Shown one piece after another: positions 1-61,330 of a stretch of 61,330 bases of DNA. The first letter of the stretch is position 1; the number at the start of each line of letters is the position of its first letter. The position numbers and the translations under genes are program-made. The stretch comes from Moorena bouillonii PNG. GTDB taxonomy: Bacteria > Cyanobacteriota > Cyanobacteriia > Cyanobacteriales > Coleofasciculaceae. The stretch lies in contig NZ_MKZS01000001.1 in assembly GCF_001942495.1 (NCBI RefSeq), positions 5,382,122-5,443,451 on the forward strand. The letters are read 5' to 3'. Below the pieces are notes generated by a model. The model searched no databases. It was not told where the DNA came from and was given only the letters and a program-made list of their open reading frames with translations.

Positions 1-705
1 AAATGGTACTACCTTTACATACCAACCATTTCAGCTTGTTTCGTCACCCCTTCAGAGGTCTTGCAGAAGTCACCACCTTCGGAACGGCAACCGATAACAG
101 CAGAATTTAGTAATACACAAAAAACTAATGTTGCAAGAGATATATGGTCGGTTGATGATACCCCTATCAACCTAATCAAGTCTCAAGAAAATACAAAGTT
201 ACAAAAAACGGCTAAGGAGGTGATCATAGAAGTAGAAATACTTTTACAAAAAGAGGCTTATGATTTAGCCATTCAACAATTAAAAAACTTTCTAAAAATA
301 CATTCTAATAATTTTCAGGCTTATTACCTGATGGCTCAAATTAACGCCAATATCGGTAAATATGAAGAAGCAATTAACTATTGTCAAAAAGCTTTAGCTA
401 TAGATTACCTTTCTGTTAATCCCTATTACTTGTTAGCACAAATTGCTGAAGAGCAAGGAAATCTCGTAGAAGCCAAGGGAATTTTTAAAAAAATTATTTA
501 TCTTGAACCCTCTTCTATTAAGCCTTACTTAGATCTGAGCCATATTTATCAGAAGGAAAGAAATCAAAAACAAACCATAAAAATGAAGCAAGCAGTTATT
601 AATATACTCAAGCAATTATCTCCCAAAACTATAATAAAAGACTATGATAATATGACGGCGGCTGAACTAATTATCAAAATGAAAACAGAATTAAACGATT
701 ATTAA
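1..705 (+). CDS. CheR-like protein, C-terminal TPR part (5' end outside window)
   Basis: The reading frame is open from base 1 to the TAA at 703-705, so the gene starts left of the window; a TTG at 61 is in frame but is probably internal. The visible part holds two to three tetratricopeptide repeats (for example AYYLMAQINANIGKYEEAIN and PYYLLAQIAEEQGNLVEAKG) after a low-complexity linker. In cyanobacterial and proteobacterial chemosensory clusters a CheR methyltransferase with a C-terminal TPR extension often precedes cheW, and the next gene here is a double CheW. I infer a CheR-type receptor methyltransferase, whose partner CheB lies at 11.2 kb. The catalytic domain is not visible, so another TPR protein is possible. 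Confidence 0.6.
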   Translation, partial: KWYYLYIPTISACFVTPSEVLQKSPPSERQPITAEFSNTQKTNVARDIWSVDDTPINLIKSQENTKLQKTAKEVIIEVEILLQKEAYDLAIQQLKNFLKIHSNNFQAYYLMAQINANIGKYEEAINYCQKALAIDYLSVNPYYLLAQIAEEQGNLVEAKGIFKKIIYLEPSSIKPYLDLSHIYQKERNQKQTIKMKQAVINILKQLSPKTIIKDYDNMTAAELIIKMKTELNDY

Positions 706-720
706 CTATAGCAAAGGGAT

Positions 721-761
721 CAGGGAGCAGGGAGCAGGGAGCAGGGAACAGGGAACAGGAA
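721..761. repeat. Heptamer-type short tandem repeat
   Basis: Tandem copies of CAGGGAG/CAGGGAA lie between the cheR-like gene and cheW. The same 7-mer family recurs at 7891-8000 and, inverted, at 8224-8293. Short tandemly repeated repetitive sequences of this kind are common between genes of filamentous cyanobacteria. Confidence 0.85.
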
Positions 762-866
762 ACAATAATTATCACAATTACTAGAGGAATTGCTATATAC
801 AATTCGGATATTCGTTAATTGGAAATTGATCATTGATAGTTAATATTTAGTCAATAGAGCCAGAAA

Positions 867-1931
867 ATGAAAGAGTGTCACTATCTCACCTTTAGCTTAA
901 ATAACTGCCTTTATGGCGTCAGCACTGTTTACGTAGAAGAGATTTTTTTTCTGCCAGAGTTGACACCGATTCCAGAAGCAGATCCTGATATCGTTGGTGT
1001 GATTAATCTCCGGGGAGAGATTTTGCCAGTCATGGATCTTAATCTCAGCTTTAATTATCAATCACCAGGCTATCGCTTAACAGATAGTGTAGTGGTTTTA
1101 AAATCGGAAAAGGTACGAGTGGGCATCATTGTTAATGAAGTCTATGAGGTAAGACATATATCCCCGTCGGAAATTAGCACTGAACTTTATCATGGTCGAG
1201 ACTGGGCAAGAGTTGAGGAAAAAAAAATCATCGCTGGTATTGCCAGGAGTGGAGAAGATCTTTTAATTCTGAGCAATCCAGAGAGTTTACTCCAGTATGT
1301 AGAGACACAAAAGCTTGCCTCCGTTGAAGACTCCCTGGAAAAAGAAATTCAGGATAATAATCACCATGAATCTGAATTGTTATTAGTCCAAAAGCCTGTA
1401 TTTTGCCCAAATGCTACTCGGTCAGAACGAGACGTTTTTCGTAAACGAGCTGATCAGCTAAGGCAGTCGGAAGACAGTCAAGATGTAAAGGATTTAATTC
1501 CCCTAGCGATAATTATTTTACATGGTGAATTATTTGGCATTGATTTAAAAATGGTGAGGGAGTTTACCCCTATTGGCAAAGTCACTCCCATTCCCTGCTG
1601 TCCAGCCCATATCATTGGGAACATGAACCTACGAGGGGAGATTCTTACGTTAGTTGATATTCGCGGAGTATTAAATCTACCGCTGATGGAGAGAATTGAT
1701 AGTTCTCAAGCAATGGTTGTAAAGCTTGAGGATATCGTTGCTGGTATAAGCATGGAAGAGGTATGTGATGTAATTTTCCTGAATCCACAGGAAATAACAG
1801 CAGTGCCAACTGGGATCAATTCAGGTCAATATGAATACATTCAGGGAGTAGCTCCCTATCAGGAAAAAATAATGAGTATTCTGAATTTGCAACAAATTTT
1901 ACTGAATGGTGGGTTAGTTATTAATCATTAG
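867..1931 (+). CDS. cheW: Double CheW-domain chemotaxis coupling protein
   Basis: The protein has 354 residues and two CheW domains, about residues 3-150 and 208-350, joined by a charged linker. Each carries the signature 'G.iNLRGEilpv.Di' (GVINLRGEILPVMDL and GNMNLRGEILTLVDI). CheW scaffolds link methyl-accepting receptors to the CheA kinase. Most CheW proteins are single-domain and about 160 residues; tandem CheW proteins can bridge two partners. It follows the cheR-like gene by about 160 bp and shares the strand of the receptor, cheA and cheB, so it belongs to this pathway. It is soluble, with no signal peptide or membrane segment. Confidence 0.9.
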   Translation: MKECHYLTFSLNNCLYGVSTVYVEEIFFLPELTPIPEADPDIVGVINLRGEILPVMDLNLSFNYQSPGYRLTDSVVVLKSEKVRVGIIVNEVYEVRHISPSEISTELYHGRDWARVEEKKIIAGIARSGEDLLILSNPESLLQYVETQKLASVEDSLEKEIQDNNHHESELLLVQKPVFCPNATRSERDVFRKRADQLRQSEDSQDVKDLIPLAIIILHGELFGIDLKMVREFTPIGKVTPIPCCPAHIIGNMNLRGEILTLVDIRGVLNLPLMERIDSSQAMVVKLEDIVAGISMEEVCDVIFLNPQEITAVPTGINSGQYEYIQGVAPYQEKIMSILNLQQILLNGGLVINH

Positions 1932-2169
1932 ACTTTTTGTAATCCAACCTATAAAGGTTATCATACTTATCAGGTACACTCAACTTAGTTAACCCTACCA
2001 CTATGCTCCTGCGCAATCCAAAGATATTTGCACCTCATTTACATGATAAATACTATAAAATATTAGTGGGTACCAATATTTTTTTGAAATTGGTATAACG
2101 GTTTTAGCCTAATCAGGTACGCATATTTTTTTCTATATCCCCTGAGCGAAAGTTCCCGATGCCCGACTT

Positions 2170-3390
2170 TTATAAACTTTTGATTACATATTTATTAATT
2201 ATTCGTAGCAATTCTTGGGAATCTGGGGGCTTACCTAAAAAATCAGTTGCGCCAACTAGTCTAGCCCGGGCGCGGTCAATAGTGGTATTCTGAGCTGTCA
2301 GAATAATGATCGGAGTCTTATTAAAAACTGGGGATTCTCGCAAAAATTTACAGACACTATAGCCATTTGCATTTGGCATATTCAGGTCTAGCAAAATTAA
2401 ATCAGGTTTGTGTTCAATCAGTTGGGAGAAACCTCGCATCGGTTCTTCAATGCTCAACATTTGATAACCGGCTGGTATCAAGATTGTTTTTAAACTGTGA
2501 GCCAACACAGGACTATCATCAATACAGGCGATTAAAGGCTGTTTCTTGGCGGATTTGCTTCCCTGAGTTTCTGATGGGGGTGACGTTGTGAGAACTGGTG
2601 GCTTGACAGGGGCTGTGACTGTTGGATTGACAGGGGCTGTGACTGGTGGATTGACAGGGGCTGTGACTGGTGGTTTAACAGGGGCTGTGACCGGTAGTGA
2701 TGCTAAATCTGGAATTCTTCGGAAATCTACCATACTCTTCTCAACCAAAGGCAGCAAAAAGCGAGTCACCTCTGTCACGGATGTTTTTTGCTCCCAGGCA
2801 ATATCCCACAGGGTTAAGTTACCATTGAGATACTTGTTCAAATCTGGGAGCAATTTAGGATCTGTTCCCGGTTTCAAAACTGGTGAGAGATTGGGGCTGA
2901 GGTGACCAAAATCAGCAGCAACCCATTCTTGGTAATTCTGGTTTGCTTGAGCGTAAACAGTTTGGATTTCCCTGGAAGACAAGGCTAAGCCCATGGCAAG
3001 AGTCGATGTTTTTTCTTGACTCGGTTGCCAGTTGTTTTTTAAGTCTGTGTAGCCACTTAGTTCAAAAAAACATTCTTGGACAATGCTACGAATCATTAAC
3101 TTGGCTTGGATGAGGCTAAGTTTCTTTTGGTTAATTCCTTGCTCTAGAAGCTGATATTCCCAGGGCTGATAGTCGGACTTCTCGTCGAGTTCAACAACAT
3201 AGTTAGGGCAATGGGACTTTAAGGCTCTGTAAAAGCGCCTCACAGGATGAACGCCATCGGTGGCATAGAGCAATTGACCATAGACAAGGTAAACTTTCCA
3301 AACGACGCTATGGTTGCTTAGAGTTAGCTCTCCAATAGTTCTCTGTTTACCTAATTTTTCTAATTCTTCAATCAGTCTGATTAGTATCAT
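2170..3390 (-). CDS. PatA-type response regulator (DUF4388 + receiver)
   Basis: The protein has 406 residues. The N-terminal third (ELTLSNHSVVWKVYLVYGQL..., residues about 10-110) is the DUF4388/PATAN region typical of cyanobacterial PatA and PixG/PilG regulators. The last 120 residues are a CheY-like receiver with the acidic pair (CIDDSP), the phosphorylatable Asp in LILLDLNMPN and the Lys in FLGKPPD. A Pro/Val/Thr linker at about 240-270 is built from PVTAPVN-type repeats. The gene sits antisense between cheW and the receptor gene. In Pix/Pil-type loci such regulators are output elements acting on type IV pili or taxis, and I infer the same role here. Its opposite strand means it is transcribed separately. 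Confidence 0.85.
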   Translation of the reverse strand: MILIRLIEELEKLGKQRTIGELTLSNHSVVWKVYLVYGQLLYATDGVHPVRRFYRALKSHCPNYVVELDEKSDYQPWEYQLLEQGINQKKLSLIQAKLMIRSIVQECFFELSGYTDLKNNWQPSQEKTSTLAMGLALSSREIQTVYAQANQNYQEWVAADFGHLSPNLSPVLKPGTDPKLLPDLNKYLNGNLTLWDIAWEQKTSVTEVTRFLLPLVEKSMVDFRRIPDLASLPVTAPVKPPVTAPVNPPVTAPVNPTVTAPVKPPVLTTSPPSETQGSKSAKKQPLIACIDDSPVLAHSLKTILIPAGYQMLSIEEPMRGFSQLIEHKPDLILLDLNMPNANGYSVCKFLRESPVFNKTPIIILTAQNTTIDRARARLVGATDFLGKPPDSQELLRIINKYVIKSL

Positions 3391-4303
3391 TTTTACTGGT
3401 TCACTGTACTGTTTAAGGGATAAATATCAGGAGTTACATAGATATAGTTCCCAGCAATTTACCCCCAAATAACAGCTTCCAATTCAAAAAAGATTAAGAA
3501 TTATGAATCATCAGTGATTATCTGTTGTTCATCATTCAGCGTTATGTACTTATTTGTAGCTATTGACACCGAATCCGCCCATGATTTCCCGCCTAAGCAC
3601 CCAGACGAGAAAGAAGTTGCCCCTATACAAACTTTCCTTCGCTGATCAAGGACTGAGTGATGAAGAGGGTTTTTAAGCCGGATTTGGTATCACAGCTAAC
3701 TATAGTGGAGTGACAAGTATGTCACTGTCGCTCCGTTGAAAATAACAAAATTCAGGGTCCCAGAAAAATGGTCAAGTATGTAGTCTACAACGTTACGGAT
3801 CAGAAATATGTGGCGGCTGTGAAAGCTGGCGAGACACAATACACATAAAATTGCACAGAGGCACACCAATTTAACAGCGAGAATACAGCACAAATGATGA
3901 GTGAGAATCTCACCTTATTTAGTGGTCTTACTCATGTCGTGAAAGCGATCCAGTAGTAAGATAATGCGCTACGCGCACCCTGCGCGAACAGCTGTCAGCT
4001 AATGTAATCCAAGCCCTGATCGATAAAGAGAGTCAGTAACAGAGTCAAGCCTTAGTCGCGTTTTTCTGTCGGGGACCAAAGTGTGACCCCGTTAATCATA
4101 GCTACCTAATAGTTGACTGATTATAGCTTACTAGTGAAGGTGCAAAAAACAATAGACATTGTTACTTTAGCAATATTTGTTGGGAATTCTATGAGTGTAG
4201 CCTCAACAGATTGCTAAATCAATCAATTTCCTCGCCTCTGATCCCATCTCCTAAAGAGGAATGGCTTTTCTATTGTGCATTCTCTAATTGTAGGTAACCC
4301 GCT
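3391..4303. other. Intergenic region between PatA-type gene and receptor gene
   Basis: These 913 bp hold no convincing gene. It must contain the divergent promoters of the two flanking genes. A 26-codon frame at 3768-3848 (starting MVKYVVYNVTDQ) has no recognisable family. At 3963-3995 there is a copy of the extragenic 'ATGCGCTACGCGCA...GCGAACAGC' palindromic repeat also seen near 17.8 and 19.5 kb. Confidence 0.5.
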
Positions 4304-6211
4304 ATGTTTGCCAAATCTACCAAAAAATTTTTCAGCAAACTTCAGAATCAAATACTGCTACTGCTGTTATTAAGTAGTGTTATACCCATTTTTGTTGTAG
4401 GTTTATATAGTAGTTCTTCCTCTACTAATGCCTTATCGAACTTAGCTAAAATAGAGCTAGAAGAGGAGGTAGCTGATGAAGCAGAAAATATCCTAGCATT
4501 TTTAAATTCTATCAATTCTGATGTTTTGTTTTTGAGCAAAGTTCCCCCGATTCAAGGAATAATCCGAGCTAAAGCTGGTGGTGGACTAGATAAGCAAAGT
4601 ATCTCTTACTACGACAGTTGGATGAAACAGTTGGAGACCATCTTTACTGTGATGATGGAAGCCAAACCTTATTATATGAAGCTGAAGTATTTGGACGAAA
4701 AAGGCAATGAAATCGTGCGAGTCGATTCCGACGGTACTAAAATCCAAGTTATCCCCAAATCCCAGCTACAAAATAAAGCAAATAGTTTATTTTTTACTGA
4801 GACAATTAAGTTGTCGGCTGGCAGTATCTATATGTCCCCTGTTGAGTTGAATCGGGAAAGTGGTGTGATTGAGCAGCCTTATAAACCAGTAATTCGGTAC
4901 GCTACACCAATTTTTGATTCAGCTGGGGTACAAAGAGGAATTGTGATTGCTAATGTATTTGCCGAGCAATTCATAAAATTTACTCGAGATGCAGACTTAA
5001 CCATCAAGGGAGAAGAGACATTTCTGGTCAATCAAGATGGCTACTACCTTTCTCATCCTAACCCCGACAAGGAGTGGGGTTTTGAACTCAACAAGAATGA
5101 GAAATTGACAAACGATTATCCCAAACACATTGCCCAGGAAATTCTCAGGGGTGAACAGGGACTGATTGATCAAGGAACTAATAAGCTGATCAGTTACTAT
5201 AAAGTTGTTCCAAATGCCCAGCAGCAGCAACCCTTATTCATTATCGATCATGTTCCTAAGGGGAAAGTTTTTGCCTCTGTCAACTCTTTTAAAATCCTGG
5301 CCAGCCTAATTATTTTCGTTTCTCTAGCGGCGGTGCTGCCACTGGCAATGGTCAGGTTACGCCAACTGGTGAATCTGATTAAGCAACTGGTTAATGGTAT
5401 ATCAACTTCTAGTCAGGAAATGTTTTCGACCCTGGAACAGCAAGAACGCATTGCTGGTCAACAAGCTGCCTCGGTGAATGAAACCACCATCACCATGGAT
5501 GAGCTGGAAGCCTCTTGCCGACAGTCCGCTGAGCAAGCTGATGCTGCCGCTATTGCTGCACAGCAGGCACTTCAGCTAACCGAGAACGGTACCCAAGCGG
5601 TGGGGGAAACTCTCAAAGGCATGTCTACCTTAGAAGAGAAGGTGGATGCGATCGCTCAACAGAGTATGCGTCTGAGCCAGCAAACCAATCAAATTGGTGA
5701 CATCTCCGAGCTGGTTTCTGAATTGGCTAACCAAACCAATATGTTGGCACTGAATGCGTCAGTAGAAGCGGTGCGTGCAGGAGAGCATGGTAAAGGCTTT
5801 GCAGTGGTTGCTGCAGAGATTCGTAAATTAGCAGACCAGAGTAAACAATCTGCCCAAAAGATTAATGTTTTAGTTTCTCAAATCCAGAACGAGATTAATT
5901 CAACGGTGATGGTTACGGATGAAGGGACTAAGACAGTAAAGACCGGAGTGCAAATCGCTCAAAAAACAGCTCAAGCCTTCACTGGGGTAGCAGATGCGGT
6001 CAACAATGTGGTGTTAAACAATCAACAAATTTCTCTGAATCTCAAGCAGCAAGTCGATGGCATTCAACAAGTCCTCCAAGCAATGAGCACTGTTAACAAG
6101 GGGGCAAAAGAAACTGTTATTGGCATCACTCAAAGTAGAGTGGGTACTGAGCAACTTAAGCAAGCTGCTGTGGAACTAAGGAGTCATGTAAAAATAACTT
6201 TAACAATCTAG
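4304..6211 (+). CDS. Methyl-accepting chemotaxis receptor with periplasmic sensor domain
   Basis: The protein has 635 residues. TM1 is at about 17-37 and TM2 at about 330-350, enclosing a roughly 290-residue extracytoplasmic domain that looks like a double-CACHE ligand sensor. No clear HAMP domain follows TM2; a coiled coil runs straight into the signalling domain, whose conserved tip ([19 protein letters not shown], about 476-495) binds CheA and CheW. The start is preceded by a weak AGGT. The final codons (Val-Lys-Ile-Thr-Leu-Thr-Ile-stop) are encoded by the end of an insertion sequence. Skipping the insert, the ancestral frame would read Ser-His-Lys-Ala-stop, so only the extreme C-terminus changed and the protein should still work. 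It serves the CheW/CheA/CheB set around it. Confidence 0.9.
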
Positions 6212-7461
6212 TCCCGAGAAAGAGGCTTAATTACATAGTTCCATTCCCCATGAAAAGAGTTTCGCTCAATGGCAATGGCATTAATTTCTTGGTCTGTCAC
6301 TTTGATCCCTGTTGGATAGCGATTCTCATCTAAGCGTGCTTCAACTTTTACCCCTTGTTTTGTGGTAGTATTGCGGATTAAATTAATCACGACCTCATGG
6401 CTTGTTAAGGGTCTACCTCGCCAATTCTGGGTAATATGACCTAATATTCGATGCTCAATTTTATTCCATTTACTTGTACCAGGAGGAAAATGACTTACAT
6501 AAATGGTTCTTTCTATCTCTGTGGCTAATTCTTGTAGCTTCAATTTCCAACTGCTACAACGATAACCATTACTTCCCCCACAATCCGCTGTAATCATTAG
6601 CTTTTGGCTGTTGGGATAAAGTTGTTGTCCCATGGAATACCACCAATGACGAATTGAGAAGACAGCCAATTCAGCGGTGTCATGGTCAATACCAACATTT
6701 ACCCAGCCTTGATTATAGGTTTTGTCATAAACTCCGTAAGGAATGACTTTTCCTAATTCCGGGTCTACAAAATCCTGTATTTTTACTTCTTGGGGATGTT
6801 GCTTTTCACACCACTCCCTTCCTGGGTTTTTCAAGTCGCCAATTAATTCTTTTTTCTTGGTATCTACAGAAATTACTGGCTCTTTCTGTAACTGGAACTC
6901 TTTAACTTGGTTGGCAATGTGTAAAAACTGCTGATCGAGATCGCTGAAAGCGGGACGAAGTCCATCAGGGTGAGATGAGCCGTCACGAGTTTTCCGATTG
7001 GCTTGTAAACTGTAACCAAGATTTAACAGCAAATTGTCAACACTTTTGGGGCTAATTCTATGTCCACCCGCATTTAAAGCTTCAGCTAGTTTGACTACAC
7101 TTTTAGAAGTCCATTTAAGAGGTGATACTGGATCTCCTTTTGTCATCGGTTCTATTAATGATTCCAAGTCTGATAATAGCATGGGGTCTTGTTCTTCCAG
7201 TAGTTTTCTGCCACCCCCACTACTCCTAATTCTACCAGAGTCATTCTCCGTTTTTTCCCCCTTTTTGCTCCCTAGTAACCTGATTCCGGCATGAATGGTA
7301 GTGCGAGAAAGACCTGTGGCAATAGCCACTAGAGTAATACCCCCCCACCCCAAGCTTCGAGCTTCGGTTGCTGCCCAAATACGACGAGTTTTCTCGTTTA
7401 AATAAGGTAATAAGGAATTATACTTTTCTCGAATCTTGTCAATAACCAGATGATTAGGCAT
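6208..7461 (-). CDS. ISAzo13-family transposase (DDE)
   Basis: The protein has 417 residues and appears complete. It starts with a helix-turn-helix-like region ([20 protein letters not shown]), followed by a Gly/Arg-rich SSGGGRK segment. The DDE catalytic core can be read as [10 protein letters not shown], then [10 protein letters not shown], then [15 protein letters not shown]. These blocks are characteristic of the ISAzo13 (Rhodopirellula-type) DDE transposases. No frameshift or internal stop is visible, so the element may still be active. Its stop codon overlaps the last bases of the receptor gene on the other strand. Confidence 0.9.
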
Positions 7462-7504
7462 TTCAATGTATCCATTGAATCATCGGATGGCGACAGGCAA
7501 GCTG

Positions 7505-7527
7505 AAATCCTTACTGGGTAAGGATTT
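7505..7527 (-). other. Perfect hairpin in the IS leader
   Basis: AAATCCTTAC, loop TGG, then GTAAGGATTT form a perfect 10-bp stem. It lies 44 bp upstream of the transposase start. It could limit translation or read-through transcription into the transposase; this role is inference. Confidence 0.5.
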
Positions 7528-7890
7528 AACCCCATAAGCTTCCCAAATATACATGCTCCCGTTGGACAGAGCTTGGACTATGTTATTACGGTTCGGAGCT
7601 TCATCAAACGGATGCAGTCCGCCTCCTCGGGTTTCCCCCACTCGACCGGGAGCATCAAGACCATGAAAGCAGGGTCAATTTGCCACTGTATCGAGATTGA
7701 GTCATGGGCCAATAAGCCTTATAGAGTAATATGCATGAGGGCTGATGTTACCCCCTGATCAAATTGAATATATTTTCATGATCTCACCAAGAGCAAAAAT
7801 GTTCAAGTTATTTTTACATAAAGCCTAAAGCGCATGGTTTAGTAAAGGTTAAACTCAGATATTGTACCAAGTTTAACCTTTATCTGTAAA

Positions 7891-8000
7891 AGTAGGGAAT
7901 AGGGAACAGGTAATAGGTAATAGGGAATAGGTAATAGGGAATAGGTAATAGGGAACAGGGAATAGGGAATAGGGAATAGGGAATAGGGAATAGAAAACAG
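7891..8000. repeat. GGGAATA/GGGAACA heptamer array
   Basis: About fifteen tandem 7-mers (AGGGAAT, AGGTAAT, AGGGAAC) lie just right of the insertion sequence and upstream of cheA. The array at 8224-8293 is largely its reverse complement, so the two could pair over a loop of about 220 nt. Confidence 0.85.
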
Positions 8001-8223
8001 TAATAAGATTTGATTATTACTTAACTAGATTGTTATTACTTCCGATATAATTTTTTGTGGACTGGTGCAAAATTCATGGAAATAAAAAGAAGTGATAGTT
8101 TTAATAGAGTAAGGAATATCGTGTTTTTTTAAAAAAGTTTATCTATTTCTGAATGTTTCATTTACAAACAATTATAATGACTAAAAAATAGTTAACTATT
8201 TTCTACAAATCAAAAAATTTTAT

Positions 8224-8293
8224 GTTCCCTGTTCCCTGTTCCATGCTCCCTGTTCCCTGCTCCCTGCTCCCTGTTCCCTGTTCCCTGTTCCCT
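8224..8293. repeat. TTCCCTG heptamer array, inverse of the one at 7.9 kb
   Basis: About ten tandem copies of TTCCCTG/CTCCCTG end 45 bp before the cheA start codon. It is complementary to the GGGAACA array upstream and so lies in the cheA leader. Confidence 0.85.
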
Positions 8294-8338
8294 AACATCC
8301 AAAAATTTGTACCTCACCTAATTAAAAAATGAGTAACC

Positions 8339-11062
8339 ATGATAGAAGACGAAGAACTCAGAAATATTTATAAAATTACCAGCGAAGAACGTTTGCAGAA
8401 ATTGGAAATTGGTTTGCTGCATTTAGAAAAGTACCCACAGGACAACGCTACTTTGGAACAGTTGCTGCGGGAAGCTCACAGCCTCAAAGGAGACTCCAGA
8501 ATAGCGGGGATAGAGAATGTAGAAACCCTTATTCATGGTGTAGAAGACATTCTTGGCAGCATCAAACGTCAACAAACAGTTTTAACCCCACAGGTTAGCG
8601 ATCGCCTTTATCAAGTCATAGATGCTATGGGTCTGCTGGTATATGAAGCAGTTACTGGTTCCGCAAGTGGTGTTGATACACCCTTGATGCTTAACTACTT
8701 GATGGCAACAGTTTCACAGCCATTGCAGCCAGACCAAGAAGCTGCTCTACAAAATGGCAATGTTTCCCAACTGGCACCAACTGTTATAGAAGATGAAGAC
8801 TTGCGAGATATTTATAAAATTAGTAGCGAAGAACGTTTGGAGAAACTGGAAGTCGGTTTACTGCATTTAGAAAAGTACCCACAGGACAACGCTACCTTGG
8901 ACAAGTTGCTGTGGGAAGCCCAAAGCCTCAAAGGAGACTCCAAAATAGCGGGGATAGAGAATGTAGAAACCCTCGCCCATGGTGTGGAAAACATTCTCGA
9001 CAGCATCAAATGTGAACAGACCTTTTTAACCCCACAGGTTAGCGATCGCATTTATCAAACCTTAGATGCCATTCGCCTCTTAGTATACGAAGCAGTTACT
9101 GGTTCTATCAGTGGGGTTGATACCGCCGAGATACTTGACCACTTGATCACAGCAGTTCCAGATCTAGGTCAAGACCATGGCTCACCCCCTGATGACTCAC
9201 CCCCTCAAGTAGCTCAATGTGAACCAACTGAAGCAACTATTGAGGAGTCCCCACTATTACCGACTCTACCATTGCTCCCTAACAAAACTCCTTTAATAGT
9301 AACTCCAGAGGTTTCATCGAATCTTAGTGAACCCTACCGGATTGACACCATTCGGGTTCCAACTCCCTATCTTGATGCCTTAATGACACAAACCGGGGAA
9401 CTAACAGTCACCAAAATTGGTATGGCTCATGCTATGGCTGAAATTGAGGAAGTGGCAACCCTATGGGAAGAGTGGAAAGTCGTTCATTGCCAAGGGCAAT
9501 ACCTGGAGTCTTCATCCATAGGCACCAATTCGTATGTACAACGCCTAGAACAAAAGATTAACTCTCTAAGAAGAATAGCTCAGGAAAACACTACAAGACT
9601 AGACATCATTGCTGGGGAATTAGACGAAAAAATTCGCACTCTCCGGCTTCTCCCCCTCTTCACTGTGTTTCAGTTATTTCCCCGTATGGTAAGGGATTTA
9701 GCCAGACAACAATCAAAAGAGGTCGAATTAATCATCGAAGGAGGAGAAACCACTGCTGATAAACGCATCCTGGAAGAAATCAAAGACCCCTTGATGCACA
9801 TAGTTCGCAACGCCATCGACCATGGCATTGAAACTCCCACTGAACGAGAAAAACTTGGCAAGTCTGCTGCGGCCACGATTTGGTTGAGGGGCTACCAAAA
9901 AACCAACACCATTGTTATTGAAGTAGTAGATGATGGACGAGGATTAGATATCGAGAAAATTAAGCAAACTGCTGTCCAGCGTGGACTCTGCACAAACGAA
10001 GAACTGGAACTAATGACTCCCAGACAGATTCACGCCCTGATCTTAGCTCCTGGCTTTTCAACCCGGACATTTATTACAGAAATTTCTGGCAGAGGAATCG
10101 GCTTAGATGTCCTACGCACCAAGGTTGAGCAGCTTAACGGCAATATCGAGATCGAATCAACTCCTGGTCTTGGATGCACCTTTCGCCTCCAGCTACGCAC
10201 AACCCTGTCCACTGCTAATGTACTACTGGTAGATGTTCAAGGGATTATCCATGGGCTACCGATTGAGTTTGTGGAAACGACTTTACTAGTTTCCCGGGAG
10301 CAAATATTTACGATTGAAGGTCGAGAAACCATCGCCTTAGACGGTCAAGCTATTGCTGTAGCAAACCTAGCTGATTTGCTGGAGTTGTCTAACTCGATTG
10401 GTTATACCTCTATCGGCACACTTAAGCAACAAAAAAGCGATCGGCGACCATGTATCCTGCTTAAGGTGGCAGACGAACAATTCGGATTGTTTATCGATGA
10501 CCTCTTGGATACTCAAGAGGTGGTGATCAAACCTCAGAGTCAGTTATTAAAGCGGGTGCGTAATGTCAGTGGAGCAACTATTCTCGGTACAGGGGAAGTT
10601 TGCATGATTCTTAACCCTCCAGATTTGCTCACATCATTGCAATCCTATCAGCCAACCACATCCACAGTCTCAACCAAACTAAGGGAAATCGTTGAAAGCA
10701 CGCCAGTAATTCTCCTAGTAGATGACTCGATTACCGTTCGCACCCAAGAAAAACGGATACTAGAAAGGGCTGGGTATGAAGTAGTGACAGCTGTAGATGG
10801 ATTAGATGGCTATAACAAATTAAACACCCGTCACTTTGATGCCGTAATATCTGATGTAGAAATGCCCAATCTAGACGGATTTTCCCTAACTGCTAGAATT
10901 CGTAAGCATCAAGAGTATAACGAATTACCCATAATTATGGTAACATCTTTGGCTTCCGATGAACATAATAAAAAAGGGGTCGAAGCGGGGGCTAATGCCT
11001 ATATAACTAAAGGAAAATTTAATCAAAATTTTATCATTGAAACGTTACAAAGACTTGTTTAA
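8339..11062 (+). CDS. cheA: Hybrid CheA histidine kinase with two Hpt domains and a receiver
   Basis: The protein has 907 residues. The order is Hpt1 (about 1-130), Hpt2 (about 149-270), a Pro-rich linker, dimerisation helices (about 340-430), an HATPase domain (N box LMHIVRNAIDHGIE, G boxes VVDDGRG and GRGIGLDV), a CheW-like domain (about 620-760) and a C-terminal receiver (VDDSITVR, VISDVEMPN). Hpt1 keeps the phospho-accepting His (AHSLKG, His47). Hpt2 is a close copy in which that residue is Gln195 (AQSLKG), so it should not take phosphate. The kinase autophosphorylates in response to the receptor and passes phosphate to CheB, the fused receiver and perhaps the PatA-type regulator. No strong ribosome-binding site is visible. 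Confidence 0.93.
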   Translation: MIEDEELRNIYKITSEERLQKLEIGLLHLEKYPQDNATLEQLLREAHSLKGDSRIAGIENVETLIHGVEDILGSIKRQQTVLTPQVSDRLYQVIDAMGLLVYEAVTGSASGVDTPLMLNYLMATVSQPLQPDQEAALQNGNVSQLAPTVIEDEDLRDIYKISSEERLEKLEVGLLHLEKYPQDNATLDKLLWEAQSLKGDSKIAGIENVETLAHGVENILDSIKCEQTFLTPQVSDRIYQTLDAIRLLVYEAVTGSISGVDTAEILDHLITAVPDLGQDHGSPPDDSPPQVAQCEPTEATIEESPLLPTLPLLPNKTPLIVTPEVSSNLSEPYRIDTIRVPTPYLDALMTQTGELTVTKIGMAHAMAEIEEVATLWEEWKVVHCQGQYLESSSIGTNSYVQRLEQKINSLRRIAQENTTRLDIIAGELDEKIRTLRLLPLFTVFQLFPRMVRDLARQQSKEVELIIEGGETTADKRILEEIKDPLMHIVRNAIDHGIETPTEREKLGKSAAATIWLRGYQKTNTIVIEVVDDGRGLDIEKIKQTAVQRGLCTNEELELMTPRQIHALILAPGFSTRTFITEISGRGIGLDVLRTKVEQLNGNIEIESTPGLGCTFRLQLRTTLSTANVLLVDVQGIIHGLPIEFVETTLLVSREQIFTIEGRETIALDGQAIAVANLADLLELSNSIGYTSIGTLKQQKSDRRPCILLKVADEQFGLFIDDLLDTQEVVIKPQSQLLKRVRNVSGATILGTGEVCMILNPPDLLTSLQSYQPTTSTVSTKLREIVESTPVILLVDDSITVRTQEKRILERAGYEVVTAVDGLDGYNKLNTRHFDAVISDVEMPNLDGFSLTARIRKHQEYNELPIIMVTSLASDEHNKKGVEAGANAYITKGKFNQNFIIETLQRLV

Positions 11063-11094
11063 TAGTTAATTTTAATGTTAATACTTAAGGTTGA

Positions 11095-11128
11095 ATATTG
11101 AAGGTTGAAGGTTGAAGGTTGAAGGTTA
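11095..11128. repeat. GAAGGTT tandem repeat between cheA and cheB
   Basis: About four copies of the 7-mer GAAGGTT fill the short cheA-cheB gap. The repeat belongs to the same class of heptamer repeats seen elsewhere in the window, with a different sequence. Confidence 0.8.
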
Positions 11129-11156
11129 GGTTAAATTTTAAATTGAAAAATAATCA

Positions 11157-12293
11157 ATGACTATTCGAGTTTTATTAGTTGAAGATTCACCGCTTGCTAT
11201 AGTAGTCCTGAAAAGGATTCTGAATTCATCAGAGCAGATTGAAGTGGTGGGAGAAGCTGGAACTGGCTTAGAAGCTTTGAACTTAATTCCCAAAGTTCAA
11301 CCAGATGTCATTTGTACAGACCTCCATATGCCCCACATGAATGGTCTGGAGTTGACATCTAAAGTTATGGCGCTCTATCCTAGACCGATTCTGGTGATTA
11401 GTGTTTCGGTGCAGCAAGAGGATACTGATCAGATTTTTGAGCTTTTAGATGCAGGAGTAGTGGATATTTTTCCTAAGCCGTCCGCAGGAATGGCAAGGGA
11501 AAATCAGTTGCTCCAGCAGGAGTTGATCAATAAGATTAAAATTCTGTCTGGGGTCAAGGTCTTTACAAAAAACCGAACGTCTATACTAGGTAAACAAAAG
11601 CAGGGGAGTTCTGGGAAAGGGAAGCTTCCGGAAATGGACTACAGCACCAATCAAAATCAAATTGGTGGAGTATCACAGACAGGAAATCGTGCTGCTTTCT
11701 CTTATCATTACTCCTCTAAACCAAAAATAGTTGTGATTGGTGCATCTACAGGTGGACCCCAAGCCCTAAACGAGGTATTCACTCAGCTACCGTCCAATTT
11801 TCCTTTACCAGTAATTTGCATCCAACACATTAGTCTTGGTTTTTTGCAGGGATTCATCGATTGGTTAGCTAGTAATTGTTCGTTGCCAGTTCAGATTGCT
11901 CAACCAGGAGATATGCCACAACCAAGAAGAATTTATTTCGCACCAGAACAGCAGCATTTAGAATTGGATCCTATGGGTCGATTTATCTGTTCTGATTCAG
12001 AGCCACTGGAAGGACATCGCCCTTCCGTAACTGTAACATTTGAGTCTGTAGGCAAGTTTTATGGCAAAGCTACAGTGGGCATATTATTGACCGGTATGGG
12101 TAGAGATGGAGCGACTGGTATGCAGACGATCGCTGAGGTTGGTGGCTTGACCATCGCTCAAGATGAAGCGACTTCCTTGGTGTTTGGCATGCCTAAACAA
12201 GCGATCGCTCTCGGAGCAGCCAAAGAGGTTTTACCAATTGGTGCGATCGCACCAAGGCTGCGGGAGTTGTGCTTATTGAAACTTAAAAATTAA
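11157..12293 (+). CDS. cheB: Chemotaxis response regulator protein-glutamate methylesterase
   Basis: The protein has 378 residues. The N-terminal receiver (VEDSPLA, TDLHMPHMNG, FPKPS) is followed by a flexible linker at about 120-185 and the methylesterase domain. The catalytic triad can be read as Ser in GASTGGPQ (about 196), His in IQHIS (about 222) and Asp in GMGRDGATGM (about 318). CheB demethylates and deamidates receptors, giving adaptation, and counteracts the CheR-like protein at the left edge. It lies 94 bp after cheA; the gap holds a GAAGGTT tandem repeat (11095-11128), and the two genes are probably co-transcribed. Confidence 0.95.
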   Translation: MTIRVLLVEDSPLAIVVLKRILNSSEQIEVVGEAGTGLEALNLIPKVQPDVICTDLHMPHMNGLELTSKVMALYPRPILVISVSVQQEDTDQIFELLDAGVVDIFPKPSAGMARENQLLQQELINKIKILSGVKVFTKNRTSILGKQKQGSSGKGKLPEMDYSTNQNQIGGVSQTGNRAAFSYHYSSKPKIVVIGASTGGPQALNEVFTQLPSNFPLPVICIQHISLGFLQGFIDWLASNCSLPVQIAQPGDMPQPRRIYFAPEQQHLELDPMGRFICSDSEPLEGHRPSVTVTFESVGKFYGKATVGILLTGMGRDGATGMQTIAEVGGLTIAQDEATSLVFGMPKQAIALGAAKEVLPIGAIAPRLRELCLLKLKN

Positions 12294-12359
12294 AAATAAC
12301 ACTTCACACTTATAAGCGTAGTGCTATCAATACTAGTTTCTTCTTCAATATAGTTTACT

Positions 12360-13097
12360 TCAAATAATTTCCATCTCATCCAGGCTCGCGATCGCTATAT
12401 CAGCTCCCTCTAAATGGGCAGCTTCTGGCTTTCCCCAGCAAATACCAATGCAACCCGCTGCACCAGCACCTTTTGCCATCTCAATATCACCTGCTGAATC
12501 TCCTACCATTAGGGCCGAAGCAGGTTTTACCCCTAAAGATTGGCACGCTTGTATGAACAACCTGGGATCAGGCTTACTGATTTCAGAATCCACACCCTGC
12601 TGTAATTGGATATAGGGGTCTAGCTGGTGTCGATGGACAAAGGCTTTTACACCAGCCGTAGAGTCTGCTGAGAGAATACCTAGCTTTAAACCAGCTTCTG
12701 AGAGGAATTTAAGGACTTCCAGGCTACCGGCAAACATTGGGGAAGTTCCAGCCGCATCTTGCAAGTACTTCTCGGCTTCAACAAAGGCACTACCAGCGAT
12801 TGCCAATGACTCTAACCATCCCCGACCAGTCTCAGCAATATAAGCAGCAGCAGCAATTTCATTTTCCCGACGGCTACCTACTGCCATTAACCCGGTAGGG
12901 TCAAGGGTGTCATCTTGGACACCAAAGGCCATCAGGAGGGGTTCTCCAATACCAGGGATTTGGGCATCAATTAAACGCGATCGCTTATAGGCTAGTTCTC
13001 TTAAATAAACTTGTGAATCCTCTAAGGTACCGTCTTTATCAAATATGACTGCTTCAATATTGGGGAAAGTCACCTTCCCACAACGAATGCTTACCAA
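12360..13097 (-). CDS. HAD-superfamily phosphatase
   Basis: The protein has 245 residues with the four HAD motifs. Motif I is FDKDGTLEDS with the Asp nucleophile, motif II is GILSADS, motif III is the Lys in SKPDPRLF, and motif IV is MVGDSAGDIEMAKGAGA. A helical cap lies between motifs I and II, giving the Gph/phosphoglycolate-phosphatase-like architecture. It dephosphorylates a small phosphorylated metabolite; the substrate cannot be read from the sequence. It is convergent with cheB and lies downstream of rps1 on the same strand, about 160 bp away. Soluble, no signal peptide. Confidence 0.85.
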   Translation of the reverse strand: MVSIRCGKVTFPNIEAVIFDKDGTLEDSQVYLRELAYKRSRLIDAQIPGIGEPLLMAFGVQDDTLDPTGLMAVGSRRENEIAAAAYIAETGRGWLESLAIAGSAFVEAEKYLQDAAGTSPMFAGSLEVLKFLSEAGLKLGILSADSTAGVKAFVHRHQLDPYIQLQQGVDSEISKPDPRLFIQACQSLGVKPASALMVGDSAGDIEMAKGAGAAGCIGICWGKPEAAHLEGADIAIASLDEMEII

Positions 13098-13258
13098 GGG
13101 TTTATGCCGTTGTTTATTTTAATCAACTTTATTCTACTAGCTAGTTGATCAAGATTCGCACCTGCCAATTTCTTTGCTCTTGTTCCGGAACAGGGCCATC
13201 AATACAGATTAGCCATTAGCCTCAGCTAACGGCTAATTCTTGTGGCTGCACCTGGTTG

Positions 13259-14503
13259 TTACTCGTCGATGGCAGCTGCTACAAACTCTCCCTCTGGCAC
13301 TGCGTCTTCTTGAGGCTCTTCGGACTCTTGGGACTCTTGGGGCTCTTGGGACTCTTGAGCCTGAACAGGCTCTTGGGACTCTTGAGCCTGAACAGGCTCT
13401 TGGGACTCTTGAGCCTGAACAGGCTCTTGGGACTCTTGAGCCTGAACAGGCTCTTGGGACTCTTGGGACTCTTGGGGCTCTTGGGGCTCTTGGGACTCTT
13501 GAGCCTGTTCAGGCTCTTGGGGCTCTTGAGCCTGAACAGGCTCTGGGGACTCTTGTGGCTCTGGGGACTCTTGTGGAGTCATACTTTCTGGAGTTATACC
13601 TTGCTTTTGTGCTAGCATCTTCTCCCGGTACTTCTGAGCCATTTCTTCTGCCTTCTCGAAGACCACTTCCCGGTTGTTAATCATATCTCCCGGTTCTGGC
13701 TCTAACTGCTTTGTTGACAGAGAAATCCGACCTCGGTCAGCATCCAAGTCAATGATCATCACTTTTAGTTCATCATTGACATTAAACACACTATGAGGCG
13801 TATCAATATGATCATGGGAAATTTCGGAAATGTGCAGCAATCCGCTGACCCCGCCAATATCAATGAATGCACCGTAAGGTTTGATTCCTCGTACTGAGCC
13901 AATCACCACCTCTCCGACTTCTAGGCGGTTCATCTTGCGCTCGACTAGAGCACGACGGTGGGATAGTACCAGACGATTACGGTCTTCATCTACCTCCAGA
14001 AATTTTAGGGGCAGTTCTTGGGCCACCAAATCTTCCTTGGCTGCCCGAGTGCTAATATGAGAACCAGGAATAAAACCGCGCAACCCTTCAATACGTACCA
14101 ACGCTCCACCACGGTTAGTGGCGAATACCAGAGAACGCACCGTAGCATCCTCCGCTTGTAATTGGCGCACTCGCTCCCACGCTCGCATATACTCAATGCG
14201 ACGGATAGAGAGAGTCAACTGTCCATCTTCATTTTCATCGGTCAGGATGAAAAATTCCCGTGTTTCGTTGGATTGTAAAACCTCATCAGGATTATCAACT
14301 CGATTTATTGACATTTCCTGAATCGGAATATAGGCGGCGGTTTTCGCACCAATGTCAATCAGAGCGCCCCTCGGCTCTAGACTGAATACCGTACCCGGAA
14401 CTATATCCCCTGGGCTAAAATGATAATCATACTTATCCAGAAGGGCAGCAAAATCTTCGTGAGTGAATCCTATATCTGTAGTTTTTGTTTTCTGACTGAG
14501 CAT
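13259..14503 (-). CDS. rps1: Ribosomal protein S1 with repetitive C-terminal tail
   Basis: The protein has 414 residues with three S1 RNA-binding domains: about 29-100, 115-180 and 200-270 (the last with IGSVRGIKPYGAFIDIGG and LLHISEIS). This is the three-domain form of cyanobacteria and plastids, which binds mRNA on the 30S subunit. From about residue 300 the chain becomes a Gln/Glu/Pro/Ser tail of about 100 residues containing four perfect nine-residue units (SQEPVQAQE, 27 bp in DNA). Most cyanobacterial three-domain S1 proteins known to me end without such a tail. Its acidic, disordered character is unusual on an RNA-binding ribosomal protein. Confidence 0.92.
   Translation of the reverse strand: MLSQKTKTTDIGFTHEDFAALLDKYDYHFSPGDIVPGTVFSLEPRGALIDIGAKTAAYIPIQEMSINRVDNPDEVLQSNETREFFILTDENEDGQLTLSIRRIEYMRAWERVRQLQAEDATVRSLVFATNRGGALVRIEGLRGFIPGSHISTRAAKEDLVAQELPLKFLEVDEDRNRLVLSHRRALVERKMNRLEVGEVVIGSVRGIKPYGAFIDIGGVSGLLHISEISHDHIDTPHSVFNVNDELKVMIIDLDADRGRISLSTKQLEPEPGDMINNREVVFEKAEEMAQKYREKMLAQKQGITPESMTPQESPEPQESPEPVQAQEPQEPEQAQESQEPQEPQESQESQEPVQAQESQEPVQAQESQEPVQAQESQEPVQAQESQEPQESQESEEPQEDAVPEGEFVAAAIDE
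13345..13455 (-). repeat. 27-bp tandem repeat inside rps1
   Basis: Four near-identical 27-bp units encode SQEPVQAQE. Degenerate copies flank them (13300-13560). The unit is in phase with the reading frame, so changes in copy number would only lengthen or shorten the tail. Confidence 0.9.
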
Positions 14504-15211
14504 GTGCGTTGTTTGTCCTAGTTTGATTTGGTTTTAATGACTATGCCTCCTGTTGATGTACAAGCACGTCAGCATTGTGCTGTTTACACCGACATTGCGT
14601 TGTCCTACTTGTGACATCTCCCACACCTGTTGGGGTTCGGGGGTAGGTGTGGGCTTCTCGCCAACCCCAGCTATCGCCATTTCCTTAAGGAAACCGATCC
14701 GCATTCGGGTACTCGACAAGCTTTACTATTGACGGGATGCCCCACCGCCAAGTTTCTGACCTTATCTGATTTTAATTGCTCTATTTCAATCAGGCTTTTG
14801 GTCTACTGTCAATAACCAAGGGCATTTTCGGCTTTGGTTATCAAATAGACATAAATTCACCCCAATTTATGTCCATTATAATTTATTAGACAAAACCTGA
14901 ACTGAGCTCTCCGTCCCAAAGTCCCCCACTGGCTTCGCCCACAGGACGACACTTGCGCCTTTGGTAGAGGCTAGTGGGCTAATCTCGAACTGATCAGCTC
15001 ATTTAATAAGATTTAATTAAGACCAGACATCCTATTATAACCTAATCGAGATTTTGTTATTAGTATCTTTACCGAACTTTCCAGAGTATTGTGCTACCTC
15101 TTATATCCCCCCATGGGGGATGTTAGCCTAATAAATGCCAGGGATACATTCTGCACCCAAGACAAAGCAGGGATACCCCAGGAATAGACGTTTAGCCAGT
15201 AGGAATACCAA
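14504..15211. other. Intergenic region between rps1 and the ferrochelatase-like gene
   Basis: These 708 bp hold no gene I can support. It contains the divergent promoters of its neighbours and a perfect inverted repeat, GACATAAATT/AATTTATGTC with a 6-nt loop, at 14848-14873. A 61-codon minus-strand frame at 14534-14719 has no recognisable family and may be the remnant of a mobile element. Confidence 0.4.
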
Positions 15212-16345
15212 GTGGTTGCCACTCCAGAAAAATCTCAATCAGTAAAACCTTCCCCAACCCATGGTCAGGAGCGAGTTGCGGTTTTACTCATGGGTTATGG
15301 AGAAGTCGAAAGCTACGAAGACTTCGCCAACTACAACGAACAAGCCTTAAACTTGCTTACCGCCAAATTTGCCCCAGTCCCCAACTGGATCTATCCACCC
15401 TTAGCCAAAATATTGGCAATGTTTGACTTCCACGAGTGGGGGCACCAGCATGACAACTTTATTTCACCCCACAACAAGATTTTTGAACAGCAACGGGCAG
15501 GTATTGAAAAACAACTGCAAGCTAAATGGGGCGATCAGGTGCAGGTATTCAAAGCCTTTAACTTCTGCGCTCCCTTTTTGCCAGAACAAGTCCTCAGTGA
15601 AATTAAGGCGGAAGGGTTCCAAAAACTGCTGATCTATCCCCTGCTAGTGGTGGATTCCATCTTTACTAGCGGCATTGCGGTGGAACAAGTCAATAAAGCC
15701 CTCGAGAAATTAGAGGATAAAGATCAACACTGGGTTCAGGGATTGCGTTACATCCCGTCTTTCTATAACGAACCAGAGTACATTAATCTAACTGCTCAAT
15801 TGGTGGAAGAGAAAATTACTACCGATTTAGCAGCAGCCTATCTGCCCTCCCAAATTGGCATTGTCCTGATGAACCATGGCTGTCCCCACGAAGCTAAAGG
15901 ATTTGTGTCTGGAATTGACGAAAGTCAGGCATTGTATGAGGCAGTAAGGGAAAAGTTGATGTATAAGTATCCCCTAATCTCTGTGGGCTGGCTTAACCAC
16001 CAAACTCCCTTAATTAAATGGACTCAGCCTCACGCGGAGTTAGCAGCCCAGAACCTGATTAACTTAGGGGCTAAGGCGATTGTGTTTATGCCGATTGGCT
16101 TTGCCACAGAGAATCACGAAACCCTCTTAGATGTGCATCACATTGTCCACGCTCTAAAGCGTCGTAACTCAGAGGTTACCTACGTAGAGATGCCCTGTGT
16201 TAATGATCATCCAGAATTCTTACAGATGGCAGCGGAGTGGGCTAATCCTCAAATTGAGGTACTACTATCAGAAAATGCTCTATCTGTCAATCCCCAGTTG
16301 GCAGCTGTGCAGGCATCAGAGCACCATCATCACCATCACCACTGA
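15212..16345 (+). CDS. Ferrochelatase-superfamily protein with poly-His C-terminus
   Basis: The protein has 377 residues and starts at GTG 15212, preceded by AGGA. The N-terminal VLLMGYGEVESYEDF corresponds to the ferrochelatase start block. LMNHGCPHEAKG corresponds to the active-site 'SAHGLP' block and GFATENHETLLD to the 'vSEHiET' block, keeping the conserved His and Glu. Ferrochelatases insert iron into protoporphyrin IX as the last step of haem synthesis. Unlike the usual cyanobacterial HemH it has no C-terminal Hlip/CAB membrane segment. It ends instead in seven consecutive His residues after Ala-Ser-Glu, a possible metal-holding tail. It could be a paralogous chelatase rather than the main HemH. 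It stands alone between divergent and co-directional genes. Confidence 0.7.
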   Translation: MVATPEKSQSVKPSPTHGQERVAVLLMGYGEVESYEDFANYNEQALNLLTAKFAPVPNWIYPPLAKILAMFDFHEWGHQHDNFISPHNKIFEQQRAGIEKQLQAKWGDQVQVFKAFNFCAPFLPEQVLSEIKAEGFQKLLIYPLLVVDSIFTSGIAVEQVNKALEKLEDKDQHWVQGLRYIPSFYNEPEYINLTAQLVEEKITTDLAAAYLPSQIGIVLMNHGCPHEAKGFVSGIDESQALYEAVREKLMYKYPLISVGWLNHQTPLIKWTQPHAELAAQNLINLGAKAIVFMPIGFATENHETLLDVHHIVHALKRRNSEVTYVEMPCVNDHPEFLQMAAEWANPQIEVLLSENALSVNPQLAAVQASEHHHHHHH

Positions 16346-16575
16346 TTCACCAGAGCGTTTTAGTAGCTTGCTTTATATTAGGTTGCTTTATATATAGCAC
16401 CTTCTTGCACCTCCTCCGTTCTCCTCCCGCTGTTCTCCCTCTTCTCCTGTTCTAGGAAAGATGTCACAGAATAGAACTGTAGGCTGGGAATCAATGAAAC
16501 TTCCCCAATCATAGGAAAGCCTAGCTGATCCCAGCCCCATCAAGTGACGAGTAACAGGATAACAGGATAACAATT

Positions 16576-16899
16576 ATGGATAATAACGACTGGCTCAAGC
16601 AGTTATTGTTGGTTGGGGTTGGTACAACGTCAATGGTTGCCGAAAAACTGCGAGAGGTAAGTGATGAATGGGTCAAAGATGGTAAAATCAACTCCGACCA
16701 AGCCACGGCTTTTGTAGATGATCTGATGAATCAGATCAAGTCAGAGCAGGATAACTTTGAGAGCAACATGGAACGGCAGTTGCGCAATATGTTGCAGGAT
16801 TTAGGGGTTCCTCGCCAATCAGAAATGGATGAATTGCGAGGTCGTATTGACCGTCTGGAGCGTCAGGTGCGGGATTTAGAAAATAAGCTCTGGCGTTGA
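16576..16899 (+). CDS. Phasin-like coiled-coil protein
   Basis: The protein has 107 residues and is highly charged. It begins [20 protein letters not shown] and ends in a leucine-spaced coiled coil ([19 protein letters not shown]). This layout resembles small cyanobacterial proteins annotated as phasin family, which coat polyhydroxyalkanoate granules or act as structural coiled-coil proteins. No enzymatic motif is present. It is followed after 22 bp by the FKBP gene, so the two are probably co-transcribed. The granule role is inference from family resemblance only; no PHA synthesis gene lies in the window. Confidence 0.6.
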
Positions 16900-16921
16900 T
16901 AATCAATTAGGAGAACAGATT

Positions 16922-17479
16922 TTGAAACAAATTCTGATCAGCATAGGCGTTATAGTAGCCTTTGGGTTGCTGTTGGTTGTGGCTCAAGTGGGTATGGGGA
17001 AAAAATCTACCACTGCTGGAGAAATTACCAACACTCAGCCGCAAGTAGTTACAACAGCTAACAGTGCTAACCCAGATGTTAATGATAAACAAGATCTAGC
17101 TATGGATTCTAGTTCAGAAAGTGAAACCAATATGGATCAGGCGGTTACAACACCGTCGGGCTTGAAGTACATTGACCTAGTTGAGGGTGAGGGAGCAACC
17201 CCTGAGAAGGGACAGACGGTAGTGGTTCACTACACTGGTACCCTGGAGGATGGCAGCAAGTTCGATAGTTCTCGCGATCGCAATCGTCCTTTTTCCTTCA
17301 CAATCGGTGTAGGACAGGTTATTAAAGGCTGGGATGAAGGGGTTAGTTCTATGAAGGTTGGTGGTCGTCGTCAGCTGATCATTCCCCCAGACTTGGGTTA
17401 TGGTGCCCGTGGTGCCGGTGGGGTGATTCCGCCTAATGCTACGTTGATTTTTGATGTGGAATTGTTGAAGATTAACTAG
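16922..17479 (+). CDS. FKBP-type peptidyl-prolyl cis-trans isomerase, membrane-anchored or exported
   Basis: The protein has 185 residues and starts at TTG 16922, with AGGAGA 8 nt upstream. Residues 4-22 form a hydrophobic segment (signal peptide or anchor), followed by a polar linker to about 75. The last 110 residues are one complete FKBP domain ([46 protein letters not shown]). It speeds up proline isomerisation in proteins folding outside the cytoplasm, in the periplasm or thylakoid lumen. A hairpin followed by T residues lies 50 bp after the stop codon. Confidence 0.92.
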
Positions 17480-17527
17480 TAAATTAAATTCAATTGATTA
17501 ACTTATTCAGCGATGAACTGAATAATT

Positions 17528-17563
17528 GCTCCCAGTTAGTGACTTCTTGCTGATTGGGAGTTT
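17528..17563 (+). terminator. Probable intrinsic terminator after the FKBP gene
   Basis: CTCCCA...TGGGAG forms the base of a stem-loop with a partly paired interior, followed by TTTTA. It is placed about 50 bp past the FKBP stop codon. Confidence 0.5.
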
Positions 17564-17756
17564 TAGTTAACATAATAACACTAGAAATAGCATCGCATTT
17601 TTGTTACAAAAGATTAATAAAACCTGGGTACAAAACTAAAGTGCAGAACTCAATCATTCGATTAAATAGTATTTGATTAAATCTATGTCCTGTAAATAAC
17701 GTTAGATAAAATAACGTTAATTTTTGACCTATAATAATTCCAAAATAACCCTCAGT

Positions 17757-17977
17757 GTAAGCCTATGCGCTACGCGCACGCTACGCGAACAGCCGTCAGC
17801 GGTCAGCAGTCAGCTTTTCATAACTCAGATTAAACTTTTGCTTACTTGTTTGATTCAAAAGTTCCGTAGCTTCCTAATCGCCCATAAGCACATCAAGTAG
17901 CACCTCAATTAGCGCATTAGCTGATGGCTGATGGCTGATAGCTGTTCGCGCAGCGTGCGCATAGCGCATATGCTTAC
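17757..17977. repeat. 221-bp element with long imperfect inverted repeats
   Basis: The left arm 17757-17816 (GTAAGCCTATGCGCTACGCG...) and right arm 17919-17977, read as reverse complement, match over about 57 bases with scattered mismatches. The arms consist of the extragenic 'GCGCTACGCGCACGCTACGCGAACAGC' motif plus degenerate CAGC-containing repeats. It fills most of the space between the FKBP terminator and the 3' end of dnaB. Related half-elements are at 3963 and 19470. Confidence 0.75.
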
Positions 17978-17994
17978 GCCTCAGTTGTGGTAGG

Positions 17995-19347
17995 TTACAC
18001 TCTTTGATTTGCCATATTCAGGAACTTGGTTAACCCAGGTTTAAAGATAAGTTTCACCGTTCCTGTCGGACCATTACGATTTTTAACAATAATGACTTCT
18101 GCCGTATCTCCATCTGGTGAATCTGGGTTATAATAAGAATCCCTATAGAGCATCATGATTAAATCCGAGTCCTGTTCGATAGAACCCGATTCTCTCAAAT
18201 CCGACATCATGGGTCGTTTGTTGGTGCGAGATTCCACAGCTCGACTTAACTGAGACAGCGCAACCACTGGGACTTTCAGTTCCCGAGCTAATCCTTTCAG
18301 AGAGCGAGTAATCCGAGACAACTCCTGAACTCGATTTTCACTACCACTGCCTTCCATTAACTGTAAGTAATCGATTAAAATTAACCCCAATGGGCTCCCT
18401 TGGGCTGCTTGAAGACGACGAGCATGCGATCGCATTTGCATCACAGTCTGGTTAGCGGTATCATCAATATAAATAGGCAACTCTGATAACATACCGATTG
18501 CTTCGCTCAAGGGTGCCCACTGATTTTGAGCAATGCGCCCAGCTCTGAGAAAGTTACTGTCAATTTTCGCTTCACTAGCTAACAACCGCTGCACTAGTTG
18601 TTCTCTTGACATTTCCAAGCTAAAAATCGCCACTGGCAATTTTTCAGCTACGTTACGAGCAATTCCTAAGGCTAAGCTAGTTTTTCCCATTGATGGTCTA
18701 CCAGCAATGATAATTAAGTCAGACGGACTTAACCCCCCAATTTGGGCGTCCAAATCATAGAAGTCTGATGGAATACCAGGCAAATCAATACCCTGATTAC
18801 GATTTTCTATATCTTGGAACGTTTGAACTAGGGTTTCAGAAATCGGGATTAGACCTTGCTGAGGACGCAATTGGGTGAGACTGAAAATTTTCTGTTCCGC
18901 TTGGTCAAGGACCGTTTCCAATTCCAAGGATGTCTCATAACCCAACTTAAAAATCTCGTTACCGGCTTCGATTAGCTGACGGCGCAGGTACTTGTCCATC
19001 ACTAACTTAGCGAACCTGTCAATATTGACCGCTGAAACCGTCTGTTCAACTAGCTGAGCTAACTTAGCTTGACCCCCAACTTTCTCTAATAAGTCATTGT
19101 CATAAAGCCAGGTAGTAACACTCATCAAATCCGTCGGTTTACCCTGGCTATAAAGTAATAAAGCAGCTTCGTAAATGGTTTGGTGAATCCGGACGTAGAA
19201 GGCTTTTGGATTCAGGAAATCACCAATTCGACCCATGGCTTCCGGGTCTAATAAAATGCCTCCGATAATAGACTCTTCGGCATCAATATTTTGGGGTGGT
19301 ATAGAGTTACCAAACGCTGAAAAATCTGGTTTTTGAGTCATAGTCAA
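17995..19347 (-). CDS. dnaB: Replicative DNA helicase DnaB
   Basis: The protein has 450 residues, the usual length for an intein-free DnaB. The N-terminal primase-interacting domain begins at IPPQNIDAEESIIGGILLD. The RecA-like ATPase domain has Walker A GRPSMGKTS, Walker B LILIDYLQLM and the arginine-finger/DnaB-signature region SDLRESGSIEQDSD. It unwinds DNA at the replication fork as a hexamer. It lies downstream of rplI on the same strand, the conserved rplI-dnaB order of many bacteria, though about 320 bp of repeats separate them here. No intein is present. Confidence 0.97.
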   Translation of the reverse strand: MTMTQKPDFSAFGNSIPPQNIDAEESIIGGILLDPEAMGRIGDFLNPKAFYVRIHQTIYEAALLLYSQGKPTDLMSVTTWLYDNDLLEKVGGQAKLAQLVEQTVSAVNIDRFAKLVMDKYLRRQLIEAGNEIFKLGYETSLELETVLDQAEQKIFSLTQLRPQQGLIPISETLVQTFQDIENRNQGIDLPGIPSDFYDLDAQIGGLSPSDLIIIAGRPSMGKTSLALGIARNVAEKLPVAIFSLEMSREQLVQRLLASEAKIDSNFLRAGRIAQNQWAPLSEAIGMLSELPIYIDDTANQTVMQMRSHARRLQAAQGSPLGLILIDYLQLMEGSGSENRVQELSRITRSLKGLARELKVPVVALSQLSRAVESRTNKRPMMSDLRESGSIEQDSDLIMMLYRDSYYNPDSPDGDTAEVIIVKNRNGPTGTVKLIFKPGLTKFLNMANQRV

Positions 19348-19666
19348 CTAGTCGTCTATTGAGTTCAGGGTAAAGGTCAGCTATCAGCTATCAGCTATCA
19401 GCTATCAGCTAATGCGCTATGTCCCAGCGTCGAAGCCAAAGCCCATGCTACTTGAGGTGCTATTAGCTAATGCGCTACGCGCAAGCTACGCGAACAGCTA
19501 AAGCCTGACTAATACAATCTGAACAAATTAAGCACCTCAGGTGCGCTTTCCGTGATGGCGAGCAATACCTCGCCATCACGGGTCGCACCTGTTGTTTAAT
19601 TGAGAGTTGACAGGATGATACAATCAACAGTCAACTCTCAACAAACTAAACAAACTATTAATTAAC
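19348..19666. repeat. Repeat-rich spacer between rplI and dnaB
   Basis: It contains a CTATCAG tandem array (19379-19413), a copy of the GCGCTACGCGCA...GCGAACAGC motif (19470-19500) and a structured palindrome at 19539-19590. In the palindrome, AGGTGCG/CGCACCT forms the outer stem and CCGTGATGGCGAG/CTCGCCATCACGG is a perfect 13-bp inner stem with a CAATAC loop. The palindrome could end or attenuate transcription from rplI towards dnaB; that is inference. Confidence 0.75.
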
Positions 19667-20125
19667 TTATTTGGGAACAACATGAATTTCTACAGTGGCT
19701 GTAACTTCTGGATGAAGCTTAATTTCTGCATTATAGAAACCAAGTTGACTAATCTCCGGTATAGTTATACCTCGGCGGTCTATTTCTTTGCCAGTAGACT
19801 CTTGGATGGCATCTGCCAAATCTTGGCTGGTAACAGTACCGAAGATAGCATTATCTTCGCCCAACTGCTTCGAGATAGTAAAGCGGCTAATGGTTTGTAG
19901 AGCAGTCTTCATGGACTCAGCTTGTCGCTTGATTTCGAGGATACGCTGCCGTTCTTGCTCTCTGCGCCGCTCAACTTGCTTGAGAACACCAGAGGTAGCT
20001 CTGACTGCAATTCCTTGGGGAATGAGATAATTGCGAGCATAGCCGGGAGCTACCTCTACTAGATCACCGTCTTTTCCGAGTTTGTGAACGTCTTTGCTTA
20101 AAACGACTTGTACACGTTTTACCAT
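19667..20125 (-). CDS. rplI: 50S ribosomal protein L9
   Basis: The protein has 152 residues, normal for bL9. The N-terminal domain reads [34 protein letters not shown], which is the diagnostic L9 block given here by its ends: VQVVLSKDV and [11 protein letters not shown]. It is followed by the long connecting helix and a C-terminal rRNA-binding domain ([20 protein letters not shown]). It is a component of the large ribosomal subunit near the L1 stalk. It lies upstream of dnaB. Confidence 0.97.
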
Positions 20126-20210
20126 AGTGTTTAATTTCGGGTATAGTTTATAGTGAAGGATAATGCTTCGACAAACATTCCATCTTACGACAATTTGTAA
20201 GCGATCGCAA

Positions 20211-20300
20211 CTGAGTGCTGAGTGCTGAGTGCTGAGTGCTGAGTGCTGAGTGCTGAGTGCTGAGGGTTGAGGGCTGATTGCTGATTGCTGATTCCTGAGG
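20211..20300. repeat. GAGTGCT heptamer array
   Basis: About eight copies of TGAGTGC followed by degenerate TGAGGGT/TGATTGC units lie between the EF-hand gene and rplI. It is upstream of rplI, within its likely promoter-side region. Confidence 0.85.
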
Positions 20301-20373
20301 GCTCGGTGTCAATTAAAACACTTTTTAAACCCTTTCGGGGATAACATATCCGCCAATAGGCAAACCTAAATCA

Positions 20374-20919
20374 TCAGTAGGAACCGAAAATCCAGTTTCC
20401 TGGAGCCTCTGGATCTTGACTGTAATAGAATTCGGTAACTAGATCTAATATCTCTTGTTTGTCAATGTAACCATCATTGTTCTGATCGAAGCGTCCAAAA
20501 ATTTCTTCAATTTGACTGTCGTCAATACCGTAAGCCTGAAAAAATTGTCGGTATTCTTCCAGAGTAACTTTATCGTCTTTATCAGAATCCAATAGGAAAA
20601 TAATCCCTGCCGCTTTAGCATTGACTACTGCTTCATTCCCGTCGGTGTCACTCAGTACATTTTCGTGATAAGTCAACCATTCATCCAAGGTCACTTGCTG
20701 GTCTTGATTCTGGTCGGTAAATTTCTGCACGCCATTCCAAATCCTCATGTAAATAGCAAGAAGATTGTCATAATATGGCGAGCCCGGTGTCCAACCCCTG
20801 ATCGCAGCAAGGTTATCAGTAATACGTTCAAAATCGGCTTGGGTTAAAATACCATTTGTTTGCTGATCGTACAGGTTAAACAACCTGGTCAATTTTCTCT
20901 GCTGCAATTCCCTAAGCAT
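20374..20919 (-). CDS. Four-EF-hand calcium-binding protein
   Basis: The protein has 181 residues and four EF-hand loops can be read. They are DQQTNGILTQAD (degenerate), DQNQDQQVTLDE, DSDKDDKVTLEE and DQNNDGYIDKQE. Loops 2-4 keep Asp/Asn at positions 1, 3 and 5 and Glu at 12, so at least three should bind calcium. The spacing resembles bacterial calerythrin and sarcoplasmic calcium-binding proteins. There is no signal peptide, so it is probably a cytosolic Ca buffer or sensor. It stands alone, co-directional with gloB upstream (about 140 bp). The partner is unknown. Confidence 0.85.
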   Translation of the reverse strand: MLRELQQRKLTRLFNLYDQQTNGILTQADFERITDNLAAIRGWTPGSPYYDNLLAIYMRIWNGVQKFTDQNQDQQVTLDEWLTYHENVLSDTDGNEAVVNAKAAGIIFLLDSDKDDKVTLEEYRQFFQAYGIDDSQIEEIFGRFDQNNDGYIDKQEILDLVTEFYYSQDPEAPGNWIFGSY

Positions 20920-21056
20920 GTTTTTTTTCTATTGCTCAATTGGATTAACTAAATTTATTAAGTCAAACTTGATTATAATCCAACTAATCAAGGGGCATAT
21001 TCTCAAGGAAATATGTCCCTTGATCAAGGCTTTTGATCAAGGCTTTATCAATAATG

Positions 21057-21830
21057 TTAGAATCGGTCTCTCATCTCCCGTAACCGTGCAAATGTCTTAA
21101 CCGGTTCTTTTGCTTGAACAGCCGACTGTAGGGCAGGGTCTTCCCAACGTAAAAATGGATTGGTGTGCTTTTCAACCCCTAACTCGGAGGGTACCGTTGC
21201 CTCTTTACGATGACGCGCCTTTTGGACTTGGGCAAATCTCTCTTGTAAGTCCGGGTTTTCACCATCGACACTCAGGGCAAATTGGATATTTTTCAGGGTG
21301 TATTCATGAGCACACCATACTCGTGTATTATCTGGTAAATCCCTTAGCTTGCTCATGGATTCTACCATTTGGCCTGGTGTTCCTTCAAATAGTCTGCCAC
21401 AGCCGCCCGCAAATAGGGTGTCGCCACAGAAGAGTTCACCGGTTTCACCAGGGACTACTGGGGGAAAGTAGTAGGCAATATGTCCTCTGGTGTGTCCGGG
21501 AACGAAAAAGACTTGAGCAAGGCGATCACCAAACTCGACGCGATCGCATTCGTTTAAAAACACCTGTTGACCAGGAATCCGACCCCGGTCTTCAGCTCCC
21601 CCATATACACACACATCTGGAAACTGCTGCATCAACTGTCTATTTCCCCCCACATGATCCATGTGATGGTGAGTGTTGAAAATAGCCACTAATTCGGCAT
21701 CCAGTTCTTTCAGACGCTGTATCACCGGTTTAGCCTCTGCTGGATCAACAACAGCAGCAATATTCTGCTTGGGGTCGTGTAATAAGAAGATATAGTTGTC
21801 AGAAAGGGCTGGAAGTCGATAAATCTGCAT
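21057..21830 (-). CDS. gloB: Hydroxyacylglutathione hydrolase (glyoxalase II)
   Basis: The protein has 257 residues, the normal length. It is a metallo-beta-lactamase fold with the di-metal motif THHHMDH, then [10 protein letters not shown] and [13 protein letters not shown], and the C-terminal glyoxalase II block [12 protein letters not shown]. It hydrolyses S-lactoylglutathione to lactate and glutathione in methylglyoxal detoxification. Cytosolic. Its C-terminus lies upstream of the EF-hand gene on the same strand; no other glyoxalase gene is nearby. Confidence 0.94.
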
Positions 21831-22267
21831 AGTTTAACACCATCTGTTTAACTTACAATAATTTATAGTTTTTAGTTTTTTATCAACAACAGATGCTAGG
21901 TATATTATACCTTACTTGATTAATTTTTATCCTTAGGTATTTGTTGAGCAATTTACCAACTTTATCTTTCTTATTAAACCTAATCTTAAATAGGAACTTC
22001 TTGGATAAACCTCCAATAATTTTCGTGTCCTTAAACCAAAATTATCTGAACAAATTTACCTTTGAACACAAGTCATAGGTAATCAGTAATAGTTAGCAAA
22101 TCACCAATTACCTATTATCCATTACCAAGTCACTATAAGTAGCATTTGTGACACTATTTCATCTTAGAAGTGTATGCATGTTCGGTTAACCCATCACAGA
22201 TTAGTAGTATTGTCAACCTCCATGACTAGGCGAATGCGCTAGACTAATGATCATATTGGATAGGGAC

Positions 22268-22401
22268 CAGGGTTATTTCATTCTGGATCTAGGTAACGAG
22301 TTTAAAGGCTTTTAGCGATCGCATACCTGAATTATCGAAGGCTGAAACGACGTATCCTCCTCAATGCATAACATATTGCAATTTAGAATGAAATAGCCCT
22401 G
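22268..22401. mobile_element. 134-bp MITE with 10-bp target-site duplication
   Basis: The left end CAGGGTTATTTCATTCT (22268-22284) and right end AGAATGAAATAGCCCTG (22385-22401) are 17-bp inverted repeats with one mismatch. The decamer GGATAGGGAC lies directly outside both ends (22258-22267 and 22402-22411). This is the pattern of a complete non-autonomous transposable element; the 10-bp duplication fits IS4-like families. The interior contains one HIP1-like site and no coding capacity. Confidence 0.85.
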
Positions 22402-22576
22402 GGATAGGGACTATTTCTGCCTCGTTGCCCCGTCAGCTATAGCCCCCGAAGCAAAGCGTGGTTTCCCTTGCTAATTGTATGGCCAATTGTATTCAGGTTT
22501 AGACCCTCAATAATTTTAATCTAAGTTAAACACTGCTCTCACAGAAAATTAACAGAAGATGTCTAGATTAAATTAT

Positions 22577-22756
22577 AGGACTTACGCCGCCAACCGATTT
22601 TATACAGGTGATTACACCTATTTCAGCCTTGGATTTATAGCGTCTCCTACGGAGAACGGAAAGTGCACCTAAGCCTTCACGCGGGGGTCCCCCCCACTCG
22701 CGCTTGGGATCAAGACAACAACAAACCGGTTTTAATAATCTTGGTGCGTAAATCCT
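22577..22756. mobile_element. Putative 180-bp MITE (AGGACTTACGC ends)
   Basis: AGGACTTACGC at 22577-22587 and GCGTAAATCCT at 22746-22756 are 11-bp inverted ends with one mismatch. AATTAT lies just outside each end, offset by one base on the right. The interior carries the extragenic CTCCTACGGAGA and GGGGGTCCCCCCC palindromes. No coding capacity. Confidence 0.55.
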
Positions 22757-22850
22757 GAATTATCAAAGCCTAGTCATTCAGAAACTGATTCAAAACCACT
22801 ATCAAGCCCACTGTCTCCCAGTCGATCTACCCTTTTGTCAACAGAATCTT

Positions 22851-24089
22851 ATGCTAGTAGACCATCAAACCCCCAAATCTAATCACACCACCCGTAATCC
22901 CTTAAAAAAAGCAGGAACTTATGTATCACTGTTGTTACTGGGAGCAGGGTTAGGCTTTTCCGGCGGTTATGTAGCATTACGTAACTCTGTTCCCGAATCC
23001 ACATCCCCTCAAGCAACTGTCCCTCAGAACAAAACAGCTAGGCTTCCAGGCACTAAACCTGTAGTTACTCAAAATCCCAACTTTATCACCAATGTGGTAG
23101 AACAAGTTGGACCAGCAGTGGTGCGGATTAACGCTTCTAGAACCGTAGCCAGTAGAGTGCCAGATACTTTTAGAAACCCGATGTTCCGGGAATTTTTTAG
23201 GTTTCCATTTCCCGATGTACCCCAACAGCGAGTTGAACAGGGTACTGGTTCAGGTTTCATTATCGATACCGATGGTTATATTCTCACCAATGCCCATGTA
23301 GTCGATAGTGCGGATAGTGTTAATGTAATCCTCAAGGATGGTCGCCAATTTAAAGGGACAGTAGTGGGAAGCGATCCCTTGACAGATGTAGCTGTGATCC
23401 AGATTGAGGCAGAAAACTTACCTACCGTTGCTCTCGGTGATTCTGATCAACTCACCCCAGGAGAATGGGCGATCGCAATTGGTAATCCCCTTGGTTTAGA
23501 TAGTACTGTAACCACTGGCATCATTAGTGCTACGGGTCGTTCTAGCTCTCAAGTCGGTGTTCCTGATAAGCGAGTGGAATTTATCCAAACCGACGCTGCT
23601 ATTAACCCTGGTAACTCCGGTGGACCCCTGCTCAATGCCTCCGGTGAAGTGATTGGCATGAACACAGCCATTATTCGGGGTGCTCAAGGATTAGGATTTG
23701 CCGTTCCCATTAATACGGTGGAAGAAATTGCTGAACAACTAATTGTTGATGGTAAAGTAGAACATCCTTACTTGGGCATCCAGATGGTAACCTTAACCCC
23801 AGAGGTTAAACAACAGATCAACAGTAATCCCAATGCTGGGTTGATGGTTGATGAAGAAAAAGGGGTATTGATTGCCAAAGTAATACCTAATTCCCCAGCT
23901 GCCAAAGCAGGATTGCGTGCGGGTGATGTGATCCGCAAAATCAATGATCAGCCAGTCAAAGATGCAACAGAAGTTCAGAAGTCTGTGGCTAAAACTAAAG
24001 TAGGTAGTGATTTAATCCTAGAGTTGCGCCGCAATCAACGAGATACCAAATTGACTGTGCGACCTGGTGCTTTTCCCACTGGTAAGTAG
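22851..24089 (+). CDS. HtrA/DegP-family serine protease (HhoA/HhoB/HtrA type)
   Basis: The protein has 412 residues. A hydrophobic segment at about 21-45 (VSLLLLGAGLGFSGGYVAL) is a signal or anchor. The trypsin-like domain has His in LTNAHVVD (residue 149), Asp in DPLTDVAVIQ and Ser in NPGNSGGPLLN. One PDZ domain follows (about 310-405, with GVLIAKVIPNSPAAKAGLRAG). Cyanobacteria carry three such proteases that degrade or refold damaged proteins in the periplasm or lumen; which of the three this is cannot be decided here. It is monocistronic, with MITE-like elements just upstream of its promoter region. Confidence 0.93.
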   Translation: MLVDHQTPKSNHTTRNPLKKAGTYVSLLLLGAGLGFSGGYVALRNSVPESTSPQATVPQNKTARLPGTKPVVTQNPNFITNVVEQVGPAVVRINASRTVASRVPDTFRNPMFREFFRFPFPDVPQQRVEQGTGSGFIIDTDGYILTNAHVVDSADSVNVILKDGRQFKGTVVGSDPLTDVAVIQIEAENLPTVALGDSDQLTPGEWAIAIGNPLGLDSTVTTGIISATGRSSSQVGVPDKRVEFIQTDAAINPGNSGGPLLNASGEVIGMNTAIIRGAQGLGFAVPINTVEEIAEQLIVDGKVEHPYLGIQMVTLTPEVKQQINSNPNAGLMVDEEKGVLIAKVIPNSPAAKAGLRAGDVIRKINDQPVKDATEVQKSVAKTKVGSDLILELRRNQRDTKLTVRPGAFPTGK

Positions 24090-24222
24090 TAGTTGAAAGC
24101 ATTAAAATCAAGTTCGGTTAATCACTTTAGTTATCAGGCTTTCGATCACATCAGCATTCAGCTGACTGCTGAATGCTGAATGCTTACTTATTGACTAATG
24201 AGTAATTAACCAGATTGGCATA

Positions 24223-27201
24223 TTAGACATAGCTTTGCCAGCTCTGCCCTGTTAAGGACTGGGTGGCTACTGCCTCCTGCAGCCCCGTTTGATTCATCAG
24301 CCAGATCTCATTTTGTCCAGTGGTGCCATTACGCAAGAGGACATCGTCAAAATTATTATTGTCAAAGTCCATAGTACCACGAACTTCCCACTCACCGCTG
24401 ATTGGTAGTGAGGCAATCAACACTGACTCTACGTACTCACTACCTTCCATGCGCCAGTAGTAGACATCTTGGTTTTGAGTATTACGCCACAGAATATCCG
24501 CGTCACCATCGTTATCTAAATCTCCAGCACCTTGCATCTGCCATAGACCGTCTTCTGCTACCAGCAAATTCTCACCATTATTCTGTCTGGTAATGGAAAC
24601 TCCCTGATCCAGCTGCGTACCATTCATCAACCAAACCCCATTTTCTCCGGTATTGGTATTACGCCAGAGAATATCTTCTTCTCCATCACTGTCGAAATCT
24701 CCCGTGCCACGAATTTCCCAGTTGAGGTCTGATACCTGGCTGCTAGATGCTGTGCTTTTGAACTCAGAGCCTTCCATTAGCCAGAAGCTCACATCTCCGG
24801 TATTAGTATTACGCCAGAGAATATCCTTTTGCCCATCGCCGTCGAAGTCTCCAGCACCACGCATCTCCCAGGGACTATCAGCTGATTCCGCTTGAATTGG
24901 ATTTGACTGATCCAACTCAGTGCCATTCATGATCCAGGCAAGATTGCTTCCAATCTGAGAATTACGCCAAAAAATATCCGCAGAAGAGGCAACATCCTCA
25001 ACAGGAGTAACGTTAATGTCAACAGTAGCCGTCTTAGTAGTCAGACCATTATTTAACTCATAGGTCAAACTGTCAGCTCCATTAAAGCCATTGTTAGGAG
25101 TGTAAATTACAGAATCATCACTGAAGTCTCCAGCAGTGCCATTGTCATCCACTACTGCAGTACCATTGCTGGGACCATTAACAATGGTCAGAGTGCTGTT
25201 TCCGTTAATACCAGTGTCATTTGCTAAAACATCAATGGTTACCGCTGCATTTTCTTCAGTAGTAGCGGTGTCATCTACTGCAATCAGACTGTTCTCGTCA
25301 ACAGCAGCAGCAACATCAATGTCAACAGTAGCGGTCTTAGTAATCAGACCATTGCTTAACTCATAGGTAAAACTATCAGCTCCACTGAAACCATCATCAG
25401 GAGTGTAAATCACAAAATCATCAGTTAAGTCTCCAGCAGTGCCATTGTCATCCACTACTGCAGTACCATTGCTGGGATCATTGAGAATGGTTACAGTGCC
25501 GTTTCCGTCAATATCAGTGTCATTTTGTAAAACATCAATGGTTACCGCTGTATTTTCTTCAGTAGTAGCGGTGTCATCTACTGCAATCAGACTGTTCTCG
25601 TCAACAGCAGCAGCAACATCAATGTCAACAGTAGCGGTCTTAGTAATCAGACCATTGCTTAACTCATAGGTAAAACTATCAGCTCCACTGAAACCATCAT
25701 CAGGAGTGTAAATCACAGAATCATCAGTGAAGTCTTCAGCAGTGCCATTATCATCCACTACTGCAGTACCATTGCTGGCATCATTGAGAATGGTTACAGT
25801 GCCGTTTCCGTCAACATCAGTGTCATTTTGTAAAACATCAATGGTTACCGCTGTATTTTCTTCAGTAGTAGCGGTGTCATCTACTGCAATCAGACTGTTC
25901 TCGTCAACAGCAGCAGCAACATCAATGTCAACAGTAGCGGTCTTAGTAATCAGACCATTGCTTAACTCATAGGTAAAACTATCAGCTCCACTGAAACCAT
26001 CATCAGGAGTGTAAATCACAGAATCATCAGTGGAGTCTTCAGCAGTGCCATTGTCATCCACTACTGCAGTACCATTGCTGGCATCATTGAGAATGGTTAC
26101 AGTGCCGTTTCCGTCAACATCAGTGTCATTTTGTAAAACATCAATGGTTACCGCTGTATTTTCTTCAGTAGTAGCGGTGTCATCTACTGCAATCAGACTG
26201 TTCTCATCAACAGCAGCAGTAACGTCAATGTCAACAGTAGCCGTTTTAGTAAGCAGACCATTGCTTAACTCATAGGTAAAACTATCAGCTCCACTGAAAC
26301 CATTATCAGGAGTGTAAATCACAGAATCATCAGTGAAGTCTTCAGCAGTGCCATTGTCATCCACTACTGCAGTACCATTGCTGGGATCATTGAGAATGGT
26401 TACAGTGCCGTTTCCGTCAATATCAGTGTCATTTTGTAAAACATCAATGGTTACCGCTGTATTTTCTTCAGTAGTAGTGGTGTCATCTACTGCAATCAGA
26501 CTGTTCTCGTCAACACCAGTAACGTCAATGTCAACAGTAGCTGTTTGAGTAGTTAGACCATTGCTTAACTCATAGGTAAAACTGTCAGGTCCACTGAAAC
26601 CATCCTCAGGAGTGTAAATCACAGAATCATCACTGAAGTCTCCAGGAGTGCCATTGTCATCCACTTCTGCAGTACCATTATTGGCATCAGTGACAATGGT
26701 CAGAGTGCTGTTTCCGTCAAGATCAGTGTCATTTTCTAAAACATCAATATTTACCTCTGTATTTTGTTGAGTGGTAGCGGTGTCATCTACTGCAATCAGA
26801 TTCTCATCGAGTGGAATGAATTCAATGAAGTCAATTCGGGCATATTCCTGGCGATCACGAGTACCGTTAATTGTGATTTCGTCTCCATTGTTGATGAATA
26901 CGGTACTGCTAATTTGTTCATTGACAAAACTATCACCATCATTATCCAAAGTTAATGTTGGCAAGTCGGTATTGCCAATAGTGATATTTATGGGGCTTTG
27001 TCCATCAGACTCATCCAGGTAACCTAACCTAACTTCGTAGTTACCAGTAGGTAAATTAAAGGTTGTGGTAGCACTACCAGAGGAGGGATTAGGACCAAAT
27101 TCATCGGGTATTCTGATTAGTGAACCACCCTCAGCCTCGTTATTATCCTCAATTTCAAAAATGTTTCGATTTTCAAAGTTTTCAGCTTGAATTTTAACCA
27201 T
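24223..27201 (-). CDS. Large repeat protein: CBM-like domain, six cadherin-like repeats, VCBS/FG-GAP tail
   Basis: The protein has 992 residues. Residues 1-132 resemble a CBM6/35-type carbohydrate-binding beta-sandwich (GNYEVRLGYLDESDGQSP, YARIDFIEF). Residues about 134-738 are six tandem roughly 101-residue Ig/cadherin-like repeats (LIAVDDTATTEENTAV, VLQNDTD, VIYTPDDGFSGADSFTYEL). Residues 740-992 are five FG-GAP/VCBS-like units (GAGDFDGDGQKDILWRNT). Many DxDxDG motifs suggest calcium-dependent folding. There is no N-terminal signal peptide, as in many type I-secreted or otherwise exported cyanobacterial surface proteins. I infer an adhesin or sugar-binding surface protein. The 303-bp DNA repeats are nearly identical, pointing to recent duplication or gene conversion. 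Confidence 0.8.
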   Translation of the reverse strand: MVKIQAENFENRNIFEIEDNNEAEGGSLIRIPDEFGPNPSSGSATTTFNLPTGNYEVRLGYLDESDGQSPINITIGNTDLPTLTLDNDGDSFVNEQISSTVFINNGDEITINGTRDRQEYARIDFIEFIPLDENLIAVDDTATTQQNTEVNIDVLENDTDLDGNSTLTIVTDANNGTAEVDDNGTPGDFSDDSVIYTPEDGFSGPDSFTYELSNGLTTQTATVDIDVTGVDENSLIAVDDTTTTEENTAVTIDVLQNDTDIDGNGTVTILNDPSNGTAVVDDNGTAEDFTDDSVIYTPDNGFSGADSFTYELSNGLLTKTATVDIDVTAAVDENSLIAVDDTATTEENTAVTIDVLQNDTDVDGNGTVTILNDASNGTAVVDDNGTAEDSTDDSVIYTPDDGFSGADSFTYELSNGLITKTATVDIDVAAAVDENSLIAVDDTATTEENTAVTIDVLQNDTDVDGNGTVTILNDASNGTAVVDDNGTAEDFTDDSVIYTPDDGFSGADSFTYELSNGLITKTATVDIDVAAAVDENSLIAVDDTATTEENTAVTIDVLQNDTDIDGNGTVTILNDPSNGTAVVDDNGTAGDLTDDFVIYTPDDGFSGADSFTYELSNGLITKTATVDIDVAAAVDENSLIAVDDTATTEENAAVTIDVLANDTGINGNSTLTIVNGPSNGTAVVDDNGTAGDFSDDSVIYTPNNGFNGADSLTYELNNGLTTKTATVDINVTPVEDVASSADIFWRNSQIGSNLAWIMNGTELDQSNPIQAESADSPWEMRGAGDFDGDGQKDILWRNTNTGDVSFWLMEGSEFKSTASSSQVSDLNWEIRGTGDFDSDGEEDILWRNTNTGENGVWLMNGTQLDQGVSITRQNNGENLLVAEDGLWQMQGAGDLDNDGDADILWRNTQNQDVYYWRMEGSEYVESVLIASLPISGEWEVRGTMDFDNNNFDDVLLRNGTTGQNEIWLMNQTGLQEAVATQSLTGQSWQSYV
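25130..26560 (-). repeat. 303-bp tandem DNA repeats coding for cadherin-like domains
   Basis: At least four consecutive 303-bp units (phase points near 25136, 25439, 25742, 26045, 26348) are almost identical at the base level. They encode 101-residue domains. The outer units are more diverged, the usual gradient for expansion by unequal crossing-over. Confidence 0.9.
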
Positions 27202-27875
27202 AATTTTTATTTACTGAACAATAATTATAATTTATCGCTGTTGACTACTTATACGGGTTAACTGATAGAATTCAGGATAATCTGACCTAGAATGCTTTTC
27301 AGTCTTGACTAGGGATTCATCATCACAAGCTTGCCTATTCTATTCCCTGATTTTATCTTTGGCTAAGGATAATTTTGTCAGTCAATTAGCTTGTATAAAT
27401 ACTAGGTATAATTAAAAAATGTGTGAATAATAATGAAGTAATTTTGGCGTTATCAAAGGAATAATTATCGACAATTTTTGCTCTGGTAAAATTTAATAAA
27501 ATAGTTATTTATAGCACTACGTATTAAGATGTTTGACATTGTCTTGATGCAGCGCGGTCATGGGGGTTTCCCCCATGACCGCGCTGCATCGCTCCTAAAC
27601 TACGAAACTTAGTCATAGCTTACTTTTAGGTGCGACCCGTGGCGAATTTAATTCGCCGTTCGCGTAGCGTCTCCTACGGAGAAACGCGCCCCGCGTCTCC
27701 GTAGGAGAACGGAAAGCGCACCTTTGACTTCTGAGTTCTAACTTCTGACGCTAAGCGTAGCGCTATATTAGTCCTTAGCCCTTAGTCATTGCTTTTTATA
27801 GCAGTTCTCAATACAAAATTAAGAACTGCTTAAAAAAAATTTGTTAATTTTCTGCAAGCATGCGATAATGAAGGA
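27202..27875. other. Intergenic region with dispersed palindromes
   Basis: These 674 bp hold no gene. They contain the perfect 21-bp palindrome at 27546-27590 and, at 27631-27725, the extragenic GGTGCGACCCGTGGCGAATTT / CTCCTACGGAGA / GCGCACC repeat family, also present at 22.6 and 58.1 kb. The left part should contain the promoter of the large repeat protein. Confidence 0.6.
27546..27590. repeat. Perfect 21-bp palindrome with 3-nt loop
   Basis: The left arm GATGCAGCGCGGTCATGGGGG and the right arm, its exact reverse complement (27570-27590), are separated by TTT. Imperfect relatives are at 29493-29536 and about 46653-46698. No T-run follows on either strand, so it is more likely a dispersed REP-like element than a simple terminator. 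Confidence 0.85.
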
Positions 27876-28601
27876 TTAGCGGTTTAGTTCTTCCTCAAGC
27901 ATCTGTTGATAAACCTTTGGCAAGTGTTTACTCATGCTATTGGTTTCTATTCCATAACCTAGACTTGTCCAAGTACCAGACAACCGCCGCAACACTTTAT
28001 CTAAATTTCCTTGCCGCAATTCTTTGGGAATATCCATCCCCCAGGCTCTACTATCCTTGAGCCAATCGTGAACCACAGCATCCTGGAAGTGTGGCTCAAA
28101 GCTATACTGCTTCCAAAACAAAAAGCCTGAGGGTCTGGGGTGATAGCGTTGTGCCTTTTCTTTCCAGGTAAAATCAAGGAACTGATACCGTCCCGCTGCT
28201 GTGCTACATTTTCCAACATTAGGACCAGCGACTATGGGCACACATATTTCAGGATGACGCCTTAAATCAGAAACGTGTTGACCACCATAGATAATCGTGT
28301 AGGGTTGGCGGTCATTAGCTTCACTAGCGGTGATAGTACGCATTAGGGCGCGAATGTAAGGATCTCCCCCCCTCATCACTAAGGGAGGGGTGCCGTGAAT
28401 ACTGGTAGGATAATCAGATAGCGTACGCTCAACCGGGTAGTAAGCCCATCTATTAAACACATGTCTGAGATAAATCCCCAATAATAAGCTCACTATCGCT
28501 AAGGCTGAAATATTGTAAAATAAGCCTTTGAGTGTAAATTTATAGGAAGTATTTGGAAATCCTCTTAACTTTCCGTACTTCTGCCGGGGTGATGAAGACA
28601 C
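27876..28601 (-). CDS. Membrane-anchored muramidase-like protein (GH24/lambda-lysozyme type)
   Basis: The protein has 241 residues. One transmembrane helix lies at about 25-47 (LFYNISALAIVSLLLGIYL), with the rest outside the membrane. ALMRTITASEAND, YTIIYGG and TAAGRYQFLDFTW match the muramidase family (COG4678) that includes phage-lambda lysozyme-like endolysins. The Glu in TASEA is the probable catalytic acid. HFQDAVVHDWL and LSGTWTSLG complete the fold. It should cleave peptidoglycan glycan strands during wall remodelling. It follows the NAD(P)-binding gene on the same strand by about 130 bp. No phage genes surround it, so a housekeeping role is more likely than a prophage one. Confidence 0.8.
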   Translation of the reverse strand: MSSSPRQKYGKLRGFPNTSYKFTLKGLFYNISALAIVSLLLGIYLRHVFNRWAYYPVERTLSDYPTSIHGTPPLVMRGGDPYIRALMRTITASEANDRQPYTIIYGGQHVSDLRRHPEICVPIVAGPNVGKCSTAAGRYQFLDFTWKEKAQRYHPRPSGFLFWKQYSFEPHFQDAVVHDWLKDSRAWGMDIPKELRQGNLDKVLRRLSGTWTSLGYGIETNSMSKHLPKVYQQMLEEELNR

Positions 28602-28654
28602 TCAGTTGACTAATCCTTACTAGTGTTAATACTGTGAACTTAATAGTGTTCACA

Positions 28655-28720
28655 AAATGGGATTGACGGAACGTCACGCTACGCTCCGGAAGCTTCGCTT
28701 CCGCGCTTGAGCGAACGCTC
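28655..28720. repeat. Dispersed GATTGACGGAACGTCACGCTACG repeat
   Basis: The core GACGGAACGTCACGCTACG is followed by CCGGAAGCTTCGCTTCCG, itself a palindrome, in the gap between two minus-strand genes. Related copies occur at about 52003-52035 (inverted) and 53155-53190. Confidence 0.65.
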
Positions 28721-28729
28721 AACACTGAC

Positions 28730-29410
28730 TCAACCCACGTCATAAAATAGCTGTTCCCAGCTTTGATCGGGAGCTTCTGCTGAGCTAACCACTTCTACTA
28801 TTTTATTCCGAGCTTCCGGTTCCGACAGCGCCTCAACACAAACTTCTGCTACTTTGGTGCGAGGTATGCTACCTTCAAATAGAGTATCTGCCCCAGACAT
28901 AACAATCGGGTCTGAGTTGTCTTCGTTTCTGAGACCACCTGGTCGCACAATGGTGTAGGTCAAGCCGCTTTTTTGGATATATTCCTCTGCTTGCTTCTTC
29001 CAGACCAGAATCAGCCAGAATAGATTTAAGGGATGGAAAAACTGGGACACACAGAGGGAGGAAACCAATACAAAGTGTTCTACCCCTTTTTGCTTAGCAG
29101 CATCTACTAAATTTTTAGTGCCTTCGTAATCCACCTTGTAGGGTGAGGTTGGGTCAAAGCTAGGGCGAGCACCAGTGGCGCATAGCACTACAGTACTATC
29201 TCCGATCGCGGCACTGATACTCTCGGGTTTGAGCACATCTCCCATCACTAATTCTGCAGCTGGTGGTAATATTTCTTGAGCGTACTCTAAATTTCGCACT
29301 AAAGCCCGTACAGGAATATCACGCATAACCAGTTCCTGTACAATCCGCTTTCCTGTTTCTCCCGTTGCTCCAGCTACACATGCTTTCATGGCAATTTCCG
29401 TACAATTCAC
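28730..29410 (-). CDS. NAD(P)-binding atypical short-chain dehydrogenase
   Basis: The protein has 226 residues from the upstream ATG, but the Met at residue 8 (29389) is the likelier start, since the Rossmann fold begins at once after it (MKACVAGATGETGKRIVQEL). The glycine-rich GATGETG motif binds NAD(P). VEHFVLVSSLCVS and YTIVRPGGLR are the NmrA/Tic62/Ycf39-like block; the canonical YxxxK active site is not obvious. Such proteins act as redox sensors, oxidoreductases or assembly factors in cyanobacteria and plastids. The substrate is unknown. Confidence 0.8.
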   Translation of the reverse strand: MNCTEIAMKACVAGATGETGKRIVQELVMRDIPVRALVRNLEYAQEILPPAAELVMGDVLKPESISAAIGDSTVVLCATGARPSFDPTSPYKVDYEGTKNLVDAAKQKGVEHFVLVSSLCVSQFFHPLNLFWLILVWKKQAEEYIQKSGLTYTIVRPGGLRNEDNSDPIVMSGADTLFEGSIPRTKVAEVCVEALSEPEARNKIVEVVSSAEAPDQSWEQLFYDVG

Positions 29411-29874
29411 CTAGTAGCTTAGCCAGTTTACCAGTTATTCTGAGTGAAAATTAAACTAGGCCATTCAATCGAGAATTATTGGATTTTGTCTTGATGCAGT
29501 CGCTCATGGGGGTAACCCCCAAGACCGCGCTGCATCGCTTCCGTAAACCCCAACCTCTCGGTTGTATAAGTTTCTGTATAAGTTTCCTTCGTCATGTGTT
29601 CTTCTAAGACTGTGTGGGTGGATCTAATTAGAACCCGCTATAGTCAGTGATCTAATAACTGATCTCATAACTGATCTCGCATCACCAGACACCCAGCTAG
29701 ATCAGGCTCCAAAACTTTACACTTGTTTACATAGCTCAACTTGTTTGTGTCCGACTCCTGATTAACTCAGCCAGAGGAGTGGGATCAGCAAGAGCGACCC
29801 ATGGACATTTCTCAACTAGGCTCTCAACTAGTTTCTGAACTAGTCACAAGGCAATCACATGAAGAGGATGATGT
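29411..29874. other. Intergenic region with palindrome
   Basis: These 464 bp separate divergent genes. An imperfect copy of the dispersed palindrome is at 29493-29536 (GATGCAG...GGGGGTAACCCCC...TGCATC). Repeated TGATCTCAT/TGATCTAAT words lie at about 29648-29680. No gene was seen. Confidence 0.5.
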
Positions 29875-30585
29875 ATGCGATCGCATTTTATTAACCATCA
29901 GTCAATTGAGGCAAAACAGGTCGATTTGAATACTCCTGCTATAAAGGCCAACACTGACCCTATTGTTCCATCAGGGTCTTACTCAGGTAGTGAGCCGACT
30001 CGGTTTCAGTGTCATTTTCAAGACTGTATGGAGATGTATGCTTCAGCTGAGCAAGTGAGTGCCTATCTAAATACTCACCAGGATTGGTTTTGTCGCTGCG
30101 CTCATCCTATGAAAGTAGAACTGCTCACAGACAATGGCTATATCTTGACCATTGGTAGCTTTGGGGCGTTTGGCTATAGGGTAGAGCCAAAAATCGGTTT
30201 GGAATGGGTACCTCTTGACGAAAATTCCTATCAGATTCGGACAATTCCCATATCCAATTACGTCAGTCCAGGCTATGAGCTTGATTTCCAGGCATCTCAG
30301 ACCTTAGTAGAAGTACCAGCAAGGGAGTATTTTCAAGAGCATCAGCTGGAATCGGAGTCCATACCATCGGCGATAACCCGCGTAGAGTGGCATCTTGACC
30401 TGAGTGTTGAGATGTGGTTTCCCAAGGCGATTCTGAAACTACCTCAGTCGTTGATTCAACGCACAGGCAACGGAATTTTGCAGCAAGTTGTGCGTCAAGT
30501 TTCCCGGCGTTTAACCCACAAGGTACAGGAAGACTTCCACAGCAGTAATGGTCTACCTATACCGAAGCAATCACGACAGCAGTAA
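29875..30585 (+). CDS. DUF1997 family protein
   Basis: The protein has 236 residues and is soluble, with no signal peptide. The core from about residue 48 to 210 (FQCHFQDCMEMYASAEQVSAYL, TIGSFGAFGYRVEPKIGLEW) matches the DUF1997 proteins found in cyanobacteria and plants, whose role is not established. The conserved hydrophobic beta pattern and the ending LTHKVQEDFH suggest a lipid- or pigment-binding START-like fold, but that is a guess. The ATG lies in a HIP1 site. It is monocistronic and upstream of the convergent DUF4079 gene. Confidence 0.75.
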   Translation: MRSHFINHQSIEAKQVDLNTPAIKANTDPIVPSGSYSGSEPTRFQCHFQDCMEMYASAEQVSAYLNTHQDWFCRCAHPMKVELLTDNGYILTIGSFGAFGYRVEPKIGLEWVPLDENSYQIRTIPISNYVSPGYELDFQASQTLVEVPAREYFQEHQLESESIPSAITRVEWHLDLSVEMWFPKAILKLPQSLIQRTGNGILQQVVRQVSRRLTHKVQEDFHSSNGLPIPKQSRQQ

Positions 30586-30762
30586 AATTTACAGTTAGTT
30601 TTATTATAAGGGGTCAGCTATCAGCTATCAGCCGAAGGCAATGAGCTTAAATTCGATACCTAAATTAAAAGCAATCAAAAGCAAAGTTTAACTTTGCCTA
30701 TTCCAACTCTAACACCATCCTAGGGCGGGTAAAATACCACGCCCCTATATAAATCAAATCAT

Positions 30763-31227
30763 CTACGGATTGCTAAGAAGCTTCTGGACAATTTGCATAC
30801 CGGTGATGGCTTGCCAGCTGAATAGTCCCAAGAGTGCAACATTCAGGACGATGTGACTATAGCGAGCCCAAGTTTGACCTTTCTGCATTAATGGTGTCAG
30901 AGAGGCAGAGGTAGCAATAATTCCGGTCATGCCTAAACCAGCCAGCAAATGGGGTCCAAAAAACAACTTGCCATTGTTAATGTAGGTTACTGCCATACCT
31001 CCGATGGTACCGAGTACCATCATTGCTAGCAACGCTGAACCAACAAGATGGTGCTTAACATTATATTGACCCTTAACTAGCGCTTTCTTTTCGTCACCTT
31101 CCGCCGTTCTAGTCTTTTGGATTTTCAAGCCCAGATAAAGAGCATAGAAGGCTGCCGCTAGGAGCACCCACATCAGTAAGGGGTGGAAGAATTGAGACCA
31201 AAATTTAACAGACTCTGGCAGGTTCAT
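30763..31227 (-). CDS. DUF4079 integral membrane protein
   Basis: The protein has 154 residues with four hydrophobic helices, at about 12-32, 58-80, 90-112 and 125-147. It begins MNLPESVKFWSQFFHPLLMW, and conserved His residues occur near helix starts (FFHPLLMW, VKHHLVGSALL, YSHIVLNVALL). This is the DUF4079 family, widespread in cyanobacteria and plants. The paired His residues recall b-type cytochrome membrane proteins, so haem binding is conceivable but unproven. Convergent with the DUF1997 gene. Confidence 0.8.
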   Translation of the reverse strand: MNLPESVKFWSQFFHPLLMWVLLAAAFYALYLGLKIQKTRTAEGDEKKALVKGQYNVKHHLVGSALLAMMVLGTIGGMAVTYINNGKLFFGPHLLAGLGMTGIIATSASLTPLMQKGQTWARYSHIVLNVALLGLFSWQAITGMQIVQKLLSNP

Positions 31228-31694
31228 AATGTTATGTCAATTTTCAGGAGCTTCATGAAAATTAACATAACATAATTGCCGTTATCAAGTCTAATGTGCT
31301 AATAACTCAGTTAAACAATATGGTACTATAGCTCTGCTCCTTGTCGCTGAATTTGGGGATTGTTAAGGATGTAGAAATGTTGCCATTGCATGGTAGTTGC
31401 CATGGCATGGGTTTGGTAAGCGATCGCGTCTTGCCACTGATGGCTAAATCAATTCCGGGGAAAGATACAGGAACAGAACTGTAAGCTTACCGAAGTTAGC
31501 TTACAGTTTGGCGTTCATATCCGTAAGTCTTGCTCCCCATCTCTCCCAACCGCCGCTAGTCATCCTAAGTTGCATTCATATCTAGTACCTGCTCACCTGC
31601 TCACTCCCTAAATAGTTCAAAGGATCATATCTTTGATTGATCGCAACTTGGTATCAATGTTTTACGACAGGACTAACGCACTAATAGACATAGC
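31228..31694. other. Intergenic region with one strong hairpin
   Basis: These 467 bp contain no gene. AACTGTAAGCT at 31477-31487 and AGCTTACAGTT at 31498-31508 form a perfect 11-bp stem with a 10-nt loop. On the minus strand this lies about 185 bp downstream of the peptidoglycan-binding gene and could end its transcript. Confidence 0.5.
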
Positions 31695-32228
31695 CTAATA
31701 GACATAGCGAGGCATCTCGCTCAAGGCATTCCAGGTGTGTTCACTAACTACACCATTGCCTAGCAAACCCTTGTCCAGTTGGAAGCGTTGCACTGCTTCG
31801 AGTGTCAGGGAAGCGAAGATGCCATCAATCTTAGCGCTATAGTAGTCACTAATCCAAAGTACTTCTTGGACTTTTCTGACAGCCTCACCAAAACTGCCAG
31901 GACGTAGAATTGGCATATTGACCGGAGTACCGCTCAGAAGAGCTTCCCAGGTCTTTTGGTCTACAATACCAGTTGCTCTGAGAAATACCTTTTGCTGGTA
32001 GCCTTGCACAGCATATTCAATCTCTGTGTCAAACACACCATCTAATGGACCAAAGTAATATCCCCGGTGAGCCAACATACTTTGTAATTCTACCACATAA
32101 AGACCAATGAACCCTAGATAAAGGGTGTGTTTTCTGAGCCAAGCAGTGACACAAGCACTGGTCTGGGAGGTTTCCAAACTAATCAAAGCTGTCATGCTAG
32201 ATTTCCCTGATGAAATTTTTCCTGGCAT
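31695..32228 (-). CDS. Protein with two peptidoglycan-binding domains
   Basis: The protein has 177 residues. Two PG_binding_1 domains can be read. One is at about 45-100 (VELQSMLAHRGYYFGPLDGV, YAVQGYQQK) and one at about 112-170 (VRKVQEVLWISDYYSAKIDGI, LEAVQRFQLDKGL). Such three-helix domains bind the cell wall and often target hydrolases; no catalytic domain is present here. No clear signal peptide is visible, so export is uncertain, although a Met further in could be the true start. It may act with the nearby muramidase, but the two are 3 kb apart. Confidence 0.85.
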   Translation of the reverse strand: MPGKISSGKSSMTALISLETSQTSACVTAWLRKHTLYLGFIGLYVVELQSMLAHRGYYFGPLDGVFDTEIEYAVQGYQQKVFLRATGIVDQKTWEALLSGTPVNMPILRPGSFGEAVRKVQEVLWISDYYSAKIDGIFASLTLEAVQRFQLDKGLLGNGVVSEHTWNALSEMPRYVY

Positions 32229-32705
32229 TCTTCATAATCAAATATCTGAGGTTGAGCAGGGGTGATTTAAGTTTTAATAAGTTGTTAACCTTCTGCCAGT
32301 AAAGCGTGATTTGAATCACTGGGTAACTATGTAGAGTGTTAAGTGTTGACTAGTGATTGTTGACTTTAGGGATGCACAGCCAAGGCTTGCATGCAGTAGT
32401 TAACATAAAACGTTCCATGTAGTTACCCCACTTTACGTTTATTTATATATACCCACATAGAGGTTTCAAAATTTCTAGTTAATACCAAGTAGCATTGATC
32501 GGTAGGACCCTCTATCGAGAGTTTACCCGTCTGATGGTATCTTGCCGTCTTTGAATGCAATCCCTCTGATGGCAATGTCATACTATAGTTCTTTATATAG
32601 TGCTTTGCAGCTCATTAAAATACACTGTAGCCTCTCGGAAGCTCCTACTGCAATCACCGGCTGTATTGTATTCCAATCAAGACTGCGTTTGCATTTAACT
32701 GAGTA
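32229..32705. other. Intergenic region, nothing recognised
   Basis: These 477 bp lie between divergent genes and should contain both promoters. No gene, repeat or RNA element was recognised. Confidence 0.5.
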
Positions 32706-33758
32706 ATGAAACTGTTTGTCCCAGGTCGCCTTTGTCTATTTGGGGAACATAGTGATTGGGCAGGAGGCTATCGCTGCCTAAATCCCCAGCTGGAAAAGGG
32801 CTACACCTTAATCACCGGAACCAATCAGGGAATTTATGCTCTGGTCTTATCTCATCCGACCGAGCTGATTATTCGTACTTCCCTGAGGGTGGGTAAACCC
32901 ACTGTTTCTATTAGTGTACCAATGGAAAGGAGTGCTCTGCTCGCTGTTGCTAAAAAAGGCGGTTTTTTTAGTTATGCTGCTGGGGTTGCCTACCAGTGTC
33001 TCTGTCGCTATCCTGTCGGTGGAATTGAAATCGATAATTACCGCACTGACTTACCGATCAAGAAAGGGCTATCCTCAAGTGCCGCAATTTCCGTCCTAGT
33101 TGCCCGCAGCTTCAATCTCCTGTATGACTTAAACATGAGCCTCCAAGAGGAAATGGAGTTAGCCTATCTAGGGGAAACCACCACCCCTTCCCAATGTGGT
33201 CGGATGGATTTCGCCTGTGCTTATGGCAATCGACCAATCATGATGATGTTTGATGGTGATCACACCGATATTACTGAACTCAAGGTACCTCGGAATCTAT
33301 TTTTTGTAATTGTAGACCTCGGTGCCAGTAAAAATACCCAGGAAATACTCGGTAAACTGAATCAGTGCTATCCATTCGCCAGTAACGAAATACAACAAAA
33401 TGTTCAGCACTATCTTGGTTCAATCAGTTCTAAAATTACTCAGGAGGCAGTTGAGGCTCTGGAAAGGGGTGATGCTGAACGGATTGGTGCTTTGATGAAC
33501 CAGGCACAAGCTGAATTCGACCGCTATCTTATCCCTGCTTGCCCTGAGCAATTAACTGCTGGAGTGTTGCACCAAATCCTGAATTATGAACCAATTCAAC
33601 CTTATATCCTAGGGGGAAAGGGAGTTGGCTCTCAAGGGGATGGCAGTGCACAATTTATTGTTAAAGACAAGGAAACTCAACAAAAGTTAATTAAAATTAT
33701 TGAGCGTGATTTTCCCCAAATGGAATCTTTGGCGTTAACGATTTATGCAGACCAATAA
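32706..33758 (+). CDS. GHMP-family sugar kinase
   Basis: The protein has 350 residues with all three GHMP kinase motifs. Motif 1 is PGRLCLFGEHSDWAGG at 6-21, motif 2 is the ATP-binding loop KKGLSSSAAISV at about 118-130, and motif 3 is GGKGVGSQGDGSAQF near 300. The GEHSDW block resembles galactokinase and related sugar-1-kinases more than mevalonate or homoserine kinases. The stop codon overlaps the next gene by 14 bp; that gene is a sugar-1-phosphate nucleotidyltransferase. I therefore infer that this enzyme phosphorylates a free monosaccharide (galactose, glucuronate, arabinose or similar) at C1. The exact sugar cannot be read from sequence. Confidence 0.85.
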   Translation: MKLFVPGRLCLFGEHSDWAGGYRCLNPQLEKGYTLITGTNQGIYALVLSHPTELIIRTSLRVGKPTVSISVPMERSALLAVAKKGGFFSYAAGVAYQCLCRYPVGGIEIDNYRTDLPIKKGLSSSAAISVLVARSFNLLYDLNMSLQEEMELAYLGETTTPSQCGRMDFACAYGNRPIMMMFDGDHTDITELKVPRNLFFVIVDLGASKNTQEILGKLNQCYPFASNEIQQNVQHYLGSISSKITQEAVEALERGDAERIGALMNQAQAEFDRYLIPACPEQLTAGVLHQILNYEPIQPYILGGKGVGSQGDGSAQFIVKDKETQQKLIKIIERDFPQMESLALTIYADQ

Positions 33759-34629
33759 CGTTCGCAAAGCTGTAATTCCCGCAGCGGGTTTTGGTACCCG
33801 TTTGTTTCCAGCCACCAAAGTGGTAAAAAAAGAGTTATTTCCGATTATTGACCGGGATGGTAGGGCGAAACCAGTGATCATGGCGATTGTGGAAGAAGCG
33901 GTCAATGCTGGGATAGAAGAAGTGGGGATTGTGGTTCAAAAAAGCGATCGCAAACATTTTGAAGAATTGTTTAAGTCCCCCCCCAAACCCGAACTCTTCG
34001 ATAAACTCTCTCCAGAAAACCAAGCATACAGCCAATATTTACAGGATTTAGGCCAGAGAATTACGTTTCTGATTCAAGAGGAGCAAGAAGGCTATGGTCA
34101 TGCTGTATTTTGTGCCAAAGAATGGGTAAATGATCAGCCTTTTCTATTGTTGCTGGGGGATCATGTTTACGCTTCTGACCATGAAAATTCCTGTGCTAGT
34201 CAAGTTCTAAACGTTTATAACCAGGTTGATCAGAGCGTTGTTGCCTTGACCTTAATGCCAGGAGAGATTATTCATAAAGCCGGTTGTGTGACTGGGATTT
34301 GGGAAGAGTCAGAATCACGGTTGCGTGTGACAGAGCTTTATGAAAAGCCTACTCTTGAGTATGCGCGAGCCCATCTCCATATGGAAGGAATGGCAGCGGA
34401 TCAGTTCTTAGCGGTATTTGGTATGTATGTACTTAAGCCGAAAATTTTTGACTATCTTGAAGACCACATCAACCACAATATCCGTGAAAAAGGCGAATTT
34501 CAGCTCACATCCTGTCTTGATAAATTGCGACAAGAAGAGGGCATAACCGGTTATCTAGTTAAAGGCAAGTATTTTGATACCGGAATGCCCCAGTTTTATC
34601 GACAGACCATAATTGATTTTCCCAATTAA
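33745..34629 (+). CDS. Sugar-1-phosphate nucleotidyltransferase, GalU-like
   Basis: The protein has 294 residues, the size of bacterial UTP-glucose-1-phosphate uridylyltransferase. It has IPAAGFGTRLFPATK (nucleotide-binding loop), LLLLGDHVY (metal-binding Asp region), FGMYVLKPKIFDYLE and KGKYFDTGMP. After the loop it has VVKKELFPI where GalU enzymes usually have a Pro-Lys-Glu-Met block, so it is a divergent member. It starts inside the kinase gene (14-bp overlap), which implies translational coupling and a two-step salvage route: sugar to sugar-1-P to UDP-sugar or another NDP-sugar. The product would feed surface polysaccharide or glycolipid synthesis. Confidence 0.85.
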   Translation: MQTNNVRKAVIPAAGFGTRLFPATKVVKKELFPIIDRDGRAKPVIMAIVEEAVNAGIEEVGIVVQKSDRKHFEELFKSPPKPELFDKLSPENQAYSQYLQDLGQRITFLIQEEQEGYGHAVFCAKEWVNDQPFLLLLGDHVYASDHENSCASQVLNVYNQVDQSVVALTLMPGEIIHKAGCVTGIWEESESRLRVTELYEKPTLEYARAHLHMEGMAADQFLAVFGMYVLKPKIFDYLEDHINHNIREKGEFQLTSCLDKLRQEEGITGYLVKGKYFDTGMPQFYRQTIIDFPN

Positions 34630-34663
34630 ACTCAGGAGACTTGATCTGATTAATCCTATGTTT

Positions 34664-35062
34664 TTAATCCTGTTTCTCGAAACTAAGGGAAGCAGAATTC
34701 ATACAGTAGCGTAAGCCTGTTGGTTGTGGTCCATCGCTAAACACGTGACCTAGGTGAGCGTCACAGACAGCACACAACACTTCTGTCCTGCGCATAAATA
34801 GGCTGTTATCGGGTTCCTCCTTTACATTCTCTTCTTTGATAGGTGCGTAAAAACTAGGCCAACCTGTCCCAGAATCATATTTGGTATCGGAGTTAAATAG
34901 CTCTGTGCCGCAACAGATACATTTGTAGATACCCTTCTCCTTATTGTTCCAGTATTCTCCAGTGAAGGCTCTTTCCGTTCCCTTCTGTCTGGTGACTTTA
35001 TACTGTTCCGGTGTTAGCTGCTCTTTCCACTGTGCTTCAGTCTTTTGGACTTTACTAACCAT
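34664..35062 (-). CDS. msrB: Peptide-methionine (R)-S-oxide reductase
   Basis: The protein has 132 residues, complete. Two CxxC pairs ([18 protein letters not shown]) form the structural zinc site. RYCMNSASL carries the catalytic Cys and GTGWPSFY the substrate pocket. It reduces the R-epimer of methionine sulfoxide in oxidised proteins with thioredoxin. Cytosolic, monocistronic, and convergent with the nucleotidyltransferase gene 34 bp away. Confidence 0.96.
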
Positions 35063-35328
35063 GGCTGAATCCTTGTAATAGTTTTTTGTTGATAGGTGGG
35101 AGGTGATAGATCACCAATAGGGTGATCGGGTCTTTTGTAAAGAAAAGACACGTTTTGATACTTAACTTAACATTTTCTGGCACACAGGAGATGGGAAGTT
35201 TGGGGCGTGTGGGAAGTTTGGGGCGTTTGGGAAGATGGCCAGGGTTTGATTAAGGGTAATTATTCGGGAATTATTCCGGTATGAGATGAATGCTTAGGGA
35301 ACCCTTCCGTTTCTACCACAGCTAAACG

Positions 35329-36060
35329 TCAATCCTCCTGGGGATACTCATCCCACAGTTTGGTTACTTGTCGTATGCTCTGGTAATTACCATTGCCAAC
35401 AATCAAGTGATCCAATACCGGAATACATAAGAGTTGACCTACCTGTAATAACCGTTCCGTTAGAGTAATATCTTGAAAACTTGGGTCAACACTGCCAGTG
35501 GGATGATTGTGAGCCACAATTACCTGTGTTGCTCCCTGACGCAGCACTTCTCGGAAAATATCCCGGGGATTAGCAATGGTTTCTGTTGCGGTACCAACAG
35601 TAATAATCTGAGTACCTAACAAATGATTCTTAACATCCAGTAGCAACACAGCAAATCTTTCATGATTTTGCCACATTAAGTCATGACTCAAAGATGCTGC
35701 TGCTGAAGCTGGACTATCAATGATTACACCTTCTGTTGGTCGAGACAGAAATGCCCGTTTTCCCAGCTCCACTGCTGCTAAAATCGTTGTGGCTTTCGCT
35801 AGTCCAACACCATGAATTTGGGTCAATTCTTGAGCTTTAATATTCCGCAACACAGCCATTGGGTCTCGTTGGTCTTTGGCAAGTTCCTGTAAAATTAATT
35901 GTCCCAAACCCATGGCAGAAAGCTTTCCTTTCCCTTGACCTGTACCTAAAAGAATTGCTAGCAGTTCCGCTGTCGCTAGATTTTTAGCTCCTAGAGCAAC
36001 TAATCGCTCACGAGGACGTTCACTGATGGGAATATCAGCAATTCTCAGGCAATATGTCAT
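35329..36060 (-). CDS. radC: RadC-family JAB/MPN protein
   Basis: The protein has 243 residues. The N-terminal helix-hairpin-helix part ([20 protein letters not shown]) is followed by the RadC JAMM domain, whose metal ligands are seen in [14 protein letters not shown] together with an upstream Glu in [27 protein letters not shown] completes the family signature. The historical link with DNA repair is weak and the biochemical role is not settled. It carries no mobile-element context here and is transcribed alone. Confidence 0.93.
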
Positions 36061-36651
36061 AGATGTACACTGACTAAGACTGAAGGGATTTATTTTTAGT
36101 TATCCCGTTTTGACCTAAGAAAGCTAGATTCCATTGGCAATATCCTGATTATCCCAATAATCGAGATGGGGAGATGGGGAGATGGGGAGATGGGGAGATG
36201 GGGAGATGGGGAGATGGAGAAATTAGGTGTAAACAAACACAGATGACTAGCACAATTTCATAATACTGTCGTGCCAAATTGGCAATTTTGCAAAATCTTT
36301 ACATAACTGATTTTATTTAGTGCATAAGTATTTGAATAAAACCATGAAGGTTGAGTGGTGGATTGTCTAGGAAGGTTATCCCTTGAGTAGCGGACTTTTC
36401 AGCAACAGCAATTAGCTAGCAACAAGGAAAAATCCATAAATTCTAATTATATTGACTGACTTAATACCTCAAACGGCGTAGTAGCTATGTTACAGTAATT
36501 AATTATTTACCATCAACATATAAAGATTTATGCTAGACTGCCTCAGAATTAAGTAAAATTTTGATAAATTTATCACAATCCTCGTCCCAATCACTAGGAT
36601 TAACTGAGATGATGGCAAATCGAAAGCATATAGACATCTACCAACTTAACT
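36061..36651. other. Intergenic region with GAGATGGG array
   Basis: These 591 bp lie between divergent radC and the large Ca-binding protein gene. An array of GGGAGAT units (about 36162-36215) is present. The same array sequence recurs at 60275-60322. The remainder is AT-rich and probably promoter DNA. Confidence 0.6.
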
Positions 36652-39600
36652 ATGTCAAATCAAGTATTTAATCTTTCAAACCTTAACGGGAGAATTGGGT
36701 TCTCTATTAATGGTGTTACATTAGGTGACCGGTCCGGTTTCTCAGTCAGCAGTGCTGGAGATATCAACGGTGATGGCAATCTTGATCTGATTATTGGAGC
36801 CCCTGGGGCTGATCCCAATGGCCTTTTTTCAGGTAAAAGCTATGTTGTTTTCGGTGGTCCAGATGTGGGTGCTAGTGGTAGCATCGAACTCGCTGACATC
36901 GAATCACCTGACCCAGCAGAGCCTAGTAAGGGTTTCGTGATTGGCGGTCTTAATTCAACTGGATTCTTAGGCTTTTCGGTTAGCAGTGGTGGAGATATCA
37001 ATGGTGATGGTACGAGTGACCTATTGGTAAGTGCTCCTGGTGCTGGGCCCAACAACAATGGTGTTAGCTATGTAATATTTGGCAGTTCTACTATTGGCTC
37101 TACTGGTAGCGTCGATCTGTCATCTGCCTTTGCTATCAATGGTGACGATCCTGCAGAATTTTCTGGTCATTCCATCAGCTTAGGGGATGTTAACGGCGAT
37201 GGTAAGGATGACATCTTGATTGGTGCTCCTCATGCCTTGTTGCCTATTTCTTCTCCCGGTCTTAATCCTGGCAAGGCTTATGTGGTATTTGGGGGCACAC
37301 AAGCTTCTGGCGGTAGCCTAGACCTCTCCACTCTGGACCTGGACGGCGATAATGGCTTCGTCCTCACCAGTAGTGTTGCAGGAAACTTGGCAGGTTTCTC
37401 AGTAACTAGTCTTGGGGATATCAATGGTGATCTGATTAAAGACTTTGCTATCGGTGCTCCTGGTAGTGATTCTCCTCTGACTGACAACAGTTCTGCTGGC
37501 AAGACTTATGTAGTGTTCGGTGGTTCAGGTGTCGGTGCCACTGGAACCCTAGATCTTTCCTCCATACCCTCTGACCCGACAACTGGCTTCGTCATTGATG
37601 GTATTGATGAAGGTTCCAGCCTTGATCTCGGTGACAGGGCAGGCTGGTCTGTGAGTGATGCTGGGGATGTCAATGGTGATGGTGTTAGTGACTTAATCAT
37701 TGGGGCTCCCTTTGTTGATGCCGGTGACCAGACTAATGTTGGTGAGGCTTACGTAGTGTTTGGCGGCACAGATGTTGCTGCTACAGGAAACTTAGACCTT
37801 GCCAGCCTGGACGGTACCAACGGCTTTGCGATCACAGGGATTGAAGCGAATGGTCTCCTGGGCTCGTCAGTTAGTTATGCTGGGGATCTCAACCAAGATG
37901 GGTATGCTGATGTTGCCATTGGAGCTGAAGGTGCAGGCAAAGTTTATGTGCTGTTCGGCAGTGAAGAATTGGGAGCTACTGGCAGTGTAGATCTTTCTAC
38001 ATTAGACGGTGAAAATGGCTTAGTTATCGAAGGTACTGACTCCCTAGGCTTCTCAGTAAGTGAAGCAAAAGATGTTAATAGTGATAGCATTGATGACCTA
38101 GTTATTGGCGCACCTGGTCTTGAGCTTAGTACAGCCAATGGCAGCACCCCAGGGACTAGCTATGTCCTATTCGGTAATGTTGCTCCAGTCATAGACCTCA
38201 ATGGTGTATCGCCAGTTACCGATCCTGTTACTGACCCAGTTACTGATACTGACCCAGTTACTGATCCTGTTACTGACCCAGTTACTGATACTGACCCAGT
38301 TACTGACCCAGTTACTGACCCAGTTACCGATCCTGTTACTGACCCAGTTACTGATACTGACCCAGTTACCGATCCTGTTACTGACCCAGTTACTGATACT
38401 GACCCAGTTACCGATCCTGTTACTGACCCAGTTACTGATACTGACCCAGTTACCGATCCTGTTACTGACCCAGTTACTGATACTGACCCAGTTACCGATC
38501 CTGTTACTGACCCAGTTACTGATACTGACCCAGTTACCGATCCTGTTACTGACCCAGTTACTGATACTGACCCAGTTACTGATACTGACCCAGTTACTGA
38601 TACTGACCCAGTTACTGATACTGACCCAGTTACTGATCCTGTTACTGATCCTGTTACCGATCCTGTTACCGATCCTGTTACTGACCCAGCTCCCCAGCCA
38701 GTTCTTGCAGCTACTGAGGGAATTCCAGCTGCTGCCCCAGCTATTGCAGATACCGACGGCATTGATGCTACTGTCACATTTACAGGTAATCAGCTGGCAC
38801 TGTTCCCAGGTGGCAACTTGACTCTGAGTGATGCTAATAACACTACTCTGGTTGGCGCAACAGTAACAATTGCTAATCTGCTGAATCCCGGACAGGAAGA
38901 GCTGACTGTTGACAACACTGATACCCTGATAGCGGTTAGCTTCGATGCTGACAATGGTATCCTTACCTTAGATGGGGTAGATACCATCCAAAATTACCAG
39001 CAAGTCCTCAACACCCTAGAGTATGAAAACACATCTGGTGTGATTGATGCCCCTGGTCGCATTATCCAGTTTGTGGTTGATGATGGTTTAGCTTTCAACA
39101 ACGTCAGTGAGGTAGCTACTCTGATTGCTATCCAAGATAATGACTCGACGGTAATTGGTACTTTCCAGGATGATACCTTGCTTGGAGGTAATGGCAACGA
39201 TAGCCTAGAAGGGAGCTCAGGCAATGACTTACTCGACGGTGGAGCCGGAAATGATACCCTGGTTGGAGGAGATAACTCAGACACCTTGCACGGTGGTGAC
39301 GGTGATGACGTCCTTGATGGTGGGACTAATGAAGACTTCCTGGATGGTGGAGCTGGTAATGATAACTTGTCTGGGGGAGAAAACTCAGACACCTTGATCG
39401 GTGGTGAGGGTAATGACTCCTTGTTTGGTGGTAACAGTGATGATACCTTAGAAGGCGGATTAGGGGCTGATATCTTATCTGGCGGAGGCGGCTCTGACAC
39501 CTACGTCTTGAGCCCTGGTGAGGGAACAGATACTGTGTTTAGTTTTGAAGATGGAATCGATCTGTTCGAGTTAGGTGGAGGTCTGACCTTTGATGACCTG

Positions 39601-39756
39601 GTAATTGGTAATAACCTAGGCGCGACTACTATTAGTATTGCTGACCCTGCTAGTATTACTGGCACTGGCGAAGTCTTAGCACAGGTGTTCGGGATATCGA
39701 CGACTCAGCTGACAGCGGCTGATTTTATTGTTGTTGAGGATATAGTCGTGGGTTAA
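36652..39756 (+). CDS. Large secreted-type protein: FG-GAP repeats, TDPV linker, RTX repeats
   Basis: The protein has 1034 residues. Residues about 10-505 are seven integrin-alpha-like FG-GAP units ([25 protein letters not shown]), each with a Ca-binding DxNxDG loop. Residues about 522-680 are an extended linker of Thr-Asp-Pro-Val repeats. Residues about 685-835 form a beta-rich cadherin-like domain. Residues about 839-950 carry RTX nonapeptides ([22 protein letters not shown]), the calcium-dependent signal region of type I secretion substrates. There is no N-terminal signal peptide, which fits type I export. I infer a large surface or released adhesin; no transporter gene lies in the window. 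Confidence 0.88.
38211..38690 (+). repeat. 42-bp minisatellite coding for [14 protein letters not shown]
   Basis: Tandem 42-bp units (14 residues, built from 12- and 18-bp subunits GTTACTGACCCA and GTTACTGATACTGACCCA) code for the linker of the RTX protein. Several units are base-identical, implying recent expansion. All units are multiples of three bases, so length changes keep the frame. Confidence 0.9.
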
Positions 39757-39757
39757 T

Positions 39758-40162
39758 TCAAGAGTCGCACACCCACTTCCAGAGTGGGTGTGTTGGACCT
39801 TGCTGACAAATCCGTTGTACTTGTTGCTCCAGGCGTTTCTGTTCTAAGGGTGGTAATCCAAATAAAATATTGCGACTTTGCCAAACTAAGACGGCTAAGG
39901 TTGTGCCAATACAGATAGCCAGACCTATTGCAGGCAAATGGTTGTAGATAATGCTATACCGGAGTGCTGCCCAGGTAAAATGCGATCGCATCAGGGAAAT
40001 TTCATACTGCCAAGCCCACAGGCTTAATGGAGCAACAGTTATCCAGAGAATGCCTACGAAAATCCACCTACCATAAACAGTTAATTGATGTAATCGTTTT
40101 ACCCTGGCCTGAACGATTGGGTCAAGGGTAATTTTTCTTCTTGGGCTATCTGGCTGCTCCAT
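39758..40162 (-). CDS. Small two-helix membrane protein of unknown function
   Basis: The protein has 134 residues. Two hydrophobic helices lie at about 32-52 (WIFVGILWITVAPLSLWAW) and 75-97 (LPAIGLAICIGTTLAVLVW), with a basic N-terminus and a Gln-rich C-terminus (LEQKRLEQQVQRICQQ). No family was recognised. It starts 26 bp after secF on the same strand, so it is the last gene of the pdhB-secD-secF group. Its stop codon lies 1 bp from the stop of the convergent RTX gene. A link to membrane protein export is only suggested by position. Confidence 0.75.
   Translation of the reverse strand: MEQPDSPRRKITLDPIVQARVKRLHQLTVYGRWIFVGILWITVAPLSLWAWQYEISLMRSHFTWAALRYSIIYNHLPAIGLAICIGTTLAVLVWQSRNILFGLPPLEQKRLEQQVQRICQQGPTHPLWKWVCDS
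39768..39792. terminator. Convergent hairpin inside the end of the small membrane-protein gene
   Basis: CACACCCACT, loop TCCAG, AGTGGGTGTG is a perfect 10-bp GC-rich stem 12 bp past the stop of the RTX protein gene. It lies within the last codons of the convergent gene. It probably terminates the plus-strand transcript. No long T-run follows. Confidence 0.5.
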
Positions 40163-40188
40163 AATTAGAAGACTATTGAAAATTAGAA

Positions 40189-41190
40189 CTAAACTTCATC
40201 AGAAAATTCTGCTTCAATCACTGAAGTACCCTCCTTTTCTGGATTAACTGCAACCTCGACTACAGACTTAGCTTTACCAGTGCGCTCTCTCCACCAAGCT
40301 AACAGGGTACTGGCAATAAAAATACTGGAGTAAGACCCTGCTGTAAAACCAATAATTAGTGCTAAGGCAAAGAATTTTAGGGTTTCTCCCCCGAATAGCA
40401 AGATTGCTAACAGGGGTAGCAAGGTAGTTAAGGTAGTATTGATGGAGCGGGTTAAGGTTTGATTAACAGCATCTTCTACAATTTGATTGATATGTTGACC
40501 TGGCTTGAGTTTAATGACTTCTCGCACCCGGTCGTAAATCACCACAGTATCATTAACAGAAAAACCAATAATTGTCAATAGGGCAACCACAAATAAGGTA
40601 TCGACTTCTACCCCTAGCACTAAACCTAGGATAGAGAAAAGACCAATAGCGATTAAGACATCGTGGAACAGGGCAACGAAAGCGAATAGGCCATAGTCAA
40701 ACTCGAATCGGAAGGTAAGGTAGACAAAAATGCCCACAAAGGCCATAAACAAAGCGATTAAGCCAGAAATAAACAGTTGCCTGCCCAAGGTGGGACCAAC
40801 GGTGTCAATCTGAGTAGATTTGGGATCGAAAACACCAAGACGCTCGGTTAGAGCAGTTTGCAACTGGGTGCGTTGTTCAACATCTAATGTTTTAGTCCGA
40901 ATTGTCAGGGCTTGTTTTTCTTCCCCTAGTATTTGGATACTGCTATTGCCAAGACTTTGTGCTGTCATGACGTCTCGCACCAAGGCCAAATCGATGGGTT
41001 GGTCGCAGTTTCCGGGTTGAGTACAGTCTCTCTCTAGCTGTAGGCGGGTACCACCAACAAAATCGAGACCTAACCTTAAAGGGGCTCCTAGTTGGATAAA
41101 AGAAATCACCATGGCAATGATACCGACCGTAATCAGGGCGGTTGAGATGCTCCACCAAAGCGATCGCGTTTTAATTACATTAAGTTTCAT
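40189..41190 (-). CDS. secF: Protein translocase subunit SecF
   Basis: The protein has 333 residues. It starts with one TM helix followed by [14 protein letters not shown], the SecD/SecF signature, then an extracytoplasmic P1 domain. Five C-terminal TM helices contain the conserved motif [19 protein letters not shown]. With SecD it uses the proton gradient to pull exported proteins through SecYEG. It lies downstream of secD, but a 316-bp repeat-containing spacer separates them. The C-terminal tail ([15 protein letters not shown]) is acidic. Confidence 0.96.
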
Positions 41191-41506
41191 ATTGACTTTT
41201 TTATTGATAAATCCTTATTTAGCAAAGGGAGTAGGGAGTAGGGAGTAGGGAATAAAATTATCACAATTAATTTAATTTAGGATTGCTATAAATTAATTGT
41301 GAATGATGAATTATGAAATGGGTTTGTTGATGGAACCTGAGCCTGGTCAACTAAACCTTTTCTCCACAAAGTTATCGACAACTAGGATGAAGGATTAAAT
41401 AGATTTTTTAGTTGACCAGGATCGAGTTCAACTAAACCCTTTCTCCATAACTAATAATTACACTTCCTACTTCATAGTTCCTACTTCATAGTTCGTAATT
41501 TCTAAA
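41191..41506. other. secD-secF spacer with inverted repeat
   Basis: The spacer contains an AGTAGGG tandem repeat (41226-41250) and a perfect 14-bp inverted repeat, CCTGGTCAACTAAA at 41342-41355 and its complement at 41407-41420. The words CAACTAAACC(T/C)TTTCTCCA are repeated in direct orientation next to the left arm and 9 bp beyond the right arm. The structure could attenuate secF expression or be a small element relic. No gene is present. Confidence 0.6.
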
Positions 41507-42922
41507 CTATTGGGTTGGTAAATTCGGGCAGAATAGTTCTGGTTTCTGACGTACTCCTGGAAGTCCTAAAACTGCCACTAGCATCAGGGTGCGACTACAG
41601 GTAAGGGCGGTAAACATACTGATTCCTACCCCAATGCCTAGGGTTACGGCAAAGCCTTTGACTAGACCTGAGCCTAGCCAAAACAGTACTGCACAGGCGA
41701 TTAATGTGGTCACATTTGCATCCAAAATACTAGAAAAGGCTCGGTAAAACCCGGACTCTACTGAGCGATACAAGGTCTTACCAGCACGTAATTCTTCCCG
41801 TGTCCGCTCAAAAATCAGCACATTAGCATCAACTGCCATACCGATACTAAGGATAAAACCAGCAATTCCGGGTAGGGTTAAGGTAACACCTAATAAGGCA
41901 AATGCTGCGATGGTAATTAAAGCGTAGATACTCAGAGCAATATTAGCAATGATGCCAGGCAGTCGGTAATAGAACACCATAAAGATTAATACTAAAATCA
42001 GACCAACTACAGCAGCATAGATACTACGTTGAATACTATCTCGTCCTAAGGTTGCCCCTACGGTGCGATTCTCCACGATTTCCACTGGCAAAGGTAAGGA
42101 ACCTCCCCGCAGCTGGGCAGCAAATTCATAGGCACTTTGGGTATCAAAGTTACCGGTAATCACTGCTGCACCACCACTGATGCCATTTTCAGCATATTGC
42201 GCTGCCACACTCGGAGCACTAATTAGTAAATTGTCGAGGAAAATACCAATGCTGCGTCCTGTACCGGCAATGTTCTTGGTCAGCTCGGCAAACTTTTGAG
42301 CTCCCTCACTATCAAATCGGATAGCCACTTCCCAAGCACCACCAGTTTGAAGAGGTTGGGGACGAGCATCTTGGAGGTTTTTGCCAGTCAGACCAGTGCT
42401 TTCAAATAGTTCAAGGATGGCTTGGTTACTACGATTGATAGCAGCTTGATTTTCTGCGATCGCATCTCCATCACCATTGTTGCGCAATACCTCTTGGTTT
42501 AATTGTAGTTCTTCTAGCACTTGCTGTTCAACCCGCAGCTGTGCCTCTGTACCAATGTTTTGCTTGAGAAAATCCAGCTGTGCTGTTCCCCCTAGTACCC
42601 GTTCCGCTTGTTGCGGGTCATTGACACCAGGTAGCTGTACCAAAAGCTGGTCTTTGCCAACGGTTTGGACTACCGACTCAGAAACCCCTAGGGCATTGAC
42701 TCGACCTTCTATAACGGTTTTCACTGCGTCTAATTGGTCAGCCGTGATTTCCGTAATCTCTTCGGTAGTGTTAATCTGAATTGTGAGTTGAGCCCCTCCC
42801 TGCAAGTCCAGTCCTAACCGGATTGGAAATTGCACCAGTACTATAATTGCTGTAATTACAAGTACTATGATTAAGGCTAATAGTGAACGCTGTTTTTGCA
42901 TGACTACGACCCGCCGCAACAA
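41507..42922 (-). CDS. secD: Protein translocase subunit SecD
   Basis: The protein has 471 residues, normal for cyanobacterial SecD. TM1 is at about 12-32, then RLGLDLQGGAQLTIQ. The large P1 head domain runs to about residue 290. Five TM helices follow with LPGIAGFILSIGMAVDANVLIFERTREEL, the conserved SecD TM4-5 motif, given here by its core GMAVDANVLIFER. An alternative start at residue 8 (MQKQRS) is equally plausible. It functions with SecF in export. The gene lies 198 bp downstream of pdhB. Confidence 0.96.
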   Translation of the reverse strand: MLRRVVVMQKQRSLLALIIVLVITAIIVLVQFPIRLGLDLQGGAQLTIQINTTEEITEITADQLDAVKTVIEGRVNALGVSESVVQTVGKDQLLVQLPGVNDPQQAERVLGGTAQLDFLKQNIGTEAQLRVEQQVLEELQLNQEVLRNNGDGDAIAENQAAINRSNQAILELFESTGLTGKNLQDARPQPLQTGGAWEVAIRFDSEGAQKFAELTKNIAGTGRSIGIFLDNLLISAPSVAAQYAENGISGGAAVITGNFDTQSAYEFAAQLRGGSLPLPVEIVENRTVGATLGRDSIQRSIYAAVVGLILVLIFMVFYYRLPGIIANIALSIYALITIAAFALLGVTLTLPGIAGFILSIGMAVDANVLIFERTREELRAGKTLYRSVESGFYRAFSSILDANVTTLIACAVLFWLGSGLVKGFAVTLGIGVGISMFTALTCSRTLMLVAVLGLPGVRQKPELFCPNLPTQ

Positions 42923-43120
42923 ATGCTATGATAATCTGTTTTGGCGAGCCTAGTAACTGAGAAAGTTTAAAGTCTAAAGTCTAAAGTCTGAAAGCTGGAG
43001 ATTTAAGTATTCCATGGATTGGTTACTTAGCAATCGGAATCTTTGTAACCTCCAGCATCTACATAATCAGTAACGCCCCCTGCATGGCTAATGCCTAAGC
43101 TTTATTTGCCAAGCTTTAAA

Positions 43121-44104
43121 TTAAATCCGCAAAGCCACCATCTTTTTCACACCCTCGACAATCTGATGGGGTTGGACAATGGTGAGATTTTCCAGAACCC
43201 CGTTGTAGGGAGTGGGAATATCTTGGGATGAAAGCCGAAGCACTGGCGCATCGAGTTCATCAAACCAGCGCTCGTTAATCGATGCTGTTAATTCTGCCCC
43301 AATACCACCGGTTTTCATGCACTCTTCTACAATAATGACTCGGTGGGTTTTGGCTAGTGAAGCACCAATGGTTTCAAAGTCTAGAGGCTTTAGGGAAATC
43401 AGGTCAATCACCTCAGGATCATACCCCTCTTTTTCCAGCTGCTTAGCCGCTTGTATGGCGTGGTGACGCATCCGGGAGTAGGTAAGAATGGTAACATCCT
43501 TACCAGGGCGTACAACTTCAGCTTTATCAAGGGGTACCAAGTACTCCTGTTCTGGCAGATTTTCTTTCAGATTGTAGAGCAGGACGTGTTCAAAGAACAA
43601 TACTGGGTTATCATCTCGAATGGCAGATTTTAGCAACCCTTTTCCATTGTAGGGGGTGGAGCAAGCAACGATTTTGAGACCGGGAACTGCCTGAAAGTAG
43701 GCTTCTAGACGCTGGGAGTGCTCGGCCCCTAACTGACGTCCGACACCACCAGGACCTCTAACCACCATCGGGATTTTAAAATTACCACCAGAGGTATAAC
43801 GCAGCATCCCGGCATTGTTGGAAATTTGGTTGAATGCCAGGAGTAAAAACCCCATATTCATGCCTTCGACAATTGGTCGTAAACCTGTCATTGCTGCACC
43901 CACAGCTAGACCAGTAAAGCTATTTTCGGCAATGGGGGTATCCAGAAGCCGCAAGTCACCGTATTTTTTATACAGATCTTTGGTAACTTTGTAGGAACCA
44001 CCGTAGTGACCAACATCTTCACCGATTACAAATACTGTCTCATCCCGTGCCATTTCTTCGTCTATGGCTTCACGCAGAGCATTAAAGAATAGTGTTTCTG
44101 CCAT
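43121..44104 (-). CDS. pdhB: Pyruvate dehydrogenase E1 component, beta subunit
   Basis: The protein has 327 residues, complete. It begins [37 protein letters not shown] and the thiamine-binding region [20 protein letters not shown] are characteristic of E1-beta, as are [16 protein letters not shown] and the end block [16 protein letters not shown]. With E1-alpha it decarboxylates pyruvate and passes the acetyl group to lipoyl E2, giving acetyl-CoA. E1-alpha is not in the window, as is common in cyanobacteria where the subunits are unlinked. It heads the secD-secF group. Confidence 0.95.
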
Positions 44105-44510
44105 TAATAATTCAATATAGGGGGCTACTGTGATCGTAGCATTGCCAGAGCCATCGGATAAGGCACAGGGAAGTTTACCAGAGGTAAGTCGGGCAGATGG
44201 AAGCCTTAATCAATAGTTTGTTGAAGCTAATTCACTCTATCGTCCCGTTTGCTAACATAATCTCTATTATGATAGGATGCTTATTTTAAAATTCTGCTCA
44301 ATTTGAGCATAACTCAAGGGATAGAATAGATTCAGCACTTCGGGGCATCCCTTAACATAACTGCAACCGTCAGAGGTCTAGGGTGACTACGCTTCGGAAA
44401 ACCGAACCACTGGCTATATACAATTTTAATCAAAATATCATCTATATATATAGTAGTTGTAATTCATTGAACGAGTTGACAGCATTCATCTTGAGGAGAA
44501 TAAAGGACGC
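44105..44510. other. Divergent promoter region of pdhB and dnaK
   Basis: These 406 bp lie between the two divergent start codons. No CIRCE inverted repeat (TTAGCACTC-N9-GAGTGCTAA) is visible upstream of dnaK, so HrcA control is unlikely. GAGGAG at 44494-44499 is a good ribosome-binding site for dnaK. A small TTCGGAAAACCGAA hairpin lies near 44393-44406. Confidence 0.55.
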
Positions 44511-46526
44511 ATGGGCAAGGTAGTCGGCATTGACCTGGGTACAACAAACTCCGTGGTGGCTGTCATCGAAGGCGGTAAGCCGGTGGTAATTGCTAATGCG
44601 GAAGGTATGCGCACAACTCCGTCAATGGTTGGCTTTAGTAAGGATGGGGAAAGGGTTGTAGGACAATTGGCACGCCGCCAAGCTGTGCTTAATCCCCAAA
44701 ATACTTTCTATGGGGTGAAGCGGTATATTGGACGTAAGTATGCTGAACTGAATCCAGAGTCGAAGCGGGTTGCTTATACTATTCGTCGGGATGAAACTGG
44801 TAATGTGAGAATTAAGTGCCCCCGCTTGAAAAAAGACTTTGCCCCAGAGGAAATTTCTGCGATGATCCTGCGGAAGTTGGCGGATGAGGCCAGCCGCTAC
44901 CTGGGAGAGGAGGTAACAGGGACAGTAATAACAGTCCCGGCTTACTTTAATGATTCTCAACGGCAAGCCACACGAGATGCTGGACGAATTGCTGGGTTAG
45001 AGGTTCTGCGGATTCTTAATGAACCAACAGCAGCGTCTTTGGCTTATGGCTTGGATCTAGAGGCAAGCCAAACCATCCTAGTATTTGATTTGGGTGGGGG
45101 TACCTTTGATGTCTCCATCCTAGAGGTGGGGGATGGGGTGTGTGAAGTGCTATCAACCAGTGGTGATACTCAACTGGGGGGCAATGATTTTGATCGAAAA
45201 ATTGTTGACTGGTTGGCAGAGCAATTTTTGGAATCAGAGGGAATTGATCTACGACGCGATCGCCAAGCCCTACAACGGCTGACTGAAGCTGCAGAAAAAG
45301 CTAAGATCGAGCTGTCTGGGGTGGGTGTAACTGATATTAATTTGCCCTTTATTACAGCTACAGAAGATGGTCCAAAACACCTAGAAACTAGGCTGAAGCG
45401 CTCTCAGTTTGAAGAGCTATGTGTGGATCTAGTTAGTCGTTTGCGCAGACCCCTAAAACGAGCTTTCAAAGATGCTGGCTTAACTCCTATGGACATTGAT
45501 GAAGTGATCTTGGTAGGAGGGGGAACCCGCACCCCGATGGTACAACAATTGGTGCGCAGCTTAATCGATCGGGAACCGAATCAGAACGTTAATCCTGATG
45601 AGGTAGTGGCAGTAGGAGCTGCAATTCAAGGAGGAATTCTCAACAGTGAAGTAAAAGATATCCTATTGCTGGATGTAACCCCGTTGTCCTTGGGTTTGGA
45701 AACTATTGGTGGGGTGATGAAAAAGTTAATCCCCCGGAACACGACTATCCCAGTCCGGCGGTCTGATATTTTTTCGACGTCCCAAAATAATCAGACTTTG
45801 GTGGAAATCCATGTGCTGCAAGGGGAACGGGATATGGCAACAGATAATAAGTCCTTGGGTCGGTTTAAGTTGACTGGTATTCCCCCAGCACCACGGGGAG
45901 TGCCCCAAATTCAGGTGGCTTTTGATATTGATGCCAATGGGATTTTGCAGGTATTGGCACTGGATAAAACTACTGGTCGAGAACAAAGCATTACCATTCA
46001 AGGGGCTTCTACCCTGAGTGAGGCGGAAGTCAACAAAATGATTCGTGAGGCAGAAGAATACGCCCAGGTTGACCGGGAACGAAGGGAACGAGTAGAAAAG
46101 CGCAATCGGGCAGAAAGTTTGGCTAATGAAGCGGAACGGCAACTGAGGGAGGTAGCTCTAGATTTTGGTAGACAGTTTGCTAGTGGTTATCGGCGTCAGA
46201 TTGAAGGCTTAATTCAGGAGATGCGTCAATCCGTTGCCCAAAATGATGACCGGGCTATTGATCGGACTCAAGGTGATCTACAAGATGCCCTCTATGAGCT
46301 CAAGCGAGAGGTACGGCTGCAATATGAGGAAGAAGAGGATGATGACTTGTTTGGCTCAATTCGTCGTACCTTCACCGGAGATAGTGACAGAGACCGATAT
46401 TCTGAACGGGATTACCGCCGGGACTCCTATGACTCCTATGGGGCTAGTTCATCGAGATCCACTCGCGATCGCTATCGCAGAAACCCCCTTGAAAATGATT
46501 GGGATGAGGATGATGATTGGTTCTAA
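44511..46526 (+). CDS. dnaK1: Hsp70 chaperone, DnaK1 type
   Basis: The protein has 671 residues. The ATPase domain starts [17 protein letters not shown] and has [12 protein letters not shown] and [13 protein letters not shown]. The substrate domain begins near 390 ([18 protein letters not shown]). The C-terminus does not end in the EEVD-like or 'DAEFTD' tail of DnaK2. It ends in a charged Arg/Asp/Ser/Tyr stretch terminating DWDEDDDWF, as in the DnaK1 paralogues of cyanobacteria. It folds proteins with DnaJ and GrpE. A DnaJ gene follows 200 bp downstream, probably its dedicated co-chaperone. Confidence 0.93.
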
Positions 46527-46652
46527 ATTAGTCAGTAGTTAGTTGTTAGTAGTCAGTAGCCATAACTAATTAGCAATTAGTCTTTAAGTAAAAGCGTTCT
46601 CGCTCTTCGCTTTAAAAAATACTGACAATTGAGGATTAATCACGAATAGATC

Positions 46653-46698
46653 AATGCAGCGCCTTAATACGGGGGTTTACCCGATGAGGGAGTGCATC
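46653..46698. repeat. Imperfect copy of the dispersed palindrome between dnaK and dnaJ
   Basis: TGCAGCGCCTTAATACGGGGG...CCCGATGAGGGAGTGCA is a degenerate relative of the perfect palindrome at 27546. It is located just upstream of dnaJ. Confidence 0.5.
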
Positions 46699-46726
46699 GA
46701 GACACTTCATTATTGACTAATGACTA

Positions 46727-47776
46727 ATGACTATGCAAAACTATCGAGATTACTATGAAATGTTGGGTGTACCGACAGAGGCATCCAGCGAGGAAATTAA
46801 AAAGGCTTATCGGCGCTTAGCTCGACAGTATCACCCTGACCTGAATCCTGGAGATAAGACAGCAGAAGACAAGTTCAAGGATATTGGTGAGGCATATGAA
46901 GTTCTCTCTGACCCGAATAGGCGATCGCAGTACGACCAATTTAGTCGATATTGGCAGAAGAATTTTGGGAGAAAAGCGGCTAAAGCGGCTAGTTTGATTA
47001 AAAATGTAGGCTGGAACGGCAATGGTCGCGGTTCAGCCCAAGGAGAGGATTATGGCAATTACCGGGACTTTAACACCTTCATTGATCAACTACTCGGACG
47101 TCGCTCTACTAGAAAGGCAACATCAACCCCAGCTCCAGGGACTCGGGTAAGTTCCGACAGTGCGTTTCGACCAGGGAAAACTAAAACAGCCTACACTGTT
47201 AGTTCTCGTCTGAGACCTCAACCGAAATCCCCCCCTCAGCCTCAACCTTATGCCAAACCTCAACCTCAGGATATTGACGCTCGATTAACCCTACCTTTGG
47301 AAAAAGCCTATAGAGGGGGTCGAGAGCGAATTCGCCTAGAAGATGGACGGGCTTTAGAAATTGAGCTACCTGCTGGGATGGTAACCGGTGCCCTGGTGCG
47401 GCTCCAAGGTCAAGGTATTGATGGTGGATGTTTAAATTTAAAAATCACTGTGTCACCTCATCCCTTCTTTAAATTAGAGGAATTTGATGTGATTTGTGTA
47501 GTACCAGTAACACCTGCTGAAGCAGTATTAGGTGACTTAATAGAAGTTCCCACCTTGGATGGTAGAGTGCAAATTAATGTTCCTAGTGGGGTGAGGTCAG
47601 GACAAAAATTGCGCTTAGCAAATAAAGGTTATCCCAATCAAGAGGGGGGACGAGGGGATCAGGTAGTAGAAATTCAGATTGTTGTTCCCACCGAAGTCAC
47701 TGAGGAGGTCAGAGAACTCTACGAAAAACTACGGCAAATTGAGAATTTTAATCCTCGCCAGGATTTACTGGTCTAG
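46727..47776 (+). CDS. DnaJ/CbpA-type co-chaperone without zinc finger
   Basis: The protein has 349 residues. The J domain at about 5-70 contains the HPD tripeptide (YHPDLNPGD). A Gly/Pro/Gln-rich linker runs to about 180. The C-terminal peptide-binding domain follows ([44 protein letters not shown]). The CxxCxGxG zinc-finger repeats of classical DnaJ are absent, so it is the type II/CbpA form. It stimulates Hsp70 ATP hydrolysis and delivers clients, presumably to the DnaK1 encoded just upstream. An alternative start at residue 3 (MQNYRDYY) is possible. Confidence 0.92.
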
Positions 47777-47832
47777 GAAAAAGCCTGACATCCAAGCATC
47801 TTAACCATGACCGTTAATGATTAAGTTAATGG

Positions 47833-48531
47833 TTAATAGGATCTTCGACGCCTAGAACTACGGGGACCTTGTCTGGAAGAAGAGCGCTCTTGATTCCTCA
47901 ACTTACGACTAACTTGGACAAAGACATCTCGTTGCAGGTAAGGATAGTCATTTACCCAAATGTCTAAGCTAGGAATATAAATATCACTGGTCTGGGCAAT
48001 CTTGCCTAAGTCAGGCTGATTGGACATGACCAACATCTGAGCAATTTGTCCAGGTGAAATATTTTTGTGGAGGCTTTGAAGGGGAACTTGCAGCTGACTC
48101 ATAAATCCAGTTTCATCTTCTACTTCTAGATTTAACCGTCTCTCCCGGTGTTCCACAATTACCAACTCACCCCGCTGATTAACTTGTTCTTCTGTACCAA
48201 TCAACTCCTCCGTTACAAATACATCCTCGATTCGGCCTTGCCAGAAGCCGCTATAGCCATATCGGCGCATCTTCAGGTTCCGCATACTTGCCCAATATAC
48301 AGGCGACCACAACCAGTAAAGCCCTGCAGTGATCTCGAATAACACGCGGAAGGGAGCAAAACCTGAACCAAGAATCAAAGCTAAAATTAAAATCACCACG
48401 ACTGCGATTAGAGAAATTAACAGTCGCCTTAAAAAATCTCGAAACTTACCCCAGTAGTAGCGATACTGGAGTCCCGTGGCTAGGACGGGAACCATTTGTT
48501 CAAACTTTTCGCGAGTGATCGGAATTAGCAT
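47833..48531 (-). CDS. Membrane protein of unknown function
   Basis: The protein has 232 residues. Two adjacent hydrophobic stretches at about 37-60 (LLISLIAVVVILILALILG) and 65-85 (VLFEITAGLYWLWSPVYW) span the membrane. The rest is cytoplasmic and rich in charged residues, ending in an Arg/Ser tail (SSSRQGPRSSRRRRSY). I recognise it only as a conserved-looking cyanobacterial membrane protein; database names linking such proteins to phosphate transport have no support in this sequence. Convergent with dnaJ. An 8-bp inverted repeat TTAACCAT/ATGGTTAA at about 47800-47836 may end either transcript. Confidence 0.75.
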   Translation of the reverse strand: MLIPITREKFEQMVPVLATGLQYRYYWGKFRDFLRRLLISLIAVVVILILALILGSGFAPFRVLFEITAGLYWLWSPVYWASMRNLKMRRYGYSGFWQGRIEDVFVTEELIGTEEQVNQRGELVIVEHRERRLNLEVEDETGFMSQLQVPLQSLHKNISPGQIAQMLVMSNQPDLGKIAQTSDIYIPSLDIWVNDYPYLQRDVFVQVSRKLRNQERSSSRQGPRSSRRRRSY

Positions 48532-48539
48532 GGGTTTTG

Positions 48540-48672
48540 TACTTAGTACTTAGTCCTTAGTCTTTAGTTACTTAGTTTTTAGTATTTAGTTTTTAGATTT
48601 GTTGTGATTGATCTCAATTTTGACAAATCACCAATGACTAATGACTAATCACTAATGACTAATGACTAATGA
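48540..48672. repeat. Degenerate CTTAGTA / ACTAATG repeat arrays
   Basis: Tandem TTAGTCC/TTAGTTT and GACTAATGACTAATCACTAATG words fill the space between dapB and the membrane-protein gene. They belong to the same class of short repeats as the other heptamer arrays. Confidence 0.75.
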
Positions 48673-48676
48673 CTGG

Positions 48677-49504
48677 TCACAAGATTTTCTCTAACCCATA
48701 TAGTAGACCCTTGAGTTGGGTAACTTTGCGAATCGCGAGCAGTACTCCTGGCATATAGCAGGAACGGTCGCTGGTGTCGTGACGTAGGGTGTAGATTTGA
48801 CCAGGGGCACCGAAGATGACTTCTTGGTGAGCAATTAAGCCAGGTAAACGCACGCTATGAATCCGAATGTTGTCTTCTGCAATGCTTCCCCTGGCACCTT
48901 TTAGTTTTTCGGTTTCTTCCACCATGGCTGGATTATAGGTTTTACCGGCTCCAGCCATGCGTTGGGCGGTTTGAATGGCAGTACCGCTGGGAGCGTCGGC
49001 TTTTTGGTTGTGGTGGAGTTCGATGATTTCTACGTGGTCAAAGTATTGGGAGGCTTGCACAGCTGCTTGTTGCAGTAATGCCATACCAATAGAGAAGTTG
49101 GGGATAATTAGGCAGCCAGTGCTGGATTTTTCAGCAAATTCCGACAGGTCTTTGATTTGGTCGGCACTAAGACCAGTGGTGCCAACTACGGGGCGGACAC
49201 CGTATGCGATCGCAGTTCGGATGTTGTCGTATATGCTGTCAGGGTGGGTAAAGTCTACCATCACCCCTTGGGTTTTTTCTTGGGTAGCAAGAACTAGATT
49301 GGCTTGCAGGTCATTAACAATGGGAATTTCAACTGGTTCGCACCCGGCAACTTCTCCGGCGTCAAGACCTAAATACTTAGGATTGGTATCGATGGCACCG
49401 ATTAGGGTTATATCTTCGGCTTGAGAAACAGCCTTAATCACCTCTCGACCCATTTTTCCGGCGGCACCGTTTACGACTACTGGAATGGGATTTGAATCGG
49501 ACAT
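48677..49504 (-). CDS. dapB: 4-hydroxy-tetrahydrodipicolinate reductase
   Basis: The protein has 275 residues, complete. The N-terminal Rossmann loop reads [24 protein letters not shown] and GTTGLS are conserved NAD(P)H-domain blocks. The catalytic motif is [15 protein letters not shown], containing the active His pair and Lys. It performs the NAD(P)H-dependent step of lysine and diaminopimelate synthesis, needed for peptidoglycan. Transcribed alone. Confidence 0.96.
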
Positions 49505-49888
49505 ACTTTCAGGATAGTTTGGGACTCTGCCAAGGGAATTTTAATCTATATTGCGTCATCTATATTGGGAGTTTTCGTGGGAGTGGGGTTAGGGGATGGA
49601 ACCGTGAAAACCCGAGCGGACACTAAGGATACCACTAAGGGTAGATGGGTTAAAATCTTGCTTGTTGTTATAAGCCCCCGTTATAAGCCCCCAAATTTAT
49701 CCCAAATTCAAGTTTACTATGCTCTTTATCGGTGAGGCTAATCCTGAAAGAAACGATTAGTGCTGTAGTACTAGGTTAAGTCGTGAGTCAGCTAAATGGT
49801 TATTGTCCAACCCAAGTCTGGCTGAAATTATTTGTCACGGCTATACTAGCAAAGTCAGTATATGTTTGTAACTAGCTTAATTTGGTAT
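49505..49888. other. Intergenic region upstream of the STAS gene
   Basis: These 384 bp separate the divergent dapB and STAS genes. Apart from a direct repeat of GTTATAAGCCCCC at 49667-49693 nothing was recognised. It should contain both promoters. Confidence 0.5.
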
Positions 49889-50215
49889 ATGAGTAGTGCT
49901 GTTAAAGTCGTTCAACCCACAGGCATTCTAGATGGTACACAAGCTGCCGAGTTTCGTCAAGAGGTTAGTGAGCTGGTGGACTCTGGAGCAGATATTATTT
50001 TGATTGATTTTAAAGATGTTACTTTTATGGATAGTTCGGGTTTGGGAGCGTTGGTACTTGCTCTTAAAACGGTTCGTGCTGCTGAGAGCAAGATGTATAT
50101 CTGCTCAGTTAATGAGCAAATCAAAATGTTATTTGACCTGACCAGCATGGACAGAGTATTTGAAATCTTTTCTACACGAGAAGATTTTGAAAGCGAGGTG
50201 CTTTCTACAAGATAA
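49889..50215 (+). CDS. Anti-sigma-factor antagonist (STAS domain)
   Basis: The protein has 108 residues from ATG 49889, chosen because the STAS fold begins at once (SSAVKVVQPTGILDGTQAAE); an ATG at 49862 would add nine hydrophobic residues of doubtful value. Neither start has a clear ribosome-binding site. The conserved phosphorylation block reads DFKDVTFMDSSGLGALVLAL, where the first Ser after Asp is the usual target. Such proteins bind and sequester an RsbW/SpoIIAB-like kinase when unphosphorylated. A kinase of that type and a PP2C phosphatase lie within 3 kb. Confidence 0.9.
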   Translation: MSSAVKVVQPTGILDGTQAAEFRQEVSELVDSGADIILIDFKDVTFMDSSGLGALVLALKTVRAAESKMYICSVNEQIKMLFDLTSMDRVFEIFSTREDFESEVLSTR

Positions 50216-50756
50216 TTCCAGGGAAGTCTATAGGGCGATCGCCGTTGGGCGTAGCCCTTTCCAAATCCTAGATTTTCTTTTAAGCTGTTGCCCATTTAAG
50301 GATATTATTCAGTTATAAAAAAAACTCAAACCCTATTCCGTGCTCCCCTGCTCCCCTGTTGTCATAACAAATTTAAATGAAGAGCAGCTTAGGGAAGGTA
50401 GGAAGATGTTTTGTGAAAATTGCCTAAAGCTTGATGAATTCGACACAACCAACTATGCTCCGATTGAAGACTCAGCAGCTTCAAGTCATAAGCTTCGAGT
50501 CATAATAATTAATTTTTCAGTAATTTTACCGAAAAATTGGCAAAAAATTGGCTATCAATTGGCGAAAGAATCCACCAATCGTTTTTTATACTCCCACTAA
50601 CCTGGCTGAATTATTCTGATGATTTACTGCCTTTAAGTCTCCTGTCTTCTCTTTAAAAGCTGCCAATTTTTGACATTGCCCATTGCCCATGGACCCGATG
50701 CTAAGCAAACGGCCCACGCTAGGGAAACTGAGGTTGATTAGCCCAGAACGAGCTGT
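50216..50756. other. Intergenic region between STAS gene and PP2C gene
   Basis: These 541 bp lie between convergent genes. An 86-codon plus-strand frame (50340-50600) starts in a CTCCCCTG repeat and has no recognisable family; I do not count it as a gene. The region also contains CTTCGAGTCATAA/TTCAAGTCATAA direct repeats (50479-50510). Confidence 0.4.
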
Positions 50757-51902
50757 TCATACAAAATTGATTTCTAGTAACGATAAATCATCATCAAAAT
50801 AGTGTTTAGGGTTCACGGCTTGCAGAGATTTCAAAATCAAATCTAAGTGACAAGCACCATTGTGATTTTGCTTACACTCTGCCAGCAATCTGATGAAGGG
50901 CTCAAGCCCCCAAACGTTCCCATTGGATTGGTCAATCTCGTAAATGCCATCGCTGAATATATATAGGGTGCTCGATTCAGTAATTTCACAGCATTGATCA
51001 ATATAATCGGCATCTGGGAACATACCAACGGGTAAGCCAGGCGTTTTTAGACGTTGTACTTCCATCAAGGAACCATGGGTCTGAGCAATTAATATTGCGG
51101 GTGGATGTCCTGCACTAGCATAGACCAGTTGACGCTTGACCTGGTTATATACCCCATACCAGACCGTGAAGTACTTATCATTTCGCTCAGTGATCTGGAA
51201 GGTTTGGTTCAACCCTCGTAGAACATCACTCGGTTGATAGTAGTTAATCGACTTTAGAGCCCGCGACCTGAGTAAATTTAGCACTGAAAGTGTGGGCAAG
51301 GCAGCTCGTAAGCCATGTCCAGCAGCATCCAGCAGATAAATTGCTAAATGCTCTGAGTCTAGCCAATAATAGTCAAAGCCATCACCCCCCAGTTTCCGGG
51401 ACGGAATAAATCGGGTGTCAATGGTCACCGATGGTTTGCTCATCCGGTCTGGAAGAATCGAACTAACATACTCTGCTGCCTCTGCTAATTCTCCCTCCAA
51501 CAACTGCTTTTGGTGCTGCAAATCATGACTGAGTTGGTGTAACCTCAAGCCAGCCCTGACTCGTGCGTTCAACTCTGCTATTTCGATCGGCTTACACAGA
51601 AAGTCATCTGCTCCAGCATCTAACCCCTCTACCCGGTCTTCAATGGAATTTCGAGATGTCACCAGAATAAATATGGTGGTTGAGAGTCCCGGTGTTGCCT
51701 TGAGTTGACGACAGACATCCAATCCATTCATACCGGGCATAATCCAATCGCAAATGACTAGGGCTGGAGGTAACTTTTGTACCTGCACCAAACCTTCTTC
51801 GCCGTTGCTAGCTACAGCTACCTCATAACCCTGGTGGCAAAGGGTCCGTTTCAGTAACATTTGCATGGCTGGATCATCATCAATAATCAGAATTTGGTTC
51901 AT
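50757..51902 (-). CDS. Response regulator with PP2C (SpoIIE/RsbU-type) phosphatase output
   Basis: The protein has 381 residues. The receiver at 1-120 has IIDDDPAMQ, VICDWIMPGMNG (phospho-Asp) and FLCKPIE. A coiled-coil linker (LHQLSHDLQHQKQLLEGELAEA) leads to a PP2C-like domain at about 165-380. That domain has metal-binding Asp residues in GGDGFDYYWL, LLDAAGHGLRAAL and FSDGIYE, and ends with YFDDDLSLLEI. It is predicted to dephosphorylate the STAS antagonist after its own receiver is phosphorylated, freeing the antagonist to bind the kinase. The cognate sensor kinase is not obvious in the window. Confidence 0.92.
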   Translation of the reverse strand: MNQILIIDDDPAMQMLLKRTLCHQGYEVAVASNGEEGLVQVQKLPPALVICDWIMPGMNGLDVCRQLKATPGLSTTIFILVTSRNSIEDRVEGLDAGADDFLCKPIEIAELNARVRAGLRLHQLSHDLQHQKQLLEGELAEAAEYVSSILPDRMSKPSVTIDTRFIPSRKLGGDGFDYYWLDSEHLAIYLLDAAGHGLRAALPTLSVLNLLRSRALKSINYYQPSDVLRGLNQTFQITERNDKYFTVWYGVYNQVKRQLVYASAGHPPAILIAQTHGSLMEVQRLKTPGLPVGMFPDADYIDQCCEITESSTLYIFSDGIYEIDQSNGNVWGLEPFIRLLAECKQNHNGACHLDLILKSLQAVNPKHYFDDDLSLLEINFV

Positions 51903-52436
51903 AGCACTGAGGTTTTAGAAATTACTTTAGGATTTATCAATACACTGACTTACAATGAGGACAGCCAGTAGATTCTGACCGGCTGAATTTCACGAAACCT
52001 TGATCGCGTAGCGTGACGTTCCGTCAATCAGACCCCAAGACAAGTTAGACTGAGTTACTTTTATTGATGGCATTCCCTATTGGCGTACCGGATTTATTTG
52101 TTATAACTTTTGTGTATTGCACCGGTTCCGGTTTCTTCCCCCTTTTATAAATCTCCATCAATTATTGCTATTTTGGTCAACATTATATAGGGCAATACCC
52201 CCTAGAGGGCAAGACCCCCTGGCTTGATAGAAAACGGAAAAAGAAACCCCATTTGGCTCAATGGTTTTCAAGGGTGCTTCTGGCAGAGCTTCTAGAAAAA
52301 ATTTTCTTTGAAGGCAATCTTTTGAAGGCAATTGAGTATTAGTCCATGGTACAGGGAGATATAAATCTAGGTTAGACTGGATTCCTTGATCTTAGAGTAC
52401 CCTTTGGAGAGAATCAGGCTTCAATGTGGTTGATGT
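51903..52436. other. Intergenic region between divergent PP2C and RsbW-like genes
   Basis: These 534 bp have no gene. An inverted copy of the GATTGACGGAACGTCACGCTACG repeat lies near 52003-52035. GGAGAG at 52406-52411 is the only good ribosome-binding site ahead of the RsbW-like gene. The first unit of a 13-bp triple repeat begins at 52425. Confidence 0.55.
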
Positions 52437-52463
52437 ATGTGGTTGATGTATGTGGTTGATGTA
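52425..52463 (+). repeat. Three 13-bp tandem repeats across the start codon
   Basis: TGTGGTTGATGTA occurs three times without gaps. Each unit contains or creates ATG codons, in three different frames. Only the ATGs at 52437 and 52446 are in frame with the downstream kinase gene. 13 is not a multiple of three. Confidence 0.9.
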
Positions 52464-52979
52464 AAAGATTTTGAGGAATTGAAAAAATTGAAAACATCTA
52501 TCGAACTTCCTAGCGAGCTTAAGGCGTTAGAAAACGCTTTGGGATGGTTTGACCAGTTCAAACCATCGTATGTTCGCCAAAAAGTCTGGTTGCAGTGCCA
52601 ATTAGCTCTCGCTGAAGGATTTACCAATGCCGTTCGTCATGCTCACAAAGATTTGCCAGAAGACGTTTCCATTGATGTCGAAGTTACTTTATGCCCCCAG
52701 CGCTTAGAGTTACGCATCTGGGATCAAGGCCCTCCCTTTGATTTAGAACAGCGGCTTATAGACCTCAAGCAGGAAATGAACCCTCAATCTGGTGGTGGAC
52801 GTGGCATCGCTATACTACACAAAATCGCTGATCATCTCAGCTATACCCGTACCGATGACAACCGGAACTGTTTGTTAATTGTGAAGTGTTATCAGGAATT
52901 GGGAAAGAGGGATTTAAAAACTTTTTGTAAAGAAAATGTTAAGGAGTCTCGATTACCAATTGTCAGACCGATGGAGTAG
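52437..52979 (+). CDS. RsbW/SpoIIAB-like serine kinase (HATPase) anti-sigma protein
   Basis: The protein has 180 residues from ATG 52437, or 177 from ATG 52446. The N box reads LALAEGFTNAVRHAH and the G1 box WDQGPPFD. GGGRGIAILHKIADHLSY is the G2 region of the GHKL fold. These kinases phosphorylate their STAS antagonist and bind a sigma factor or other target. With the STAS and PP2C genes it makes a complete partner-switching module. The start region is made of three 13-bp repeats. The only good Shine-Dalgarno (52406-52411) is best spaced for an out-of-frame ATG at 52424 that opens an 11-codon frame. Confidence 0.88.
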   Translation: MWLMYVVDVKDFEELKKLKTSIELPSELKALENALGWFDQFKPSYVRQKVWLQCQLALAEGFTNAVRHAHKDLPEDVSIDVEVTLCPQRLELRIWDQGPPFDLEQRLIDLKQEMNPQSGGGRGIAILHKIADHLSYTRTDDNRNCLLIVKCYQELGKRDLKTFCKENVKESRLPIVRPME

Positions 52980-53291
52980 GATAATGAGATGGGTGACCTA
53001 AGTGGCTGAAACTCGCTTTGCTGTGCTAGTTAGACTTTTGTTGACATTTATTTAGACTCAGCACAAAATAACACAAAATCTTTAATATTCTGAGTAATTC
53101 ACTATTTTGTTTGGCAACACCATACCGGGTTTGGAAGAGTATGCTCACAAAATGCGATTGACGTTCCGTCACGCTACGCGATCGCATCCAACCGCCCTTT
53201 TCGGTAACCTTACTGGCCGCAAAGACTCTCGGTTATCACGGATAACCGTTTCTGTTGCTATGGGACAGTTACTTGCACAATTATTTTGATC
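52980..53291. other. Intergenic region with a fragment of the phosphoketolase gene start
   Basis: 53095-53132 closely resembles 55118-55151, the start of the phosphoketolase-like gene: 22 identical bases plus a diverged stretch with a 3-bp insertion. A copy of the GACGTTCCGTCACGCTACGCGATCGC repeat follows at 53160-53187. The 60-codon frame that begins in this fragment (53107) is not supported as a gene. Confidence 0.6.
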
Positions 53292-54677
53292 CTAAATAGA
53301 ATTTACGGTAGCAGGCTTTGGTGAATCCTTAGCAACACGTTGACCTGTCATCACCATAGGAACCCCATTTTCCGGAGCACTCAGGAGTCCACGACGAGCT
53401 GGTTTAATGATTTTGTCTTGTGCTAAGGCTAAGTGATAACCAGACAATACCTTAGCCAAAACTAGTTTCATTTCCAACATCGCCAAAGCAGCACCAATAC
53501 AGCGTCGGTTTCCACCACCAAAGGGAAAATACTCATAGGCAGAGTATTGACGCTCAAGGAATCGTTCTGGTTTAAACTGATCGGATTCTGGATAGAGGTC
53601 TTCTCGACGATGGGTTAAATAGGGACAGGCAAATAGTGTAGTATTAGCCTGATAGTGGTGACCCATAATAGTAATTGGGGATGTGGTAGTCCGGGGAAAG
53701 ATCAGGAACAACACTGGGTAAATCCGTAGGGTTTCTTGGCAAACTGCTGTGAGATAGGGCAGTTGGGCAATTGCCATCGGGTCTGGATTATCCCCTAAGC
53801 TATCAATTTCCTCTAGCAGTTTTTGGCGCACTGTCGGTAATCGATGAATCCAGTAGAATGCCCAAGCTAAAGCGGTTGCAGTAGTTTCATGACCCGCAAA
53901 CAACAGGGTGAGCAACTGATCTTGTAACTCCTGATCACTCATCAAATCACCATTTTCGTCCCTAGCAGACATCATTAAACTGAGAATGTCATTGCCCATT
54001 AGTTCAGGTTGCTCTCGGCGCTGATTAATCTCTGCCTGAAGGAGGTTATAAATTTGCTGCCTACGCCGCACCATCTTGCCCCAAGGACTCCAAGCCCCTA
54101 AATCTCGTTGCAGGAACTTAAAAAACAGCATACTAGAGCGCAGGGGGGAACTAGTCATATCTAGCATGGCTGCCAGGAGTGGCTTCAGTTTTTGGTAACG
54201 GGGTCCGTGACCTAGACCGAAAACCCCCTGCATGATTACCTGGATGGTAATGTCTTGCATGGCAGTACGGGCAGTAAAGGCTTGACCGATTACCCACTGA
54301 CTCGCTACTTGCTCAGTAATATCACAAATCAATTGACTGTAGGAATTAATTCGTTGCCCATGAAAGGGAGGAATCAAAAGTTTACGCTGCCGCTGGTGGG
54401 GTTGACCATCGAGTAAAGTCATTGAGGTTTCCCCCAGCAAGGGTCGTAGCAGCTTATTTCGTTCACCAGACTTAAACTGGCTAGGAGGAGCGGTCAAGAC
54501 TTCCTGAATTGCTTGGGGATGGCTGAGGATGACTAACGGTCCGAAACCACTTAGCCGTATGGTAAATGTATCTCCATAGCGTTCTACACACTGATCCAAA
54601 TATTTCAGAGGGTCAGCAACCCAATAGATTAACTGTAACCACTCAGGGATTTGAGGACCTTCAGGCAATTTACTCAC
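53292..54677 (-). CDS. Cytochrome P450, CYP110-like
   Basis: The protein has 461 residues, complete. The I-helix reads LLFAGHETTATALAW. The K-helix ExxR is in VCQETLRIYP. The haem loop is FPFGGGNRRCIGAALAMLE, with the axial Cys. The N-terminus (LPEGPQIPEWLQLIYWVADP) lacks a clear membrane anchor and matches the CYP110 group of filamentous cyanobacteria, which oxidise fatty acids, alkanes or terpenes. It is divergent from the phosphoketolase-like gene and is enclosed by two direct copies of that gene's 5' end. No ferredoxin reductase or terpene synthase is adjacent, so the substrate is open. Confidence 0.93.
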   Translation of the reverse strand: MSKLPEGPQIPEWLQLIYWVADPLKYLDQCVERYGDTFTIRLSGFGPLVILSHPQAIQEVLTAPPSQFKSGERNKLLRPLLGETSMTLLDGQPHQRQRKLLIPPFHGQRINSYSQLICDITEQVASQWVIGQAFTARTAMQDITIQVIMQGVFGLGHGPRYQKLKPLLAAMLDMTSSPLRSSMLFFKFLQRDLGAWSPWGKMVRRRQQIYNLLQAEINQRREQPELMGNDILSLMMSARDENGDLMSDQELQDQLLTLLFAGHETTATALAWAFYWIHRLPTVRQKLLEEIDSLGDNPDPMAIAQLPYLTAVCQETLRIYPVLFLIFPRTTTSPITIMGHHYQANTTLFACPYLTHRREDLYPESDQFKPERFLERQYSAYEYFPFGGGNRRCIGAALAMLEMKLVLAKVLSGYHLALAQDKIIKPARRGLLSAPENGVPMVMTGQRVAKDSPKPATVNSI

Positions 54678-55080
54678 ACTCGTTTTCCTCTGTTACTTTC
54701 TTAAGACAAATTCATGACCTAACCTAACTACCATATTGCAACAAAACCTTCGGTTAGCTCATTACTATCAGAAAAGCGCTTATTGACAAGCTATTAATAG
54801 GATTAAGGGTAATCAAAACTAGTCGATTAATCCTATTCTGTTAGTCTGTGGAAATTCAAATGAAGCAAGATTTGATCACAATCTCGACAAGGCAGGTATG
54901 ACAATGGATCTAGAGTTGCAGATTCTCAAGTCGTCTCAATAGTAGTCTCAATCAATCTCATCCATAAGACATTTCACTGGTTAAAACCCCAAATTTACCC
55001 TTTATACTAATTCCGCACCAAGCCAGCTGATTGTAATATTTGTTTAATACTCGTAATAATTAGAAAAGGTTTCTGAGACT
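54678..55080. other. Divergent promoter region of P450 and phosphoketolase-like genes
   Basis: These 403 bp separate the two start codons. GTCTCAAT is repeated at about 54931-54960. No structured RNA or gene was recognised. Confidence 0.5.
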
Positions 55081-57291
55081 ATGACAGTTGGTAGCAGGGT
55101 TCCGACATTTTGTCAAGGAATTCAGTATTTTGGCAACACCATACCGGGTTTTGATGCGGCTTCTGACCAATACGGGCAACAAGCAGCGATTGCCCTGGGG
55201 CAAAAAGCGATCGCATCTCCTGATGATCCAGTAGCTGTCTTCCAGACCTTACTGGCTGCTGATGCCCTACGCTACCTAACCCTGCACATCACTGCTAGTA
55301 AATCCTCTGGTCATCCAGGGGGATTTGCCAGCATTGCGGACGGGATTGCAGCTTTGGTCATGCTGGGTTACAAAAACATTATTACTGAAGTGGGACACCA
55401 TGCCCCAGGCTTCTACAGTAACATGTTTCTGGACGGCTCCCTAGAGGAGATGGGCATTAAGACTGTAGAACAGATGGGGGAACGCTTCCGAGAAATGCAC
55501 GGATTGCTCGGACACCTTTCTGGTCAAATTCCTGGACTCCTCAATCCGGCTGGCCCGCTGGGACAAGGGCAACACTTTGCTATGGCTGGGGCTTTGCTTC
55601 ATCCAGGGGTACTATTCCCAGTTACCATTGGGGATGGGGGCTTGGGTGAACCTTATGTGATGAGCAGTTTTGGTCACTTCTCTACGGCCTATCCCCAGGT
55701 GACTAATTTTCTGCCAGTTTTAGTGTGGAATGGTTACAGCCAGGAACACCATAGTATGGTTTCCACAAAGTCCAATCAAGAGATGATTGCATACTGGCAG
55801 GGCAATGGTTTCCAAGAGGTTATCTTAATCAATGCTAAGGATTATGATGATGCTGACCAACCTGGTGAGTATGTGGATAGCACTGAGTTTTCTTTGCAGA
55901 AACGATTGGCATTTACCCAAGGGGTTTTGGAAGCTACGGATAAAGCGGCTAAATTAGCTTTGAGTGGTAAGTTAACGGTGCTGATTGTTAAACAACTCAA
56001 AGGTGCTGGAGTCCACAAACGGGGAGCTAAAGCTCACAATCTCTACCCAGGAGATACCCTGGAAAAAGATTATATTGTTAGTGCCCTGAAAGCTCGGGCG
56101 TTACCGTCTCAAGCCTGGGAATTAGTCAGGATAAATTTTGAGCGTTCTGGAGGAGGGCCAGCGGCTCATACTGTAGTCACAGAAAAGGAATTCCCTTTGC
56201 CAGATTTAGGGGAATTACCTTTAGAAGAATTTGTGATTGATGGCGATAAGAAAATAGCGACTACCGCGATGGGAAGGATAGTTGCTGATGTGGGGCAAAA
56301 AGACCCTAATTTTATTATTTCCAATGCTGATGGCAATGCTGCTTCTGGAATTAATAATATTAACCAAGCTCTAAAAATTATCCACCCCACCCCGGATGAA
56401 CTCTACTTCCAAGGACCAAAAGGTCAGGTGTACGAACCTTTGAGTGAAGATGCTTGTGCTGGATTAGCGGTAGGGTTAGCCTTGTTTGGAGCTCGTACTC
56501 TGTGGTGTTCTTATGAATCTTTTGCGATCAATGGGTTACCGATTTGGCAAACTGTTACCCAAGCCATGGCAGAATTGCGCCGTCCTACTCCGTCTACTAT
56601 TACATTATTTACCGCTGGGGCACTGGAGCAAGGACGGAATGGTTGGACTCACCAGCGTCCTGAAATTGAAAATTACTTTGCTGCTATGATGCGCAATGGC
56701 AATATTTTCCCTTTGTTTCCCTGTGATGCTAATAGTATCCAAGTGTGTTATGAGTGGGCGCTGAGTACTAAGAATAAAGGAATTACCATTACTGCTAGTA
56801 AGTCACCTTTACCGGTACGCACGACCTTTGACCAAACCCGTCAAGGCTTGCAAGATGGTGCAATAGTATTGCATGAAACTAAAGGCAGTAAAACTGTTGT
56901 GTTTGCGGTGATTGGGGATATGAGCCTGATCCCAGTGTTTGATGCTGCTTCCGATTTGGAAAACCAAGGGATTGGGGTGCGGATTGTTTCGGTAATCAGT
57001 CCCCGCCGCTTGTACCGTCCTGATGATACAGCTTGGAAAACCTGTACTGAAGCTGATGGCGGTTTCTTAGATGATCAGGGGTTTGAACGGCTGTTTGGTG
57101 GGGATGGATTGATTGGTGTTACTGGTGGTACCAGTGCCATGCTGGAACCGATTATGTTACGTAGTACTAGCAAACGGGATGTGGTGGCTTGGAAGCGGGG
57201 TGAAACTGCTAGCAGTGCTGGTCAAATTATGGCCTTTAATGGTTTGACTGCTGAGGCTTTGGCTAAACGAGCGATTGAGTTGGTTGGTTAA
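55081..57291 (+). CDS. Phosphoketolase-like thiamine-diphosphate enzyme (short form)
   Basis: The protein has 736 residues; typical phosphoketolases have about 790-820. The Pyr/PP modules can be followed. These are SSGHPGGFASIADG, the ThDP motif GDGGLGEP...LVWNGYS, QLKGAGVHKRGAKAHN, and then SYESFAINGLPIWQ, ASKSPLPVRT and the C-terminal domain. LPVLVWNGYSQEHH parallels the 'LPILHLNGYKI' block of phosphoketolases rather than transketolase. Phosphoketolase splits xylulose-5-P or fructose-6-P to acetyl phosphate and a shorter sugar phosphate. The block usually EGGELGY reads GPLGQGQ here, so this is a divergent second type found in cyanobacteria. Its activity should not be assumed identical. Confidence 0.8.
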   Translation: MTVGSRVPTFCQGIQYFGNTIPGFDAASDQYGQQAAIALGQKAIASPDDPVAVFQTLLAADALRYLTLHITASKSSGHPGGFASIADGIAALVMLGYKNIITEVGHHAPGFYSNMFLDGSLEEMGIKTVEQMGERFREMHGLLGHLSGQIPGLLNPAGPLGQGQHFAMAGALLHPGVLFPVTIGDGGLGEPYVMSSFGHFSTAYPQVTNFLPVLVWNGYSQEHHSMVSTKSNQEMIAYWQGNGFQEVILINAKDYDDADQPGEYVDSTEFSLQKRLAFTQGVLEATDKAAKLALSGKLTVLIVKQLKGAGVHKRGAKAHNLYPGDTLEKDYIVSALKARALPSQAWELVRINFERSGGGPAAHTVVTEKEFPLPDLGELPLEEFVIDGDKKIATTAMGRIVADVGQKDPNFIISNADGNAASGINNINQALKIIHPTPDELYFQGPKGQVYEPLSEDACAGLAVGLALFGARTLWCSYESFAINGLPIWQTVTQAMAELRRPTPSTITLFTAGALEQGRNGWTHQRPEIENYFAAMMRNGNIFPLFPCDANSIQVCYEWALSTKNKGITITASKSPLPVRTTFDQTRQGLQDGAIVLHETKGSKTVVFAVIGDMSLIPVFDAASDLENQGIGVRIVSVISPRRLYRPDDTAWKTCTEADGGFLDDQGFERLFGGDGLIGVTGGTSAMLEPIMLRSTSKRDVVAWKRGETASSAGQIMAFNGLTAEALAKRAIELVG

Positions 57292-57331
57292 AATTTAGCT
57301 GTCCGGCATCTTTTGCCGGACAGCTAAATTT
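57291..57331 (+). terminator. Perfect 18-bp hairpin directly after the phosphoketolase-like gene
   Basis: AAATTTAGCTGTCCGGCA, loop TCTTT, and the exact complement form an 18-bp stem that begins at the last base of the stop codon. The GC-rich top and A/T base fit a bidirectional intrinsic terminator, although no further T-run follows. Confidence 0.7.
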
Positions 57332-57442
57332 GATATCACCCCTCACAGGTCTCCTCAGCTTAACGGTAAGGTAATGAAGAGCATGCTAAGCTTATAGATT
57401 AAAAGGCTCCCGACCACTATCTAATCATAGGCACGGACAACT

Positions 57443-57970
57443 ATGCGACCTGATTTGCAGGACTTGGTGATTTCAGAGGACTATCTAACCAATTTAGTTG
57501 GGGAGAAGCCAGAGCGAGTCAGAGGTTTTTTCCTAGAGAAACCAAAAGAACCAGGAGATTTCCTGATCAAATTGGGTAGAGGGTCCTTTCTATGGCTGAA
57601 ATATAAGGCAGTTAGACGGCTGGTGAAAGAGGTGGATCGATACAATACAGTGATTAGAGCTGTACACATTAATGATCAATTGGAAGAAGCTGGTAATCCA
57701 GGTGTTGGTCTCAGTAATCGGGAGCGAGTGCTCGAAGCCCTTAAGGTGATGAAAACGGATTTAGTGCGTGCCTTGAAGACAGAACGAATTCTCAGGGAGA
57801 ATAAGCAGTTTATTACTAAGAATCCTCAGCTATTTACTACTAATTTAACTACCTTGACCGCCCTGCACTTGAGTGATCAGGCTAGTGAGTATGGACGAGT
57901 TTTAGATCAAGCCTTGCAGGTGGCAGTGGGGGTACAAGAGGAAATGAGAAAATTGCAGAATCAGCGTTAG
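57443..57970 (+). CDS. Conserved-looking soluble protein of unknown function
   Basis: The protein has 175 residues, mainly helical and charged, with no signal peptide or membrane segment. It begins MRPDLQDLVISEDYLTNLVG. No catalytic motif or family was recognised. Regularly spaced Leu and charged residues at about 85-120 (RERVLEALKVMKTDLVRALK) suggest a helical bundle. Codon usage looks like that of the neighbours. It follows the phosphoketolase-like gene after its hairpin, so it is probably transcribed separately. The frame is long and has a plausible ATG, which supports a real gene. Confidence 0.7.
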   Translation: MRPDLQDLVISEDYLTNLVGEKPERVRGFFLEKPKEPGDFLIKLGRGSFLWLKYKAVRRLVKEVDRYNTVIRAVHINDQLEEAGNPGVGLSNRERVLEALKVMKTDLVRALKTERILRENKQFITKNPQLFTTNLTTLTALHLSDQASEYGRVLDQALQVAVGVQEEMRKLQNQR

Positions 57971-58604
57971 CGATCGCTAATCTATTTAGTAGACTTCGCG
58001 GCAGTTGTCGGGAACAGGGAACAGCGGATCTGGGAACAGTGGATAAGAATTGACGCAAACACTATCAGAAAACTACTTTTGCGCATAGGTCTAGTTTAGG
58101 GAGTCGGGAGTCGGGAATCGGGAATCGGGAGCGGTGCGACCCGTGGCGAATTTAATTACGGGTCAAGCGCACCGAGGGAGTCGGGAATCGGGATATGAGA
58201 AGCGCTATAATTCATAATCAATTATGAATTATTAATAAACATACTATCTAAAAATCTGGTTAAAATTATTCTAAAAGCCAGGGGTTAAATTTTACTTTCA
58301 TCCAGACTTATTACGGAGCATAATCCTACAGCAGAGCGGAAATAAATACACCATTAAAAACGTTTGATGTTTGAGGTTTTAATTCCGCGCAGCTGTAGTA
58401 ATACTAAGTTCGATATAGCGTTTGTATTGGAGATGTAAACCTAGGAGGTCTTTTTTTACTGTCCAATAAAACTGAGGATCTCTTTCCCCTATGGCCTATG
58501 GCCTCTTGCCTCTTGCCTTTTTTACAACCCAGATACAAATGCTATAGTGCTACACAAGTAGTGATTTTAGCTCCCGTTACCTTGACCAGAGCCTAGCCAA
58601 ACCA
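57971..58604. other. Intergenic region with repeat arrays
   Basis: These 634 bp lie between convergent genes. They contain GGGAGTC/GGGAATC arrays (58098-58125 and 58176-58196) around a copy of the extragenic GGTGCGACCCGTGGCGAATTT...GCGCACC repeat (58134-58174). A GCCTATG/GCCTCTT array lies at 58491-58520. No gene was recognised. Confidence 0.6.
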
Positions 58605-58886
58605 CTACATCCCTTCGGGACAATCATCGGTATGAGTGGGTTGAGACTTCTTCAGTTTGCTAAAATCAATGTCGAAACCGAAAGTTCCACTCAAGGGTGT
58701 GAAGATTTCAGTGGCTACAATCGTACCATCATCGTCTAGGTCGAATCCCAGTTGGTTACCGAGGCCAAATCCGATGCCACGTACACGTAAGGTAAAGCCG
58801 CCGATGATGTGACCCATCATTTCGGCATCCTTTAGTTCAGTCAAACAGTTTTCCCGAGAAACCTTGAGGTCAGAAATAGTGATCAT
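58605..58886 (-). CDS. Micro-protein 1: double-glycine leader plus EF-hand-like loop
   Basis: The protein has 93 residues from ATG 58884-58886, preceded by AGGAGA at a good distance; a longer in-frame extension to 58994 has no ribosome-binding site and is rejected. Residues 1-30 look like a cyanobacterial double-glycine leader (MITISDL, then ELKDAEMMGHIIGG). Residues 31-80 are a Gly/Phe/Asp-rich core. DLDDDGTIVATE at 49-60 fits the 12-residue EF-hand loop, with Asp at 1, 3 and 5, Gly at 6, Ile at 8 and Glu at 12. The tail is unique (QPTHTDDCPEGM). It is the last of three tandem paralogues. Precursor of a secreted peptide or small Ca-binding protein; no known family recognised. Confidence 0.75.
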   Translation of the reverse strand: MITISDLKVSRENCLTELKDAEMMGHIIGGFTLRVRGIGFGLGNQLGFDLDDDGTIVATEIFTPLSGTFGFDIDFSKLKKSQPTHTDDCPEGM

Positions 58887-58920
58887 AGTTGGTAAATCTC
58901 CTGTGAATTGGTTTCTTTGA

Positions 58921-58955
58921 CTAATCAGGGAGAAAAATTTATTCCCCCTGATTAG
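58921..58955 (-). promoter_or_regulatory. 5'-leader hairpin of micro-protein 1
   Basis: CTAATCAGGG (58921-58930) and CCCTGATTAG (58946-58955) form a perfect 10-bp stem about 35 nt upstream of the start codon. The same hairpin lies in the leader of micro-protein 2. Confidence 0.6.
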
Positions 58956-59085
58956 ATTTACCCCGAGTCCAGGGCGGCAGAAATCCCTTACCAACTGCCA
59001 TCAGTCGAAATCCTTAGTATTAAAGAAATTCATCCTTGATACTTCGACTTCCAGGTAGCGAAGGCTATTCTGTACAAGACTCTAC

Positions 59086-59130
59086 AGACCTCTGGTCAAA
59101 TAAAGTCTGATTAATTTCCACCAGAGCTCT
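59086..59130 (-). terminator. Intercistronic hairpin after micro-protein 2
   Basis: AGACCTCTGGT (59086-59096) and ACCAGAGCTCT (59120-59130) pair with one mismatch. The hairpin starts 17 nt past the stop codon, exactly as after micro-protein 3. There is no T-run, so it may be an attenuator or an RNA-stability hairpin. Confidence 0.55.
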
Positions 59131-59147
59131 TACGGAGCCGATTAGTC

Positions 59148-59396
59148 TTAGTGTTTATTGAACAGGTCACTAAAATCAATATCGAACCCGAAAGTTCCAC
59201 TCAAGGGTGAGAAGATTTCAGTGGCTACAATCGTACCATCATCATCTAGGTCGAATGCCAGTTGGTTACCGAGCACAAATCCGATGCCACGGACACGTAA
59301 GGTAAAGCCGCCCATGATGTGACCCATCATTTCGGCATCCTTGAGTTCAGTCAAACAGCTTTCCCGAGAAACATTGAGGTCAGAAATAGTAATCAT
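59148..59396 (-). CDS. Micro-protein 2: double-glycine leader plus EF-hand-like loop
   Basis: The protein has 82 residues from ATG 59394-59396, with AGGAGA upstream; a longer frame to 59501 is rejected for the same reason as in copy 1. It is nearly identical to copy 1 through residue 75 (MITISDLNVS, ELKDAEMMGHIMGG, FDLDDDGTIVATEIF) and ends SDLFNKH. Similarity to copy 1 continues into both flanking non-coding regions, so the duplicated unit includes the leader and terminator-like hairpins. The leader's strict conservation with drift in the tail fits a transporter-recognised precursor. No C39-peptidase ABC transporter or maturation enzyme lies in the window. Confidence 0.75.
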   Translation of the reverse strand: MITISDLNVSRESCLTELKDAEMMGHIMGGFTLRVRGIGFVLGNQLAFDLDDDGTIVATEIFSPLSGTFGFDIDFSDLFNKH

Positions 59397-59431
59397 AGTT
59401 AGTAAATCTCCTGTGAATTGATTTGGTAAAG

Positions 59432-59464
59432 TAATCAGGGATAAAAATTTATTCCCCCTGATTA
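59432..59464 (-). promoter_or_regulatory. 5'-leader hairpin of micro-protein 2
   Basis: TAATCAGGG (59432-59440) and CCCTGATTA (59456-59464) form a perfect 9-bp stem about 36 nt upstream of the start codon, matching the one ahead of micro-protein 1. Micro-protein 3 lacks it. Confidence 0.6.
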
Positions 59465-59579
59465 TATTTAACCCGAGTTCAGGGCGGCTGCCATCAGTCA
59501 AAATCTTTGGTATTAAAGAAATTCATCTTTTATACTTCTGACTTCCAGGTAGGCAAGGCTATTCTGCCCAAGACTCTAC

Positions 59580-59624
59580 AGACCTCTGGTGAAATAAAGT
59601 CTGATTAATTTCCACCAGAGGTCT
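59580..59624 (-). terminator. Intercistronic hairpin after micro-protein 3
   Basis: AGACCTCTGGTG (59580-59591) and CACCAGAGGTCT (59613-59624) form a perfect 12-bp stem, 17 nt past the stop codon of micro-protein 3. Confidence 0.6.
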
Positions 59625-59641
59625 TAGGGAGCCGATTAGTT

Positions 59642-59890
59642 TTAGTGTTTGAAGAACTTACCAAAATCAATAGTGCCCCCAAAAGTTCCACCGAAGGGTG
59701 AGAAGATTTCAGTGGCTACAATGGTACCATCATCGTCTAAGTCGAATGCCAGTTGGTTACCGATGCTAAATCCGATGCCACTGAAACTTAATTTTAAAAA
59801 TCCACCGATGATGTGACCCATCATTTCAGCATCTTTCAGTTCAGTTAAACAATTTTCGCGAGAAACATTAAGGTCAGAAATAGTAATCAT
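59642..59890 (-). CDS. Micro-protein 3: double-glycine leader plus EF-hand-like loop
   Basis: The protein has 82 residues and is first in transcription order. The ATG at 59888-59890 follows AGGAGA. The leader is the same as in copies 1 and 2 (MITISDLNVS, ELKDAEMMGHIIGG), as is the EF-hand-like loop (DLDDDGTIVATE, residues 50-61). The stretch after the double glycine differs (FLKLSFSGIGFSIG) and the C-terminal part is more Gly-rich (FGGTFGGTIDFGKFFKH). Its upstream region (59891-60060) differs from the leaders of copies 1 and 2 and probably contains the main promoter. Confidence 0.75.
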   Translation of the reverse strand: MITISDLNVSRENCLTELKDAEMMGHIIGGFLKLSFSGIGFSIGNQLAFDLDDDGTIVATEIFSPFGGTFGGTIDFGKFFKH

Positions 59891-60218
59891 TGCTAGTAAA
59901 TCTCCTGGAAGTTAGCTTTAGCTTGTGTTTTGTTTGAGGTTTGTTCGTTCCTCATCACATTTACATCCTAGGTGTTTTTTGTAAGGGATGCAAGGGGTTT
60001 TTCAAAGGGTTGGGGACATTAAAAATGCATCGTGTCTTTTAGGGATTAGTTATTGGTGATTAGTCATTTTTCCTTGGCATGCCAGCCGTTTGCCTGGAAT
60101 TATGTGTGATTATTATTCAGTTAGTGAAATGGCTAGTTATGGAAATTCGGGACATAATTATTGCTGTTTTTTCTTTTGTTATTTTATTTGTTTTGGAAGA
60201 AAAAGAATGAAGCGGTCT
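59891..60218. other. Upstream region of the micro-protein cluster
   Basis: AT-rich DNA expected to hold the promoter of micro-protein 3. A short Phe/Cys-rich plus-strand frame (60090-60326) runs into a repeat array and is not supported as a gene. Confidence 0.4.
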
Positions 60219-60322
60219 TTAGGGAGTCGGGAGTCGGGAGTCGGGAGTCGGGAATCGGGAATCGGGAGTCGTGTGGGGAGATGGGGAGATGGGGAGATGG
60301 GGAGATGGGGAGATGGGGAGAT
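60219..60322. repeat. GGGAGTC array followed by GGGGAGAT array
   Basis: Six GGGAGTC/GGGAATC heptamers are followed by about six TGGGGAGA units. The second array matches that at 36162-36215 and the first matches 58098-58125. Confidence 0.85.
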
Positions 60323-60398
60323 CTGATCAGAGTAGGTTTTTAAGAAAGACATGAGTCTGGGGTGACTGGGTGTGGTGTGACTCGAAGGGATGCAGGGC

Positions 60399-61330
60399 TA
60401 CTCCGGACGGTTTGATCGATGCGATCGCTTTTGTGTTGGTGAAATGGTACAGTCCATTTTCCCCACTCCGGCTGGGATCTCCGGAGTGTTTGATAGATGC
60501 GATCGCAAAAGTGTTGATGAAATAGTTCAGTGAATTTTCCCGGCATTGGTGAATTTTGGGATCAACATCAGTGGAGTGGGCATCCTGCCCGCAAAGGCCA
60601 TAGATTGAAACTGGCTTGATGCCAGTTCCACCCCTGAATCCTACTCCACCTATAAAACCTATTAAACCCCTGAGCCCTGTTCTACTCGGTGATCTATGTG
60701 TACGCTTTTGTGTTGGTGAAATACTCCAGTGAATTTTCCCGGCATTGGTGAATCAAGGCATGAACATTAGTGGGGTGGGCATCCTGCCTGCCCAACAATA
60801 TATTGAAACTGGCTTGATGCCAGTTCCACCCCTGAATCCTACTCCACCTATAAAACCTATTAAACCCCTGAGCCCTGTTCTACTGGGTTATTTATGCGAT
60901 CGCTTTTGTGTTGGTGAAATACTCCAGTGAATTTTCCCGGCATTGGTGAATCAAGGCATGAACATTAGTGGGGTGGGCATCCTGCCTGCCCAAGCATAGA
61001 TTGAAACTGGCTTGATGCCAGTTCCACCCCTGATGCCTGTTCCACCCCTGATGTCGATTCTACTGGGTTATTTATGCGATCGCTTTTGTGTTGGTGAAAT
61101 ACTCCAGTGAATTTTCCCGGCATTGGTGAATCAAGGCATGAACATTAGTGGGGTGGGCATCCTGCCTGCAAAGGCCATAGATTGAAACTGGCTTGATGCC
61201 AGTTCCACCCCTGAATCCTACTCCACCTATAAAACCTATTAAACCCCTGAGCCCTGTTCTACTGGGTGATCGATGCGATCGCTTTTGTGTTGGTGAAATA
61301 CTCCAGTGAATTTTCCCGGCATTGGTGAAT
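60399..61330. repeat. Tandem array of 180-200 bp repeats, truncated by the right edge
   Basis: Four to five units start near HIP1 sites or their variants at 60499, about 60699, 60896, 61076 and 61275. Each has GTTGGTGAAAT, AATTTTCCCGGCATTGGTGA, GTGGGCATCCTGCC, a hairpin AACTGGC-TTGAT-GCCAGTT, and ACCTATTAAACCCCTGAGCC in fixed order. Unit length varies (about 180-200) by loss of internal blocks. Each unit reads as a Pro-rich peptide in one frame (MNISGVGILPAQ...), but this is interrupted and unlikely to be translated. The array continues outside the window. Confidence 0.85.

Follow-up and report, generated by a model that had tools for sequence, protein, structure and literature searches.

The window, a stretch of 61,330 nucleotides of the Moorena bouillonii PNG genome, contains three short tandem genes on the minus strand, referred to here as w1–w3. 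Their open reading frames of 93, 82 and 82 residues bear out an earlier note on this DNA, which had described three adjacent genes of 82–93 residues. Each encodes a leader and a core with a calcium-type loop:

58605..58886, minus: copy 1 (w1), 93 residues; double-glycine peptide with a calcium-type loop and a longer tail, closest to copy d of the sister species
58797..58886, minus: leader of copy 1, residues 1–30, ending in GHIIGG
58707..58742, minus: loop of copy 1, DLDDDGTIVATE, residues 49–60
59148..59396, minus: copy 2 (w2), 82 residues
59307..59396, minus: leader of copy 2, residues 1–30
59217..59252, minus: loop of copy 2, DLDDDGTIVATE, residues 49–60
59642..59890, minus: copy 3 (w3), 82 residues; first gene of the array in reading direction
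59801..59890, minus: leader of copy 3, residues 1–30
59708..59743, minus: loop of copy 3, DLDDDGTIVATE, residues 50–61

The three genes are tandem duplicates, arranged as direct repeats with a spacing of 510 and 491–494 nt and with the intervening regions repeated too; an AGGAG-type site lies upstream of the ATG in all three. The common leader, MITISDL(K/N)VSRE(N/S)CLTELKDAEMMGHI(I/M)GG, comprises 30 residues, and the cores that would be released after the GG have 52–63 residues in the window copies, each with the loop DLDDDGTIVATE of the type Dx[DN]xDG...E. None of the three proteins matches a Pfam or NCBIfam family, even at E ≤ 10, and the curated models of RiPP precursors (Nif11/NHLP type and others in NCBIfam) likewise return 0 families at that threshold. 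The literature listings describe no such combination of leader and loop, in agreement with the earlier note, which had not recognised it as a described family.

Elsewhere in the window, a 198-bp tandem repeat (60497-61330, 4.3 copies) extends to the window end and recurs beyond it, adjoined by 7-bp and 8-bp minisatellites (GGGAGTC and TGGGGAGA). Two large surface-type proteins are encoded at 36652-39756 and 24223-27201, one combining FG-GAP and RTX calcium repeats with a stretch of TDPV repeats, the other Big_9/cadherin-like repeats with FG-GAP; surface proteins of the FG-GAP/RTX and cadherin-like kinds are often calcium-linked. A true EF-hand protein of 181 residues, over the Pfam cut-offs, is encoded at 20374-20919 (minus strand), and a ferrochelatase with seven natural histidines at its C-terminal end at 15212-16345 (plus strand).

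Relatives of the array and their shared leader

Proteins that combine this leader with the loop were found in only two Moorena-type genomes in our sampled searches. Four copies are present in the window's own genome (G000), the fourth at G000:C1:8144438-8144686 (hereafter the 8.14-Mb copy), and five in the genome of a sister species (G001); no further full-length member was detected in sets of 97 genomes, 388 class genomes and 20 family genomes, each including the window's own. The full-length precursors have 81–97 residues, with mature parts of 51–66 residues (5.6–7.3 kDa). A block at positions 58176..60289 of the window is colinear with the G001 array region but inverted (blastn pieces, 74–99% identical), its ends being blurred by repeats and more pieces reaching up to 60541. 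In G001 the block has mraY on one side and tandem capsule-type genes on the other; in the window its position is different.

The same leader precedes a different core in one gene each of G002, another Moorena-group genome (contig L020/L012), and of a contig of Moorena sp. SIO3H5 (L013), with 77–87% identity to the window's leader. The calcium-type loop is missing from both peptides, and similarity of their cores to the calcium-loop core is not detectable. The earlier note had expected GG motif and loop to persist together in homologues; GG and leader are indeed kept in these two, but the loop is gone and the cores are unrelated. This rules out one family with one core; for modular double-glycine peptides, unrelated cores behind one leader are the expected pattern.

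The leader, which ends in GG and contains hydrophobic positions, is constrained more strongly than the core. Between w1 and w3, 11 of the 30 leader codons differ, 10 of them synonymously (dN 0.014, dS 0.89), compared with dN 0.21 and dS 0.42 in the core; both differences among the 13 loop codons are synonymous. Over 11 chosen pairs, with few codons behind each estimate, dN is below dS in all 11 leaders and in 10 of the 11 cores. Constraint on the core is uneven: between w3 and copy a of G001, core dN (0.21) exceeds dS (0.08), and each of the four loop differences alters the amino acid while sparing the ligand positions. For w1 and copy d of G001, five of 13 loop codons differ, and the encoded residue changes at positions 4, 9 and 10 alone.

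Among 291 class genomes, 46 have matches (E ≤ 0.01) to a profile built from 19 leaders (A3), and the matches are frequently tandem; several of the 46 genomes supplied leaders to the profile. At E ≤ 1 it gives 13 matches in G000, 21 in G001, 12 in G002 and 0 in G003 (a further Moorena-group genome), counts that include a few likely chance matches. The cores behind this wider leader family are very diverse, being Ala/Gly-rich, poly-Thr, Cys-rich, NANT-rich or of the calcium-loop type; the last accounts for 9 of the 107 leader ORFs in the fetched loci, and the loop occurs in none of the other 98. Within a single genus, one leader is followed by cores that are entirely unrelated to each other, and we conclude that it serves as a general tag for the export of small proteins.

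Further double-glycine peptides, on L138 (G002:C61), L013:1354-1623 and L099, stand out by their cores, with eight Cys in a row, poly-Thr and NANT-rich stretches. A second tandem set lies beside a 1075-aa C39 protein at L070:5475-8108 (G000:C1, about 115-118 kb), where four of five small ORFs begin with M(I/L)ISDLNHLE followed by VxG(G/A); these starts resemble the HetP-type motif KIXDLXYLEX10GG as given by Wang et al. in the available text (PMC3140520).

C39 exporters and the surface-glycan island

No C39 exporter is encoded in the window: all 10 Peptidase_C39 matches of the genome lie outside it, the nearest about 0.4 Mb off; the earlier note had likewise remarked on the absence of a transport gene nearby. 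Across the wider family, 26 of 54 leader arrays have a C39-ABC gene no more than 15 kb away (among 132 leader matches listed, in 30 genomes chosen from the 46, G000 being left out), where a rough length-based estimate gives an expectation of 1%. The other 28 arrays, including all arrays in 10 of the 30 genomes, have no C39 gene nearby among the matches listed, so exporter adjacency is not essential. One further genome (G273) has a C39-like gene near its array that appears split by eye (L074) and was left out of the count; another C39 exporter gene that looks split by tblastn is on L159 (G003:C44). The double-glycine export leader proposed in the earlier note belongs to a widespread cyanobacterial leader family that is strongly linked to C39 exporters.

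Of the two genes that share the window's leader, the MITISDL gene of L013 lies in convergent orientation to genes for a rotamase, HlyD and a CAP-C39-ABC exporter; the other, on the G002 contig, adjoins rotamase and HlyD genes before the contig ends. Orthologs of the L013 exporter are present at G000:C1:8169969-8172743 (90%), at G001:C1:486581-489352 (89–90%) and on G002:C386 (98%). The G000 ortholog, 2.7 Mb from the window array, gives substance to the earlier suggestion of a transporter encoded elsewhere, as a roughly 90% identical counterpart of a leader-linked exporter. The cassette is complete in G001; in G000 the rotamase gene is gone, with an ORF that looks transposase-like by eye in its place. 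G003, a fragmented assembly of 510 contigs, has 0 leader peptides; its exporter relatives above 70% are split or partial, and its 50% relatives are intact. Sequence and linkage together support export of w1–w3.

The G001 array is flanked by the mraY gene and the tandem capsule-type genes, and the corresponding place in G000 holds mraY, the 8.14-Mb copy and capsule-type genes (Capsule_synth over cut-off in the one scanned). The G000 sequence continues with glycosyltransferase-type genes, PseI and PseG (both over cut-off) and then the C39 cassette, 25 kb from the 8.14-Mb copy. The cassette of G001 lies 45 kb from its array and adjoins a PseF-like gene below cut-off, in the part of G001 viewed. 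In two genomes, tandem genes of 457–477 aa, one matching Capsule_synth, stand beside a calcium-loop gene (L016:15259-18394 and L019:1764-7280); the remaining glycan genes, and the labels transposase-like and transketolase-like, were assigned by eye. Gene positions in both genomes thus place peptide, surface-glycan and exporter genes in one island in G001, a linkage that comes from two related genomes and from family members other than the window array. The window array itself stands apart, adjoining neither island nor exporter and lying 2.7 Mb from the island.

The calcium-type loop and its core

The nine loop-bearing cores share invariant D1, L2, D5, G6, T7, I8 and E12, with D or N at position 3, and vary at positions 4, 9, 10 and 11, so that all nine contain D-x-[DN]-x-D-G and, further on, an acidic ligand. 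When three cores were shuffled 20,000 times each, a relaxed form of the loop pattern turned up in 0.1–0.24% of the shuffled sequences; among 154 ORFs of at least 150 aa in the window and 12 loci, one has it. The earlier note had called the loop a full match to that of EF-hands. This holds for all ligand positions, but V at loop position 9 does not satisfy the strict PROSITE pattern PS00018; six of the nine members pass this pattern, and the three window copies fail at position 9 only.

Searched against the PDB, the core profile finds two lanmodulin-type EF-hand chains as its best matches (E 4.7e-5), followed weakly by calcineurin B and calmodulins (E 0.015 and up); the full-length profile has no match (best E 0.78). 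The Pfam EF-hand models do not match w1–w3, and the better of two other members scanned reaches 19.0 bits against a gathering score of 25.9. AlphaFold2, run with nine sequences, predicts for copy 3 the order strand, loop, helical turn, strand, with a mean pLDDT of 70 overall and 88 over residues 21–30. For the divergent 8.14-Mb copy, the best model repeats this order of elements (mean pLDDT 58; the other four models, 42–48), and in both of these divergent cores the loop is the best-scored part of the low-confidence models. A search for folds matching the predicted core models found none.

Because these low-confidence models place the loop between β-strands, it is probably not a classical EF-hand, and the description 'EF-hand-like' in the earlier note suits the loop better than its predicted surroundings. 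With EF-hand proteins such as calmodulin and lanmodulin it shares the 12-residue length and D1, D/N3, D5, G6, I8 and E12, but here the loop is single, flanking helices are not predicted and scores fall under the Pfam EF-hand cut-offs. Dx[DN]xDG loops also bind Ca2+ in strand-loop-strand contexts, according to the available text of PMC3123361, and the core would fit that setting rather than a classical EF-hand: the motif is present in 9/9 cores, strand-loop-strand is predicted, the setting would be extracellular and the phyletic range is narrow. The family differs from the loops described there (PMC3123361) in being a 51–66-residue mini-protein exported by a double-glycine leader, with calcium binding as a prediction. 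The cores are acidic (pI 4.05–4.59, charge -3 to -8), and Cys is absent from five of the nine (two of the three in the window), with one in each of the remaining four. The sequence features of the core support calcium binding.

Possible roles of the exported mini-proteins

Our favoured reading, which we hold tentatively, is that w1–w3 are C39-exported, calcium-binding mini-proteins of the matrix or cell surface that work like the EbfG biofilm proteins. It builds on what sequence analysis establishes for the family: the leader constraint, the link of the leader to C39, HlyD and rotamase genes, the conserved loop ligand positions, the unrelated cores and the proximity of family members, other than the window array, to a surface-glycan island. 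Their export as small substrates would fall to an ABC exporter with a C39 peptidase domain, encoded at another place in the genome; it would recognise the 30-residue leader and cut after GG. Within the cell, where free calcium is low, the acidic core would probably be unfolded; in seawater, rich in calcium, it would adopt a two-stranded β-ribbon round the Dx[DN]xDG...E loop with one Ca2+ bound. Once loaded, the mini-protein may have its role in the extracellular matrix or on the cell surface, where it could, for instance, order or bridge acidic surface glycan. Cleavage, calcium binding and calcium-triggered folding of w1–w3 are what we infer, together with a matrix function suggested by the neighbouring genes and the EbfG precedent.

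EbfG1–4 of Synechococcus elongatus PCC 7942 are 9–10 kDa GG precursors whose efficient secretion needs the C39 peptidase domain (PMC4997328, in its available part). The Synechococcus biofilm matrix depends on these proteins and in part contains them (PMC4997328, PMC9981879), and EbfG4 is located on cells and in the matrix (PMC9981879). The likeness lies in tandem genes for small GG precursors, in mature sizes of 6–7 kDa for EbfG and 5.6–7.3 kDa here, and in secretion by a C39 exporter, shown for EbfG and proposed for w1–w3. The differences are that the available text on EbfG mentions no calcium loop and that EbfG1–3 form amyloid (PMC4997328, PMC9981879). Mature EbfG proteins are described as having no homology to other cyanobacterial proteins (PMC4997328), and w1–w3 are likened to them by description only. 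The group I/II bacteriocin clusters of Wang, Fewer and Sivonen 2011 are alike in their double-glycine precursors with very diverse cores and, as on L013, in a long-type C39 exporter with an N-terminal nucleotide-binding domain, HlyD and a SurA-type rotamase; calcium and EF-hands go unmentioned in the main text (PMC3140520), and the window array stands apart from any cassette of this type. Leader and export route are already known; the literature covered, mostly as listings, yielded no calcium loop within a core of this kind.

The leader type, being that of cyanobacterial bacteriocin precursors as described in PMC3140520, raises the alternative that w1–w3 are unmodified antimicrobials or signals, exported by C39, active in a Ca2+-dependent way and diversified in tandem against competitors. 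Tandem copies, diverse cores after one leader, a core constraint weaker than that of the leader and dN > dS in 1 of 11 pairs are consistent with this, as are one wider-family member with a sub-cut-off match to Pfam Bacteriocin_IIc (16.6 of 27.1 bits) and others that match lantibiotic-type models below cut-off. The retention of the loop ligand positions in 9/9 cores argues against it, inspection by eye showed no immunity-like gene next to the array genes, and the cores are acidic, whereas class II bacteriocins are usually cationic; we regard this reading as unlikely. Calcium might instead merely stabilise the fold of an exported peptide whose function (signal, inhibitor or partner binding) resides in the variable strands and tails. 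The conserved loop is flanked by just such variable parts, and structural roles are common for bound calcium in the available text of PMC3123361, but the data here indicate no particular partner, and to this reading too we give a low probability.

A post-translationally modified RiPP core is improbable. The leader/core layout is compatible with one, sub-threshold lanthipeptide matches occur among other wider-family leaders, and a gene for a cytochrome P450 (53292-54677) has the RiPP enzyme ApyO as its best NCBIfam match, with a score that falls far short of the cut-off (173.8 of 525 bits). The P450 gene, however, lies 3.9 kb off with two ORFs between, no maturase was seen by eye beside the genes, w1–w3 match no Pfam or NCBIfam family, and the five cores without Cys can have no thioether rings. 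Hardly credible is the reading of ordinary cytoplasmic calcium-binding proteins with a GG by chance, which would account for the loop match but conflicts with the strong leader constraint, with homologous leaders that adjoin C39 exporters and with unrelated cores after one leader.

A bolder version of the matrix reading, which we consider doubtful, is that a Moorena lineage has placed a calcium switch behind a general double-glycine tag, the core staying unfolded during C39 export, forming its calcium-bound β-ribbon in seawater and polymerising or cross-linking acidic sheath glycan. RTX proteins of type I secretion likewise undergo calcium-triggered folding after ABC export, with a C-terminal signal. 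The likeness lies in the idea of calcium-triggered folding; here the leader would be N-terminal and cleaved, the exporter would have a C39 peptidase and there are no RTX repeats. If true, this would amount to an RTX-like calcium ratchet that arose independently in a mini-protein about 52 residues long.

Cyanobacteria commonly encode double-glycine peptides, which are usually classed as bacteriocins; their functions were described as uninvestigated as of 2016 in the available text of PMC4997328. The best-studied role that we found for such peptides is that of EbfG in the biofilm matrix. The calcium-type loop is a recognisable chemical feature in the core of one of them, and may point to its function.
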